Made by a program: the position numbers and the translations under genes. The notes under the pieces are model-generated. The model saw only the letters and a list, made by a program, of their open reading frames with translations. It had not been told where the DNA came from and searched no databases. From Sistotremastrum niveocremeum HHB9708 (taxonomy: Eukaryota > Basidiomycota > Agaricomycetes > Sistotremastrales > Sistotremastraceae): a stretch of DNA of 64,000 nt. The stretch covers positions 62,001-126,000 of the forward strand of contig KV419418.1 in NCBI GenBank assembly GCA_001630475.1, given 5' to 3'. This document shows positions 1 through 64,000 of this stretch, in pieces (position 1 is the stretch's first letter; each line of letters begins with the position of its first letter).

Positions 1-2170
1 CAGCCGGAAGAAAACGTTGAGGGAAAGATGGCGGTGAAGCACTAGTGCTCATGGGGCCCATCCCTACACCGCATAGGACAAGTTTCCAAAGTATTCTGGA
101 GCCAGCTAGTCATATGTCTGAGCCACAGCTAAAGATGAACGGTATACACGTTTCGCGGCTTGTTGGCACGAAGCCGGTCGGAGTTCGAATTTATTTCCCG
201 TCCAGACATTCACGAAACGAAACGATACACGGAAAAACGAAATATTTTTAAAGGCCTGTACCACTTTCTAACAGCGCATTAAAGACAGAGTCAGGTCCCA
301 ATATAATACCTCATCGGCTATGCCCCTTTTCTTGCGCAGGTTTCTATCGCAACTATTATCGAAGAATCGACGAAAGACTTCGATCGAATGCAGAAACTTG
401 TATTAACATGAGCATTGAACGATGTACGTTCCAACAAAGGACCACTGACATAGTTACGATGGGCCTTCTCAATATATGACTCCTATCATAGAGTCTCTGT
501 ATCCAGTGCTCACAGAAGTATCCGATCGTCTCACAGGACACCGATGCCTACGATCACTCATACCGCCCATGAATACTAGATTCCCATCTAGTGAAAAATC
601 ATCGCCACTATCCGAAGATGATAACACTCACTAATAGAATGAACGCCGTGTCCCCTTCTGTGCAGTGCAACAACCCAAGTTGGGACCAAAGCCTCGTTGT
701 AGCCTCGAGGTAGCGCACCATATATATCCTCCCGCACTGACACAATACCCGATGAAGAGGAGAAGGCTTCATGAGCTGAATATGATACCGCAGCTAGTAC
801 AAGACTCGTCCTGGGAGATTCGGGACCCGGCTTCTATACAGTCATTATGGGAATCGGGTTCGGTATTGGACGCCCAATCAGCGCAACATCCAGCGGCAAA
901 TGTAGACGAAACGCGCAGTCTATCGAGCCATTGACGCAGCGCAAGCCAGTAAGGCAGTCTGTTTCGGAGAAACGAGGAGAGAACTGAATTAGCGAAGTTT
1001 GGCAGTCGACAGAAGTAATTACGCAGTCGTTGCGAGGGTCGAATAAACCACGCATGCGTGTCGATGTGGAAATCCGCTGACAGTGGTAACACAAGCTTGA
1101 TCCAATGAAGGGCTGTACCAGAAGACACGATAGTAAAGAGCCATATTTGAGCCATTGGCATGCGTCACGGCGTCCAGTGCACTTCCACGTGATTATTGCT
1201 CGGACGACGATGGGCTGCGATACTTCCCGTCCGGAGAGAGCACAAAGGGATAAAGTTGCAAGAGAACGGCTCTCGTCAACTTAGCCGGCCGACCAACGGT
1301 GCGAGAATTGATTCAGTTGAGCCTAGCCGATAAGGAAATCACGTTCCGACTCGGATATCAGGTACACGATGTAGTCGTGGAAGTTTTAGTCTCCTCTGCT
1401 GCTTCCCGTATCATGACTGCTCAGCGCTCAGTGAACGAACGAAAAGTTTGACCAGAACAACATGGATTGACGACGCAGGCCGGTCGCCGGATTTTCGACC
1501 GTGACGCAACCGCGGTGCCGATGGTGGTTGAAAGCCAGCGCTTATACATTGTTTGTATTTATTTGCACAACCTGTTGATTGCCTTCTTTCCGACTCACCG
1601 CGTCAGCTTCGAACCTGTGATGGAATCACGCTGAAGCTCTCAAATCGGCGGAGAAGCTAGCAGTTACCTGTAGTGTTCTGATTTCACCCCACTGCAAACG
1701 CTCTCCCATCCATTCTGCGGAATTCACAATCCCCGTTGGTCGCCGGGCATCAGCTATCATCTTCGCTGCTCTCGAAGTGTATGACAGCCATCACTAAACT
1801 CGAAACGGATGCAGGAGATTCGAGAGCGCCAGTCAACCTGCGGGTATTTGGTATTCCATGGACCTGATATTTTCTGGCAAACTTGCTCGTGAAGCTCGTG
1901 CTGTCGTAGTTCGTTCACGGCCAGCAGACAGGGAAATTGGCAGGAAGACGTCTGTGCCTCAGCTGTGCCTCATATGTCTCAATCAGCGCGATGTCATGCA
2001 ACTCCGAACCGGTACCTGCGCCTGATGACCGTTGGTTCCCGAATGTACCTGGTTATTCTTCGCTGCCCTAGCCTGAGCCTACGCAATTCCTGCTACTCAA
2101 CATCTGCCGGCCACTATTTATATAGCTGTCTTATCTGTCATCAAGATCAGACTGCCACTTCACTATCCCC
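1..2170. other. No supported gene
   Basis: I find no convincing exon chain in this stretch. The open frames are short, sit on both strands and lack recognisable motifs. The last few hundred bases are presumably the upstream region of the hydrolase gene that starts at 2171. No repeat or RNA gene was recognised. Confidence 0.5.
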
Positions 2171-3574
2171 ATGTCTAGGTTCTCCCATTACACTGAAGGC
2201 GACGAAGAATGGGAGGCAATCTCCAGGGCCTCCTGTCAGATGCTCGACGCAAAAGAACAGACTCTAGACGTGGATTCTTTGAGAACTCTAGTCGATCATG
2301 TGACTGTCCAGCTTCGTGATAAAGCAATCCCTTCAGGTATCGGTCTTCTTTATTTTCGACATCACAATACGAGTGATTAAATCCTGCCCAGACTTATCGA
2401 TTCTGGTAACGGATCACATCATCCCGGTAAAGGGAGGACGCATCACAGTTAGATGTTATACACCACCAAGTTCATCCTCAAATGAGCTTCTTCCGCTCAT
2501 GATATGGATCCATGGCAAGGGCTTGACCGTCTGATAATCAGGATCATACTAAAGCTTGCGTATAGGGGGTGGCTTCTTCCTCGGAAATTTGGAAATCGAT
2601 GACCACTTCTGCCGTCAATTGGCTATCCACGCGAACATCTCAATTCTGGCGATTGCTTATCGCTTGGCTCCCGAAAACGCTTTCCCCACGCAACTCGAGG
2701 ATTGCCTCTCCGCCATCCGATGGGTAACTAACATTACCTTTCACGTTGTATATATATTCTTGATAATGCCAGGGCGTCCAAAACGCACGCAAGCTGAACA
2801 GCGATGTCAGGAAGGGATTCATCATTGGAGGTTACGCTACGGGTAAGCATTAATCGGTCCCAACCAACAATTTTGGGGAGCGAACCAGCGGCGCTACATT
2901 ATTTTCTAGGGGCAAATCTTGCTGCATCAATCTCCCATATCACCCGAGATGACTCAACTTTTAAAATCAAATTCACGGGCCAGTTTTTGCAGTTACCCAT
3001 GTTGTGTCACGTCGACGCTCATCCCAACAAGTAAGTCTCTATACTGATGGCAATGGCAAACTTCGTTCTGAACATCTTCAGATTGGGTTCAGAGTTCAAC
3101 TCGATGTTTGAACTCGATCAATATAATACCCCGCTACATGGACGGCAAGCGTTTCGGAAGATGTGGGGTAAAAAAAAATTCTTTCAATGATATTTCATCG
3201 AAGTTGACCGTTCGATTTAGAGATGTATGGTGCACCCGACCCCGAGGACCCAAAAGTGTCGCCGCTTTGCACGAAGTCTTACAAAAATCTCCCCGCATCC
3301 TATATTCAAATCGCTGGTCAAGATCCTCTCCGTGACGAGGGGCTCCTATATTCCGAAGCGTTGACAGACAACAGTGTTTCCGTCAAGGTTGATGTGTGAG
3401 CGTATTGCCACTTAATCTCACTATCGTGTCGATGATTTTTCTAGATATCCTGGATGTCCCCACGGATTTGCGGCATCACACCCCGAGACTACAGCCTCCA
3501 AGAAGTATAAAGCTGACGCTGTTGTTGGTCTCAAATGGCTCGTGCGCGGAGATCACACCTGGCGAGTGGTCTAA
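2171..3574 (+). CDS. Alpha/beta hydrolase (HSL/GDXG family), nucleophile Ser replaced by Ala
   Basis: Eight exons (2171-2336, 2392-2514, 2566-2723, 2773-2842, 2910-3030, 3082-3167, 3221-3395, 3445-3574) give 342 residues, a usual length for fungal alpha/beta-hydrolase-3 esterases. The HGGGF oxyanion-hole motif is seen at about residues 114-118, followed by YRLAPE. The acid/base part is present: GQDPLRDEG (Asp276) and CPHGF (His306). The nucleophile elbow, normally GxSAG in this family, reads GGYATGANLAA, so the serine position is Ala171. The fold looks complete and all splice joins keep frame, so this reads as an expressed but probably catalytically dead hydrolase. An alternative is a very recent pseudogene. 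The start was chosen as the first ATG that leads into the conserved frame. One intron uses a GC donor. The substrate of the ancestral enzyme cannot be told from the sequence. Confidence 0.85.
2515..2565 (+). other. GC-AG intron
   Basis: The exon reading WIHG ends at 2514 and is followed by GCAAGG. The acceptor TATAG ends at 2565. Using this GC donor rebuilds the HGGGF motif exactly; no GT donor nearby does so. The donor GCAAG is the usual form of the rare GC-AG class. Confidence 0.8.
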
Positions 3575-3788
3575 CTAAAGCCTTGGCCTTCGCTTTAATG
3601 TTTGCTCCGAGCCTCCCAGTTTGTATGCGACAAGGCAGTGGTTTAACTCTTATTGTAATTATATACACTGCCATTGCTAGAGTACATACGACGCGATGAA
3701 AGGGCTTCTGCCTGCTTATGTCATCTCGGGCATCGGCCCCCTGATGCCCGGTGTGTTGATAACGCGAGCTGCAGAGAACGGAAAAGTA

Positions 3789-5914
3789 TTAAAAGAACGA
3801 GGGCAGACTAAAGAAAGTATCTCGAATCTTTCCCCAATCGAATAGTGAGGTTTCGACCGGGAGATCTTGAAGAGAAGCGGTAGGGATTTGGTAAATTGAA
3901 AATTCTGAGTTGGATGTGTGCTCGGCCGCCGAGATTGGCAACGTAGCGGCTGTTTTGAGTCGAGGACTGGAAGGGGCAGTGACTGGGTTGACGGAGTCAC
4001 TCCTAGAGATCGCCATGCCTCTAGCATAATCCTCCATAGTGTTTACCAGAGCTGCAATTGTCGACCCCTCGTCGATAAGTCTTTTCAGTCTTGGACGATC
4101 AAGTCTTCGGCCCTGACGAGAGACCATTTCATCAAAAAAATCTTGCTTGGGGATGGAAACAGATACTCACATTTTCCTTCTGGCCCCGCATTCGATTAGT
4201 ACCAAATTTGATATCGTTTCCGATGAGCCTTATTTCGTACGCCACTGTATTCCACGTGATTTCGAAAAACTGCAAAGCATCAACAATGTTCTGGACTTGA
4301 GTTCGCGCTAGACTCTCCAAGTCGTCCTGTTCTTGTCGGACAGCTGTCTCCAAGGCATCGTAAAGTTCTTCGATATCTTGCGCCTTCGCGGTGTTCTGTT
4401 CTTCAATAAGAATTTGGCGCTCTTGCAAGTCTAGAAGTAAGTGAGCGGAAAAAAAACCCCCTACAGGATCTCTCTTACAGCTGAGTCGTTTAAGGTTAGG
4501 GGTGCGAACATTCTTGGAGGATATCAGGAAACAACATCAAGCAATGATCCGCGACTCACGTTGAAGGTCGTTCCCCGCACATCGTAAGCTCTAAGGAATC
4601 TACTTCGTCTGGTAACTTTCTGACTCAATGATAACAGCTGTTGAAGATCGAGCATTAGGACCTTAGGTGCTAGTACAGTTTCACAAATCATGACGAACAA
4701 TATTTTGGAGGCTGACAAAGAACCGGTTCAGTCTCGAGAGATGATTCGTGATAAGTAGTAAATACCTTCCGATCTGAGAGTTGAGTTGAAGTACTTGTTT
4801 CTTTCTGTTTTCGATCATACTCCAATCTGCCTGTCTCCGACGATTGAGCTGGGCCAGATATTCGCGCCCAAAGGCATTCATCTTCACTTGGAAACCTTGC
4901 ACGTCAACCATCAATTCATGGAATTCATCGGCTATTTCTCCCGCATTTCGAGAGCATCCATCGACGAACTGCAGATCAAGAGATAGGTTCAACAGTTTCT
5001 TGTGAAGATATGATATGGCGTGCAAATAACCTACATTAATGACATCTTCCGCGTCGTTGAGAGCTTGCTCAATATTTTCGTCCTGGGTCTGAACTAGAGA
5101 TGCTAGGGTCTTGGCGCGTATTTCTTGTTGTAGGGCTATTAGATAGTCGTGAAGAGAAACCTTGCAAACTAAGCTCACCTTTCATACCCCATGCGATATT
5201 GGTAGCCCTTTCTCGAGATTGAGCTAAGAGAGAGTAGTACCTCTGATAACAAATGCAGGATATCAGCATCTAAGGAAGTTCTCTGATGAATGAGGAAAAA
5301 TCAGATCGAACCTTTCTCAGGACGTTCCAAGGTTCCGCGAACGATTCGTCGTGCCTAGACCGGTCTATCAAGCGGATCTCATTATAAACTTCGTCGAAGC
5401 TCTTCGAGGCTCGAACTGCATTTTGCGTGGCTTCGGAACATTTTTCCAAAACATCCTCGGAAATCAATGTAGCAATGCTAGTGACAGGCTGAGGATCCTG
5501 ATGTATATGTTGGGTCGTCTCAATTTGCAGTGGAGATTCGATCGAGCGCGATGACGCCCTTCCAGTGTTATTGAACGAAATAGACGCTGGGGTAGGCTTT
5601 TCTGGTGCCATCTGGCTGGATAACATCTCCATCGGTCCTGCAGTCACTACAGATTGGCCGAATAAATTCCAAAAGGCTTCAATAATGGAGGACAGATTGT
5701 GACGCAGAGAGATGGTGAAGAAGATGGATGTTGGGATCGACTCTGTAGATGGGCGTTCAAACGAAACGATCAAAGCTAACGGTATGAACACGACCTTTAC
5801 ACGTTGTCCGGACTTGCTCGGCTCCGTGACTGCGTATGATAACAGTATGGGCTCACCGATGAAATGAAGCTCCCTAGACTCAGTCAACATTCTAAAGTAC
5901 ACGGCGATGGACAC
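3789..5914 (-). CDS. Unrecognised coiled-coil protein, multi-exon
   Basis: Several consecutive minus-strand exons have coding character and consistent splice sites. The upstream exon (about 5914-5320) is an N-terminal region of unknown fold, ending in AEPWNVLRK before a GT donor. The next short exon reads YYSLLAQSRERATNIAWGMK. Then comes a long charged helical exon (about 5128-4753) with LQQEIRAKTLASLVQ, HKKLLNLSLDLQF and similar heptad-like stretches. Later exons (about 4428-4180 and 4103-3789) contain another helix (DIEELYDALETAVRQEQDDLE) and a Ser-rich tail ending LPSFF. Two joins, near 4740 and 4440, could not be made to keep frame with consensus sites, so the model is either wrong there or the gene is damaged. 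The true first exon may lie upstream of 5914, since the listed start is not an ATG. I do not recognise the family. Confidence 0.5.
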
Positions 5915-6517
5915 ATACGACGGCGCTGCTGTACCTAATTTTAAGGCAGTTAAGCCTTTGATGACCAGCTAAGGAACTTCAAGCTGCCAGCACTGCCACT
6001 GATGGGTCGGAGTCGGACGCGAGCATACTCGTGTGCGTGAGATCATGAACATAAGTTGAGAGCATGGTTTGATAGCCTTGACCGAAGTCTACGAAATCCG
6101 TGAATTTTAATATTGCGAATTGAGCAACACGGACTTACCAACAACGCGAGATCTAGATCTGCCTTGGAACGTGGCTGACTCGTGGTTCGTTCGAACTCCG
6201 ACGGGTCCCGACGAGGACGTCGATCACAACATCCACAGGGAGTCTGAGGGAGACGAAGCTTGATGAGATACATTGTAGAGCACAACGAGAAGCACTTCAA
6301 ACTTCTTCTACCGTGCCTTCTCATGATTTTTATTGTCGTCATCACTGCCAATCCATCCGTCAGGCCTCTCGACGATACGATACGGGCCATACGGCGTCAA
6401 TATTCATATATTTATGCAGTCAACGATGGCCGACTGGGACGACTATCTCTCCTCGTGTCATCTACATACACCATTATAAGACCACAAGATGATCCGACCA
6501 TCTCCTTTCACAATCTC
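5915..6517. other. Intergenic, nothing supported
   Basis: This lies between the coiled-coil gene and the 3' end of the carboxypeptidase gene. It may hold the missing first exon of the coiled-coil gene on the minus strand, but I could not fix a splice join. No repeat or RNA gene was seen. Confidence 0.35.
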
Positions 6518-8848
6518 TCAGAAGCCAACGTCGAGTCCTACCACCATGGAAAGCGCAAATCCCATAAGCATGATAACGGCCCATGTCACCATAGGCGTAT
6601 TTGGTGCCAAACTGAACCCTCTCGACAACTTGTTACCATTGATGATATAAGTGAAAAACTGAAGCGCTGCTTCTCCAGGGGGAAGATCTTGCCATCCATA
6701 GGCCGGAACCTATCACCACAAATCAAATCGACGCTTGACCACTCGGAGAGAAATGTACTGTACCTGATGACCGGCCCCGTATACCCTAAGATAACCGAAA
6801 GTTCCGAGCTGTTTGAACTGTCCTGCTTTGACACCCGACACGACGAAATCCGACCATTTAAGTTTGTTGTACTTTGAAGTGTATTTTGTCTTCAGATTAG
6901 AGACCTACGTTCGCGCCCGATTTAGTAGGAGTCGGAGGAGGACAAGATTAATGGTACCATGGCTTCCACGCCTACATAATTGAGAATGAAATCCTACGAC
7001 ACCGTTAATACGAGCATACACATCTACGTCACGAGAATGTCACCGCATCTCCATCGTATATCAACACTCGCACTTGCTATAATAGTTCAACAATCGCGCT
7101 TAATGGTACGAAAATACCTGGAGAACCGCACAGCTCACCGAACTGTCTAGAATGACACTTTCCAGATCCGGCGCATTATTCAACATCCAATCTCCCGACA
7201 TCATAAACGCTTGATTTACTGTCGTACTCAGAGATGTGAACATCGATTCAGCCCCAATCTTCGTCCTATCGCACAACCCAAAATGGATGAGTAAAAGCGC
7301 CAACGAGAGAACGAAAACCCACATGAGATCCGGCTGCTTCAGGAAATTATCGATAGGCGGTGGGAACTGAAACTGACTCTCATAAAGTGTCCTAATATCA
7401 TAGGGATTCAATCTCCCATTCAACCCGGAGTACAAATCGCTCATGTAGGTGTTACAGAAATTCTGAGCCTCAGAACAAGTAGCCTGATTCTCAGTTTTAT
7501 AGCATGCTTGGATTTGAGCCATACATCCGTTCACTTCGTCAAATAAGGTGTTCGCGGTCGATATTTGGGTAGAGGTGGCTGTTTCGATGTTGTATGGATT
7601 TGAGGTGGCATATGTGAGATAGCCAGGGTATTGAATCAGAGGATCCTGGAACATGCGGGTGAATATTTGTATCTGGTGTAGAGCTTTGAAGAAAGAGCGA
7701 ACCGTAAGACCGTTGCCTATTCCAAGAGTCTTGAGATTAATATGAATACCCTCTATCTTTTTCTTCTTGATTGCGGCGTTCTGAGAGAGAAAGAACCTAA
7801 GAATGATCACGATAGTTTCATCAGCGAGCTTCGCGATGTCGGCAAAATTCTATACGCGGCAAATGCAGGCCCATAATGTCCTCCATATCTGCATAGGGAC
7901 TGGTTATGAAACGTGCATCGATGATGAGTGACAGGACCCACGATTCCGTCCATATTCCAAATTCGTTGTGCTGCAAATGACTAAACGCCGGATCCGCAAG
8001 GAAAATTTGAAGCATTTGCCAGACGAGTTGAGCAGCCTCCTTAGCACCGGTGGCGGTATTAGTTCCGTGAGAAAATCCAACAGTGACTACGAAAATGGTT
8101 ATCGTGCCAGAACCGGGTGAATGTTTTACTGACTGGGCTGGTCGATATATAACCTTCATTTGAGAATGAAACAATGAGCACAACATCTAAAATTGCAGAA
8201 TAAAACTTACATATTAGCCACATTATTCCAAGAGTACGGATTCAAGACAACGGTGGTGCTGTCCAAGCTGATCTTGCATGGCTTGGGAACTATGAGCTGC
8301 CTATTCCATCGTGGAAGAATGTCGCTCACCCCGTTCTCTTGAAACAGACCCAACATAGATGAAGACCCTGGCTACATCCAGGTCAATACTCCTCGACCTC
8401 AGAGCCGCAAAAATGTGAGCTACTCCTCCATTCAACCAGATAACCAAAGGCGCCTTATCCGCATTCTGTCGAGCAGCGAAGAACCAGAACCTATCTCCAG
8501 TTAGAAGGCACTAGTGAAACACGATGCCATCTCAGAGCGACGTACCACATGCTTTCAGTCGAGCTCAAATCGGCGTATCCAGAAGCCTGAAATACTCCTC
8601 GTGTTGTCTCTATACCGCTCAACATGAATCGTCACTAGAGCACCAAGGACAATGAACGTACCACAGAAACCAGAATTTTGAACGTATCTCAACGTTCCAG
8701 GCACTGGTATCCCTAAAGGCCTAGGGTGAACACCGCCCAATATCCCATTAACGATCGGGATTTGAGAACCCGAGACTCTCAGAGGAAACACGACGAGAAC
8801 GCCCAGAAAAAGATTGAGAACAAAAGGTATATCCCTCCACAAATTCAT
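6518..8848 (-). CDS. Serine carboxypeptidase, peptidase family S10, triad intact
   Basis: The multi-exon gene begins [16 protein letters not shown], a signal peptide. In order it shows [40 protein letters not shown] (the family's WxNGGPGxSS block), [29 protein letters not shown] (nucleophile Ser, its codon split by an intron near 7946), [35 protein letters not shown] (catalytic Asp block) and [11 protein letters not shown] (catalytic His). It ends with a hydrophobic stretch ([17 protein letters not shown]) just before the stop, suggesting a membrane or GPI-type anchor. S10 enzymes remove C-terminal residues from peptides in the vacuole or outside the cell; here the surface or secretory pathway is inferred. 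It is divergently paired with the copy at 9978-12198, its closest relative in the window. Exon borders follow conserved joins shared with the other two copies. Confidence 0.88.
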
Positions 8849-9050
8849 GATGGTGGGTTGAGACACACGTTGGAAGACATCCAGCTGAGTAGGCCCATTT
8901 CGAGGACCAAGGGGTCATTTCATGGATGATAGGGGCGAGTCGAGGCCGCTTGCTTGGCGGTCGTGTTGAGGACTGCAACCGAGCCGAGCGGGATCAAAGT
9001 CAGCCGATCGCTCCTGTTTATTGGCTCCGGCTTTTGAAGAAGCTGGATTC

Positions 9051-9575
9051 TAGGGCTGGGTAAAAATCGTTAGTGTAAATTTACATTGTAAATTTACATC
9101 ACGTAAAAAACGTTATAAACGCCGAGGCCTCAGAATCGCATGTAAAATATGGGTAAAATATCCCAATTTCTCAGGTACACTACCAGCTCTATCCGAAGAC
9201 TTCGTGGACAACAAGCACAACGTTAGTACCTCCCTGATGCTTTTGGTCCGCTTCCGGCCTATCTTAGGCGGATCGGCAACCAAAGAGGGAAGTGGTACCT
9301 GAGAACTCGGCGATAGCGGGGACATATCCGAGACTACATCCGACCCGAATGCCGATCCGTCATCTAGCTTTTCCCAACTTCAACTTCTTGAGTGCATGTG
9401 CCGTCGTCCCTCATCTTGTTTCATAGATTGTGGGCGTGTAAAATATACAACTGGGTCCATAGGTATATTTTACACGTTATTTACACGTTATTTACAGGCC
9501 ATTTGTATTTTACTTGGAGGGGCAAAACAAACTTACATAAAATACAAGGCCGGAATTGAATTTTACCCAGCCCTA
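9051..9575. mobile_element. hAT-like MITE, 525 bp
   Basis: A perfect 15-bp terminal inverted repeat is present: TAGGGCTGGGTAAAA at 9051-9065 and its complement at 9561-9575. An 8-bp direct repeat, CTGGATTC, flanks both sides (9043-9050 and 9576-9583). The 8-bp duplication and TAGGG ends fit the hAT superfamily. The inside is AT-rich with small inverted repeats (GTAAATTTAC type, 9077-9100) and no transposase, so it is non-autonomous. Both target repeats are identical, suggesting a fairly recent insertion. It lies between two divergent carboxypeptidase starts. Confidence 0.9.
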
Positions 9576-9977
9576 CTGGATTCCGGTTTACGATCGATCA
9601 ATCGAGATCTACCGGTTTGAGCTTCGAATTTTAGAACATATTACGTTTTTTGATGCAGCTCTGAAATTTTGAAGTCAAACAATAGTAAGGGTGAGTAAAA
9701 TCTTTGTGTTAAAGATTATTATTCATGAAATATTTCATCTTTCCCTGCTCGAGACGGGGGAGCTCCAATAGAGTCCGGTGAGTCACTGAATGTAGGTCCA
9801 GACCCTTTCGGTATCGGTTACGGCAACTCACTTTCATCAAGAAACTCCGCTCAAAATCAAGGCAGTGCATCCCTGAAAGACCTGAACGTTGCCTGAATCT
9901 GAGCGAATGTCGCGACGCCCACTGACTCAAACCTAAATTACTCCCATGCTCTCCGCGCGCTCTCATCCACTGCCGTT

Positions 9978-12198
9978 ATGATCTCTAGTCTGCTGAGCCG
10001 GTCGCTTCTCTTGGTCCTCTGCTGTGCTTTACGAAACCGACTGATAAGAACTCTTATTGGAGTCCAGGCAACACAACTGGGAACCCCGACGCCCGGAACG
10101 CTGCGCTATGTACGAAACTCTGGAGTTTGTGGTTCGTTGAGTCCCGCGTGTTCTCATACAAAGAAGGCTCAGAAATTTCTTAGAAACTACGCCTCAGGTC
10201 TTTCAAGCCTCTGGATACGCGGATCTCACGGCGACGGATAGCATGTGGTGCGACTACAGACGGCCGAACCGAAGAGAAATTGAGGAACTCGTTCCAGGTT
10301 TTGGTTCTTTGCTGCTCGAACGAATTCGACGAATGTGCCGCTGGTGATTTGGCTCAATGGAGGGGTACGTGTTACTTATCGTCGACTCATTCGGAAGCCT
10401 TGAATAATTCTGCTTTGAAGCCTGGAACGTCGTCCATGTTGGGATTGTTCCAAGAGAATGGCGTAAGTCCTCTTTCAACAACAGATGTTTCTTCTTAATC
10501 GAACATTCCTTGCCCAGCCATGCCGTATCAGCAGCGATGGCACCTCCCTCAGCCTTAATCCGTACTCGTGGAACTCCGTTGCGAACATGTCTGTAACTCT
10601 GCTTCGAATAAGCTGATGCACTGACTCGAACTAGGCTTTACATTGACCAACCAAGTGCGCTCACCTTCTTATTTCTTTCTGCCGTTTCTGACTTGGGACC
10701 TGCAGTCGGCACGGGTTTTTCTCACGGCGATGAAACCGTAAACGGAGCGAAGCAAGCTGCTAAAAACGTATGGCAAATGCTACAAATATTCCTCAAAGAT
10801 CCTTCATTCTCGTACTTGCAATCGAACGAGTTTGGGATATGGACCGAAGCGTAAGCACCTCTCTACCTTCAAATGAGCAGAGAATAATCCAGACAATAGA
10901 TATGGAGGGCACTACGGTCCTGCGTTTGCAACGTCAGTCTTCTAAGCTCCGCGTCCTGTGACCTTCACTAAGGCGAATTAAAGATACTTTCTCTCCCAAA
11001 ATCAAGCTATCCAGAAGGGTTCGATCCAGGGCATCACTCTCAACCTGAAAACACTCGGCATCGGAAACGGCCTCACGGACCCATTATCTCAATATCCATC
11101 CTATCTTACCTACTCTCAATCAAATCCATACAAGCCGACTGCAACATCTGCTCAAGTCGCCAAATCCTCGACAATGTTCTATCAAAGCGGTGGATGTCAA
11201 GCTCTGATACAGTCGTGCTATAAAGCGGTCGGAATATCAAGTCAATCGTCGGCGTGTTCCAATGCCTGGAGCGTTTGCAATAACCAATACCTTCCTCCTT
11301 TGTCGCAAGGGATTGACCAATACGATATTCGCTCCACTGCAAATATATTCCCACCCGCCATCGATGGTTTCTTAAGAAACTCTACTCTCTTGTAAGTGAC
11401 TTGCTTTCAAATACATACCGTTCTTCCGCTCATATGACACGATTAAGGTCTCAAATTGGAGCCGAGACGAATTTTTCATCCCAATCTGCTACGGTTTTCG
11501 CCGAATTCGAATCCACAGGAGACTGGATGTTGAACTCTGCCCCGGATTTGGCGTCGGTTATAACAAATGGCAATGTCAGTTCCACTGATGATGAATGGCA
11601 CTTGGAAATGCAACCTTATATTATTCATGTAGCACATAAGGGTCCTGATATACGCAGGAGACGCGGTAAGTACTGCGTTTCCACAGACAAATACTCAGGT
11701 TCTGATCTCGATGATTTTCTTCAGGATTTTCTCTTCAACTATATCGGCGTTGAATCCATGGCTAGCGTCATCCTCGTCCCTCTCGCCGACAGTTCTTGAC
11801 TCCGACGTTCCAGGTCGCGAATCTCACCACAAAGATTAATAAGAGTTTCAACAAGACGAAGTTTACGGACTTCTTCGTGGACGGAGTGAAAGCAGGTCAA
11901 GTCAAGCAATCTGCGAACTTGGCATATCTGCGTGTCTATGGAGCTGGAGAAGAGGTATGCATCTTTCTACATGTAATTATCGTTCACAAAGCGTCGCTCA
12001 ATATATGGACAGGTTCCAGCGTATGGATGGCAAAACCTGAAGCCGGGACAAGCTGCCCTTCAGTTCTTCAACTATACTATCAACGACCATTCGTTGTCCA
12101 GAGGCTTCTCGAAGAACGAGATTGGGGTTATGGGAATCTTGATATCGCTAGTTATGGTGATATATTGTTCAATGACTGTCTTCGGCTTCATGTTCTGA
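9978..12198 (+). CDS. S10 carboxypeptidase-like pseudoenzyme (Ser and His of triad lost)
   Basis: The gene starts MISSLLSRSLLLVLCCAL, a signal peptide, and keeps the S10 blocks in order: [70 protein letters not shown], then [58 protein letters not shown] and VYGAGEE/VPAYGW. It ends in a hydrophobic tail (MGILISLVMVIYCSMTVFG). The nucleophile codon, split by the intron 10851-10899, is GC+A, giving Ala where both paralogues have TC+A (Ser). The catalytic His is Glu (GAA at 11949-11951). The Asp block remains. All splice joins I checked keep frame, with no stop. It lacks the intron that both paralogues have after the GNG motif. The likely role is non-catalytic (binding, decoy or regulator) or a young decaying copy. 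Confidence 0.85.
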
Positions 12199-15100
12199 GT
12201 ACGTAAGCTAGCGTCGCCGTCTCCAGAGTTCATTGTTATGCTGGCCTTGTCTATCGAATTTGGCCTTGAAATCTTCTTTCATAGGCTTGAGGCTTTGGCT
12301 GAGGTTCTTCAAGATATCGATTTCATGATCTTTCTCTCTTTCAGCAGCGACGCGAATGTCGTCTCGAGTCTGGACCCTGAAGCTCCGCTGCGGCCCTGAA
12401 CGTTTGTCGTCCACGTTCCGTGTAGTGGCGTGTTGCTATATGTTTCTCATAGTCATGGCGATGCTGTTTTCACTTATTGGCGATAGCACGCCAAACCGAC
12501 AAGAATGACTCGACTTGTTGTCCATAAATCAAGCTCCGCCATGCGTTGCTCTGCCTGAGGTTTAAAATCTCCCAAGAGGATATTCCGTCGTCAGCGCTCT
12601 TTCCAGTCTTCTCCGAGCAAAGGTCGTGCGGTTTCAGTCCCGAGTATCCGAGGTGTATCGAAGCGTACTAGAGAAATGCAATACGGCAGCGGAGTGGCTA
12701 CCAGGCATGAAGTCAAAGATGGACATCTCACAGGCCGAGTTACGCGACGACATGACATGTCATCGAGGAGAGTACAGAGTTTGATGTCACTGAAGTGATG
12801 GGATTTGATGCATCAAAGATGGACTTGGATGCTAGCGATGATTCTGTTGATGATACGCTGTTCGGTATATTCCATCGAATCAACACTGGCATAAATTGAA
12901 CACGAGAATGCGCAAGTCATGAATATAAGAAACAGCTACAGTATTCTTGCCATGATTGTAATCGGCTTCGAATCGAAGGACTGGGTAAACCCGCGAAAGC
13001 CACCCGAACTTTGGTACCGTTCCGAAATTCGTACAATTCCTATCGCAAATCGCCAACAAAATCTTCGACCCGCGCTTGATCCTCGGCTGTATCTGAAGAA
13101 GAAGTGATACAGAATGTCGCCCTGAACCTTGCAATTATGTCGGCAGGTTGATGTAATTTTCCGAATAGAAGATCCCAAGTTGCTTCTGTCAAGTTCGTCG
13201 GTCTGAGATGAGACTTTTTGTCAATACAGGTAGTATGGAGCTCGATATCCGAGAAAATAGCAGGTTTTGGGTGGGGCCGTCACGAGCGATTCGGAGCGAA
13301 AGAACTGATGAGATTGAAGGGTTATGTATCGGCGACGGCTGTGTGGGATCGTCTCGACTGTTAAAAGAACCAAACGAACATTGATGGATCTTAGGCGTTT
13401 GTGGAACGGGGTGTAGACGCTGTGAATGTCTGACTTCGAGTACTGAAAGTGAAGCGTTCCGTCTGGCGATGGTTACCCTGTGAACGGTGGTAGCATCTAG
13501 TCATCGGCGTTCTTTACATTCATTCTCTTCACTCACCAACTAACCGGGTCGAAACATCGAATGTCGATGGTCCCATCCCTGTCTCGTCGTGGTGGCTTCC
13601 CAGGAAGCGCCCCACATTAAAGCCCTGCTAAAGGCATCATGTGAGAATCTCCACGAAACGAAACGAAGGAGCCTCAAGGCTCGTCACCCATCAAAAATTG
13701 ATCACAAGATGAAAGAGACCTCCTCGGGATCCAGTGACGCACTCGTATCACTTCGTGGGTAGCAAACTACTTCCTGCGTCACCTTCGCCTAAAAGCAACA
13801 CAACACTGCCAAATATTTCTTCCCCTTTCAACTGCCGTCGGCACGTCACGAGTCGCCAGTGCTCAAGGTCAAGGTTTGAACCCTATTCGTGGTCATTTCC
13901 CTCGGGACACGGTAGAGAAACCAAAGCACTAAAAGGAGATAAAAATTGTCGATCGAAAGCCTGACCTCTCGAGGCCGCCAAATAGATTCTCAAGCATATT
14001 GGCTGGCCGGCGGAGAAAACAGGGAATATCCTTGCGAGGCATGCCGGCATATTTCGATGGTATACGCGCAGTCGAATATTGAGAATTGCCAGCTTGAATG
14101 AGAGGAAGGATGACGTGGGAGGACGGCTATAAAGTCGTCAAAGCCGATTGGTGCCGCGGCTGCGACGCCGATGTACCCGAAAGTCCGAAATCCGGCGAGA
14201 CCTCGTTGGGAAGTTGACAAGCGCCCAGCCCGACGCCACGAACGCGACTTCGTCGTCGACACGAATCACACGAAGTTGTCGGCCGACAGGATAAAACTTT
14301 CGATGGGTTCTAGAGGACGAATGTCTCGAGCGTCATGACCTCGTGTTATCCTGAATAAGTTGTAGAACCATGATGGTTGTTGTCAGATTCGACTAACGCT
14401 TTGTGCATCTAGGAACACGTCTTCAAGCGCCGACGTTGATTGAAGAGATCCGCTCACTTGGGAGCCTGATTCCGTTCTTGAATCGTTCCGCACGCGACAT
14501 GCAAAACTGTATCAGAGACAGCTGATCTCTTCCGGGCCGCCACATGTCTTTCATTATCCAAATCCATCCACTGTCGAATTTCTCGAGATCTGCTGGCGCT
14601 CCGCCTGCTTTCATTGACTCAGATCTATTCATCCGTTTCTTCATGGCCCTGATACTCCGGCATACTTTCAGTGCACGCACTAGCTGCGATACTGGGGAAA
14701 TGCAGACTAGAAGCAAAGGGCGTCGGAGTTCTGTCGATCGTTTCCTTATCAATCTACAACCTTTTCGAATCCCTTCCCTTGTCGGCAATACATTCAGTTC
14801 CATCTCCATTCATTCCAGACCAATCAGGATGACACAGTGAGTTCAAGTCAGCGTTGCCGACACAAGGTCATCTGACGTACTCATAACAGAACTTCTCACA
14901 CGGCCGGCGGGCGGTCCTATCCGTTCCTATTCCACTAATTCTAATCAATATCGTCCACCGCATCGCCTTTCAATATCAATGGTCATTCAGGATCCTTTCC
15001 ATATAGGCCATCATCTGACCAGCTCCCCTCTCCTTCATCAATACATTCGCATCCCAATCCATCAAATCCCTCAACCGAAAATCAGTCCAAACTTCCTTTT

Positions 15101-18100
15101 GACCCAATCTCCAAATCTAGATGTAATACATTTCCTAGCCAAGGAACCTCTGCGATACCCACGGCGGACGGTGGAATACACTTTCCTTACAAAGCCTTCT
15201 TCCTCCCACTCCCTCGTCAACGAATTCAATACACTCTCGCTCGTTCCTGTACCCCAATATGAACTGAGAAGAAGCGAAGTTCTCTCACTCGGTCCTAACA
15301 TCCGCTCAACACCCGCGCGATGTCCTCCGTGGTGTAACGGTCAAGCCTTGGAGCTCTTTCAGTCCCTACTGACTCGGGAACCTCGCATACCCATGCTTAT
15401 GCTTCCTAATTCTTCATTCGCGGACTCGGAGTATGTACCTCTCAGGGAAGGGACTGAGATGATCGTACATACGCACACGCATTCAAACCTATTCAAACCC
15501 TGTCATTTCGTGTGAGGCGTATTGTACGCATGGTCATTGTTCCTAGGTCCCTCAGTCGTCTAACAGAGAATCTGGAATCTCGCTTGTGGCGGCTGGAACA
15601 GGGCCCATCAATTATGCTTGCGATCGAACGCACCAGGCGCAGGCTTGAGACCGCCGCGATCTACGGAGCGCGAACACGAGCACACCTGCCATTTCGAGAT
15701 CGGCTAGCCAAGTGTCAAACTATGCTCACGAGCGTCACTTCTCAGACGAAGAGAGTAATGATATTCCTATATGCGGTCGAGTTCCTTGTCAATCGCATCA
15801 AACTTGATATATGCCGAATCGTCTCATCGCAAACCGAATAGCATATTGCCCTCCGCGCCTCGCATGCGCCCCTTTTCGTTCATTCAGGCAGACAGGATCT
15901 CAATAATACCGGCGGGGTATAACGCATCCCATCCCATGATACGGACATTGCCCGAAAACTTACTATATATATCCATGATTTACGACATGCCATACCCTTC
16001 TGATCTCCATGCCACCGCCATTCTCCTGGTGCCCCTGACTCACGTTCGTTCTCGGTGTTAATCTCGATCACAGCCTATACTTTACTGCACGTTTGAAAGG
16101 CTGAGCGTTAGGATCTTAACCATCCACTAACTTGCATCCGTTCGGAAACTTCGAGGTGATATCACCACCGCACATCCCGTCGCAGATCACCGAACGCTTT
16201 GACCTATTTCACTCCTTATCGTTGGTTTCATAGTAGTTTTTGAGACTGTCCGAGCTGATCTCTCATTGATATCGTCCGGAACATAAGCTTCTTTCCTCCT
16301 CTCACTCCTCAGTTCACATCTAGTTATTTTTGCTTCCGCAAAATTTGATTCCGTCTGCTTCTTCTCTTGCTCTCTGTGTCCTGATCGTATTCAAATCATT
16401 CGCAAACTCTGATCAAATTCGGCAAAACGACCTTGAGATTAACGAGCGTCCTCACGGATGGATCTACACTCCCGTCCGCATTGACAAATGCAGGACGACG
16501 CCATACGAATTTTAATCACGCTATCGATACCATTCACATACCGTTCGCTCAGCATGTTAAAATTCACATCCAAAACATTGGACCATCTAACCAAACGCTC
16601 AACCTCATTCATTTCGGCACCCACCCTCACCAATCTCGTACCACACAGCCATCCTGCAGTTGGTGATGAAATCTCAACTCATAACGAAGCTCCGGTAACT
16701 ATTCCCTTATACGGTCAATCACAAGCATTCACTCTGATAAATGCAGATTACCAGCCCAATGAACAAACACGGAGAAAATTTCCTTTTCGAGTGCAGAGTT
16801 ACGAGATACTCTCAGCCTCTCAGCGCCCCGCTCTCTGATAGTTCAATTAGGTCTAAACCCCGCACCTCGTGCTCACACTCTGCTTAAAGTTATTACCTAG
16901 ATGGAGTCGGTGGCTTTGCCTTGTGACTTTCGCTTTGCCGACAATGAATGCTATTTCATCCATCCTGATGGTGTTGGATCAATGAGCGTCTCAGTCTCTG
17001 TTGCTAAATTACTATAGCGTCGTGAGAACGGAGGAATAATCCGAGGTTCTGTGAGGGGCCGTCTGTCAGCAGCTCGTACTGTCAGCTATTCTCCGAGGCG
17101 AACAATCAATTCGCCGCATGTTGTTCAACGCCGTTCTCTTCGAATGTTTGACCATAGTCGCCATAGCGCTTCTCAAGATAATCTGCGTGGTGACATTCGA
17201 GCGTCTGAATTTCAAACGTCGCGGTATAATCGACTTCAGATCTTCCGCAAGGCCGTTCGTTCCTGTATGAGAGGTCGTGTTCTGTGAACTCTGACGTGAA
17301 CTCGAAACTTCGACTTGCTTCTCCGATTTCGTCCGAAGCAAAGCCCTCCTTGTCCGAGACTTCCAGCCACCATTTGATTATTTCTCATCAATAAATTCGA
17401 GTTCGGCCGAAAGCACAAAAAGTAGGACATATTATACTCAGCACAGACTGATTCTCATTCACTACATCCAGCACACCACGTTTCATACCAATTCCAGCCC
17501 TCCTTCTCCTTCTGAAACCGACTACCCAGACTCCGAAAAGGCACAATCATCACCTCTCAATCTAGCCCCAGTAGCAAAATGTACGACTGAGTGTGAAAGT
17601 CTTTTTCTTTGGGATTTTCTAATCTGGAGCTCTCGAGGCGGAGTGTAGTACTTGCGTGCGTTAAGAGAAAAGTCTTTGACGCTGATCCCAGGGCTTCTGT
17701 CCACTGTAAATCGGACGTCTCGAGTCCTCGATAGAGACCTCAGGACTTGAACATCTATGTCGACGTCGAGCGAACGGTCTTGATCGGTTGCTCGGTCAAC
17801 GTTGTCTTCCCCATCGAGAACGGGTCTTAGCTCAACCTAGAGGGAGTATGAATGACGGTATTGGAAGACACTGGCATAGATATAATTCTCTGCGTCTCTT
17901 TTCTCAACTCGCATGGACTTTTACGAGAGAAGTATTATACTACATTATATCATAAAAATTGTTGCGAAGTGGTAAGCAAGACTCCTCTCGGATAAAGCTC
18001 ATCACCTCACCTCTCCCAACCGAGAATAAAACTCCAAAGACTCAAACTTCAAGCCACAGATATTAATAAAAATTCACGTGAAGGTGAAAGAAACGAGCAA

Positions 18101-21048
18101 GTAGATATGACATCATATCGTCCCTTCCACCAAGTTCTCACAGACTAAGGATTTCATCGTTTGAACGTTCATCCAACTCGCTCGGAGTCTCTCGGAGCCG
18201 AAGCGAAGCGAAAACTGCAAACGAAACTAAGAGACAACTCGCAGGAAGATCCCGTTCGGGACCGGCATGGGCATGACTTCAGGCCTCAACGACCAAGGCA
18301 CCGGATTCTCTGGCCCAATCCTACTGCCTAAAGCCTCAGGCCTCAGGGCCCGACTCGAAAAGCATGATGCCAGATTCTCAATTCCGCCCATCGACGGCTC
18401 CGGCTCCGGCTCCGAATTCTCTTCGGCATTCCGTAACTCTCTTCCTCTTTCATCTCATCCTCACTCACCTTCGTCCGCTCTAACCTTCGTCACAGGCACT
18501 GACATGCTCCCAGCGAACAGCAACTTTATTCCGCATTCGGTAAAGTACAATGTCATTCAATGAAATAAGCGAATAAGCGAATAAGCGAGATTCGGGAATT
18601 AACGAGCCTCTCTAGTCTTGTGACTTCGTCTTGTACTTTTCTCAGTTCTCGCGTACACCCGCAACCTATGCCTTAGCGCTAAACATCCTTACAGCATCCA
18701 TCCACATGCTTATACCACGCTGCACGATGTCCAAGCGTCACTCAGCTCAGGGCCGTCACTGGAAATTGCCAGATTGCAGACTGGAATTTCCCGTGAGCCT
18801 GAGGGCGTCATATATTCATAGCCGGTGTACGACGGTATGGCATTTTCCACGAGCGTTTCTCGGACCTTGGTTTTGGTTGGAGCATCGTTTCGAGACTTGA
18901 AGGCGTTGGCCGTGAGATCCTGATTTTTAATTTAATCATAGGACTAGGGTCGTCGGGCGTCTTTTATTGTTGGACTGGCTAAGTCTGGCTTACTGGCAAT
19001 TTCCTCAATGAACTCGACTCGGAAGCGCTTGAAGAAAATATGGAGGTAAATTAGGACTGACGCTGCTATTTTATCATGATCTCGGAGACGCGTTCCACGA
19101 ACAGACATCAAATTTAATTTTTATTTCCAGCCAAGCGCTCAGCGGGCTCAGTGCCCAGAAATATCCCCAGCTCGGTCTATATTCTACGCGGGCAAAGCAC
19201 AGCCTACCGCAGCGTCCCGAACTCTGAGGCCATCATTGATTCTTCAAGTTAGCCCTTCGATGGCCCTATGGGAGATCCGGGCGTTGATGGTGATGATACT
19301 AGTACTGCTATCATTGATCCAAACACTTTAGGCTTGCGGCGTCCGTGAGTATTCCCGTTCCGTGCCAAGTTTCCTAACTGAGTTCTCTCCAGATACTGCC
19401 AGATTTGCGAAGTAGTTTGAAGAGGAATTCCCAAAAAGAGTCTGAGAGGTACAAGGCTGTGACTTAGAGATTCAGATTCATACTCGGAGTCTGACGTTTC
19501 CTAATCCATCCTCTGCAGATCCTCCCCTCCCAACCATTTATGTCGACACAGAGGAACCTGCGACCGCGACTGCGACAATAAGAATAAGAATAGAAATAAC
19601 GACGCAGTGCTGCAACCCGTCCGATTCCGAAAGGACAGCATCCACCATTACCATCACCGTCAATATCAATATCAATATACCATTCGTCCCTGAACGTCTG
19701 GCCGCAGACTTCAAACGACTGATGCGGTTAGACTTACGGCACCTTCATCTTCTCTAATTTACGGCGCCGTCAGGGTAGAGGGGCGGGGGATCGGCGCACT
19801 TGTTCGGCGCTGCGGGGAAGGCCTAGGAGGTGGTCATTTACCGTGACAGCGTGGGATTCTTCGATTTATTCTGAGCCTTGCGATCCTGCTTCCCAAGTCG
19901 TCTTGAGTCCTCGAGTAGAACTAGAAGTTTGAGGGAAGTTCAGACAAATGTTGGACGTCACGGTATTGGTTGATTGCGATATAAGAATATATGTACAAGA
20001 TATCAAGATATCAAAATGTGGTCTACTACTGGATTATTGAAGTCGCAAGAAATGATTAGGAAAGATGAAGAGCGAACATTACTCTATACGCGTCATGCGT
20101 CGGATCGTGATCATGATGAAGAGTTGAACGAAGAATGGGGGTATGTATGCGGTGTATAATGGAATGAAGAATTAGCAAGAAAGGAAGAACGAACGGGGAG
20201 CAGAGCATAAATCTCGCATCGCACGTTCAAGAACCAAGCACGAGTGTCGAAGATCAATATTGAACCCCAACAGTCAGCGGCTGTGCGCGAGAATCAGGGT
20301 GGTGATACCATCTTCACATCTTCACATCTTCACATCTTCTCATCTTGTCGAAGACAGGACGGAGGGTCTCGGTCGGTCGATGAGAGGCGCGTATGTGTAT
20401 GCGTATGGGGGTGCGAAGATGAGACGAGAGAGTGATGAGTGAATGATGGAAGAAGCACGACATGCTCGTGCAATACTGGTGCTCGTGAGATGCTGAGTCG
20501 GACGACCGATCGACGCTCGACGTCTGAGGTGACAATCGTGAGACGATCCCAGGCAAGATCGAACGATCATGAGACTGCAGAGGGGGAGGATGGATGGACG
20601 GACGAGGTCGAGAGATGGGTTGGGGTAACCCATCCCAAATGAGCAGCAACGTGTCTTATTACCATATAAGGGTATGACGCATCCCCGTTGTCCTTGTTGT
20701 CAACGTGTTGTCGTTGTCAAGCACTGATGAATACTCGGACTCGGACTCGGCATCGTCAGGTGTTTCGGCCGAGCTCCTCGTTTTCGCAATATGCAGAAGT
20801 GGAGCGACGAGGCCCGGCAGGGTGTCAATGTCAATGTGCTGACGACAGACCCAGGGGAGGTGGAGGGTGGAGGGTGGATGTGGTGGTGTGGGTGCTTCGG
20901 CTTCTTCGACGTCGCAGGGTAGCGGGATCAAATGGAGTGGGATTGACGAAGGTGTATGGAGGAGGAGGGGGCGACGTCGTGCCGAAGCGGAACTTGCAAT
21001 AATGCAGTTCGAGTAGCGGAAGGGGAGAAGCAGCACTCGAGCCGCAGA
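12199..21048. other. Gene-poor tract; only weak ORFs
   Basis: No gene with recognisable motifs or a consistent exon chain was found. The best weak candidates are a charged helical frame on the minus strand at 12208-12414 (KDHEIDILKNLSQSLKPMK), a 178-residue plus-strand frame at 14979-15515 and a partly amphipathic plus-strand frame at 15530-15841 (LTENLESRLWRLEQ). None has a family I recognise and none has good splice support to neighbours. Small simple repeats occur, for example TCAATA units near 19660. The tract may be decayed repeats or species-specific sequence. Confidence 0.4.
20309..20346. repeat. Microsatellite, CATCTTCA units
   Basis: The octamer CATCTTCA is repeated about four times in tandem, with a slightly degenerate last unit. 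It is non-coding as far as I can see. Confidence 0.8.
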
Positions 21049-21814
21049 TTAGAGCTTATTCTGGTCGATATGACGCATGAGAATAAGCGTCGCTAGCAAC
21101 TCTACAAACAATAATAAGTCAATGCCGAACGGAGGAGGAGGAGATGAAGGGGAGACGTACCGACGGCGACTTGACCGTATGCTTCGTCGATGATGAAGAA
21201 GTTTCCTGAGGACATTTTGTCGTATATTGGCTCGGAAGGATCTTTGAGATCGAAGTGGGCGACGACTTGGTTGAAGATGTTCGTGCACTAGAGACAATTA
21301 GCGATTAACGAGCGATGGAGAGAGTGGGGTAGACTTACGGTCCATGTTTGGCCTGGGAGGATACATTTCTGCCATCTGTACTCGTTCGAGTCGAGGGCCT
21401 GGAATTTACGATATAGCGAGCTATATATGCATAACGTTAGCACGAGTCACGGTCGATAGCATATAGACTTAGAACGTACCTTCCACCGAACTTGCTAACC
21501 TTCTTCAAATAATTCTTCAACGGAATCACAGTTCCTCCAGGTCCACCAAGAACAACATAAGCCTCCGACAAATCCTTCTTCGTCCCCAGATCGATCATAC
21601 TACTCCAAGAAGCTTCGATGCCAGTCGGTACAGTCAAAGGCGACCTCGACCGATGTCCTCGGTCGTAGATCAAGAGTACGGGACGGTTGGGAGCGATCAT
21701 GGCAGGGACGACACGGAGGAACATGCGGTCGTAGGTATCGTTGTAGTCGGAGGTGGTGAGGTGGCCGGTTGTATCTTCGAGAGTGTAGGGTACGCCGAGA
21801 CCGTGGAGGGACAT
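21049..21814 (-). CDS. DUF6593-like (tubby-type fold) protein, 198 aa
   Basis: Four exons (21814-21480, 21420-21339, 21287-21161, 21101-21049), separated by 59, 51 and 59-nt GT-AG introns, join in frame to 198 residues. It begins MSLHGLGVPYTLED. The body shows a beta-rich region ending VVLGGPGGTVIPLKNYL, then SLYRKFQALDSNEYRWQKC, which resembles the RRFKGxDGxEYxWK block common in basidiomycete DUF6593 proteins. The C-terminal part, SGNFFIIDEAYGQVAVELLATLILMRHIDQNKL in outline, fits the family's closing helix. The family has a proposed tubby/scramblase-like barrel with no established reaction. No signal peptide is seen, so it is probably cytosolic. The gene at 35506 is a paralogue sharing all three intron positions and phases. 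The family name is my inference from the pattern; the gene model itself is firm. Confidence 0.75.
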
Positions 21815-24800
21815 TTCGACGTCGGGAGGTGGGGTGTTAGATGGTGAGAGTGGGTGGGGTGGGATTAAGTAGTAGGACGAGGGAGGGAGGGGACTGGTGA
21901 GGTAGTAGCAACCGGGATATATGAGGTATGAGGTGCTAATCGCGAAGTCGGGGGTCGACGGAAGTGATGAGTCAGACCTGCGGGTAGCGTAGTCTTGGTC
22001 GAAGTGCTTGTTATCCCGAGTCGTCGGTCAACTAACGCTGCGTGCGTCGGGAGCGAGGAGGAGGACGAGAGGATGAGATGAGGAAGGGGGAGGAGTCAAG
22101 GAACTGGATCGATATATAAGGAAGAGGCATGATATACCGAAGACGCTGGCCGAGCAAGAGAAAAAGAAAAGGAAAGGGCAAAGCAGAGAAGCCGTGTCCG
22201 CGTCCATCCGCAAACATGCACAAATACGCCACGACAAGGATGGGACGGCAGAGAAGACGGTCCCGTTCGGGTGAATGCTCAATCGCACTAAACCCATTCC
22301 GGTTCCGAGCGCTTGGTGCAGATTTCTTTGGAATCTTTGAACGACGTTCGTGGAATCGGCCTGATCGAGTATGACGAGCCGAGGGAGTGGATCGACGCTT
22401 TGGGGAGGAAATGCGTTCCTTGGCGGATCAATTCAATGCTGTGATCGAAGATTTGGAGCAGTTTGGGACGAATGTGAATTGTATTGATGAAGTGACAAGT
22501 GCACACGCTCGACCGCTCGACGCGAGGGCGCGTATTTTCTATTCAATTCTATATTCTATTGCTATACGATTTCTTGGCTGCGCCGCTAACCCCGGACCCG
22601 TCCGTGCGTAGCACAACACGACACGTCGCGACGACATGCATTGACTCGATGAGTTGTCCAATTTCTATTGATTTGATTCGCGTACGGGTGAACGAATATA
22701 GGAGGCACGGCAAGTTTAGTACTATAGTACGATTCGTGGGTGTGTGAAAAGACCCTTGTCATCCTAAATGTAGTAACATATTCCCTCCATGCCCTACCTG
22801 CTTTGTCAGGAGTCGGGAGAGCGTAGCCGCGCGTAAACCGAGTGAACCGAAGGTATCGCCGGCCGTGTCGCCGGCTGTATCACTGGCCTCCGCCGAATGC
22901 AAAGCTGTCCATATACTAGTACAAGTATCTTGTTGTTGTGTTTAGACGTTCTATGCTCAAGTTCGTGTGATATAACGAGTAAGGCAGGTTTCGTCCGATT
23001 CTCAACGGATTGCCGCTTTCGGATAGATAATGATTTGTGAGTGAAATCTGCCGCTCAGACAGCGAGAACGGAAACGGCACATACTCTAGCGTACACGTTT
23101 TCTCTCAACTCTCGACTTCAGGGTAAACATGATAATTGAAAGATTTTCTGATAGCCTCGAGGTGTCACGATTCGTAATCAAGATTTCTCAGGCTCTGCGA
23201 TGCTGTTTGTTTGTTTCGGCATACTGGAGGATTCGAGGAGTTGCTCAGGTCTGGGGATAGCTGAAATCTATCAACTGATAGCCACGACAAATCGTTCAAT
23301 GTGTATTGCGAGCTAACCTGCAAATCTGATTCATTGTCTCTCGTGCCTTTGAACCTCGGTGCGCGAAATACGGCTATGGCACTCTAGCCATTTTTGCCGC
23401 ATTGATCACATTCCGATACTAGGATAGGCATTCTGTTTCTCATTAGATCCAAATTTTGCGGCTCTTTCAGAGAGCACCATCCAAACAACCTCGAGATTTT
23501 GACTGACCGAACCATTGCCTTGACTTGGATCTCTTTGCTGACGGGGCTCTCCGCTTTTGTTTACTGGCACATCAGTCGCCGGTATCAACGTTGGGGAAGC
23601 CTTTTGATTCGGCCGTTTCATTCATTCACAATCGTGGGCGATCCTTATCGAAGAGCCTATAGTGGTCGAATCGAGACTGAGTATGTCCGAACTCGTGCAA
23701 CCCGTGCTTCACTCTTGGCCTTGATATCAAAAGCCTGGGCCACTGATCGATAGAAACAGTATGTACACGTAAAATTCGCCTCCTTCAACACATCGAGAAT
23801 ACTGACAAGCGTGTACCGAACTCTAAACAGCAAATGTCTGAAATTCTCTGCGTACAAAAAATCAATGGGAACAATCAGCACACGTCGTATGATTTACATC
23901 CGATGATGCCGGCTTATATTTGGTGCGTCACTCGACTGCCTTTCACAGACGGGTTATGAGTTTAGTTTTGACGATGCACGGTGTATAAACGTGTGTTTGA
24001 GGCTTTGAGCCAGAGTCAAGAACAATTGGCCTCGCATGCTATTCATTATCAATATCAAACGTCGTTCGGTGAAGTTCTGTGCGCTAGCACCGTATATTCG
24101 TCGAATAGCAAGAATGGCCATGAACTCGACTTCAAAGAAATCGCTTTAGACAAAGGTCAGGGCTCCACAGACGGACGGTTCGATCTCGATCATCTGATAT
24201 ACAGACGGGCGAAGACAAGCACAACTCATCGATTACCTTGAGGATTTGCACTCTGAATTCGACACATTCCGAGGTCTGTGACATCGGACACTGACAAGGT
24301 TATTTAAGCTAAGACTAGCACCGTAGCATCAACAAATACAATGTTTGTATAGCTTATAGCGCTAAGCCTTTCTCTTAATATGAATTCTTGCTACCAAGAC
24401 TTGAGTGACCCTCGATTTTACTTGATTTTGCTCTCAGTCTTGCTTACCATCCCTTGGTTCAGTCAGCACGCAAGCATATACTTCTGAATTATGTCTAGCT
24501 GTATGTTACGATTGGACAACCTTCCGTAGTCTCGGCCACTGACAACTGCCTGGCTATACTAACGGTTAGCTGGTCAGCCGAAAGGATTAGCCGGAGACTT
24601 GTCGTGTCCTGAGCTTTGTCATCGTACTGCGCTCGGCTAGCTTTTCCCACACCCACGCATATGACTATAGTACTAAAGTTGTATGGACTCCGAATATAGT
24701 ACCGCTTTTCGCGTAACTCCGACTAGTCCGAACACATCAACAGCACTTACTGCGCATTGCCTTCCCCTGCCATCGCCGTGCCTGGCGATATATTCTGACA

Positions 24801-27800
24801 ACACTCTGACGCGCACATGACGGATCTCGGCTTGGAGGCCTTGCTATGCCTGCCGTTGACGAAAATAGTCGTTTATTCGATTGCTATCAACGGCTGCTAA
24901 TTTACTTCCACATCGCCTCGCCGTTCGAACGAATGCATAATCCCAGACTATCAGTACGCGAAGGGTAGTCGAATTTTCGAAAGCTACGAAAGCATAATCG
25001 ACCAAACATCTCTCACGCCGACCCACGACAACACTTTTTATCCTGTTACAGACGACTCGCTGCCAAATCAGCTTCTCCTGTGTCTTATTCCGGGCCGTCA
25101 ACTTCCACTCACTCACATTTGTCCTCTGGTTTCTTTTTCCTGTGTCGACCAGCGAGTATTTCGTCTCGAAATATCGAGCTTGAATATCTGGTCGAATCTC
25201 GGCTTGTCAACCTTCACCGACGTACCCGGGACCGAGCCCGGCCCGCCCATCTCACCCGTGACCCGAACATACTTCTTATCTTTATCTTTCTTTATCTCGC
25301 TCGCTCAGGATCAATTCTTTTTCTTTTGGAAAGTACACACGACGGACGTGTGAATTACTAGTATAGGAGTGCGATAGGCAATGTCTCGGGAGCGAATATC
25401 CCTATTCGCTTCATTGCTCGAAGACTCGAAGGACCGGTGGATGGAAGAGGTGACGACGATGACATAGCGGGAGAGTCTAATGGGGTATGTCATTTCAGAG
25501 TGTACCTTCGACTATCCCATATGTATTCTCGAGCAGAGCTGACGTCCACGGCGGCCGTGTTTGCAGATTAGATCACTGGCAAGGTTCGCACTCCTCGCCT
25601 TCTCTGTTTCTGAATCTCGTTCTGTCTGGCAATAAAAATACATCCGCATCGACGTCTCGATCTATATTCATCGATCCCGACATCCGTCCTTCGCTTTCGC
25701 TCTATGCTCTCATGCTACCTCTACATCTAGCAAACAACTCCAATCCATCCCAAAATGATCAACCATAACACCTCTTCCAATTACAAACCTAATACCCGTC
25801 TCCTGACCTGACCCTCGACCAAACTCCAACCCTCCCAAAATCGATGTTCCTATAAAGTGAATCTCAATCTCAATCTCAATCCCAATCTTCCTCCCGATCT
25901 CGTTCTATTCAGAATACCTGGTAAAAAAGCGCTCGATCGGAAATCCCCACGACGAGCGGGCGGTATGCCGCTGCAATATAATTACCCCCACATTATTGCT
26001 AAGATAAGAAACATCAGCGCCTGCGCCTCCGCATGCTCGTGACCAAGACCAAGACCAAGGACAAAGCCAAGCCCCGACCCGCCTTGGCTTTGCGCTGCGC
26101 AATGTTCCGGTATACTAGTACTAGTACCAGGTACTGGCAACGATCACCGTGTCACCGTCTCCCGCACCCGTATCAAACCTCAGTCCCAAGACCGACGCGC
26201 TGAAGGAAGAAATAAGAAATAAGAAATTGGAACGGGAATTCAAGTTCCTTCCGACACCCAGTCTATCCCTGTTTCGTCGCACTTTCATACACCGTGACTA
26301 TTCGTCCCGACAAGATCGATCCATAATAAGGAATAAGGCTGATCTTGATATCCGACCTGATCGATATCCCAGAGATCTCCCAGATCTCGTTGCCGTTGTT
26401 AGACTGGATCTTTGTTCGGTTACCAGATTCGAGATTTGGAGATTGACCGTAAGGTCCTCGGTGCCGTGGCGGGCGGGGCGCTTATCCTTACTGATTATTG
26501 ATTGTTGATTATTTTGGGATGGTCGGCGAGCTTCGAGGTGGAGCTTTCTCAGTTTCTGATGCGGTCAATATTGGCGCTTGATTTCAGGTCGCAGTGACTC
26601 GTTGGACGGTCGGTTTGGGCTTGGCTTTGCCTCGTTTGAATAAGTCGAGCTTTGAGTTTCGGAAGTGGGATTTGATAAGCTTTCGAGGTACGGTAAGTGA
26701 TGATGTCATGCTTTTCTCCCGGCAAAGCTCTCAGATTTTTCTTTGAAAGTCTTTCAGGTCCTCGCTCGTGAGTACGTAGATATTCGAGACGACCAAACGA
26801 CAATTTGAAGGTGCTCACGTGTTCAACGTTTCTTCAAGCATTTTTTCAATTCGAGAACTCGAACGCACGCCCAACGCACGTTCGTACGCATGCCATCGTA
26901 CCACGCACTCTCATCCATCACCATCCCAACGTCTATACACCCGTCCAGACCCCGTCCGAGCCCAGGAATCCGGACAACAGAGAAAAAGAACAAAGCTCGG
27001 AAAATTGAAGACCGTGCCAACCCTGATTTTCTTCGACCCCGTTTCGTTTTCGTTTTCTTTGAGAGCTTGATTTGGACGAGTGGCTAAGTTTTCTCGAGGA
27101 TGGACTGGGATTGGATTAGTTCGTAAGCAACGTGTGGATTTGAGGGATTGGAGAGGAGAGTCGATGGATGAGTCTGGATCGTTGGATAATTTTTTGGTGG
27201 ATGTGCTCCACAGTTTGGACGGAATTTTTTGTGTACCTGAGTCGTTCGCCTCGAGATAACATTTAAGAGATGTCGTCGAAAGCTGTGATAGGACCTTGCT
27301 TACATGTACATATCATCTGGTGTTCTTGTATATGTTTAGAAATTCTATTAATCATTACATGTATGCCTCAGCAACATAGTCTCTCAAAGACACGAAAAAA
27401 ATACTACCGGTGTTCATCGACCCGGAGACTTTCCTTCCGTCCCTTCCGCCCACTCGAAAATTTCAAAGGTACAAAGTCCAAGGCACCACCAAGCAAATCC
27501 GTACCTGTAAAATTTCGGACACGTCGATCTGATTCCAGGCTCGGAGAGTCCGAGGCCGAATCGGTCGGCCCGTAGGATAGAGGTGAACACGTAGTTCGAA
27601 AACACGTACGGTTTTACGGGTCTTGAATCCTGAGGCGGGAGTTCCGGACGGAGAAGGAAGGAAGGAGCTTGAAAGCCTGAGGCTTATTTTGTTATCAGGA
27701 AAAATAGGTGAGGCAGAATATTCCTTCCCTCGACTGCGTGCTCAAAATCAACTAAAAAGACACAGCGAGCGTATGATCCAACATTGCAAGAACCACAAAC

Positions 27801-30800
27801 ACAGCAAGACGCGCATACGGGCAATATCAGACAGTCGACCAGAGAAAGAAAGCTGCGGTCGAAGCAACAGAGCTCGACGTCATCAGGCTTCGTTATCTTC
27901 CCAGAAATCGGACCAAAAAAGGGTTTCTGAGCCCTCGCATTCCTTATCGGACATAGCTCCAGGACCACTCAGGACACTCAGGACGAAGTTCGATCGGACT
28001 CGGCATTCTCGGCAGTCGGTAAGCACGCGTCGGGATCGGAAGTCGGGCATCGGGCGGGTTGTCGTTCCGATATTTTCCGAGGAGATAAGCACTTTCTTAT
28101 CTCTCGCTGTCTCTTTCATTCTTTCCTCGTGCGCGAGTCGGACGATCCGTAGCTTCTTTGATGGGGCATATCGGAGTCGTTGGATGCTATAGCAGATCAT
28201 GATTACGAAGATTTGTTTGTTGATTCTAGAGAAGAATTCGTAAGCAAATATTCGAACTCGAAGATTATTGACCCATTCGTATTCATAGCCACATCGAGAA
28301 CCTCGAAGACGCAGAAGTGCTTGGAGAATGACGGTGCAGGAATTGGGGTTTGTAACGCCACTCGCCAGAAGACGAAGTCATCGTAAAAAGAATAGTCAAG
28401 TAGGCAGACTTACACACTCGCATATATGCCTCCGGGATACCGTGCCGGAAGATCGTCTCATACCCCTTCCCATCCATCTTCTTTACCTCCATCAGGGAAT
28501 CACTCAACCGACGCATTCCGACGTCCAATTCATAATAGGCGTGGACGTAGACCATAGAGAGATGACTCGGGAACGCATGGAATGAATACAGTGCCACACT
28601 GCGGAATGAATCCAAAGTGATCGGAGAGGAGTGTGGTGTGGGATTCGTCGATGAGATGATGACACGATGGTGGATGAATAGATGATTATGATAGACTTTC
28701 CGATGAAGCAATAAGCGAGGCGGAATTGAATACAGACATCGGAATTCTATAGCATCTGTATTCATGTGCTTGAGAAGCTTGAGAAGATGAGAAGTCAGGA
28801 ACGTAAGAAGCGTGAGGGGAGGGAGGGGTGGACTACTTTAAGCGGTAAGCGTGATGAAATTAAGGAGGCGGAGAAGGGACGATGATAGGCTGTGTGATTT
28901 GGGGGATAGGAGCTTTACCCCTCGTTCTCAGACTCTCCAGAGTCGTAGATTCGCTTCTCTTGAACTTACTTCCGTGTTTGGTGTTGATATTAGGCGTCTT
29001 TTGAAGAAGTTGAGAAACCGGGGTGACGCTCTACGTTGTGTACCTGAGAATGAGAATGGCGTGGCGATCTTGCCATGTTGTCAGCGCTGAACGAATATCG
29101 AGAATTCGAAGGTGATGAGCTCAAGTCCCGGTGCCGGACCGGGGTACTCGGGATAGGGGATGTTTGTGTGAGAAAGGTTGACTGTCACGGTAGAGATCTG
29201 ATCCCGCGTCGGCTGCGAGTAACGTTTATCAAAGCCTGTAGTCTGGAGCGAACGGAGTCGCGGCGTACTGGAGTCGTGTGTATGAGAGCTTGCCGAAACG
29301 AAGTGGAAGGTACGAACAAACGAGAGAAGATGAGTGGTAAGCGAACAGGAAATGAATGCCAGGTGTCGCTTGAAGGTGTGAAAGAGATGCCAGTCCTAGA
29401 GTAACATCTGGATGGTGATAAACATATAAGCATTCTCGCTGGGGAGACGGTCAGTCAAAGGTGAGCTGACTAGATCTCCGAAGTACGTACCAGATGCTTC
29501 AAAATTCATACATAATAATAAGACTCAGTCATCACTCGTAGTAAAGTTCGATGCATTAGCGATACAAGACGAAAGAAGCTTCATTTCGTGTGAATGAACT
29601 GTGTGGTATGATGAGATCACCGCTTATGAATTTCTGGACAGAACCTACCTGAGAAGTCTGAGTTCGATGGTATGCGACCATCGGCCGATGTCCTGTCAGA
29701 AACGTTATCACCACAAATCGACAGGCGAATGCACAAGGCCCGCTTACTAGTACGTCGGCGTCTACTCTCAACTCCACGATCTACCTCATTCTTTATCTTG
29801 CGATTCAAGCAGATTTCGATCAGAGCCATATAATCGAGGGACCATAAGTACCAGATTTAACAAAAGACAGCAATTCTTTTGAGATTCGATCGCGAAGCTC
29901 TTGGTAAGCAGTCTTGATTTAAGTTTCGTTGTCGAGATATAGACATAGTCACATAGATAAACAGCCATAAGCGAGAGATTAGCCTGAGATCGACATTGAG
30001 CTCCAGCATCAAAGGAGAGAATTCCGATGGACAGGACACCGACAGAGGATCCAGAATTCCAGGAAAGTCCTTCTCGTAAGTCCCTCATAAACTTCCATTG
30101 GATAGCATCGTACGACACCGATCACACCCAGCATAAGAAACATAAAACCCAGACCATCAGAGGATCCTTTACCAATGGCATCCCTCGAAAGATAGGATAT
30201 GATCGCCAGGTGAACAGGTCCAACTACACAAGCGATTCAGACCCTTTATTCGATTTTGCTATCCTTGCCGAGTGAAGTCGATTTGATCCCGTCCCGTCTT
30301 GCTCTTCCGTCGATGTCGATTTGCAGGGTGGTGGAGAGGGTGAGAGTTGAGGTTGAGGTTGATGACGTCAGTGTTGTTGGAATTGGAGCCGAGAATCGAG
30401 AGGGGGCCGATGACTTGGTCGGTATACGACTTGGGGATAGATTGGATCCTGACTTCTCTTTCTATCCGTTTTCTGCGCCTGAACGAAGAACGATAATTCG
30501 GTACAATATTTGAAGACCGTCAGTTTCATGAAGGGATATCAAACATGAACAACTCACCATTTCCCACATAATAATCGTGACCCACATTCCAACATTTCAG
30601 CACATTCGTCACAACATCTCCGGCTCCCCCTAGACACGACTCCCCCAACTTGAACTCGCACTACCAAAGTCGATAACCCGCACCGAATCCGATCGACACG
30701 GTAGCGGGAGACTCCATCCCGATTTCCATGTGAGGGACTGAGGGTCAGGAGAAGCGAGTCCGCGTAGATCGCATCATCGTATTGACACTGAGGCGAGGGC

Positions 30801-33800
30801 CAAGAGGGACTGACGGATGTACTAGGTGGAGGTGTTACGGAACCGGTAACTTGGTGGGACAAGGGCTCGAGAATAAATGAGACAAACTCAAGACCTGGTT
30901 AATAATTGATTTCAGAGGTTAATGGGTCTTTCCGAGACAGTCTTAGACAGTCAGTAATATATTAGAGTGCAAATAAAAGTGAAACTAAGACAGAGCTAGT
31001 CGATGTCTCAGTCGTGCGACGTAGTCTAAATGACAATACGACACTGCTGGTCAAAGCGGCGCGAAGACTACGCTATGACTCTAATGCTAAAGATATAGCA
31101 GTCCGATAGACGATGCTAAACCAAAGCTATAACGATTAGCAGCGATGACGCAATGCTAGATCGAGTCCGAGACTTAAGAATTCACACAATATTCGAGGGT
31201 AGTAAAAGATGATCATTCCAGGTACGAAACAGCTACCCTTAAGTACTACGATACTGAGTCATTTACCAAAAAGAGACATCAAGACATGAAAAGGTAAGTT
31301 GACTCATCTCGATCCTGAATCCAGCGAGGCTGTGTTGCGGCTGCGAAAGACTCGACTGGATAAGGAAAGTGATGGGCCGTGCGCGAGGCACCGAAGGAAC
31401 ATGATAGAACGTCGTAGAACATGATAGAATAAGACTTGATGGATACCGAGAGAATCGGCGACACTGGAGGACTCAGCAAGAAAGGAAAGAAAGAATCAAG
31501 AAAAGAATCAAGAAATCGAAAGCGAAGGCGAGGAAATCACCGAAAATATTCACAACCATTGATACCCCTAACAGGAGGTTACCACGCCACGAAGGATCAG
31601 GGCCTAGGTGTTCGGTTCCGGTTCGTGTGTCGACATGGGTATGAGTTTGGATATGTTTTTCAGCGCCGAGGGATATTTTCGATGCGATTTGAACGGATTT
31701 TGGATTGAGCATTTTCTCGCTTAAAGCCTTGAGGCCTTGAGGTTCGAGTCCGTTCATCGAATCACTACGGGTGCCGAAAATGATATTTGTGTGCTACAGT
31801 GTCTGGATGGTTATTAGACCTAAAATCAGATTGAATCATCGGAATAAACCACATACCGAAACCAGGGAAAATTCATGCATGTCGCAGGCTGACGGGCTGA
31901 AAGTACACGTAGGCGAACATCGAATATTAATATTGCAGTTCGGACAATGCCTTGCCTTTCGTAATTGCCAAGAACGATGTGTGCCATCGTAGACGCAAGC
32001 TCCCAATCGTCGGTTTTAGGTTTTGCTTTTTGGTTTTGCTTCCGGGATGCCAAGACTCAAAGCCAAGTAGCCAAGGGCAGTCATCGAAATATCCCAATAA
32101 ACGAGATGAGCTCAGGCTTGACTTGCCAGTGAGCGGCTGAGCCTCGACTTTACTCGAGTATAGTACAGTACCTAAAGGTCCTAAATCAAGTACAGCGTCA
32201 TCCCATTGAATCGCAGTGAACCGCGAGAGGTACGTACCTCCATCTCTTACTGATCTTCGTCCGACAGTGAGACTACGCGGACGCGGTTCACGAGTCTGGA
32301 TGATCTACCAAGTAGCACGACGTAGCAACAACCTTGAATCTGAATTTGACAGCTCAGAAATACCGACATGCTACAGACAGAGACAGCTGCTGCACATGGC
32401 CCATCCACATGGCATGAATCACCCAAGGAATCACCGACATGCGCTGATGCGCTGATGGACAGCCAAAGTCCAAGGATCAGGCTCAAGCCTCACCGTAGAA
32501 ATTCAACGGCCATCTCCGTACTCGAGTATGCTCTGTCAAACGGCCGCGGGCGCTCTACTGGTAACAGTTTGAAAATCGTCGTCAAGGAACCAGGCCGCCT
32601 GTCCTCCACCAACAACTTAAATCACGATCATATTCATCACTTAGCTCAGGGCCGTAAGCTTTCCCATCTTGATCCATGCTTTACCAAATAAAGTAATCCG
32701 GCCACCGCTCGCTTAAAGTCACTCGATTGAATATTCTAAGCGAAATCCTAAGCGAAGTAAGCGGGATGATGGTTCTGGAGCGGTCGAAGCCTCTACGGCA
32801 AAGGCGCATTCAAGGGTTTGGGGACGGGAGTTTGTTGGCTCCGGGTGGTTATTTGCTTGTTTTGGAAGGTGGATGAGCGAGACCAAGCGGGTTCGTAGGA
32901 AGCGTAGGAGCTTACATGTAGCAGCAGGGCCGATTAGGGTGGGAATTTGGACGATATCGTTTGTTCAGTGGTGACTGGTCTATATGCGCTTTTTATATTC
33001 GTCAATCTGGATAAGTCGTACCGTGTTGTATTGGACGAGAATTCGTAGCCGGAACAGCTTGTAATTTATCGTCTTGCGCGAATGACGAGATGTGTATTGT
33101 AGGGTTCCGGATTATCGATTGGTACTAGAACTTGGACTTTTCAACAGCGAGCCCACAATTATCGCTATGGCACAATGGCACAATACAAAAATAAGCGTAA
33201 CCGCAAGTTCCGTTCCTGGACCGCCAGAAGCCCATAAAGCCCGCAAAGCTCACGAAGCCCACAGAAGCCATAAGCCAGAAGCATGAGTGCGGGACCGATG
33301 TTATTACCTCTTACCGTGGTGACTCGTTCGCTTGTCAACGCGTGACGTAGTTCTACTACACGATAATACCAGACTGAATAACAAAATTCATCGAAAGTAA
33401 GGGAAACAAGACAAACGTGCCTTTCTTCCTTCGGACTCGGAAAAAAGACAAATATTCCCTGCGGATTCATTCAAGCTAAAGTTACTAGTGATAATGGTTC
33501 CATCGACACGGACGTTCGGCATCCAAGAAAACATCGGCATCTCTCGATTGTTTGAATATCCGAGTCGAGTCGAGGACGAAGACTAAAGATAGGAAACATT
33601 AATCAACGTGAAAATACACGCACGGCGGCCACAGCAAGACCGACACCGAAGCTGATAGGAAAGAATAGGAACAGCGGGTTTACCGAAGGCTCATCATTTT
33701 TGCAGATTAGACTATCACTATCACCATCAACTCGGCCAATTCGGCCAATTCGGCACCAGCGAAATTTCATGACCTCGAGCCTCGAGCCTCGAGACCGACG

Positions 33801-35505
33801 AGAGAGATAATGATAATCAGAGCTTATTCGATGATTTCGCTTGGTCTTCGTGCCAGTGGGGGAGAAAATATTTAGCGGATGATCGAGTCTAAAATCGAAG
33901 CGAAGGGAAGCCGAGAAGGATGCCGAAGAAGACTCTGCTCGGCTCGGGAGGGGAGGGGAGGGGAGAGGAAAATGAGTCGGAAGAAAAGGATGACGCGTCT
34001 CGTAATGCATAAGGCCATAACTACAAATTGACCTCCAAAATAATACGTTGCCTGGACGTTTCGTTGGTCCTATTAATATTGGTATTATCAATTGCGGAAG
34101 ACGTCAATGAGGGAAGGAAAGAAGGAAGAGCTCGGAATGGATATCCTATTACCTCAACTCGTCAATAGCATACAAACCCGTGCATATGACTCGTCCTCGG
34201 CTGTCTATGCTACTACCGGTAGCGCTCAACAGGCGCCGGCGTCAAAGCGAATGTACGTACCTTTTGTCAAAATTCTTCACCGCGCCGCGCTGTGTGTCCA
34301 CGATTGTGCGACGGACCCTACTCGATTTTTCACATTTTTCTCCTTATTTTTGGAACTTTTGGCTTGAAGGTGATCGGAGGCCGTAGGTGGCCCTTGCCCT
34401 TGCCGCCCTTGCCCTGAGACCAAAGACTCGGCATGACAGTTACAGTCGGCGTAAGAAGTACTAGTTAGGGAGGGAGAACAAGACTGACGCACCTGAAAGT
34501 GGCCTGAAAGTCGAGGCTTCCCCGCGGGATAACCGGTGGATCGGTGATCGACCTCCAGAGCTCAGTCTGGTCCAAGAGTTATATGTGGATGTGTTTCATC
34601 TCTCAAGTTGCGTGAAACGCGGATCGCAACGTCTTCACGAGCCTGAAACAGACACTGTGAATCGGGGATCTGCTGAGAATCGACGCGGTATTGCACGAGG
34701 AGAGTAGAGTGGAGCCTCGCATCGTCGATTCGCGCCCACAAAATTCTTCCCGACAGTCCGCACGAAGAGGAGAAAGGAAGCATTAGCGCTCGATCATATT
34801 CCCTCTTCCAGCCGACGTCGCGACTCGATGGAATAAATAGAACGTTCCACCAGTCGATCTACGATCCAATAAATTTGAATTATTCGTGATTTTGATTATT
34901 TCGTGTTAGCCGATCGCTTGCGTCGAGAGATTTTCGGACCCGGCCGAGTCTCACTAGCGTCATTTTCTTCATCTGCTTCTTCTGCTTCTGCTTCGTCCCT
35001 TGCTTTGCTTTGTCCTCGACCAAATGCCCTTGCCCTACTCATATCCTATTGGCTATGAACGTGCCGGTGACGGGTGATGCAGTGACGATAAATTGCTTAG
35101 ACATGTGCATGTGATACGAAGAAGCTAGACGAGGATCTCGCGTGGATGTGGATCGGGCGAAGAATCTGAGATTCGCTGTCTGCAAGTTTTTGATTCTTTG
35201 GTTCCTCGTGCTTCCGGTCTTGCGTTTCGTTGCTTTGTTATGCGGAGGATATAATACTCGAGTCGCGTCACTTCGGTCTCCCTCGTTCCTTTCCGTCCAC
35301 CGCTCGTCTCATCTTTCGTGTTCTTCCTCGTCGTCGCCCATCGCTCGTCTTACTCTTACATCGATTTCGCCTCAACTCTTCCTCAACTATCGACTCACTC
35401 AATTACTCACCGCTCGTACTCATCACCGCGTGACCGCGTGAACGTCGACAGCGCTCGCCTTCACCAGCTTCACTCATCGCTCATTCCTCAACGCGTCCCT
35501 ACCCA
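21815..35505. other. Long gene-poor tract; weak or decayed gene fragments
   Basis: No gene was resolved. Weak coding-like pieces are present. At 23499-23753 (+) a frame holds a membrane-like segment (IALTWISLLTGLSAFVYWHI). At about 30862-30554 (-) there are bits reminiscent of the DUF6593-like genes (VIDFG, then LGGAGDVVTNVL in another frame), possibly a decayed paralogue. At 31757-31473 and 34091-33603 (-) there are hydrophobic C-terminal-like stretches. None could be extended through good splice sites. The 189-codon frame at 27623-28192 has no motif. The palindrome TACTAGTA recurs through the tract. Confidence 0.4.
25860..25890. repeat. Short AATCTC tandem repeat
   Basis: AATCTC is repeated about four times and then degenerates to AATCCC. 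It lies just downstream of a TATAAAG sequence, but no gene follows that I can support. Confidence 0.7.
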
Positions 35506-36375
35506 ATGCCAATGTCAGAACACAAACCCTCCTTCCTAATCGAACACATCCTCCCCTCCCCCACCCCCACCACCACCTCATTTTCCTCCATCCCATCCCT
35601 CCCCCCCTCCGCCGAATTCACCGAATTCTCCTCCTCCCTCTCCTCCTCCAGCTCGGATTCCTCGGCCCAAACGCCTCTGTACAGGATCCACCGTACCCCT
35701 CTCGCAGGTCAACCCCTCCGACTGATCTACAAAATATACGATCTCACCTCCCCATCTCCTTTCGGCTCTTCCTCCTTCAATATTAATACGAACGGGGGAG
35801 GAGTGAATAGGACGGGAAGAGCGGATGTATTTATGGAAGCGTTCGCAGTGCTCGATTTCGGTACCCGCTGGATGACTGGGGGAGGAGGGGGTGGAGGGGG
35901 GTGGAGAGAAGATGCAAAAGTCGTCATTGGATCTGGAGCATCTGCTATCTCTATGAAGTTAGACGAGTACCTCTCTCGTGCGGGGAATGGAAACTGGTAC
36001 GTCTTTCTCCATCTCATCGCTTGAACGTATATTGATAATTTCTAGGGACACGTATCGACGCTTCAAAGGGAGGGATACGCAAAGTTATGAATGGCTCACG
36101 AAAGCAGGTCTGCACGATATCGACTGGATCGTACGTCCGTCCTCCTCTCCTCTTACCCTCCTCTTCGTCGATGCGGGAGGCCCTCCTTCGTCCTTCCCAC
36201 TTTACTGATTCTGTTTGATAACAGTGCGCAACACCCCTCGACTACCTAATAGCCCAATACACCCTTCCAACCGACTCTCTTCCACCGAGCGCATATGAGA
36301 AGCCTACGGCGGAGTATCATCCGAGGTCGGGGTGGGGGCTTTTTGTGTCTAGGAATGCGAGGGGTATGACGCCTG
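35506..36375 (+). CDS. DUF6593-like protein, paralogue of 21049-21814; 3' end unresolved
   Basis: Exons 35506-35996, 36046-36130 and 36225-36375 join in frame. The N-terminus (MPMSEHKPSFLIEHILPSP) leads into a Ser/Thr/Pro-rich stretch, then LYRIHRTPLAGQPLRLIYKI, EAFAVLDFGTRW, a poly-Gly loop, KLDEYLSRAGNGNW, then TYRRFKGRDTQSYEWL and CATPLDYLIAQYTLP. The last blocks match SLYRKFQALDSNEYRW and CTNIFNQVVAHFDL of the 21-kb gene, and the three introns fall at the same places in the same phases (2, 0, 1). The fourth exon should encode a closing helix like LLATLILMRH; a GC-start stretch after the acceptor near 36631 is the best candidate, but the surrounding T/C-rich DNA is open in all plus frames, so I could not fix the end. 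A Gly-rich insert and a longer Ser-rich N-terminus set it apart from its paralogue. Confidence 0.65.
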
Positions 36376-39300
36376 GTGAGTTTTGTTTCTTCTGCTTCGT
36401 TGGAGTTCAGTTTGTTTTCTTTGGTTTGATTCGTTGTCTTTTGTTTTCTGAGTTGAGTTTGGGTTGACGTCCTTGCGCTTTCTTTTTGCTTTCTTCCCTT
36501 TTCGTTCGGTTCGCTTTGTTCGCTTTCCTCCATTCCTCCATTCTTTCGTTCCGTCGTTCCGTCGTTCGTTCGTTTCGTCGTTTCGTCGTTCACACTCGTT
36601 CTGGACCGGATTTCATTCGACGTGATTACAGGCAGTCTTTACTTCCTTCCTCACGCTAGCTCTCATCCGTCATTCGTCCTCCCTCCTTACGACTTCCTTC
36701 ATCACTTCCTTCTGTCCCTCTTCGCTCCCTCTCTCTTCAATCGACCTTCGGGTATCCTTGATATATCTTCCTCATCTCTTCTCATCTTCCTCATCTCATC
36801 TCTCCTCTCCTCTCCTCTTCTCGTTTTCGTTTTCGTTGTCATTCGGTTTCGGTTTCGGTTTCGGTTTCGTTTTCGTTTTCGTTTTAGTGTTCGTTCGTTC
36901 GGTCCGCCTTTGTGATATGCGTGATATGCGTTCTATCTGCCTTTCATAGATTTCGTCGTTCTGCATTTCATAAGATGTGATTCCGGATCGTCTTTCCTTC
37001 CTCTCTCTCACCTCTTTCACTCCTTCTTTCCTCCCTTTTTCGAACTCTCGTTCCCTCCTTCTTCGTTCGACGTGGGGGCATATAGCCCTCTAGTCCCCCT
37101 CTCCCAACTATCCTTCAATATCATCGAAATATCGCATCCTTCATACCCTTCCTTTCTTCCTTCAAATCGACGCCCTCATCGTATCTATTTCCTTCCCTCT
37201 TTTCGCCCTCTTTTCGCCCTCTCATACCTCATACCTCATCTTCCTTCGTTCCTTCGCTCCTTCTGTCCTTCACCTTCGTTCTTTCCGTCTGTGACCTTCG
37301 CTCCTTCCGTCTTTCACCTTCGCTCCTTCTGTCTGTTCCTTGCTTGTTAATGATACTGATACTAACGACGAACCTAGAAATCTTAACTACGCTCTGGGCA
37401 ATGCGCGTCATTCGACATATAACATCACATCACTGACTCGCACACCCCCTTCCTCACTTCTCACACCCCCTCTTCTCACATCCCTCAACTTTCCTCTCGC
37501 CTTATCCCTTCTCCTCTCCCTCCTCCTCGTCCTCCCCTTCCTTCACCTCGCCCTCGCCCTCCTCCGCTCAACGATCCGAGTCCCAATCACGGTCATTCTT
37601 ATCCATGCCGTGGCTCCGTTCAAAGTCAAAGGCGAGACCGGCCAAGTCGCCCGATACATCTTCATCTTCGCTGCCCAAGTCGAAAACGAAACGCCCGCGG
37701 TTGTCTCGGAGGGAGAAAGAGCTCCTACGTGCTCTGCTCCTCGTTTCTTGATCCCTCTTTCCCTTCATCCTCACGATCCCTTCTTTCATTCTGTTGAACT
37801 GATCCATTGGTATATACGTGTAATACTTTCCTCTCGATCCTCTGCTACAGTCCCGTGTCAACGTCTCTGTCTCTTCGAGATCCCATTATCTTATTCTTTA
37901 CTTGCGCATATTCTTCCCACTTCTCCGATACATTACTTGTGCTCTGCTGAGCGTTGTTATTGCCGTTAATACTTCCCTCTCCCTCTCCCGCTTCCGGCAA
38001 TAGTGTCCTCTTGATACTCTCCGTTCATCGTTCCATCAATCGCCGCACACCATTAAATTTTATCAACAACGTAGTTGCATTCTCCCTCTCGTCCATAGTA
38101 AATAGTAAATAGTACATCATGTAATCTCTGTCAAGTCTCATCTCTGAAACCCAAAGCCATTAAATCATACATCATATCATTCATATGCCTCCCACAAAAA
38201 AATAACATGATCCGTGGCGTCATTTACGAACTTCGAGGACCGAAAGCCTGAGAATTGCATGGCTCAAGCCATAGTTACCGGACCGGTAACATTGCGCTGG
38301 AGTCGCTGGAGTTAATGTTAATAGTCACCTTGCAGTAAAAGTGACCTTAGTTTGAGACTTTGAGTTTATCGAAAGAAGTTTATCTCGTGAGTTTTCCGAT
38401 GATATCTCGGATAGCAAGGACCACCGAGACCTCCCGAGACCGAGCCTGAGAAATTAAATATTGTGTTCAACCCGAAGTGAGCTCGAGCCTCGAAGAGTGA
38501 GAAGACGTCGGAAGGCAAGAGAGCAACAGAGGTGGCGGCGCAGTACCTTCTCATCAAAACTTCTCATCAAAACTTGGACTAGTTTCCGAGGGCGAGTGGA
38601 TACAAGCGGCGCATCATGCAATATCGGATTCCGAGTGATCGATGTCGTATTGAACTGCAATATCCGAAATTGCAAGCTGATTCGAAGTTTTGAATAATTT
38701 TACGGCGACGCCGACGCCGACGCCACACCGACATTATCGAGATTCACAGACGCATTCCCGCCCTTCGGAGTACTTTGACTAGCGAGCGATATGACTTCGA
38801 AGCTTTAGCATGACGCTTCCCAGTACACCAAGTAGAAATCGAACGCTTGCAATTCCCAGATGTGCGCCCGGCCGCGGGTGAGGATCCTAGGAGGAAACAG
38901 TGCGAGAATGACGGTTTTACTACTAATAGTAACTCAGTTCAGCAGACAAAGAAGGCAACAGCGCACAAAATGCGACGACAGCAACGAAGAACGACTGTTC
39001 GGGTCCCCACCATCTACCATCCAAGTCCTCGATCAAGAATAGACTAGTTCCTTGTATACTAGACGCCCACGGCCTCCGCTCAAAGTCACACTAGGACTTC
39101 GAATTCAGGAACCGAGAGCCGAGAACTATGCGCTCGATCAGGGACAGGAAAGTGATATCGCTTAATGAAAACTCCACGAGATGATTCTCTTCTCCTCTAA
39201 AGACGACAGGCTGACGGCCAGAGAGCGGGGGAGAACGTGGAGTACTAGTATGATCGAGAGCAGAGATGGAGACTTTGTTCCGAGTTCATCACTTCTTAAA

Positions 39301-40731
39301 CTTCTCCAGGTTCCCCGAGTTGTTCCTTGAGTGAACGTGGATGTGAATATGCATGGTTGATCGATCATACATCATCTCAAGCGAACGAAGAGAAGCGATG
39401 CGATGCGAAGCGAGCTGAGCTGAGCCGAAGGCGCGCTCAACACCGTCCTCGTACCTCGACGTCCACAAGAACAAAGCGAAATAAAACAAAGGGAAGTAAA
39501 GGAGGAGAAGGAGAAGGAGAAATAGCCTGGGAACGTGATCGGTGTGGGGTAAGCGAACGAATAAGCGAGAGACCAAGGAGGATTAGCGTCGGAGAATTGG
39601 TTTAGCAGGGTTTATGCTTGCATGCGATAGTGTTTTATTCTGGGAGTGTCCTGAGCGGGTCGGGGTCGGGGATGTCAGCGGGAATGACAGTGGGTTGAAT
39701 AATCGTACTGGATAATGGGTAATTGGGTTGAATAATTGCTTTGATAAATCGCTTTGAATAACGGGACGTGTTGGATAAGCTGGATAATGGATTTGATAAG
39801 CTCGATACGGTGGACGATTCGAAGTTAGATAAGCGGAAAGCTGAGAGTAATATTTGATTTGAGTGTACCATTGACATCGAACATGTCAGCGCTGAGGTAA
39901 TTGCGAGTAACAGGTTGTCAATGCGAATTGTCAGACGAGTAGAATAGAGTATCATCGAATAGGATGGATAACGTCGACATCAATAATCCGCGCTGAGTGC
40001 CACCGATTGCTAGTGTCAGCGCTGAAGTAAGCCAGAGTAATGGAGAGAATCGCGATATCGAGGTCAATGAGAGTTGTCAGGTCAGCTAAAGATGAATTTC
40101 GTAATCCGCTGTCGTCTTCGTCATGATCATACATCCTAAATCTTGAAAGCTCCGAGTCAAACGCGGTCGCCACGAATTCCCTCATTCAGATTTGAGATCT
40201 TCGAGATGAGGTCAACACTATAGCTAGATAGCATGACGAAACTGCGAGACCTCCAGCGTCAGAGTCAAGCTCGCCATCCGACTCGAGCTCAAAACCGAAG
40301 ACAGACGAGACGACGCAGCGCAGCATCAGCATCATATGCCCAACGTGAAGCCTTCGTTGTAGTAACAGTTGATGACGCCACAAGTGACGCGCTTGACGCG
40401 TAGAAGTGACGAGTTTGCTTGATGACGAGAAACGTGATGTGCAAGACACTCGGGCAGGTACGGTTTGGAACAAGCCAGTTAAGCATGAGCGTAAGCAGGT
40501 AGAGCATCTTTGTCATCTGAACCTCTTGCTGGTACAGTTGTCGGAGCATGTTGATCATACAGACAGCCACACCGAAACTCGGTACTTGATAAGCGGCGTC
40601 GAAGCATGACAGTGCACAACTGAGGACGTATGCAAGCGTAAGATGAAGTAGCAGTGCATTCAGAGACGTGACGTAAGACAACCATGAACCCAGGACAGAT
40701 GAAATGTATGTACGATGTACTCAATCATATC
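36376..40731. other. Pyrimidine-rich low-complexity DNA, then unannotated intergenic DNA
   Basis: From 36376 to about 37570 the plus strand is mostly C and T, so open frames there carry little weight. A plus frame at 37340-37969 contains a possible transmembrane run (LNFPLALSLLLSLLLVLPFLHLALALL), but the same bases are also open in another frame ending SRREKELLRALLLVS; either could be the end of the preceding gene. From 38.0 to 40.7 kb I see no gene. Imperfect repeats include GTCAGCGCTGA followed by AGTAA-like bases near 39887 and 40016, and GATAA-rich repeats at 39700-39810. Confidence 0.45.
36845..36886. repeat. TTTCGG/TTTCGT tandem repeat
   Basis: Hexamers TTTCGG, repeated four to five times, pass into TTTCGT units. 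This is a simple repeat inside a pyrimidine-rich stretch that also produces misleading Phe/Arg-repeat frames. Confidence 0.8.
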
Positions 40732-42730
40732 CTAAGCATACAGCCTCTTCGTATACCTGCGAACGCGAACGAATAAGCAAACGTTAGGAAAGCTATGATA
40801 AATGAGACTCACGAATTCAACCCATGCACCCCACCCTCAACCTGCGCACTCGCAGTCCTCAACTCAAACCTCACTTTCTCACTCCTCACACCATCCTGTA
40901 ATTCAATAACACTCTTCACCCCAATATCCTGACACGAATGCTGCAATCCCGCATGCAAATACGGTAAGAATTGTTTGACGGATCCTTTATCTTGTACGTC
41001 CCCCGAGACGCCTTGAGCGACCTTCACGGCGGATGATTCGGAGAAGTAACGCGATGTAGCGGCGTTTTCGTGTTGAGTTGGAATGGTGGATTGACGAGCG
41101 CCATTCGTTTGAGATGAACCGGCTTCCTTGACGGCTTTGCCTTGTTCCATAGCGTCCTATATCCGAGTGAATAACGTCGAAGACGAACAGAGAAGAAGGA
41201 CGTACGATGCTACCCATGCCACGATAAGCTTTAACACGCTGTCCATCGTGGTAAAAGTATTCTCCAGGAGCTTCGGTCGTTCCGGCCAACAAACCACCCA
41301 TCATCACAGCTCCAGCACCCAAAGCAAGTGCTTTGACGACATGTCCCACATTACTGATCCCACCATCAGCAATAACAGGAACACCGAACTTGCTGGCGAA
41401 CTCCGCAACGGCATAGACTGCAGAAGCTTGGGGGCGACCGACAGCCATGACCTCTTGCGTAATACAAATGGAACCGGAACCCATGCCGACGCGGATAGCA
41501 TCTGCACCGGCGAAGATGAGATTGGCAGCTTGCTCGCGGGTGACGACATTTCCGGCGATAACCTCGAGTTTAGGATAAGTCTCCTTAATCCATTTGATCA
41601 TCTCGATTTGGAAGACGGAATTTCCTTGCGAAGAATCGATCACGACGATATCGAGACCTGCCTCGACGAGCAACGCAAGTCGATCTTTATCGGAAGGACG
41701 GGTGCCGATCGCGGCTGCCGCGTAGAGTTGTTTGGATTCGGGAAGTTTAGATGCGAGAGGGTAAGTTTGGTTCTTGAGGAGATCGCTGCGTGCGAGGAGA
41801 GCGACGAGACGACCTGCGTCGTCGATGATGGGGAGCTTGCCCTTCTTGGAATCGCGGAGGAGGCTGTTAGCTTCGGTGAGCGTAACACCTCTGCGAGCGG
41901 TGACTACGTCGGTAGTCATCACTTCGGAAAGTACGGTCGCGGTAGGTCGGAACTGGATATCACGCGACGTGACGATGCCTACGAGCTTCCCGCCAAGGGC
42001 ACCGGTATCTGAGGAGTACAGTTAGCATCGATATTCGAAGAAGTCGAGGGTCGATATGATAGAGAATGATCAGTAGTCACGAAAATCTCCGCAAATCACG
42101 CCGTTGGCGTTACTCGGAAGAACGAAGGTTGTGATAAAATAAGATGTTCATCATAAAGAGGATAAAGGAAGGGAGGAGAAGCTCAAGATCAGACTCACCA
42201 GTGATAGGAATTCCACAGAATCCAAGACGCGCTTTGATGTCGAGCACGTCTGAGACCTTGTGGTGAGGGGAGAGAACGACGGGGTCGGAGATGAAGCCAT
42301 TTTCATGACGCTTCACCGCTCGAACCATAGCAGCTTGCGAAGCCGCAGACTGGTTATGATGAATGACACCAATACCGCCCAACAGCTATATTCCACAAAA
42401 CAAGCTTCAGTAACCCTGATATGACAAAGTGATGGAAACGGTGCTCACTGCCATGCTGATAGCCATCTCTCCCTCCGTCACAGTGTCCATCGGGCTCGAC
42501 ATAAAAGGCGTCTTGAGCACCACATTTCGAGTGACCCGACTCTCAGTGACCACGTCGCTGGCGCTGAAATCGATTTTTCCTGGGAGAAGGAGAAAATCGT
42601 TGTAGGTGAGCCCGCCGTGCAGCTGAGCGTTCATGAGCTGCGAGACGGATAGACCATCGCGCTCTTGGTAAGTCTTGAGGAGGTCGAGGGCTTGAGTTGG
42701 GTCGAGATACGTCTTGTGAGGGACGGGCAT
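40732..42730 (-). CDS. IMPDH: Inosine-5'-monophosphate dehydrogenase
   Basis: Five exons (42730-42449, 42385-42199, 42008-41206, 41156-40813, 40756-40732) join in frame to 546 residues, normal for fungal IMPDH. The enzyme oxidises IMP to XMP with NAD+, the rate-limiting step of guanine nucleotide synthesis in the cytosol. The N-terminus has the [12 protein letters not shown] block, then [33 protein letters not shown]-pair region lies roughly at residues 115-235 ([29 protein letters not shown]). The catalytic loop [13 protein letters not shown] carries the active-site cysteine at about residue 338. [28 protein letters not shown] and the flap GMGSI/DAM follow. It ends SYTKRLYA. The second intron is 190 nt, much longer than the rest. 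Antisense open frames over this gene are shadows. The gene is well supported and looks functional. Confidence 0.97.
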
Positions 42731-43400
42731 TGTGGGAGTATGCGAAGAAATTTTTTTGACTAAGCGCGTCTTCTTATACTGGCGTCGGAACTCGGATCAT
42801 TCTATGCGGCTGCTATCAACACGTTGGATCATCTAACATTCTAACGCTCAGTCAGGACCTTTGCTGAAGCTTATGTTCCGCCCGTGTTGACAAATAATCT
42901 CAAATTCTCTCCCCGAAGATGCGCGAGCATGCTGAGTCGGTCCGACACCGAATCGGAGCGCGCGCTTCAGCGCAACTTAAAAGAATATAGGACGGCTTGG
43001 GATGACTTTGAAGGCAACGAACATGCTATACGATATTAATGTAAACTCTGCCTTCAAATCCGTTCCCGAAGAGACCAAACTGGAATCCGGGGACCCAGAC
43101 GACGCGACACAATATAAATAGGGAAGTCTGATGGAGCAACGCATAAATCACGGCCTCAGCATGCATTTATAAAAAGGTGCATTGTCAGAATATATCGCCT
43201 CAGACCACACTTAACTCTCGTTTCGTTTGCCAGGACATGAGATAAGAAAAACAAGCTCATGCCGCAGGCGTATATCTCGTACGCCATGAGCATGTAGAGA
43301 GAAAATTCGCGCCACGGCCAATGCAGAAGGAAGAAGGAGTTCAAGTTCTCAATGAATACGATTCAATCTACACTCTTTACAAAGCTTTGTGAACGTTCTC
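42731..43400. other. IMPDH upstream region
   Basis: This holds the presumed promoter and leader of the IMPDH gene. I see no separate gene and no clear TATA box. Short frames on both strands near 43156-43564 have no support. Confidence 0.4.
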
Positions 43401-43689
43401 ATCATCAAAGGCCAAGAGGAGAGTCGGAGTTTGAACCCATTATTTCCACGTGCCGCCAAAAATCGATCATTCTCACTTTAGCAGCAATTTTCCCTGAATA
43501 TCTCGCCAAAGAATCTGCTCATTCATTTCTGGAACATGAATGGCCTCCTTTATACGCTGTATAGCGGCGCAGTCCCTTTCAGTTGATCCGTTATTATCGC
43601 GCACTCCGATGGCGCGAGGTCACCTGAACTATATCGGTCAGGGATATATTGAGGGGTAAATTATAAATCAGGTGGTTAGTCTGTTATCA

Positions 43690-43700
43690 GGAGTATAAAA
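43690..43700 (+). promoter_or_regulatory. TATA box, unit 1
   Basis: GGAGTATAAAA lies upstream of the first gag-like frame and is exactly matched by the second unit. Its conservation against a diverged background argues that it is a used promoter core. Confidence 0.6.
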
Positions 43701-44474
43701 GAGTCACTTATCTCAGCTTTAGATGCTTAGGAAGCTTCCCCAAGTGCTCCTCTGTACCGAGAGTCGTCCCCAAGGCATCTCCCAAGGCTTTCAAAGCCCC
43801 ATCGAGCTTTGACGTGTTGACGCGATTCAGAAGTCAACTCTTTTTCAAGCATCCGGATCTTGAAGCTTCAATCCTCCGCATTCCGTCGAGGAAAAACGTT
43901 TTACGTTGTTGTGAAACGTCCAACAACATTAATAACACCCCCTACCTTTCTCGACTCCCGACTGACTGAGGTCATTCTCGCACACTCCTGTGATATCCAA
44001 AATATCGCATCCATATCCAAACATCCACGTCTCCAGATATCTTTCCTTCTCCATCTAGCAAACTCTTGCGTAGCCTAACGCTTTGTCTGCATCCTTATCC
44101 GTTCCTGTCCTACGGTTCGGCTCCGAAACCGAAATCCAGCGGTTTCCTCTGACGGAGTTCAGCTATAGCTCTCTGTGAAGCTTCAGTGTTTCACCAACTG
44201 CGCTGTAGCACTCTCGACATCCCAGCTCGCGAATCTCGAAGGATATTCTCTCGACATCTAACCGGAGATCGAACACTACATTCATCTTCAGCTGCCACCC
44301 TCTTGGCCAGCAATTCCGTAATCTCTCCGCGACCCTTGAAACTTCCTACACGCTTCTCATCCACGCCCAGCGCTGTATTGCTCGCCTAGCTGCACTTTTT
44401 CGATCCAATTGTAAGGAAACGAGCCTACGAGCAGATTGAATCCACTACATCCGCCGCAGTAGCCGTTTTTAATC

Positions 44475-45338
44475 ATGGTCCTCCCAACACACATGCCTCT
44501 ACCTCGCACAGAGGGAGCGCCCACCTTCAATGGATCCCCATACCATATCGACGCCTTCCTCCGCGACTTCGAATTCCTCGCCGAACGAACTAATCTCACC
44601 CCATTCCTAATGTGTCACGTCCTTCACGAATACCCCATCAACAAAGTACGCACACTCTGGGAAAATCTCCCCGAACGCGCTCTAGGCGATTGGCAAGCGT
44701 ATAAAGCTAAAATTCTAAGCTTTTATCCTGAAAGAGATCCGGAATATCGACAATCTCATGGAGCGCTTATGAGACTTGTACGCGGTCAAGCTCGGATGGA
44801 GATACATAGACTGAGCGAATTTGCGGAATATAATCGCGAGTTCCTTTGGATAGCTTCGTGGAGGGTGAAGCAGGGCTATATGACAGAGGCCGAGCTGGAC
44901 GAATATTTCGCCGAGGGGATACACAGGGACCTTCGCTCTGAAGCTCGCTCCCTTCTCAAACGCAGATATACGGGCCCGAAACGCAAATCCTCCGATCCCT
45001 GGCCGCAAAAGGATCTCGCGGATGCCTGCATTGAGGTGCTCATATCTGGAGATGCCGAAAATTGTTCATGGCGCTCAGATTCCGATCACGATCGTGATGT
45101 CGACGAGTACGACTATATCGCGGCAGCACGCCGAAAGGAGAAGGAGGATGCAGAGGTGAGGCAACACAGGCTCAACATGGAACAAACTCATGTTAGCAAT
45201 ATCGAAACAATTGTCAAGAGTGCTGCTGAGTCACAGGCACAAAGGAACACTCTACTCGTGCAGATGCTTCGCTTTGTGGTGGAAGCAGCATCTCAGGTCA
45301 TCAATGCACCTCTTCCTGCGTGGGCAGCTGCTGAGTAA
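44475..45338 (+). mobile_element. Gag-like gene of LTR-retroelement origin, copy 1 (287 aa)
   Basis: A single uninterrupted frame starts MVLPTHMPLPRTEGAPTFNG. The opening APxFxGSPYxIDxFLRxFE block, followed by KVRTLWENLPERALGDWQAY, resembles the N-terminal and capsid-like part of Ty3/Gypsy-type Gag proteins in basidiomycetes. A charged helical C-terminal part follows, ending PLPAWAAAE. No pol region and no long terminal repeats were seen around it. The frame looks whole. It is paired with a similar copy at 46422, so it may be a gag gene kept by the host rather than part of a mobile element. The duplication is old enough for clear protein divergence between the copies. Confidence 0.65.
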
Positions 45339-45942
45339 GTGAAAATTGTTGTGGACTACGGTCATTCGAATTGGGATACTGTATCATCAAAGATACATAG
45401 TGTGTAAAGCCATGCATCTAGTCAATAAAATTTTATTTATTGATATAAATCGTTATCAGAGTTCAAACACATCGCAACAATCTGCTCAGAATCGGCAACC
45501 CACTTCAGACATGTGCTACATATCAAGTTACACATGGCGATCAATGTCAATATCAGCTATGACCTTCACAATTTACTCTCCATAATAATGCATCAGGTTG
45601 ACAATCAGATAGACCTGCTCGATTCTGGCGAGAACGAAGAGGACAGTCGGAGTTCGAACGGACATCTCGGACGAGCCATCAAACCCACCTCATTCTCATA
45701 TTCACCGGATTCGCAGCCTGAAGCTCGGTTAATAATCATCAATGACCCCATTTCTCCCTGCTCATCATGGGGCAACGATATTGTCCCGTAATCTTCACTG
45801 GTAGCGGCGCAGCCTCTTATCTACTCCTCGGATGTCATCCCATTAAGTCTCGGCGTGATCTATCAATATAGCGCGCAGTCTTCGGACTGGGCTTGTCGGG
45901 GATAAATTGACGGGTGGAAATCAGGTGGTATGTACCCTTTCT

Positions 45943-45953
45943 GGAGTATAAAA
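45943..45953 (+). promoter_or_regulatory. TATA box, unit 2
   Basis: GGAGTATAAAA, identical to the unit 1 core at 43690-43700, lies about 470 nt upstream of the second gag-like frame. Confidence 0.6.
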
Positions 45954-46421
45954 GGGTGACTTATCGCAGCTGTAGGTGCCCCGGATGCACCCCCACCTGC
46001 TCCGCGGGGATCCTCATCGTCGAAAACTGCTCGGTAATCCCGCGCGCGCACGCTTTGAAGCTTGCTTGAACGTCGCTGCACCTTATAGGCACTTCAACCC
46101 GGAGCATCCACCCTGGACAGCTCTCATTCCTTCATCGTTCGAGAGCAGTAAGAACTGCGCCTCCTCTTCCCATTCTCCCGCCTCCGCTGCTTCACTGCAG
46201 CATCTTCCCCTATTCCGACTTCACAGCCAAATAATTCATCGCTCATTGTATCCTTCGAGATCCTGCTCTCTTCGTCGAATATCTTCGTCGAATAGAGAGC
46301 TTGCGACGACTTGAACGCTGCGCAGTGCTGCTCAGAAATAATCAGGTTCGAAACTCGTCACACCGGCCCCTACAATTTTCACACCATCCTTCGCTCTCAC
46401 AACCCCCAGCATCTCGCTAGA

Positions 46422-47288
46422 ATGATCCCACCCGAGTTCATGCCTCTACCCAACACAGATGGCGCTCCATCCTTCACCGGATCTCCCTACGAAATCGACG
46501 ACTTCCTCCGCCACTTCGAATACCTTTGCGACAGGCGCGGCATTGTCTACCATGAGATGTGCCAATCCGTACCGGAGTATACCACGGAAAAAATACGTAC
46601 ACTTTGGGAAAACCTCCCTGAGCACAAGGCCGGAAACTGGGAGGCGTATAAAGCCAGAATCCTCAGCTTATATCCTGAGAGAGATCCGGGATATCGACAA
46701 TCTCATGGAGCGCTTATGAGACTTATACGTCGGCAGGCTCGGATGGAGATTGATCGACTGAGCGAATTCGCGGAATATAATCGCGAGTTCCTTTGGATCG
46801 CTTCGTGGAGGGTGAAGCAGGGTTATATGACGGAGTCGAAGAGAGATGAATATTTCGCCGATGGAATACATAAGGATCTACTATCCGAGGCTCGTTCCCT
46901 TCTTAAACGCAGACACACAGGCCCGAAACGCAAATCATCCGATCCATGGCCGCACAAAGATCTGGCAGATGCATGCATCGAGGTGCTCATGACTAGAGAT
47001 ACTGAGGATCGTGGTTCTGTTTGGGATTCAGATGGGGATCACGATCGAGATGTCGACGAGTACGATTATAAAGTGGCAGCGCGCCACAGAGAGATTGAGG
47101 AAGCAAAGGTGAGGCATCATAGGCTCGAAGTCGAACAAGAGAATATTCGCGATATTGCAGCAACTGTCAAGAGTGGTTCTGAGACACAGGCTCAGACGAA
47201 CACTCTTGTGGTGCAGATGCTTCGATATCTGGTGGAAGCAGTGTCTCAGGTTACGAGTGTACCCCTGCCTGCTTGGGCGGCTGCTTAG
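46422..47288 (+). mobile_element. Gag-like gene of LTR-retroelement origin, copy 2 (288 aa)
   Basis: The frame starts MIPPEFMPLPNTDGAPSFTG and follows copy 1 along its whole length: SPYEIDDFLRHFEYL, KIRTLWENLPEHKAGNWEAY, SLYPERDPGYRQSHGALMRL, RLSEFAEYNREFLWIASWRV, KRKSSDPWPHKDLADACIEV and the end VPLPAWAAA. It is one residue longer than copy 1 and looks whole. As with copy 1, no pol part or terminal repeats were found. The central block is nearly identical between copies while the ends differ more, which suggests constraint on that block. Family: Gag-like, Ty3/Gypsy-type by inference. Confidence 0.65.
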
Positions 47289-47531
47289 ACCCGAAAGAAA
47301 GTTGCCCTTCATGAGGGACCTCTATTACTAGTACATATAGCGTGTAATGAGTAGAAATACCATTGATTACTCCGAGAAACAATGTCTTAAGTCCAACTAT
47401 GGCGACTCGAGAATGAAGGATATAGAACGACGATTGATACTACATATCAACACAAATACTATTTCGAGTCCGAGAAAGAAGAGAATAGTCCAAAAGTGTC
47501 CGTCATCAATCCGCTCAGGGGCGCCAACAAG

Positions 47532-48743
47532 CTAAATACGATGAACGATACCCTCAGCTCTAACCTCAACACCTTGAGAGGACGCCGCCCTATTCCTCAA
47601 CGCCTCAGGATCGACTCCAAGTGATTCCCTCACCCGATCCGTAAGATCCACCTCCATCTCATCATATATAACCCTCCGTCTCCTCACCCGAATCATCACA
47701 CGTCCATTGACAATCTCATGCGTGGTCGTCATCTCGCTTGCTAGATCTTGTCTTCCTGAAGTTTTGGCGTTCCTCAGAGTCCTAGGATTTGGAGTTGGAG
47801 TCGAAGACCCGGGGGTACGACGAGTAAGGGGGGTGGGAGAGGTGGCGAATGATCGTTGACGGCGTATTTGGACGGAGGATGTGCTAGCTTTGATCGGGAT
47901 CTTACGATTTGCGCTCGCGGGCGGAAGTTCTCCTCTTTCCCTTTCTCTTTCTCTCTCAGGTAGAGCGAGTAATGAAGGCCGAGAAACGAGTTGTGAAAGC
48001 CAACGATCTTCTCCCCAATTCAAAGGCGCTGTGGGAACCATATCTAATTCCGAAAAAGCTTGTTCGACGTCTTCGAAGACTGTGAGCGTTTTATCGTTGA
48101 CTTGGAATTGGAGACGTCGAGCGGAGTTAGGGAATATCGTCATTGCCTCGGATTTTGTGTCTGTTAAACTGAGTTTGGGAGGGAGCAGCCATGCGTTGGG
48201 GTTTGCAGGGCGGGGAAGGCAGTGGGGGATGATAGCTATGTTGCCGGTGTCGATTGAATGGCCAATTTCGCATACGGGGTTCACTTCATCAGTACTGTAG
48301 ATATTCATCAGTTTGAGGCTGCCTCTTAAGATTCGAGGAGAACGTACTGTTCGAGATAGAAATGATAGACTTGAGCGGCACAGATATCCAGCCAAGGTCC
48401 TTGTCGAACCTGACCACAATTCGGAAACAAACAAGTGATCGAAGGGACATGTCCTCCAAACCTGTAAGTTCGCAACGCTATCAGTCATATCGATACAGTA
48501 GAATAGTAGAGATAGGACGTACGAGGGACCGTGAAACACGGATCTATGAAGTGCCACGTCGATTCCTGGAGCGAAACAGCTCACACAAATCCCACAATAA
48601 GTCTGCCCTTGAGGAGGAGACCATTTGCCTCTGCCTTCGACTTGTATCCGACTTTGCGAGGGTGGTATGGGCACAGGTGTGCTTGACGCGACACAGGTCG
48701 GAGGGGTAGAACCACCCTGAGTCGAAGGTATGGTTGAAGGCAT
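47532..48743 (-). CDS. Unrecognised basidiomycete protein, 365 aa
   Basis: Three exons (48743-48523, 48461-48348, 48294-47532) with 61 and 53-nt GT-AG introns join in frame to 365 residues. The start chosen is MPSTIPSTQGGSTPPTC. The N-terminal third is Cys/His-rich (TYCGICVSCFAPGIDVALHRSVFHG, then a second Cys-containing stretch), so it may bind metal. A middle section of about 100 residues looks folded (LLPPKLSLTDTKSEAMTIFPN, RRLQFQVNDKTLTVFEDV). A low-complexity Arg/Glu and Ser/Pro linker follows, then a short conserved-looking C-terminus (RVMIRVRRRRVIYDEMEVDL). A simple open reading straight through the introns exists but gives a less protein-like middle, so I prefer the spliced form. I do not recognise a family. 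No signal peptide or membrane segment is seen. Confidence 0.65.
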   Translation of the reverse strand: MPSTIPSTQGGSTPPTCVASSTPVPIPPSQSRIQVEGRGKWSPPQGQTYCGICVSCFAPGIDVALHRSVFHGPSYVLSLLFYCIDMTDSVANLQVWRTCPFDHLFVSELWSGSTRTLAGYLCRSSLSFLSRTVRSPRILRGSLKLMNIYSTDEVNPVCEIGHSIDTGNIAIIPHCLPRPANPNAWLLPPKLSLTDTKSEAMTIFPNSARRLQFQVNDKTLTVFEDVEQAFSELDMVPTAPLNWGEDRWLSQLVSRPSLLALPERERERERGELPPASANRKIPIKASTSSVQIRRQRSFATSPTPLTRRTPGSSTPTPNPRTLRNAKTSGRQDLASEMTTTHEIVNGRVMIRVRRRRVIYDEMEVDLTDRVRESLGVDPEALRNRAASSQGVEVRAEGIVHRI

Positions 48744-49670
48744 TGTGTGGGATCGATAAAGATTTAGGACAGGGATGTGGTGAAGACCAAAGGCTGGCTT
48801 GGCCACGGATTATATATTCCAGAGGCTGGGATTGCCACTCGAGCTTGGGCGTTCATTCCTGAGGAAAAATAAGCCAGGAACTAGGGAGACGCCGACACAA
48901 AAACTCACCCGAGCACTGTTGTCGACGTTGTTGTCGACACCCTAATCACCATCCCGACGCGTTGAGTCTGCCAGTGCCAGCCTGGCAGCGTGAAATAAAA
49001 AACGGCGCAGCAAGCAACCAAAACGGGTGCATTTCGGTGAAGAATAAGGATAAAAAGGTTGTGTTGGATCATCATGCCTTGTCGTCCATCCATGTCTCCA
49101 GAATAATAGACGTTTGAGTTCTTCGATAGCTGCAGCGGCTTACGTCATCACACTCGTCGTCGGCGTCGTCGGCGATCCTGTCAAGGTCCATCGTTCTCGC
49201 GCATCCGGAGCAGCTGTCTATCTGCGCTCTGCATCTACGACGACGACGCCCAGAAGAATATCAATATATCAATGCCCAACCCCGCGAAATATAGACCCTT
49301 ACAATGCCGAGAGACTCAGGGACCAAAGAACAAATGAGAACAGCTGATATGCCGCCGAAAAATTCACCATCAGGCTGTGACGCTGCCGAAGCGAAGGCCA
49401 AGGCTTCAAAAGCGACGGCGCCGACGATGCTTATCCGCTAGCTTATCCTACCTGAGCTCAGTCGACGACTCGAGGACTCGACGACGGGGAGGCTGTTCAG
49501 CGTACGCGTGAGAAGCTCGTTGGAGGAAGAGTGATTTTGATTAATATCAACCCGCAGCGACAGGATCAGCACAGCTACAGTGACGTCCTTCAATCCAATT
49601 TACGACCATGGTGAGTTAAGTTTCCAGTCGAACGGGCATGATAATGATACGAAACGCGTCGTTTGTGCAG
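48744..49670. other. Intergenic, nothing supported
   Basis: This is the divergent spacer between the unrecognised 365-aa protein and the third carboxypeptidase. A possible single-codon first exon of the carboxypeptidase (ATG followed by GTGAGT near 49608) lies here. No repeat was recognised. Confidence 0.4.
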
Positions 49671-52061
49671 ATGAAGCTCGCGATTCACGGCATCCTTATC
49701 TGTCTTTTCATCCCGTCTTGTTATGCGAGTCAGATCCCATCCATCGACGGTATCCATGGCGGTGTCCCCAGCGTCGGGAGCGTCGGAGAGCTGTTCAAAG
49801 AGGCCTTGGTGAATGTGACGCCTACGCCTGGTTCACTACGATATGTTCAGAATACTGGAGTGTGTGGTACGTTCTTTCTATTCCTCATTCGTCCAGTACT
49901 AGTTCTTTCACTGACTCTTCTGCTTTTCAACTTGTTTTCGATTGATCGTGGGTGTCGCTGGTAGAGACGACGCCGAGTGTATTTTCGGCATCTGGATATG
50001 CGGATATTGCAGTGAATCAAAGCATGTGGTGCGTCCTCCCCGTCCTCCTCCATCTCGCTTTGCGTGTTGATCATTAACCATATAGGTTCTGGTTCTTCGC
50101 TGCGAGGAATAATGCTACGTCTGCGCCATTGACGCTTTGGACCAATGGAGGAGTGAGCTATTCGTCCTCGAGATAACATAGGATGGGGTTATTTACGTGA
50201 TGATTTCAGCCTGGTTCTTCGTCGATGCTTGGGCTCTTTCAGGAACATGGGGTATGTCCGTTCCTTTCAATACCGCGTAGATTGAATGTCTGACTGAATG
50301 TGCGCCTCATATTTAGCCTTGTCGAATCAGTCTGGACGGCTCATCCCTCAACTATAATCCCTACTCCTGGAACAATGTCTCGAACATGTACGTTTCTCCT
50401 CCTCTTCCCCGCTTTCAACTCCGTCCTGATCATCCTCCGACTTAGGCTATACATCGATCAACCAAGTACGTCTATCTCCTCGCCCCCTCATCCGGTTTCT
50501 TAAACAAATATGATAGTCGGAACTGGTTTCTCTCACGGACTGATGAACGTAACCGGCACGAAAGAAGCTGCAGAACAAGTCTGGCAAATGCTCCAAATCT
50601 TCTTCAACGATACCCTATTCTCTCAATATAAATCTAACGATTTCGCATTATGGACCGAATCGTTCGTCTCCCCCTCTCCCCTCTCCCCCACCTCCTGTGC
50701 TAACCCTGGGATTGATCTAGATATGGCGGACATTATGGACCTGGATTCGCAGCGTAGGTCCCCGGATTCAACGTCGTTTGATGTTGATTCTGAACCTACT
50801 ATCCCCAGATACTTACTCGACGCTAACGAAAAAATTGCCAACGGTACACTCACCGGAACGACCATCAATCTCAAAACTCTAGGAATCGGCAACGGAATCA
50901 CCGTACGTCCTCCCATACACCCCAAACCGAACCTAAGATTAATCCCTCAATGCTCCAAAGGATCCCCTGACTCAATACGCCCAATACACAACATACGCCT
51001 CCACTAACCCCTACATCCAATTCGCCTCACCCTCCCTCATCGCCTCCGTCAACGCATCATTCTATTCCCCGAACGGGGGGTGTCAACAACTCATCCAATC
51101 ATGTTATTCAACTTCCGAAAATCCTGCTTCGTCGGCGGGTGAGATCCAAAGCGTATGTGCACAGGCGCAGGGAGTTTGTAATGTTGTTATATTGGATGGG
51201 TTGATCGGGCCTGGGAATAGGGATGTGTATGATGTGCGCAAGACGAATCCGGATCCTTATCCCCCGCCTTTAATAAATTTGTTGGACAACAAGACTCTGA
51301 TGTGAGTTCTTCGTTTTGTGTCCGCGATGATATTGATATTGATATGCTACAGAGCGATTATTGGGGCCGAGTCGGAATGGCAGGAGACGAGTAACGATGT
51401 TTATACGAATTTCGCGAGGACGGGTGATTGGATGTTGAATTCTGCTCCGGATTTAGCGAGGGTTATTAATAGCGGCGTGAGTTTCATCTCTCTTCTCCTC
51501 TACGTCGATTGAAGGCTGAGAGGATGTGTAGGTGCGGACATTGATATACGACGGTGATGCTGTAAGCACTTTCCGTTCGATCCCGCTACGCGTTGATTGA
51601 TGTTTTACAGGACTATATATTGAACTACGACGGTGTCGAAGCAATGGTCTGTCCTCCCCCCTCCGCTCCGCTCACTCTAACCCTACATCATACTCTTCCA
51701 GCTATCCGCTCTCCTCCCCTCCCTCCCCTCAATATCCTCCTCCTCATTCTCCTTCCAAAATTGGACCGTCAACAACCACCCCGCCGGACTCGTCCGTCAA
51801 TCTCCAAATTTGACATACGTCCGGGTCTTTGGGGCGGGACATGAAGTACCGGCGTATAATTATACGGGATTGGATGTTGGACAAGCTGCGCTTGAGTTTT
51901 TCAGGTTGACGATGACGGGGACCGAGTTCGTTGCGGCTCCTGCACCTTCTTCGTCTGGGGGGTCGAAGAGTTCGGCGGTGACGTTGGGTGTGAGGAGTTG
52001 GGGATATGGTGCTGGCGTGGTTGCTCTTCTGGGCGCTGTTTCGGCGGCTTTGATTCTTTGA
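49671..52061 (+). CDS. Serine carboxypeptidase, peptidase family S10, third copy, triad intact
   Basis: Fourteen exons, the first at 49671-49866 and the last at 51702-52061, join in frame to 540 residues. MKLAIHGILICLFIPSCYAS is a signal peptide. The S10 blocks run [57 protein letters not shown] (Ser codon split by the intron 50662-50720), [38 protein letters not shown] and FGAGHEVPAY. The C-terminus has a Ser/Gly-rich spacer then a hydrophobic tail (GVVALLGAVSAALIL), typical of a GPI-anchor signal, so a cell-surface carboxypeptidase is likely. Exons are often under 50 nt. An ATG-only exon may precede it at 49608. It is more distant from the 6.5-12.2 kb pair than those two are from each other. 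Confidence 0.9.
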
Positions 52062-52363
52062 TTCTTTGATTTATACCTCTATATTTCGAGGGATTTGCAT
52101 TGCATATTCACGGGTCGGATGGATAGGTAGCACATGTAACATAGATCTCACACGATGATCATCTATATGAGATCCCTTTGCGGATGTTACATATCGAGCA
52201 AAAGGATAGCTACAACCTCAAATATGCTGAAACCCAACGGAAATCGAAATCAACGCTTACTACTTTTACTGCACATCAGCATGATCAGATACTATGCCAA
52301 GCCGTCAATTCAAGGATTAAAATGATGACAAGAGTGTCCTTACAGTTGTATTGACGGTAGAAT

Positions 52364-54957
52364 TTATTGGTCTGGATGAACCCAAGCCTTCTCCAAGCGT
52401 GGTGATTCTACAAAAACTAACTCTGACTCTGAGTGAGTAGACGGTTCAGAGTGGATACCAATGGAGGGTCCCGGCGGCCATGAATTGGCCGATGTAGCGA
52501 CGTTGTGTACCGATGGTTTTTCTTCAAAGAGGCTGCCCTTGTCTCTGCGACCTTTAGACCTGCCCTCGAGTAGATCGGGGCTTGCAGCATTCGAGGCACT
52601 CGGTGTGAAGCTCACATCCTGTATAGGGTGCCGAGATTGGACATCATGTCCAAGATCGCTGGAAGGGGTGTGAGGGAGAGGAGTTATAGTATCAATCTCT
52701 GGGCGGACATTATAAAAGACTCATCTAAAGACGCTCAGAACTCACCGGCCAAGAGAAGATGAGCTCGAGCGCGGGTTTCATCACTAGTTACCAGTGGATT
52801 ACCCTCTTCATCGTGGATATCGTCCGAGGAGATGCAAAGCTGAAGGAATCGATGAGCGGCTTCCTGACAATGTAATTTTGTCACAGTGAAAGCCCCCAGA
52901 TAGGCTCCGATGGCATCGCTGATTTCGTGCCATGTGTGAGAGTCCGGATGATGGGATATATAATTGATTAAAGGAGACAGGTCAAGAGTGGTTGGAAGTG
53001 GATCAATGAGTAATAGGAGGATTTGTGAGAGAGAAGAGGGACTGATTCGGGAGTCATCGACAGCGGAGTCGAGAAAGTGATTGATTTCCTTTAGGAATTC
53101 GATTTTACGGCCTTGGACTAGGAATCTGACGACATCCAATCTGATATCATGTGGCCGCTGAATGTAGGACTTGATGAGGTCGGGGGGATTGATGAAGGAA
53201 AAGAGCTGCACGACCTCATCGCTTTTTCCCTCCAAAATCAGTTCGGCACAATGCCTCTCAGCCAGGCTGCAAAGTGTCTGGCGCTCTCCGAGCTTCCCGG
53301 GGTGGTTATAAGAGCACAAAACTCGGGCAATGCTTTGATGAGAGGGAAGAGAGGAGAGTTGACGAAGATCTTCGTTATCTTTCTCGAACGAGCAGGACAA
53401 GACCAAGGCAGGAAAATAGATAGAAAGAGGATAATGTTTGTGCAAAAAAAGAAGTAGATCGTCATGGATCTTCGACGAGTGTTCGGCGGATTTTCTCACG
53501 AATTGAGCGACGCGAGCAGTGACTGTCTCCCGGACGCGAATCGAGGTGTCTGTTGACATCAGCCGATTGAATGTCTTCTCGAGTTGATCGAGGGACACTT
53601 TCCCGCTGTGTATCCATTCTAGATATGAGAATGAGGCCACTGCGCGTTCCAACAGTCCAGGACTGCTGGCGTCTGCGATCAGTTCGGTGTACACACGGAC
53701 CAGTCTGTCTTTGATACGTTTGGGTGACTCAGATTTTCCCTGGCACCAGCAGATCAAGCGGTCGATCAGGTGCAAGGCCAGCCATACAGGAGACGCCAAG
53801 ACCCGGGATATAAGATACCACGGGAACCAGCTGATCCGCTGATCACACCATCTGTCAATCCAATATCCAATATCTCCCAGTCGCTTGATAAGAGCCTTCG
53901 AGATACTAGAAATGAGTTTTGGGATGATCATGAAAAGCAATCCACAAACCGGTGACGTCGTTACCGCAATCACTAGAAAGATTACCGATGAGAGGCAAAC
54001 TCCCAACCACCACGTTACAATCAATATCGTTGGCTCGGTTTCGAACGAGCCCCCGAGCGCATGGAGTTGATACAATAGCCCTGTCATAAAAACTCCAATG
54101 GATCCCAGAAGCATGAGGTGCAGCCCTTCGACCAGATACTTCAGCCATCGCTTAATCGCTTGTTCACGTGAAAGATGTCGCAATAGTCGGTGCTGATAAG
54201 TCCCTCCCTTTGGTCGATTTATTAATTTACTCATCCATTGTCGGCCAAGGACAGACAGAACAGCGGTCATGATCTGAATATCTCTGAATTTTCATTCAAC
54301 CGTAACTCCTGATGATAGAACTCACCGCAACGATCAAAGCTATATAGTATGATGCGCAGATTTTCTGATTAGACAAACTCGGAGTCGGCAAAGGAAAGTT
54401 CGTAGCGTTTCCGGGGGTATTATTTGAGGAAGGCAGGAGATTCTGAGTCGCCGGAATGACAAAAGCCGTGAGCACCGCCGAGAACAGGGCAATCTAGAGC
54501 AGCTTCACATTTAAGTTAATTTTATTCTAGAATTGTACTTACAAATACCAGCGAGACGTCCATTCTCTTGATCCATTCGTCCACTTCCTCCTTCGTCTTA
54601 GCCATCGCAATCTCGAATAAGGCCGTGCATGTTGACTCGTCGTCTATATCTTTCTCCTCATAGGGCTGATCGTCTGATACTCAACGTCAGAAAACTACCA
54701 AAAGCAGATCTATTAGAATTGAAGCTGCCACCTTTCAACGCGTCTCTCGTTAATACCGTGAACAACCCACCATGAACCTCCAAAGTCTTCTTAATCTCTT
54801 CCATTGCCTCTCGCTGATTGTCTAGAGCGCTCCTCTGCGCAATAGCTGTGACATTCTGTTCCTTTATTAAGACGAGCAGTTGATTGAATAAAGGCGTGTC
54901 AAAGGGATCTCCGAGGACCTGATTGAGGGAGTTTGCTGGCAAACGAGACGTTTCCAT
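52364..54957 (-). CDS. DUF6535-type multi-pass membrane protein, 795 aa
   Basis: Five exons (54957-54732, 54673-54543, 54493-54326, 54273-52746, 52698-52364) join in frame to 795 residues. The N-terminus has FNQLLVLIKEQN and a helical region. Then comes the DUF6535-like core: DEWIKRMDVSLVF, IALFSAVLTAFVIPATQ, SYYIALIVAIMTAVLSVLGRQW. More membrane segments follow (LHLMLLGSIGVFMTGLLYQL and LGVCLSSVIFLVIAVT). The long C-terminal half is soluble and helical and ends in a Ser/Pro-rich tail. The domain is expanded in mushroom-forming fungi and has no known biochemical role. The start MET-Ser-Arg at 54957 is the first ATG in frame; an upstream non-ATG extension is not needed. The transposon nest at 55.3-58.7 kb sits directly upstream and may have changed its promoter. 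Confidence 0.85.
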
Positions 54958-56341
54958 CGTCTGCTCTCTTGGCGCCTGTAGGAGTGTAGTTTGGGGAGGC
55001 GGCTCCAATGTTGCGAGGAAAAGATAGACTGGCAACGAAGGGAACGTGAATCAGGTCCTGCGACGATATGCAACGCAGGATGTTCAAGAAATCTTCAAAT
55101 TACCTTGATTCGCGCACCGGGCGCTAATCAGGCGGTGCACGACCGCACGGATGATTGCACCGCTGTGTATCAAAACAGCACAGCGGCCATATCGTACTCC
55201 AATGCCGTCCACGGTGGCGCCACTGAATTGATGGGAGATCGTGGGCGTACTACCGTTTTGGGATTTACCAGATTTGGATCCAGTTGGATTAGAACTCCGA
55301 CAATGTAATAAACCAGGACCTCTGTTAATGCTGATCAAGGCTGGGTCCTATGTCGTACAGCCAACACCTCGGATCGCAGGAAATGTTGGAGGCTAAGTCG
55401 TACAATTGGGGTCCAATGGCATGAGATGTCAGGTTCACTGTCGGACATGGACAACCGTCGGTTCGGAGGCCGCAGCCGTATGTCGGACATGAGCCAGCCG
55501 GTTCCTGTAGTAGTAGTAGTAGTTGTTTGTATTTATACCCCGCGTCAAGCAAACAGATGTGCTAAGTAGCGGCAGGTCCGCACTACCTACAGTACGAAAA
55601 CCTTATACAAATGGGAATTAGAAGTGATACGATGTAAAGTGGCAGTTATGAGGGGAACGTTGAGAGTACTACGTAAGAGGTGTCGGAGATGTCAAAATCA
55701 GTGGTAGCAAAGAAATTTAAGGATGTAGGCTAAAAGAATATAAGCGTAAGCACGAGCAGTGGTATCCGTCATGATGACAGGGTCCCAGATCAGCCGTTAA
55801 ACCTCCTACAAACCCGTGGATAAAACAGGAGGAAGGTATGTCGGGTATCGATGATGAGTCGGAGGCAATGCAGTGCAGATCCCGATGTCAAGTGGTGAGG
55901 GGGGATTTGTGAGCGTACAGTGCACTCTATGGAGCAGGAGGTGGGGCCTCTGTTCTCTTGGTGCTCGCCGCTTTTGGTTTGCGCGTTCTGGTCATTCGGC
56001 CACCTGAAACGGTGGACCGGTCGTTGACCCCTTTGATATATTCGCCTTGACGCTTGAGACGTGCGAAGCAGTGACGGAAATCAGCGGGGTGGTCCTTCTC
56101 GCAGTTAACACATTTGACTGGGAGGTGTTGACAGCCAGATTTGTTAGCAGGATCAGGGCAGATGGGGCAGAGGTGTTGGTCGTCGGTGTGTGCCTGGGCA
56201 CACAGTCGGCATACAGCAGATTTAGTGCATGTCCGAACCCGATGCTCGAAACTCCAGCATCGGGTGCATTGTTGTGCTGTGGGTGTTTCCACATAGCTGC
56301 TAACTTGAGCAAATCGGCCAAAGGCGAAGAGGCCGCGTCGA

Positions 56342-56857
56342 TAGGGTTTTAAAGTCCGGTCACAACTGGACTTTTTCTGTTTTTGCCCATGACTGGCAAC
56401 TGCCGGTCCGGTTGCCTGCCAAATTTTTGGGCAACTGGCAACAGGACTGCAGTTGCGGTCCAGCAACCAGTTGCCAAAAAGACCAGTTGCCTGACCAGTC
56501 ATGGCCACGACCTGAGGTCACAACTGGTCTAAATCATTATTTTAATCAATTATATATTACTTTTAGGTCTTATTAGTGGTCATATATTGTCTAGTAACAC
56601 TTAGGAACACTATATAATGCAATATATGATGAATATATGGCCATAAATACCCACTTGACACCCAAAATACCCAGGGTATGCCCTTTCCCAGGACCCTTAA
56701 GGGTCCTCAGTCACGACCACGGTTGCGACTGGTCATGACTGCAGTTGCCAGTTGCCTGATTTTCAGAAATCCAGATGACCAGCAACTGCAGTCCAGTCAC
56801 AACCCCACCACGACCTTCGGTTGCCTGCAGTCACGTGGACTGGACCTTCAAACTCTA
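56342..56857. mobile_element. hAT-like MITE inside the LINE, 516 bp
   Basis: Ends TAGGGTTTTAAAGTCC and, inverted, TAGAGTTTGAAGGTCC form an imperfect terminal repeat. The 8-bp duplication CGCGTCGA lies at 56334-56341 and 56858-56865. The interior is rich in CAGTTGCC and GGCAACTG copies in both directions, so it can fold extensively. It has no coding capacity. Confidence 0.88.
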
Positions 56858-57659
56858 CGCGTCGATGCAGTGTGAGATCCTTGGCATCGGTATCATTGCA
56901 GAAAGAGAGTAGGATAGTGGAGTGGTGTTTGGTGGCAACTTTGTCTGGCTTAGCTAGCCACCGGATCGGGCATCCCAACTTCACTTGTCGAAGCCAAGGG
57001 TTTGACCGGTAGAGCTCATCCTGGAGATTGGAAGAGCTGTGCGGGGTGAACGTCATATTGGTTGATCTAGACCTTCCCGTATCCACGCCATGGACGAGAA
57101 CTCGTGTCCATGCCTGGTCAGGGATAGCTTCCCATTTCGACAAACCACAGATGTGGTGAGCGAAGTGTTCAGCGTAAGGAACTAGATCTGTTGCTTTTTG
57201 GTCCTCGTGTACCAGAATGATACAGTTCCCTTTGTTATTCCATCGGGCAGCCACTACCCGGAGCGCGTCAGGCGCACCCGCTCCCACTAGGCCCTGATTA
57301 ATCCTTTCGCAGACTTCAAGAGGAGGGAGGCGGTTGCGAGGGTCTGGCGGGTCTGTCAACTGGAAGACCAGTCGGCAGGGATGGTGGCGTTGAGTTGGTG
57401 ATGGAGCAAGCTTGGGGATGGGAGGAGGGGGTGGGGGTTGCGGACGAATAGAGCTGGCCGCTGCTGCATAAGATGCAGTACGGGCTTTGGGCGGACTGGG
57501 AACCAGTCCCTCAAGGCTCTGTAGGCGCACCGAGATGGCCTCTAGCAGAGTAAAGACCTTGGGGTCGGTAGATAGGGTGGGCGATTTGGTAGGTGGCTCT
57601 GTCCTGTCGTGCGATGCAACTCGTGTTTCGATGAAATCCACTGCTTGTCGGGTGTCGTC

Positions 57660-57959
57660 TAAGGCTTCCAACGAGTATTGGCCAAATGGGTATACCCGTG
57701 GGTGTACTCGCGCAGGTACCTGCCAAAATTAGCGTGGGTGGGTATGAGGTTGGCCATTGAACTTTTTGGTGGGTACCTGCCTCCAAGAAAGTGTTTCAAT
57801 TTCACTATTTAACCACAAAACAAGACACTTGACATGGGTATACCTGCATGGGTACCCATACTTGGCAAGTACGGGTATGAGATTTTGGCCCAAAAAAACA
57901 GGCAGGTACCCGCACGCAGGTACCTGAGTACCACAGGTACATATTCGTTGGAAGCCTTA
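57660..57959. mobile_element. hAT-like MITE inside the LINE, 300 bp
   Basis: Terminal inverted repeats TAAGGCTTCCAACGA match perfectly over 15 bp at both ends. The 8-bp duplication GTGTCGTC lies at 57652-57659 and 57960-57967. The interior contains repeated CAGGTACCTG palindromes. Removing the element and one copy of the duplication restores the ORF1 frame, which confirms the borders. Confidence 0.92.
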
Positions 57960-58731
57960 GTGTCGTCAGCGAAGACGAAGTCTTCTGGGATTCTCCAGAG
58001 TAGGTTCGCCGCTTCCTTGACCAATGAGCTGACTTTTGCGACCGCGTCCGCTGCGGAGATTTGGAACGGGTTGTCGGATGCGAAAGTCGTGTGGATGGGC
58101 CTCTGAGGGGCAGGCGGTTGCTCAAAGTCGGTCTCGTCGTCTGAGTCGCGAGGTTGGAAGGTGATAGGGGGACGTTGTCTCGAAGAAGGAGTGCGAGGGG
58201 GAGCAGGTCCGGCTCGTCTGGGGGTGTTGTCGGAGGGTCGAGTCGACGTGGGTCTCTTCACATGGCCTAATTATCGCATGAGCTCATTTTCGGAGCCTCT
58301 TGGGTCATCGTCAAACATATTGTGCAGCCTTTAGACAGTACAGAGGGATTGGAGATGTATTGCTACTACCTACGTCCAAATTTTCACCGTGGGAAAAACC
58401 CAGAGCGGTGATGGTTCGGGACAAGGGAGCTTCCAGCCGGTTCCTGTGGCAGACACTATATCTGAGGGTAGAAAATTTTATTATTAAATAAAATAATGAA
58501 AATAATAGACCGTCGGGAGCGAGGCTGCAGGCGTATGTCGGACATCGAGCCCAAAAATTCGTAGGCTGGGTGCAATGTCGGACACCCGAGCGCGGACCGG
58601 CTGTCGGACATGCCCTCGGCCGGCAGGACCCAGCCTCAATTAGGATTAACAGAGGTCCTAATAAACCTCGCTGTAGCTGAATGAAACTCCGCCTTCGCGT
58701 CCGACGCTTGGTCCGACGACGACTTTTTCCC

Positions 58732-60245
58732 TCATACCAGCTTATCAAGATCGCGGAAGTGATCCAATCCATAATCCGGCAGTATGACCTGAAACTGAAT
58801 ATTATAATGGATCATTGATCGAACTAATAATCGAGTGGAACTTGAGAGAAACGCTACAGCACAAAAAGAGTCGTAAAAATAGTACGCATTCCAAAAAGTC
58901 GAGTCAAACCCTGGCATAAATATTGAAGTCTCCATTCTGATTCCCGAGATGCTCTGGTAAAGTGAGATACCCCAACGTTTAGTGGTATCATAAGTTCGTG
59001 ACGCCAACTTATGTGCGGAAGGACAATCACGCTGTCCTTCAAACGACAGGTTATTCAGCTCCCTGCGAGCTTTAGAACAGTACCGCCGATCTAAGAGCGA
59101 CAGGGCGATAACACCCCCTGCAAATGTGAAGATCGTTCGCCTTCTTCTTGCGCCGGATGGTGAACGGTAATATCGTTCAGTTCCAGGGTCCCGAGTGGGA
59201 ACCACTAGTTCCCCCAGGATGACCTTCCCGCAGAGGGATTGGGAAACGTCGCATGTGAAGCTGATACATCGCTTTGGCATCCAGATCTTGATTCAATTTA
59301 ATACAAGATTGTGTCAATTCATCCTGAAACACTCACTGAGTATCTTCTGAGGAGACGCTATTGTTGGTTTGGGACGTTTGGAAGCAGTCACCTGCATGCG
59401 GGATGTATCCAGAGAGTAGCCAGGCCCACGGTCATGGTCGCGTTCGAACGAGCCCACTGATGTGCCCTCCTTGTTGCCGTCGCCGAGCTCAGGGTAACCG
59501 GGTCGAGTGTTCCAGGGTGTTGGTATCTCAAGGTTCGCAGTGCTGGGCAGCAAGAAGACGCAGTTTCGTGCGATTTCTTCGAGACCCCAGACGATTGTCT
59601 GATAAGTATGATCCACCATATAGTATCGACATGTCTCGAGATCTGTTGGATCGAGATCGAGATATAAGTCGTTATTCAGGGCCTTCTCCGTGGCCTGAGG
59701 TTTGACAGCGTCGAGGATGAGCTTTCCTTTTTCCGTCAAGATCTTCCGGATGCGAGAATCAAAGATGTTATTCTCAGTCACGATGCGATCTTCGCGATGG
59801 TAAAAGTAGGTATAGCCCTCGGGGTGGACGAACTAGAGAAGACACGATGTCATTCTGAGCATATTGCGTCCCTCTGGCTTCAAGATGAAATACTAGACAC
59901 ACCTTCTGCCATCCTTCAACTTCCGAGTCATTACTAATATTCGGATTGGGATCATGGGACTATTCGAGCGGCGTTTCATCACTCACCGTGACTGCGAACT
60001 GAAAATTAGGCCAGTTTTTGCCAGCGATTTCAAAAATCGGCCGCTGGTGGTCGACTGCTGTGACAATGGGCGGTGATCAAGAATTTCAGACGGCGTGATG
60101 GGTATCAGATGCTTGAGCAGATTTCCTTGCATACGTGTATAGTCAGCGACATTGAGGTTTGCTGGTTCGCTGGCAATTCGAGATGCGTCTCACTGTTCTC
60201 GGAAGAGAGATGATTACGTCTCGTACTTTCGGGTACGAAAGACAT
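58732..60245 (-). CDS. WW-like domain protein, uncharacterised
   Basis: The proposed start is MSFVPESTRRNHLSSENSET at 60245. Exon 59959-59903 (HDPNPNISNDSEVEGWQK) joins exon 59832-59337, which begins FVHPEGYTYFYHREDRIVTENNIF. The block W-x-K-F-V-H-P-E-G-Y-T-Y-F-Y-H is a degenerate WW domain lacking the second Trp, as seen in a large uncharacterised family of mushroom-fungus proteins. Later sequence includes LDPTDLETCRYYMVDHTYQTIVW. After an intron at about 59336-59290 the longest frame runs to 58732 with a hydrophobic stretch (RTIFTFAGGVIALSLL), but a second frame is also open briefly, so the C-terminal half is uncertain. The first intron and a possible 12-nt exon near 59994 are also tentative. 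The gene lies just downstream of the transposon nest on the other side from the DUF6535 gene. Confidence 0.6.
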
Positions 60246-61288
60246 AATGTGACACAAGATGTGACACGGGGTATAGAGAGATGTGGGTGAATGCCCGAGG
60301 TGTGAAGTCGTGCTTTATGAAGGTGGAGGGCGTACGGAGAGTGATTGGAGCCCCCTGGCGAGGCGCTGTCGAGATGTCAGGAGCTTAGTTGTGCCATTAT
60401 AATTAGTTGCACAACTAGAAACCCGAATCTTGACCCGAAAATCGGCACGGTTAGGTAAGCTTATAAGATGGTGTCGACAACTTCAGTGTCTCTCGTCCAA
60501 TCGTCCGAGCCAGAGTAGGATCAGTTTCGAGCCGGCACTGCTAGGCTATTATAATGATGGATACAAACGAGAACCAAAAAAGAAAAGTAAGAACAGCAAA
60601 AGCCAAGCAGTGACGCATGCGCAGCCGAGGGATTTCGACCAGGAAAAATGAACAATCAGTGTTGAAACTAGGCTGTTCTCTCCTTTCCGCAGTATATATA
60701 GTACCTCTTCTTAGACGGTACCCCTATTGAATCACAGCCATTCATCCTCAAACGTTCTCAGATCAAGAGTGTCCGCCTTATCTCCCAGACACGGCAAAAC
60801 TATAAAAGCTACACAGTCAATCTCTCTCATATTACACTATAAAATGATAGCTACAAATTGTAAGAACGTATTGGATGTAATAAAGGAGACGTCAGCGTTG
60901 GTCATGCATGCATATGTTGATCAGATAATGAGAATGAAAATGGAACGTAAAGCAAATACTGAGATAGCTAGATGAAAGAGAGCGATGCTCGTTCGACGAG
61001 CGAAGATGACTAGGAGGCGAGCACGGACGACTGGGCGTCTGAGTAGTGAGTGTGGATGTCCATTCCGGTGGACCAGGTGTTGATGGCGTTGGGGACTCTG
61101 CTGGAGAGTGTAGGTACGATTATTCCGGATAACGAGGGGAGAAGCTATATCGCAGATGTAGCCCCGGCGATTAGAGAGTGAGGGTCGCCATCGATGATGA
61201 CGATGACGGATAGCTGGAGACGATGATGCATGATGATGAACACGATTCCGGGGACGAGGATAGAGGGAAAGGAGAGAGGATGAATGGT
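60246..61288. other. Mostly unannotated; possible 43-codon small ORF
   Basis: A small plus-strand frame at 60844-60975 (MIATNCKNVLDVIKETSALV at its start) is preceded by TATA-like sequences (TATATATAG near 60700 and CTATAAAAG near 60801). No homology is recognised and no following exon could be joined. Otherwise nothing was seen except the 3' flank of the tetraspanin gene. Confidence 0.3.
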
Positions 61289-62211
61289 TCAAACGATGAT
61301 CTTGTACTTGAGATCAATCTTCCGAAATCTCTCAAGTAACTTGCGCTAGAAAGCAACATGAGGATTAGACTTTCGCGGCTAAGACTGGGAGGGAGGCAGA
61401 TGACGTACGTCAGCGATCATACAAGCCGTGACCATGAACTGTCCGCAGAGGATTGCAGCAAAAGCGTACACCGCAGTACTCCATCCGTTGAGATAAGAAT
61501 CTCCGTAAGCTTGAAAAGCGTTTACACAAGGAGGCGGCATATTCTCTGTCGAAGGGACGGAGATGGTGGATGCGGCGAGTTCGCAGATGCCGAGAGGAAC
61601 GACTTGACTGAGATCGGTATTGTTCCAGTAACCGCAACACGAGAACTAAGAAATGCAGGTCAGACTGAATGAATGAATTGACGGAAGAAGAGGGAGGGAG
61701 CACGTACGCGTTCCTGCACTATTCCCCGGACGAAATCGCCGTTCGCCTGCCACACGCTCCAGAACTCATTTCTTTCTCTAAGAGTTCCCCACCATATAAT
61801 GCTTCCTCCGATAATGAGAATGAGGAGTTCAACAACATGCCATAGGTTCAGGAGAAGCAGATATGACTGTGAGTTGGAAGTTTGAAGAAGAGGTGGGACG
61901 GAGAGCAGGGATGTGGCTGCTACGATGACTCCGAGGACGAGGAGCGTGTAGGTCTGAGTGTTGTTGAATATAAGAGGAACGAGGGAGATGTGGCTTGTTG
62001 AACTTGGAGAGGAAGATTGTGAAAGAGGCGGAGGCGAATAAGATGAAGGAGGTGGGAGGGAGATGTATGATAGAGCCGAAGCCGTCATCGTCGCTCCAGA
62101 AATGAGCAAGATGAGTAGGAAAAAGGTGTAAAGGACCGTTAGAGTTCGAGTGGTTGTGAACCATGCGGTGGCCTTGTTGCGGAGGTCGGTGAAGGGATTA
62201 AAGACTGACAT
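61289..62211 (-). CDS. Fungal tetraspanin, 265 aa
   Basis: Three exons (62211-61708, 61645-61409, 61345-61289) with 62 and 63-nt introns join in frame to 265 residues. Four membrane segments are visible: about residues 24-50 (TVLYTFFLLILLISGATMTA), 85-107 (YTLLVLGVIVAATSLLSV), 115-140 (LLLLNLWHVVELLILIIGGS) and 222-246 (STAVYAFAAILCGQFMVTAC). The large extracellular loop holds the tetraspanin signature CCG (Cys171-Cys172-Gly173) plus Cys189 and Cys208, giving the four cysteines needed for two disulfides. The short tail is basic (RKLLERFRKIDLKYKIIV). Tetraspanins organise membrane microdomains; fungal members act in infection-structure and hyphal development. Which fungal subgroup this is cannot be fixed by eye. 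Conserved features and clean splicing make the call firm. Confidence 0.9.
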
Positions 62212-63114
62212 TTCAAGGCCAAGTTAGCCTATTGAAGTCAAGAAGAGCGAAGTGAAGAGTAAGAACGTACATGTGGAAGTCATGATGCAGAGAGCGTTAG
62301 AAAAGAGTGGAGGTGGGGTCGTGCGTTGGTGGAGGTAGCTGGTCCTCGCGTTCGTCGTCGATCAGGTCTTTCAGCCTGCACGAAAAATGCCTAAAAACCA
62401 GAAAAAAATCAGGGAGGTGGAAATTCGTGATGTATATAATGCATACGATTCTCAGGTGCACCAGAAATCCAGGGGGAGGGCGGGAGTAGAGGAGGGCGGG
62501 AACGGAAAGTAGGAAAAGGGAACAATGAACAGCGCGCATGAAACCCGCGGACGATCATAAGGGCACCTTCATGCCGAGCTGCCGAGATCTATTTCCGGCC
62601 AGAGTTGGTCAGCTTTCCAAAACGGGTCATTTCCGACAGCCGATGATTGCTTCCGAATCAGATCAATTTGATCCAGAAGTTGCTTGCAGGTTGGTGTGTG
62701 GTCGTCTCCTTGATGATCTTCTGCCTTCTCGACCCCACATTCTGCCTTATATTTTCAGAAGGGAAAATATGGGGCTACGTGTCTAATACTGCTACTAACA
62801 AGCCCTGCTACTATGTTCACTGAACATTTCCGGTTCGATTAGTAAGAAAGGGGGAATCGATTTATGACGAGGCAGTCGACTCATTTGGCGGCTATGTATA
62901 TACACAGACGGAGTATCATCCCTCTTAGCACTGAGAAATCGATGAGTGAAATCGGATCTGGCTCCCCGAACCGTGCAGATGAAAATTTCCGAATCGAGAA
63001 TTGCCGAGCGTTGTTTGTTGAAGTTTGGCAACGCCTTCAATCCACCAGCCTTCCTCGCCTTCCGCACGTGCCTCACTCTTCTCTAAATCCTCGACAGAAA
63101 CCGACCAAGGGAAG
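62212..63114. other. Divergent spacer, nothing supported
   Basis: This lies between the start of the tetraspanin gene (-) and the start of the partial gene (+), so it holds both presumed promoters. No gene, repeat or clear TATA box was recognised. Confidence 0.4.
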
Positions 63115-64000
63115 ATGACGATAGCAACCGTAGAAATCTCCTCCGAGCTAACCTCCCCTGAAATGGCTTCAAACCTGATCTACCGACTGGTCGAGGACGT
63201 CTTATTCCTCAAAGGGCAAATAGCGCTGTACGTCCCTTCTTTTCGCGTTTTCTATCCTCAGTGGGGATAATGAACATCTAGACCAGTGGCTCATCTATCT
63301 AAGCTCTCTGAACGCGAAAAGGTGCGTTTACGCGTCGATCTGGACTGATGATACGAAAGCTAATGGAGGCTGAAAGGTCCCGGCGAAGATTGATAAGAAG
63401 CGAACTGCGTTACTGGATGAATTGGATCTTCTATCTGCACATTTATCCACCACTTTCCCTGCTCTCTCATCTGCTCTAGGAGCGTTGTCGACCCTGTCCA
63501 CGCCGAAGCATGCCACGGCTCATGTTATGATCATTGTCGGTCCGACGATTACTACGCCGAAAGCTAGGATCTTATGTGCTATTGATGGATTGGAGGTTAT
63601 TCCTCCTCCTGCTGAGACCTGCGGAGAGGAGGGAGATAGTGAAGACGAGGACTCAGACGAAGACGACGAAAGTGACGAGACTTCAGAGGACGAGAGCGAA
63701 GAGAGCGAGGGCGCGCATCCACCACCAGCATCGCCAACACCGACCTCCCCACGTCCTCCATCACCCATTTCACAACCTCTGCCTCTCCTATCCTCATCTC
63801 CGCCGCCTCATCCTCCTTCAATGTCCTCAAACCCATCTCTAAATACCCAAGACACCCCCACACGCTCTCACCCAATCCACGCTGATCAATCATATCATCG
63901 AGCCCAACGCCTCCTCTCAAAAACGCTCTCGACGTCCGAAAGTCTACGAGACATAGTTTCCGAGATCAGTGCGTCCCCTCTCCTCTACAAAGACACCTCA
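63115..64000 (+). CDS. Unrecognised acidic protein, 5' part, runs off the window
   Basis: Exons 63115-63227, 63282-63321 and 63377 onward join in frame and stay open to the end of the window. The N-terminus is MTIATVEISSELTSPEMASN, followed by helical stretches (LVEDVLFLKGQIAL, KKRTALLDELDLLSAHLSTT). A small folded-looking part (HVMIIVGPTITTPKARILCA) follows, then a strongly acidic Glu/Asp/Ser run, then a long Pro/Ser-rich region, then another helix (YHRAQRLLSKTLSTSESLRD). I do not recognise the family. Antisense open frames over the acidic run are shadows. Confidence 0.65.

Follow-up and report, generated by a model that had tools for sequence, protein, structure and literature searches.

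A candidate S10 pseudo-carboxypeptidase beside its triad-intact sister in Sistotremastrum niveocremeum

Described systems and their likeness to copy A

Pseudopeptidases are already known as a kind. The S190A form of cathepsin A, an S10 enzyme of human and mouse, has lost catalysis, yet it assembles into the lysosomal complex and activates Neu1; function here outlasts the loss of the catalytic serine (PMC5241486). Ecm14, a fungal pseudo-carboxypeptidase that is secreted and belongs to family M14, has replaced active-site residues and undetectable activity; it is conserved across ascomycetes and has related pseudoenzymes in basidiomycetes (PMC7706225). The S10 peptidases of Trichophyton rubrum are described as GPI-linked (PMC11241649). 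SCPEP1, the retinoid-inducible member of the family, has the Ser-Asp-His triad and complements cathepsin A in endothelin-1 breakdown (PMC3937211). A survey of plant serine proteases reports inactive homologues in several families, with none named in its S10 section (PMC1560137).

The window (the whole stretch of DNA that was analysed, 64,000 nucleotides of contig KV419418.1 of S. niveocremeum HHB9708) contains three S10 paralogues, one of which, here called copy A, has two of its three triad residues replaced. We interpret copy A as a membrane-anchored pseudo-carboxypeptidase whose fold was probably retained after duplication for a non-catalytic role (probability roughly 0.62). Wild-type cathepsin A is active, whereas the loss in copy A is natural and includes the histidine. 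Ecm14 is a metallocarboxypeptidase of family M14, whereas copy A belongs to S10, and Ecm14 is conserved across ascomycetes, whereas copy A has no known orthologue. No relative of copy A was confirmed in IMG/VR (three stretches matched the pattern, none was confirmed), and a DNA search of a plasmid collection gave no match. The T. rubrum proteins resemble copy A as surface-anchored fungal S10 members, compared by description only, but they are described as peptidases (PMC11241649). The sequence-only reading had likened copy A to retinoid-inducible S10 relatives. This likeness fails, as SCPEP1 is an S10 protein that retains its triad and is no dead S10 (PMC3937211). Cathepsin A S190A and yeast Ecm14 are better precedents than SCPEP1. 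In searches of open-access papers for inactive S10 members, we recognised no natural S10 protein with both Ser and His replaced, which is weak evidence; further examples, undescribed or tabulated in supplements, may well exist. Copy A is a good additional example of a pseudopeptidase rather than an unprecedented one and, with a triad-intact sister 1.1 kb away, it offers a clean pair with which to probe the function of the S10 fold without catalysis.

Gene model and catalytic triad

Copy A was modelled by spliced alignment of S10 protein sequences against the window DNA, and every junction was checked (Table 1). The 1533 coding bases run from ATG 9978 to TGA 12198 with a single terminal stop, and contain no frameshift or internal stop. 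The 13 introns are 46-59 bases each and all 13 have GT..AG boundaries. The translated product matches PF00450 (Peptidase_S10) with E 7.9e-80 and 269.7 bits (cut-off 21.9) over profile positions 5-405 of 420, and is therefore a member of Peptidase_S10 with a profile match that spans nearly the whole domain. The splice joins had been read as kept from the letters of the DNA. This holds in outline but not in every detail: the GLT/DP intron present in B (7702-7646) and in C (50903-50960) is absent from copy A, which has 13 introns versus 14 in B, and its intron-12 donor is placed 6 bases further downstream than in B. Through this shift copy A gains two residues that B, C and E lack; D, too, is modelled with two residues at this place. 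For intron 12 the in-frame GT donor 11767 was preferred to a GC donor. An out-of-frame upstream reading frame of 11 codons (window 9946-9981) overlaps ATG 9978 and could lower translation of copy A.

Table 1. Positions of the S10 copies and of the exons of copy A (window coordinates unless a contig is named)
Feature	Position	Strand	Content	Basis
Copy A	9978..12198	+	Putative S10 pseudo-carboxypeptidase gene; 14 exons, 510 aa	
Exon 1	9978..10131	+	Hydrophobic leader (signal-peptide-like, by hydropathy) and start of mature domain	Alignment, junctions
Exon 2	10184..10247	+		Alignment, junctions
Exon 3	10298..10364	+	NGG of the NGGPG oxyanion/carboxylate-binding block at its end	Alignment, junctions
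Exon 4	10421..10462	+	PG at its start; contains Glu107 (CPY Glu65)	Alignment, junctions
Exon 5	10518..10588	+		Alignment, junctions
Exon 6	10635..10654	+		Alignment, junctions
Exon 7	10706..10850	+	Glu187, then GC (first two bases of the Ala188 codon) at its end	Alignment, junctions
Exon 8	10900..10932	+	Base 1 finishes GCA, Ala188 (CPY Ser146)	Alignment, junctions
Exon 9	10984..11391	+	Two paralogue exons fused (GLT/DP intron absent)	Alignment, junctions
Exon 10	11448..11574	+		Alignment, junctions
Exon 11	11633..11665	+	HIRVLIYAGDA	Alignment, junctions
Exon 12	11725..11766	+	Catalytic-position Asp389 at its start	Alignment, junctions
Exon 13	11814..11954	+	Contains GAA 11949-11951, Glu448 (CPY His397)	Alignment, junctions
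Exon 14	12013..12198	+	End of S10 domain and hydrophobic C-terminal tail, GPI-signal- or membrane-anchor-like	Alignment, junctions, hydropathy
Copy B	6518..8848	-	Head-to-head sister paralogue, triad intact, 15 exons	Alignment, tree, codons
Copy C	about 49671..52061	+	S10 paralogue with Ser, Asp and His kept; third in the window	Ends read by eye
Copy D (L029)	contig 27		GGHYGP subfamily	
Copy E	contig 7		GGHYGP subfamily	

Yeast carboxypeptidase Y (CPY; PDB 1wpx) matches copy A over residues 52-452 (137 identities in 380 aligned positions, E 9.1e-57), and the alignment is gap-free around Ala188 and Glu448. The two proteins have the NGGPG block, the carboxylate-binding Glu65 and Glu145 and Asp338 of CPY in common, but copy A lacks the equivalents of Ser146 and His397 and has a hydrophobic C-terminal tail. 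The position of Ser146 is taken by Ala188, encoded by a split codon (GC at 10849-10850, A at 10900), and that of His397 by Glu448 (GAA, 11949-11951), while Asp338 is kept as Asp389 (GAT, 11725-11727). The flanks of both sites align without gaps. Copy A has WTE(A)YGGHYGP versus WTE(S)YGGHYGP at the first, and YGAG(E)EVPAY at the second, versus YGAG(H)QVPAY in B; two relatives read GAG(H)EVPAY there. B and C encode the serine with TCA, D with TCC and E with AGT; all four have CAT for the histidine. As the codons of B are TCA and CAT, the change to alanine takes one base and the change to glutamate two when compared with this sister. Codons and CPY alignment thus agree with both replacements reported by the sequence-only reading, and the models of B and C, each with Ser, Asp and His, agree with its remark that the other paralogues in the window keep Ser and His.

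An error of sequencing or assembly at both codons is extremely improbable. Three bases would have to be wrong, all within two triad codons of an undamaged 1533-base coding sequence, and a DNA search of the genome found the locus once, with the same letters as the window. Compared with an active S10 serine carboxypeptidase, copy A has the catalytic Asp and lacks the catalytic Ser and His; by sequence it combines an intact domain with lost catalytic residues, as a pseudoenzyme does. With alanine in place of the nucleophilic serine and glutamate in place of the histidine that acts as general base, copy A is expected not to hydrolyse peptides.

The genome (34.7 Mb, 111 contigs) was screened for S10 copies, and the family counts are lower bounds. 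Seventeen copies were modelled, five of the GGHYGP subfamily (A to E) and twelve others. The catalytic Ser is present in all 16 modelled copies other than A, and Asp and His are present in 14 of the 14 with a modelled 3' end. The models C25:185k and C25:194k end before the Asp/His region and were excluded from the Asp/His count and from the tree. Copy A is the only triad exception among the 17 modelled copies (two not reached for Asp/His). Family-profile models of the twelve copies outside the subfamily have no frameshift; when modelled at first with a single distant query, two C17 copies had shown frameshifts and a third copy a stop that was read through. One alignment, from the pre-final modelling pass, underlies both the residue table and the tree, and in that pass C17:200k holds one X (frameshift or stop). 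A different S10 copy (L018, C8:232430-232800) keeps its triad and reads VILC-GPGCSS versus VILWTNGGPGCSS in its neighbour, with three codons missing from the oxyanion/carboxylate-binding block. It is possibly a second inactive S10 protein, reached by a different route.

Remaining substrate site, leader and tail

The CPY residues that bind the C-terminal carboxylate of the substrate are, we assume, W49, N51, G52, E65 and E145, and the oxyanion residues G53 and Y147. On this list all five carboxylate-binding positions are kept in copy A (W91, N93, G94, E107 and E187), as are both oxyanion positions (G95 and Y189), and the seven residues are identical in A and B to E. The NGGPG block and Asp389 are kept, as the sequence-only reading had stated. 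The S1 site of CPY we take to be formed by L178, Y185, Y188, W312, I340 and C341. The first four of these six are the same in copy A; I340 is Leu391 (Ile in B to D) and C341 is Phe392 (Leu in B to D). As these two positions are unlike B, C and D, the cleft of copy A is somewhat altered. The S1' site presumably comprises T60, F64, Y256, Y269, L272 and M398, of which Y256 is kept in A, L272 is unaligned, and T60, F64, Y269 and M398 are replaced in all five copies, A to E. Judged by these residues, the cleft of copy A seems fit to accommodate a peptide C-terminus but not to attack it. Cys56 and Cys298 of CPY, which we take to be a disulphide pair, are both absent in copy A, likewise in B, C and D, and both present in E; this would suggest a paired disulphide loss within the subfamily.

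The presence of the oxyanion and carboxylate-binding residues and of Asp389 would also suit a redirected enzyme, with other chemistry in the cleft, for example Glu448 acting as a base with bound water, or a different substrate. S10 chemistry has shifted elsewhere: a hydroxynitrile lyase (1gxs) is among the PDB sequence matches, and acyltransferases are found among the plant S10 members (PMC1560137). Ala188, however, provides no nucleophile. Furthermore, S10 members with diverted chemistry to our knowledge keep their Ser, and we know of no case of Ala/Glu catalysis in the S10 fold. We consider a redirected enzyme very unlikely.

The signal peptide, described as kept by the sequence-only reading, is kept in part. 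The hydrophobic leader is present, but the (Q/E)IPxx(N/D)GxxGGV stretch, which is common to B, C and D when read by eye, is missing from copy A. The start of copy C possibly lies further upstream, across a leader intron. The hydrophobic tail is kept, as had been stated. The best 17-residue hydropathy is 2.4 in A (2.25 in B, 2.31 in C), the hydrophobic segment ends 8 residues before the C-terminus (6 in B, 0 in C), and the last 22 residues contain no charge (one charged residue each in B and C). By hydropathy, the tails of A, B and C resemble a GPI signal or a C-terminal anchor, and copy A is predicted on the same basis to be secreted and membrane-anchored.

We suggest that after the duplication copy A would have lost the nucleophile and the general base and kept the S10 fold. 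The protein would be secreted and held at the cell surface by its C-terminal anchor. The emptied active-site cleft could then bind the C-termini of peptides or proteins without cleavage, and the bound C-termini might be sequestered, presented or scaffolded, perhaps beside the sister enzyme B. If copy A is a retained pseudoenzyme, our guess is that binding of a peptide or partner is the somewhat favoured role; a purely scaffolding or structural role, equally a guess, is rather less probable. The more specific proposal of a lineage-retained surface S10 pseudo-carboxypeptidase, with the emptied site as its receptor for the C-termini of peptides and a part as decoy, sensor or presenter next to the active sister, is tentative and, taken as a whole, doubtful.

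Sequence constraint and the neighbouring genes

The tree of the 15 longer S10 models pairs A with B as sisters (support 100/99), with a branch length of 0.26 for A versus 0.42 for the triad-intact B. Relative-rate tests gave 30 A-only and 40 B-only changes with outgroup C (p 0.23), 38 and 36 with D (p 0.82) and 24 and 29 with E (p 0.49); no acceleration of A versus B was found with these three outgroups. Over 422 ungapped sites, unique changes at positions identical in the other four subfamily members number 7 in A, 9 in B, 9 in C and 7 in D. Those of copy A are S188A, I218L, A243S, N261S, G307Q, A399S and H448E, and two of the seven are triad residues. When seven changes are placed at random on the 125 sites identical in the other four members, at least two of the three triad residues are hit with p = 0.008. 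Four of the five remaining changes look mild (I218L, A243S, N261S and A399S), and the fifth is G307Q. Among polarisable sites, those conserved in C, D and E are changed in A at 7 of 125 and the others at 43 of 157 (p 1e-6); for B the counts are 9 of 127 and 46 of 160 (p 2e-6). Conserved sites are spared in copy A to the same degree as in B, whose triad is intact. Copy A evolves no faster than B, its changes spare conserved sites, and its reading frame and splice junctions are undamaged; its fold thus appears to have been kept by selection while two triad residues went. On this point the evidence is in favour of the sequence-only reading, which had proposed that selection kept the fold and not catalysis.

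A recently silenced duplicate, which lost its function lately and has yet to accumulate stops, would account for the loss of two catalytic residues, for the altered leader and for an intron-12 donor unlike that of B. In a neutral-decay sketch that counts stops, broken GT/AG and frameshifts (indel rate assumed to be 10% of substitutions), the joint chance of an undamaged copy A is 0.32 at 0.5%, 0.09 at 1% and 0.009 at 2% divergence, so that a gene silenced as recently as 0.5-1% of neutral divergence ago would still have an intact frame with a chance of 0.32-0.09. The codon model M0 gave an omega of 0.017, with dS saturated at 1.4 to 26 over seven branches. With the same saturated dS, the two-ratio model gave copy A an omega of 0.17, nominally above the other branches (LRT versus M0 3.96, p 0.047), and omega = 1 on its branch was not rejected (LRT 1.96, p 0.16). 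An omega inseparable from 1 would suit a silenced duplicate. The free-ratio fit reaches its bounds on some branches. As the synonymous sites are saturated, dN/dS between these paralogues alone is undecisive, and branch-specific dN/dS was set aside as support for either reading. The intact frame and 13 of 13 intact introns argue against silencing, as do the absence of a rate excess and the avoidance of conserved sites as in B. Moreover, three base changes in two triad codons (TCA to GCA and CAT to GAA, from B) would be needed in a short time. We judge a silenced duplicate unlikely; from the sequence, a retained pseudoenzyme is more likely than a relic.

A and B are divergent and 1.13 kb apart. 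A special case of the pseudo-carboxypeptidase reading is that A pairs with B and modulates its activity or stability. The head-to-head arrangement of the sister genes is consistent with such a pair, and cathepsin A sets an example of a protective subunit that acts without catalysis (PMC5241486). Tandem duplication, however, would also place the two genes side by side. In addition, carboxypeptidase Y is a monomer, which counts against pairing. We find pairing distinctly improbable; regulation of the neighbour by copy A, as put forward by the sequence-only reading, is possible on the grounds of adjacency and sisterhood.

An element of about 0.5 kb (window 9051-9576) lies between A and B. It has terminal inverted repeats (GGGCTGGGTAAAA), is flanked by TA at either end, and has one further copy in the genome, which is split (C23:198191-198636, 90%, and 198729-198806, 94%). 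It looks like a small non-autonomous DNA transposon. One of ten flanking open frames has a Pfam match, an Abhydrolase_3 exon (alpha/beta hydrolase) at window 2553-2846 (E 1.5e-17).
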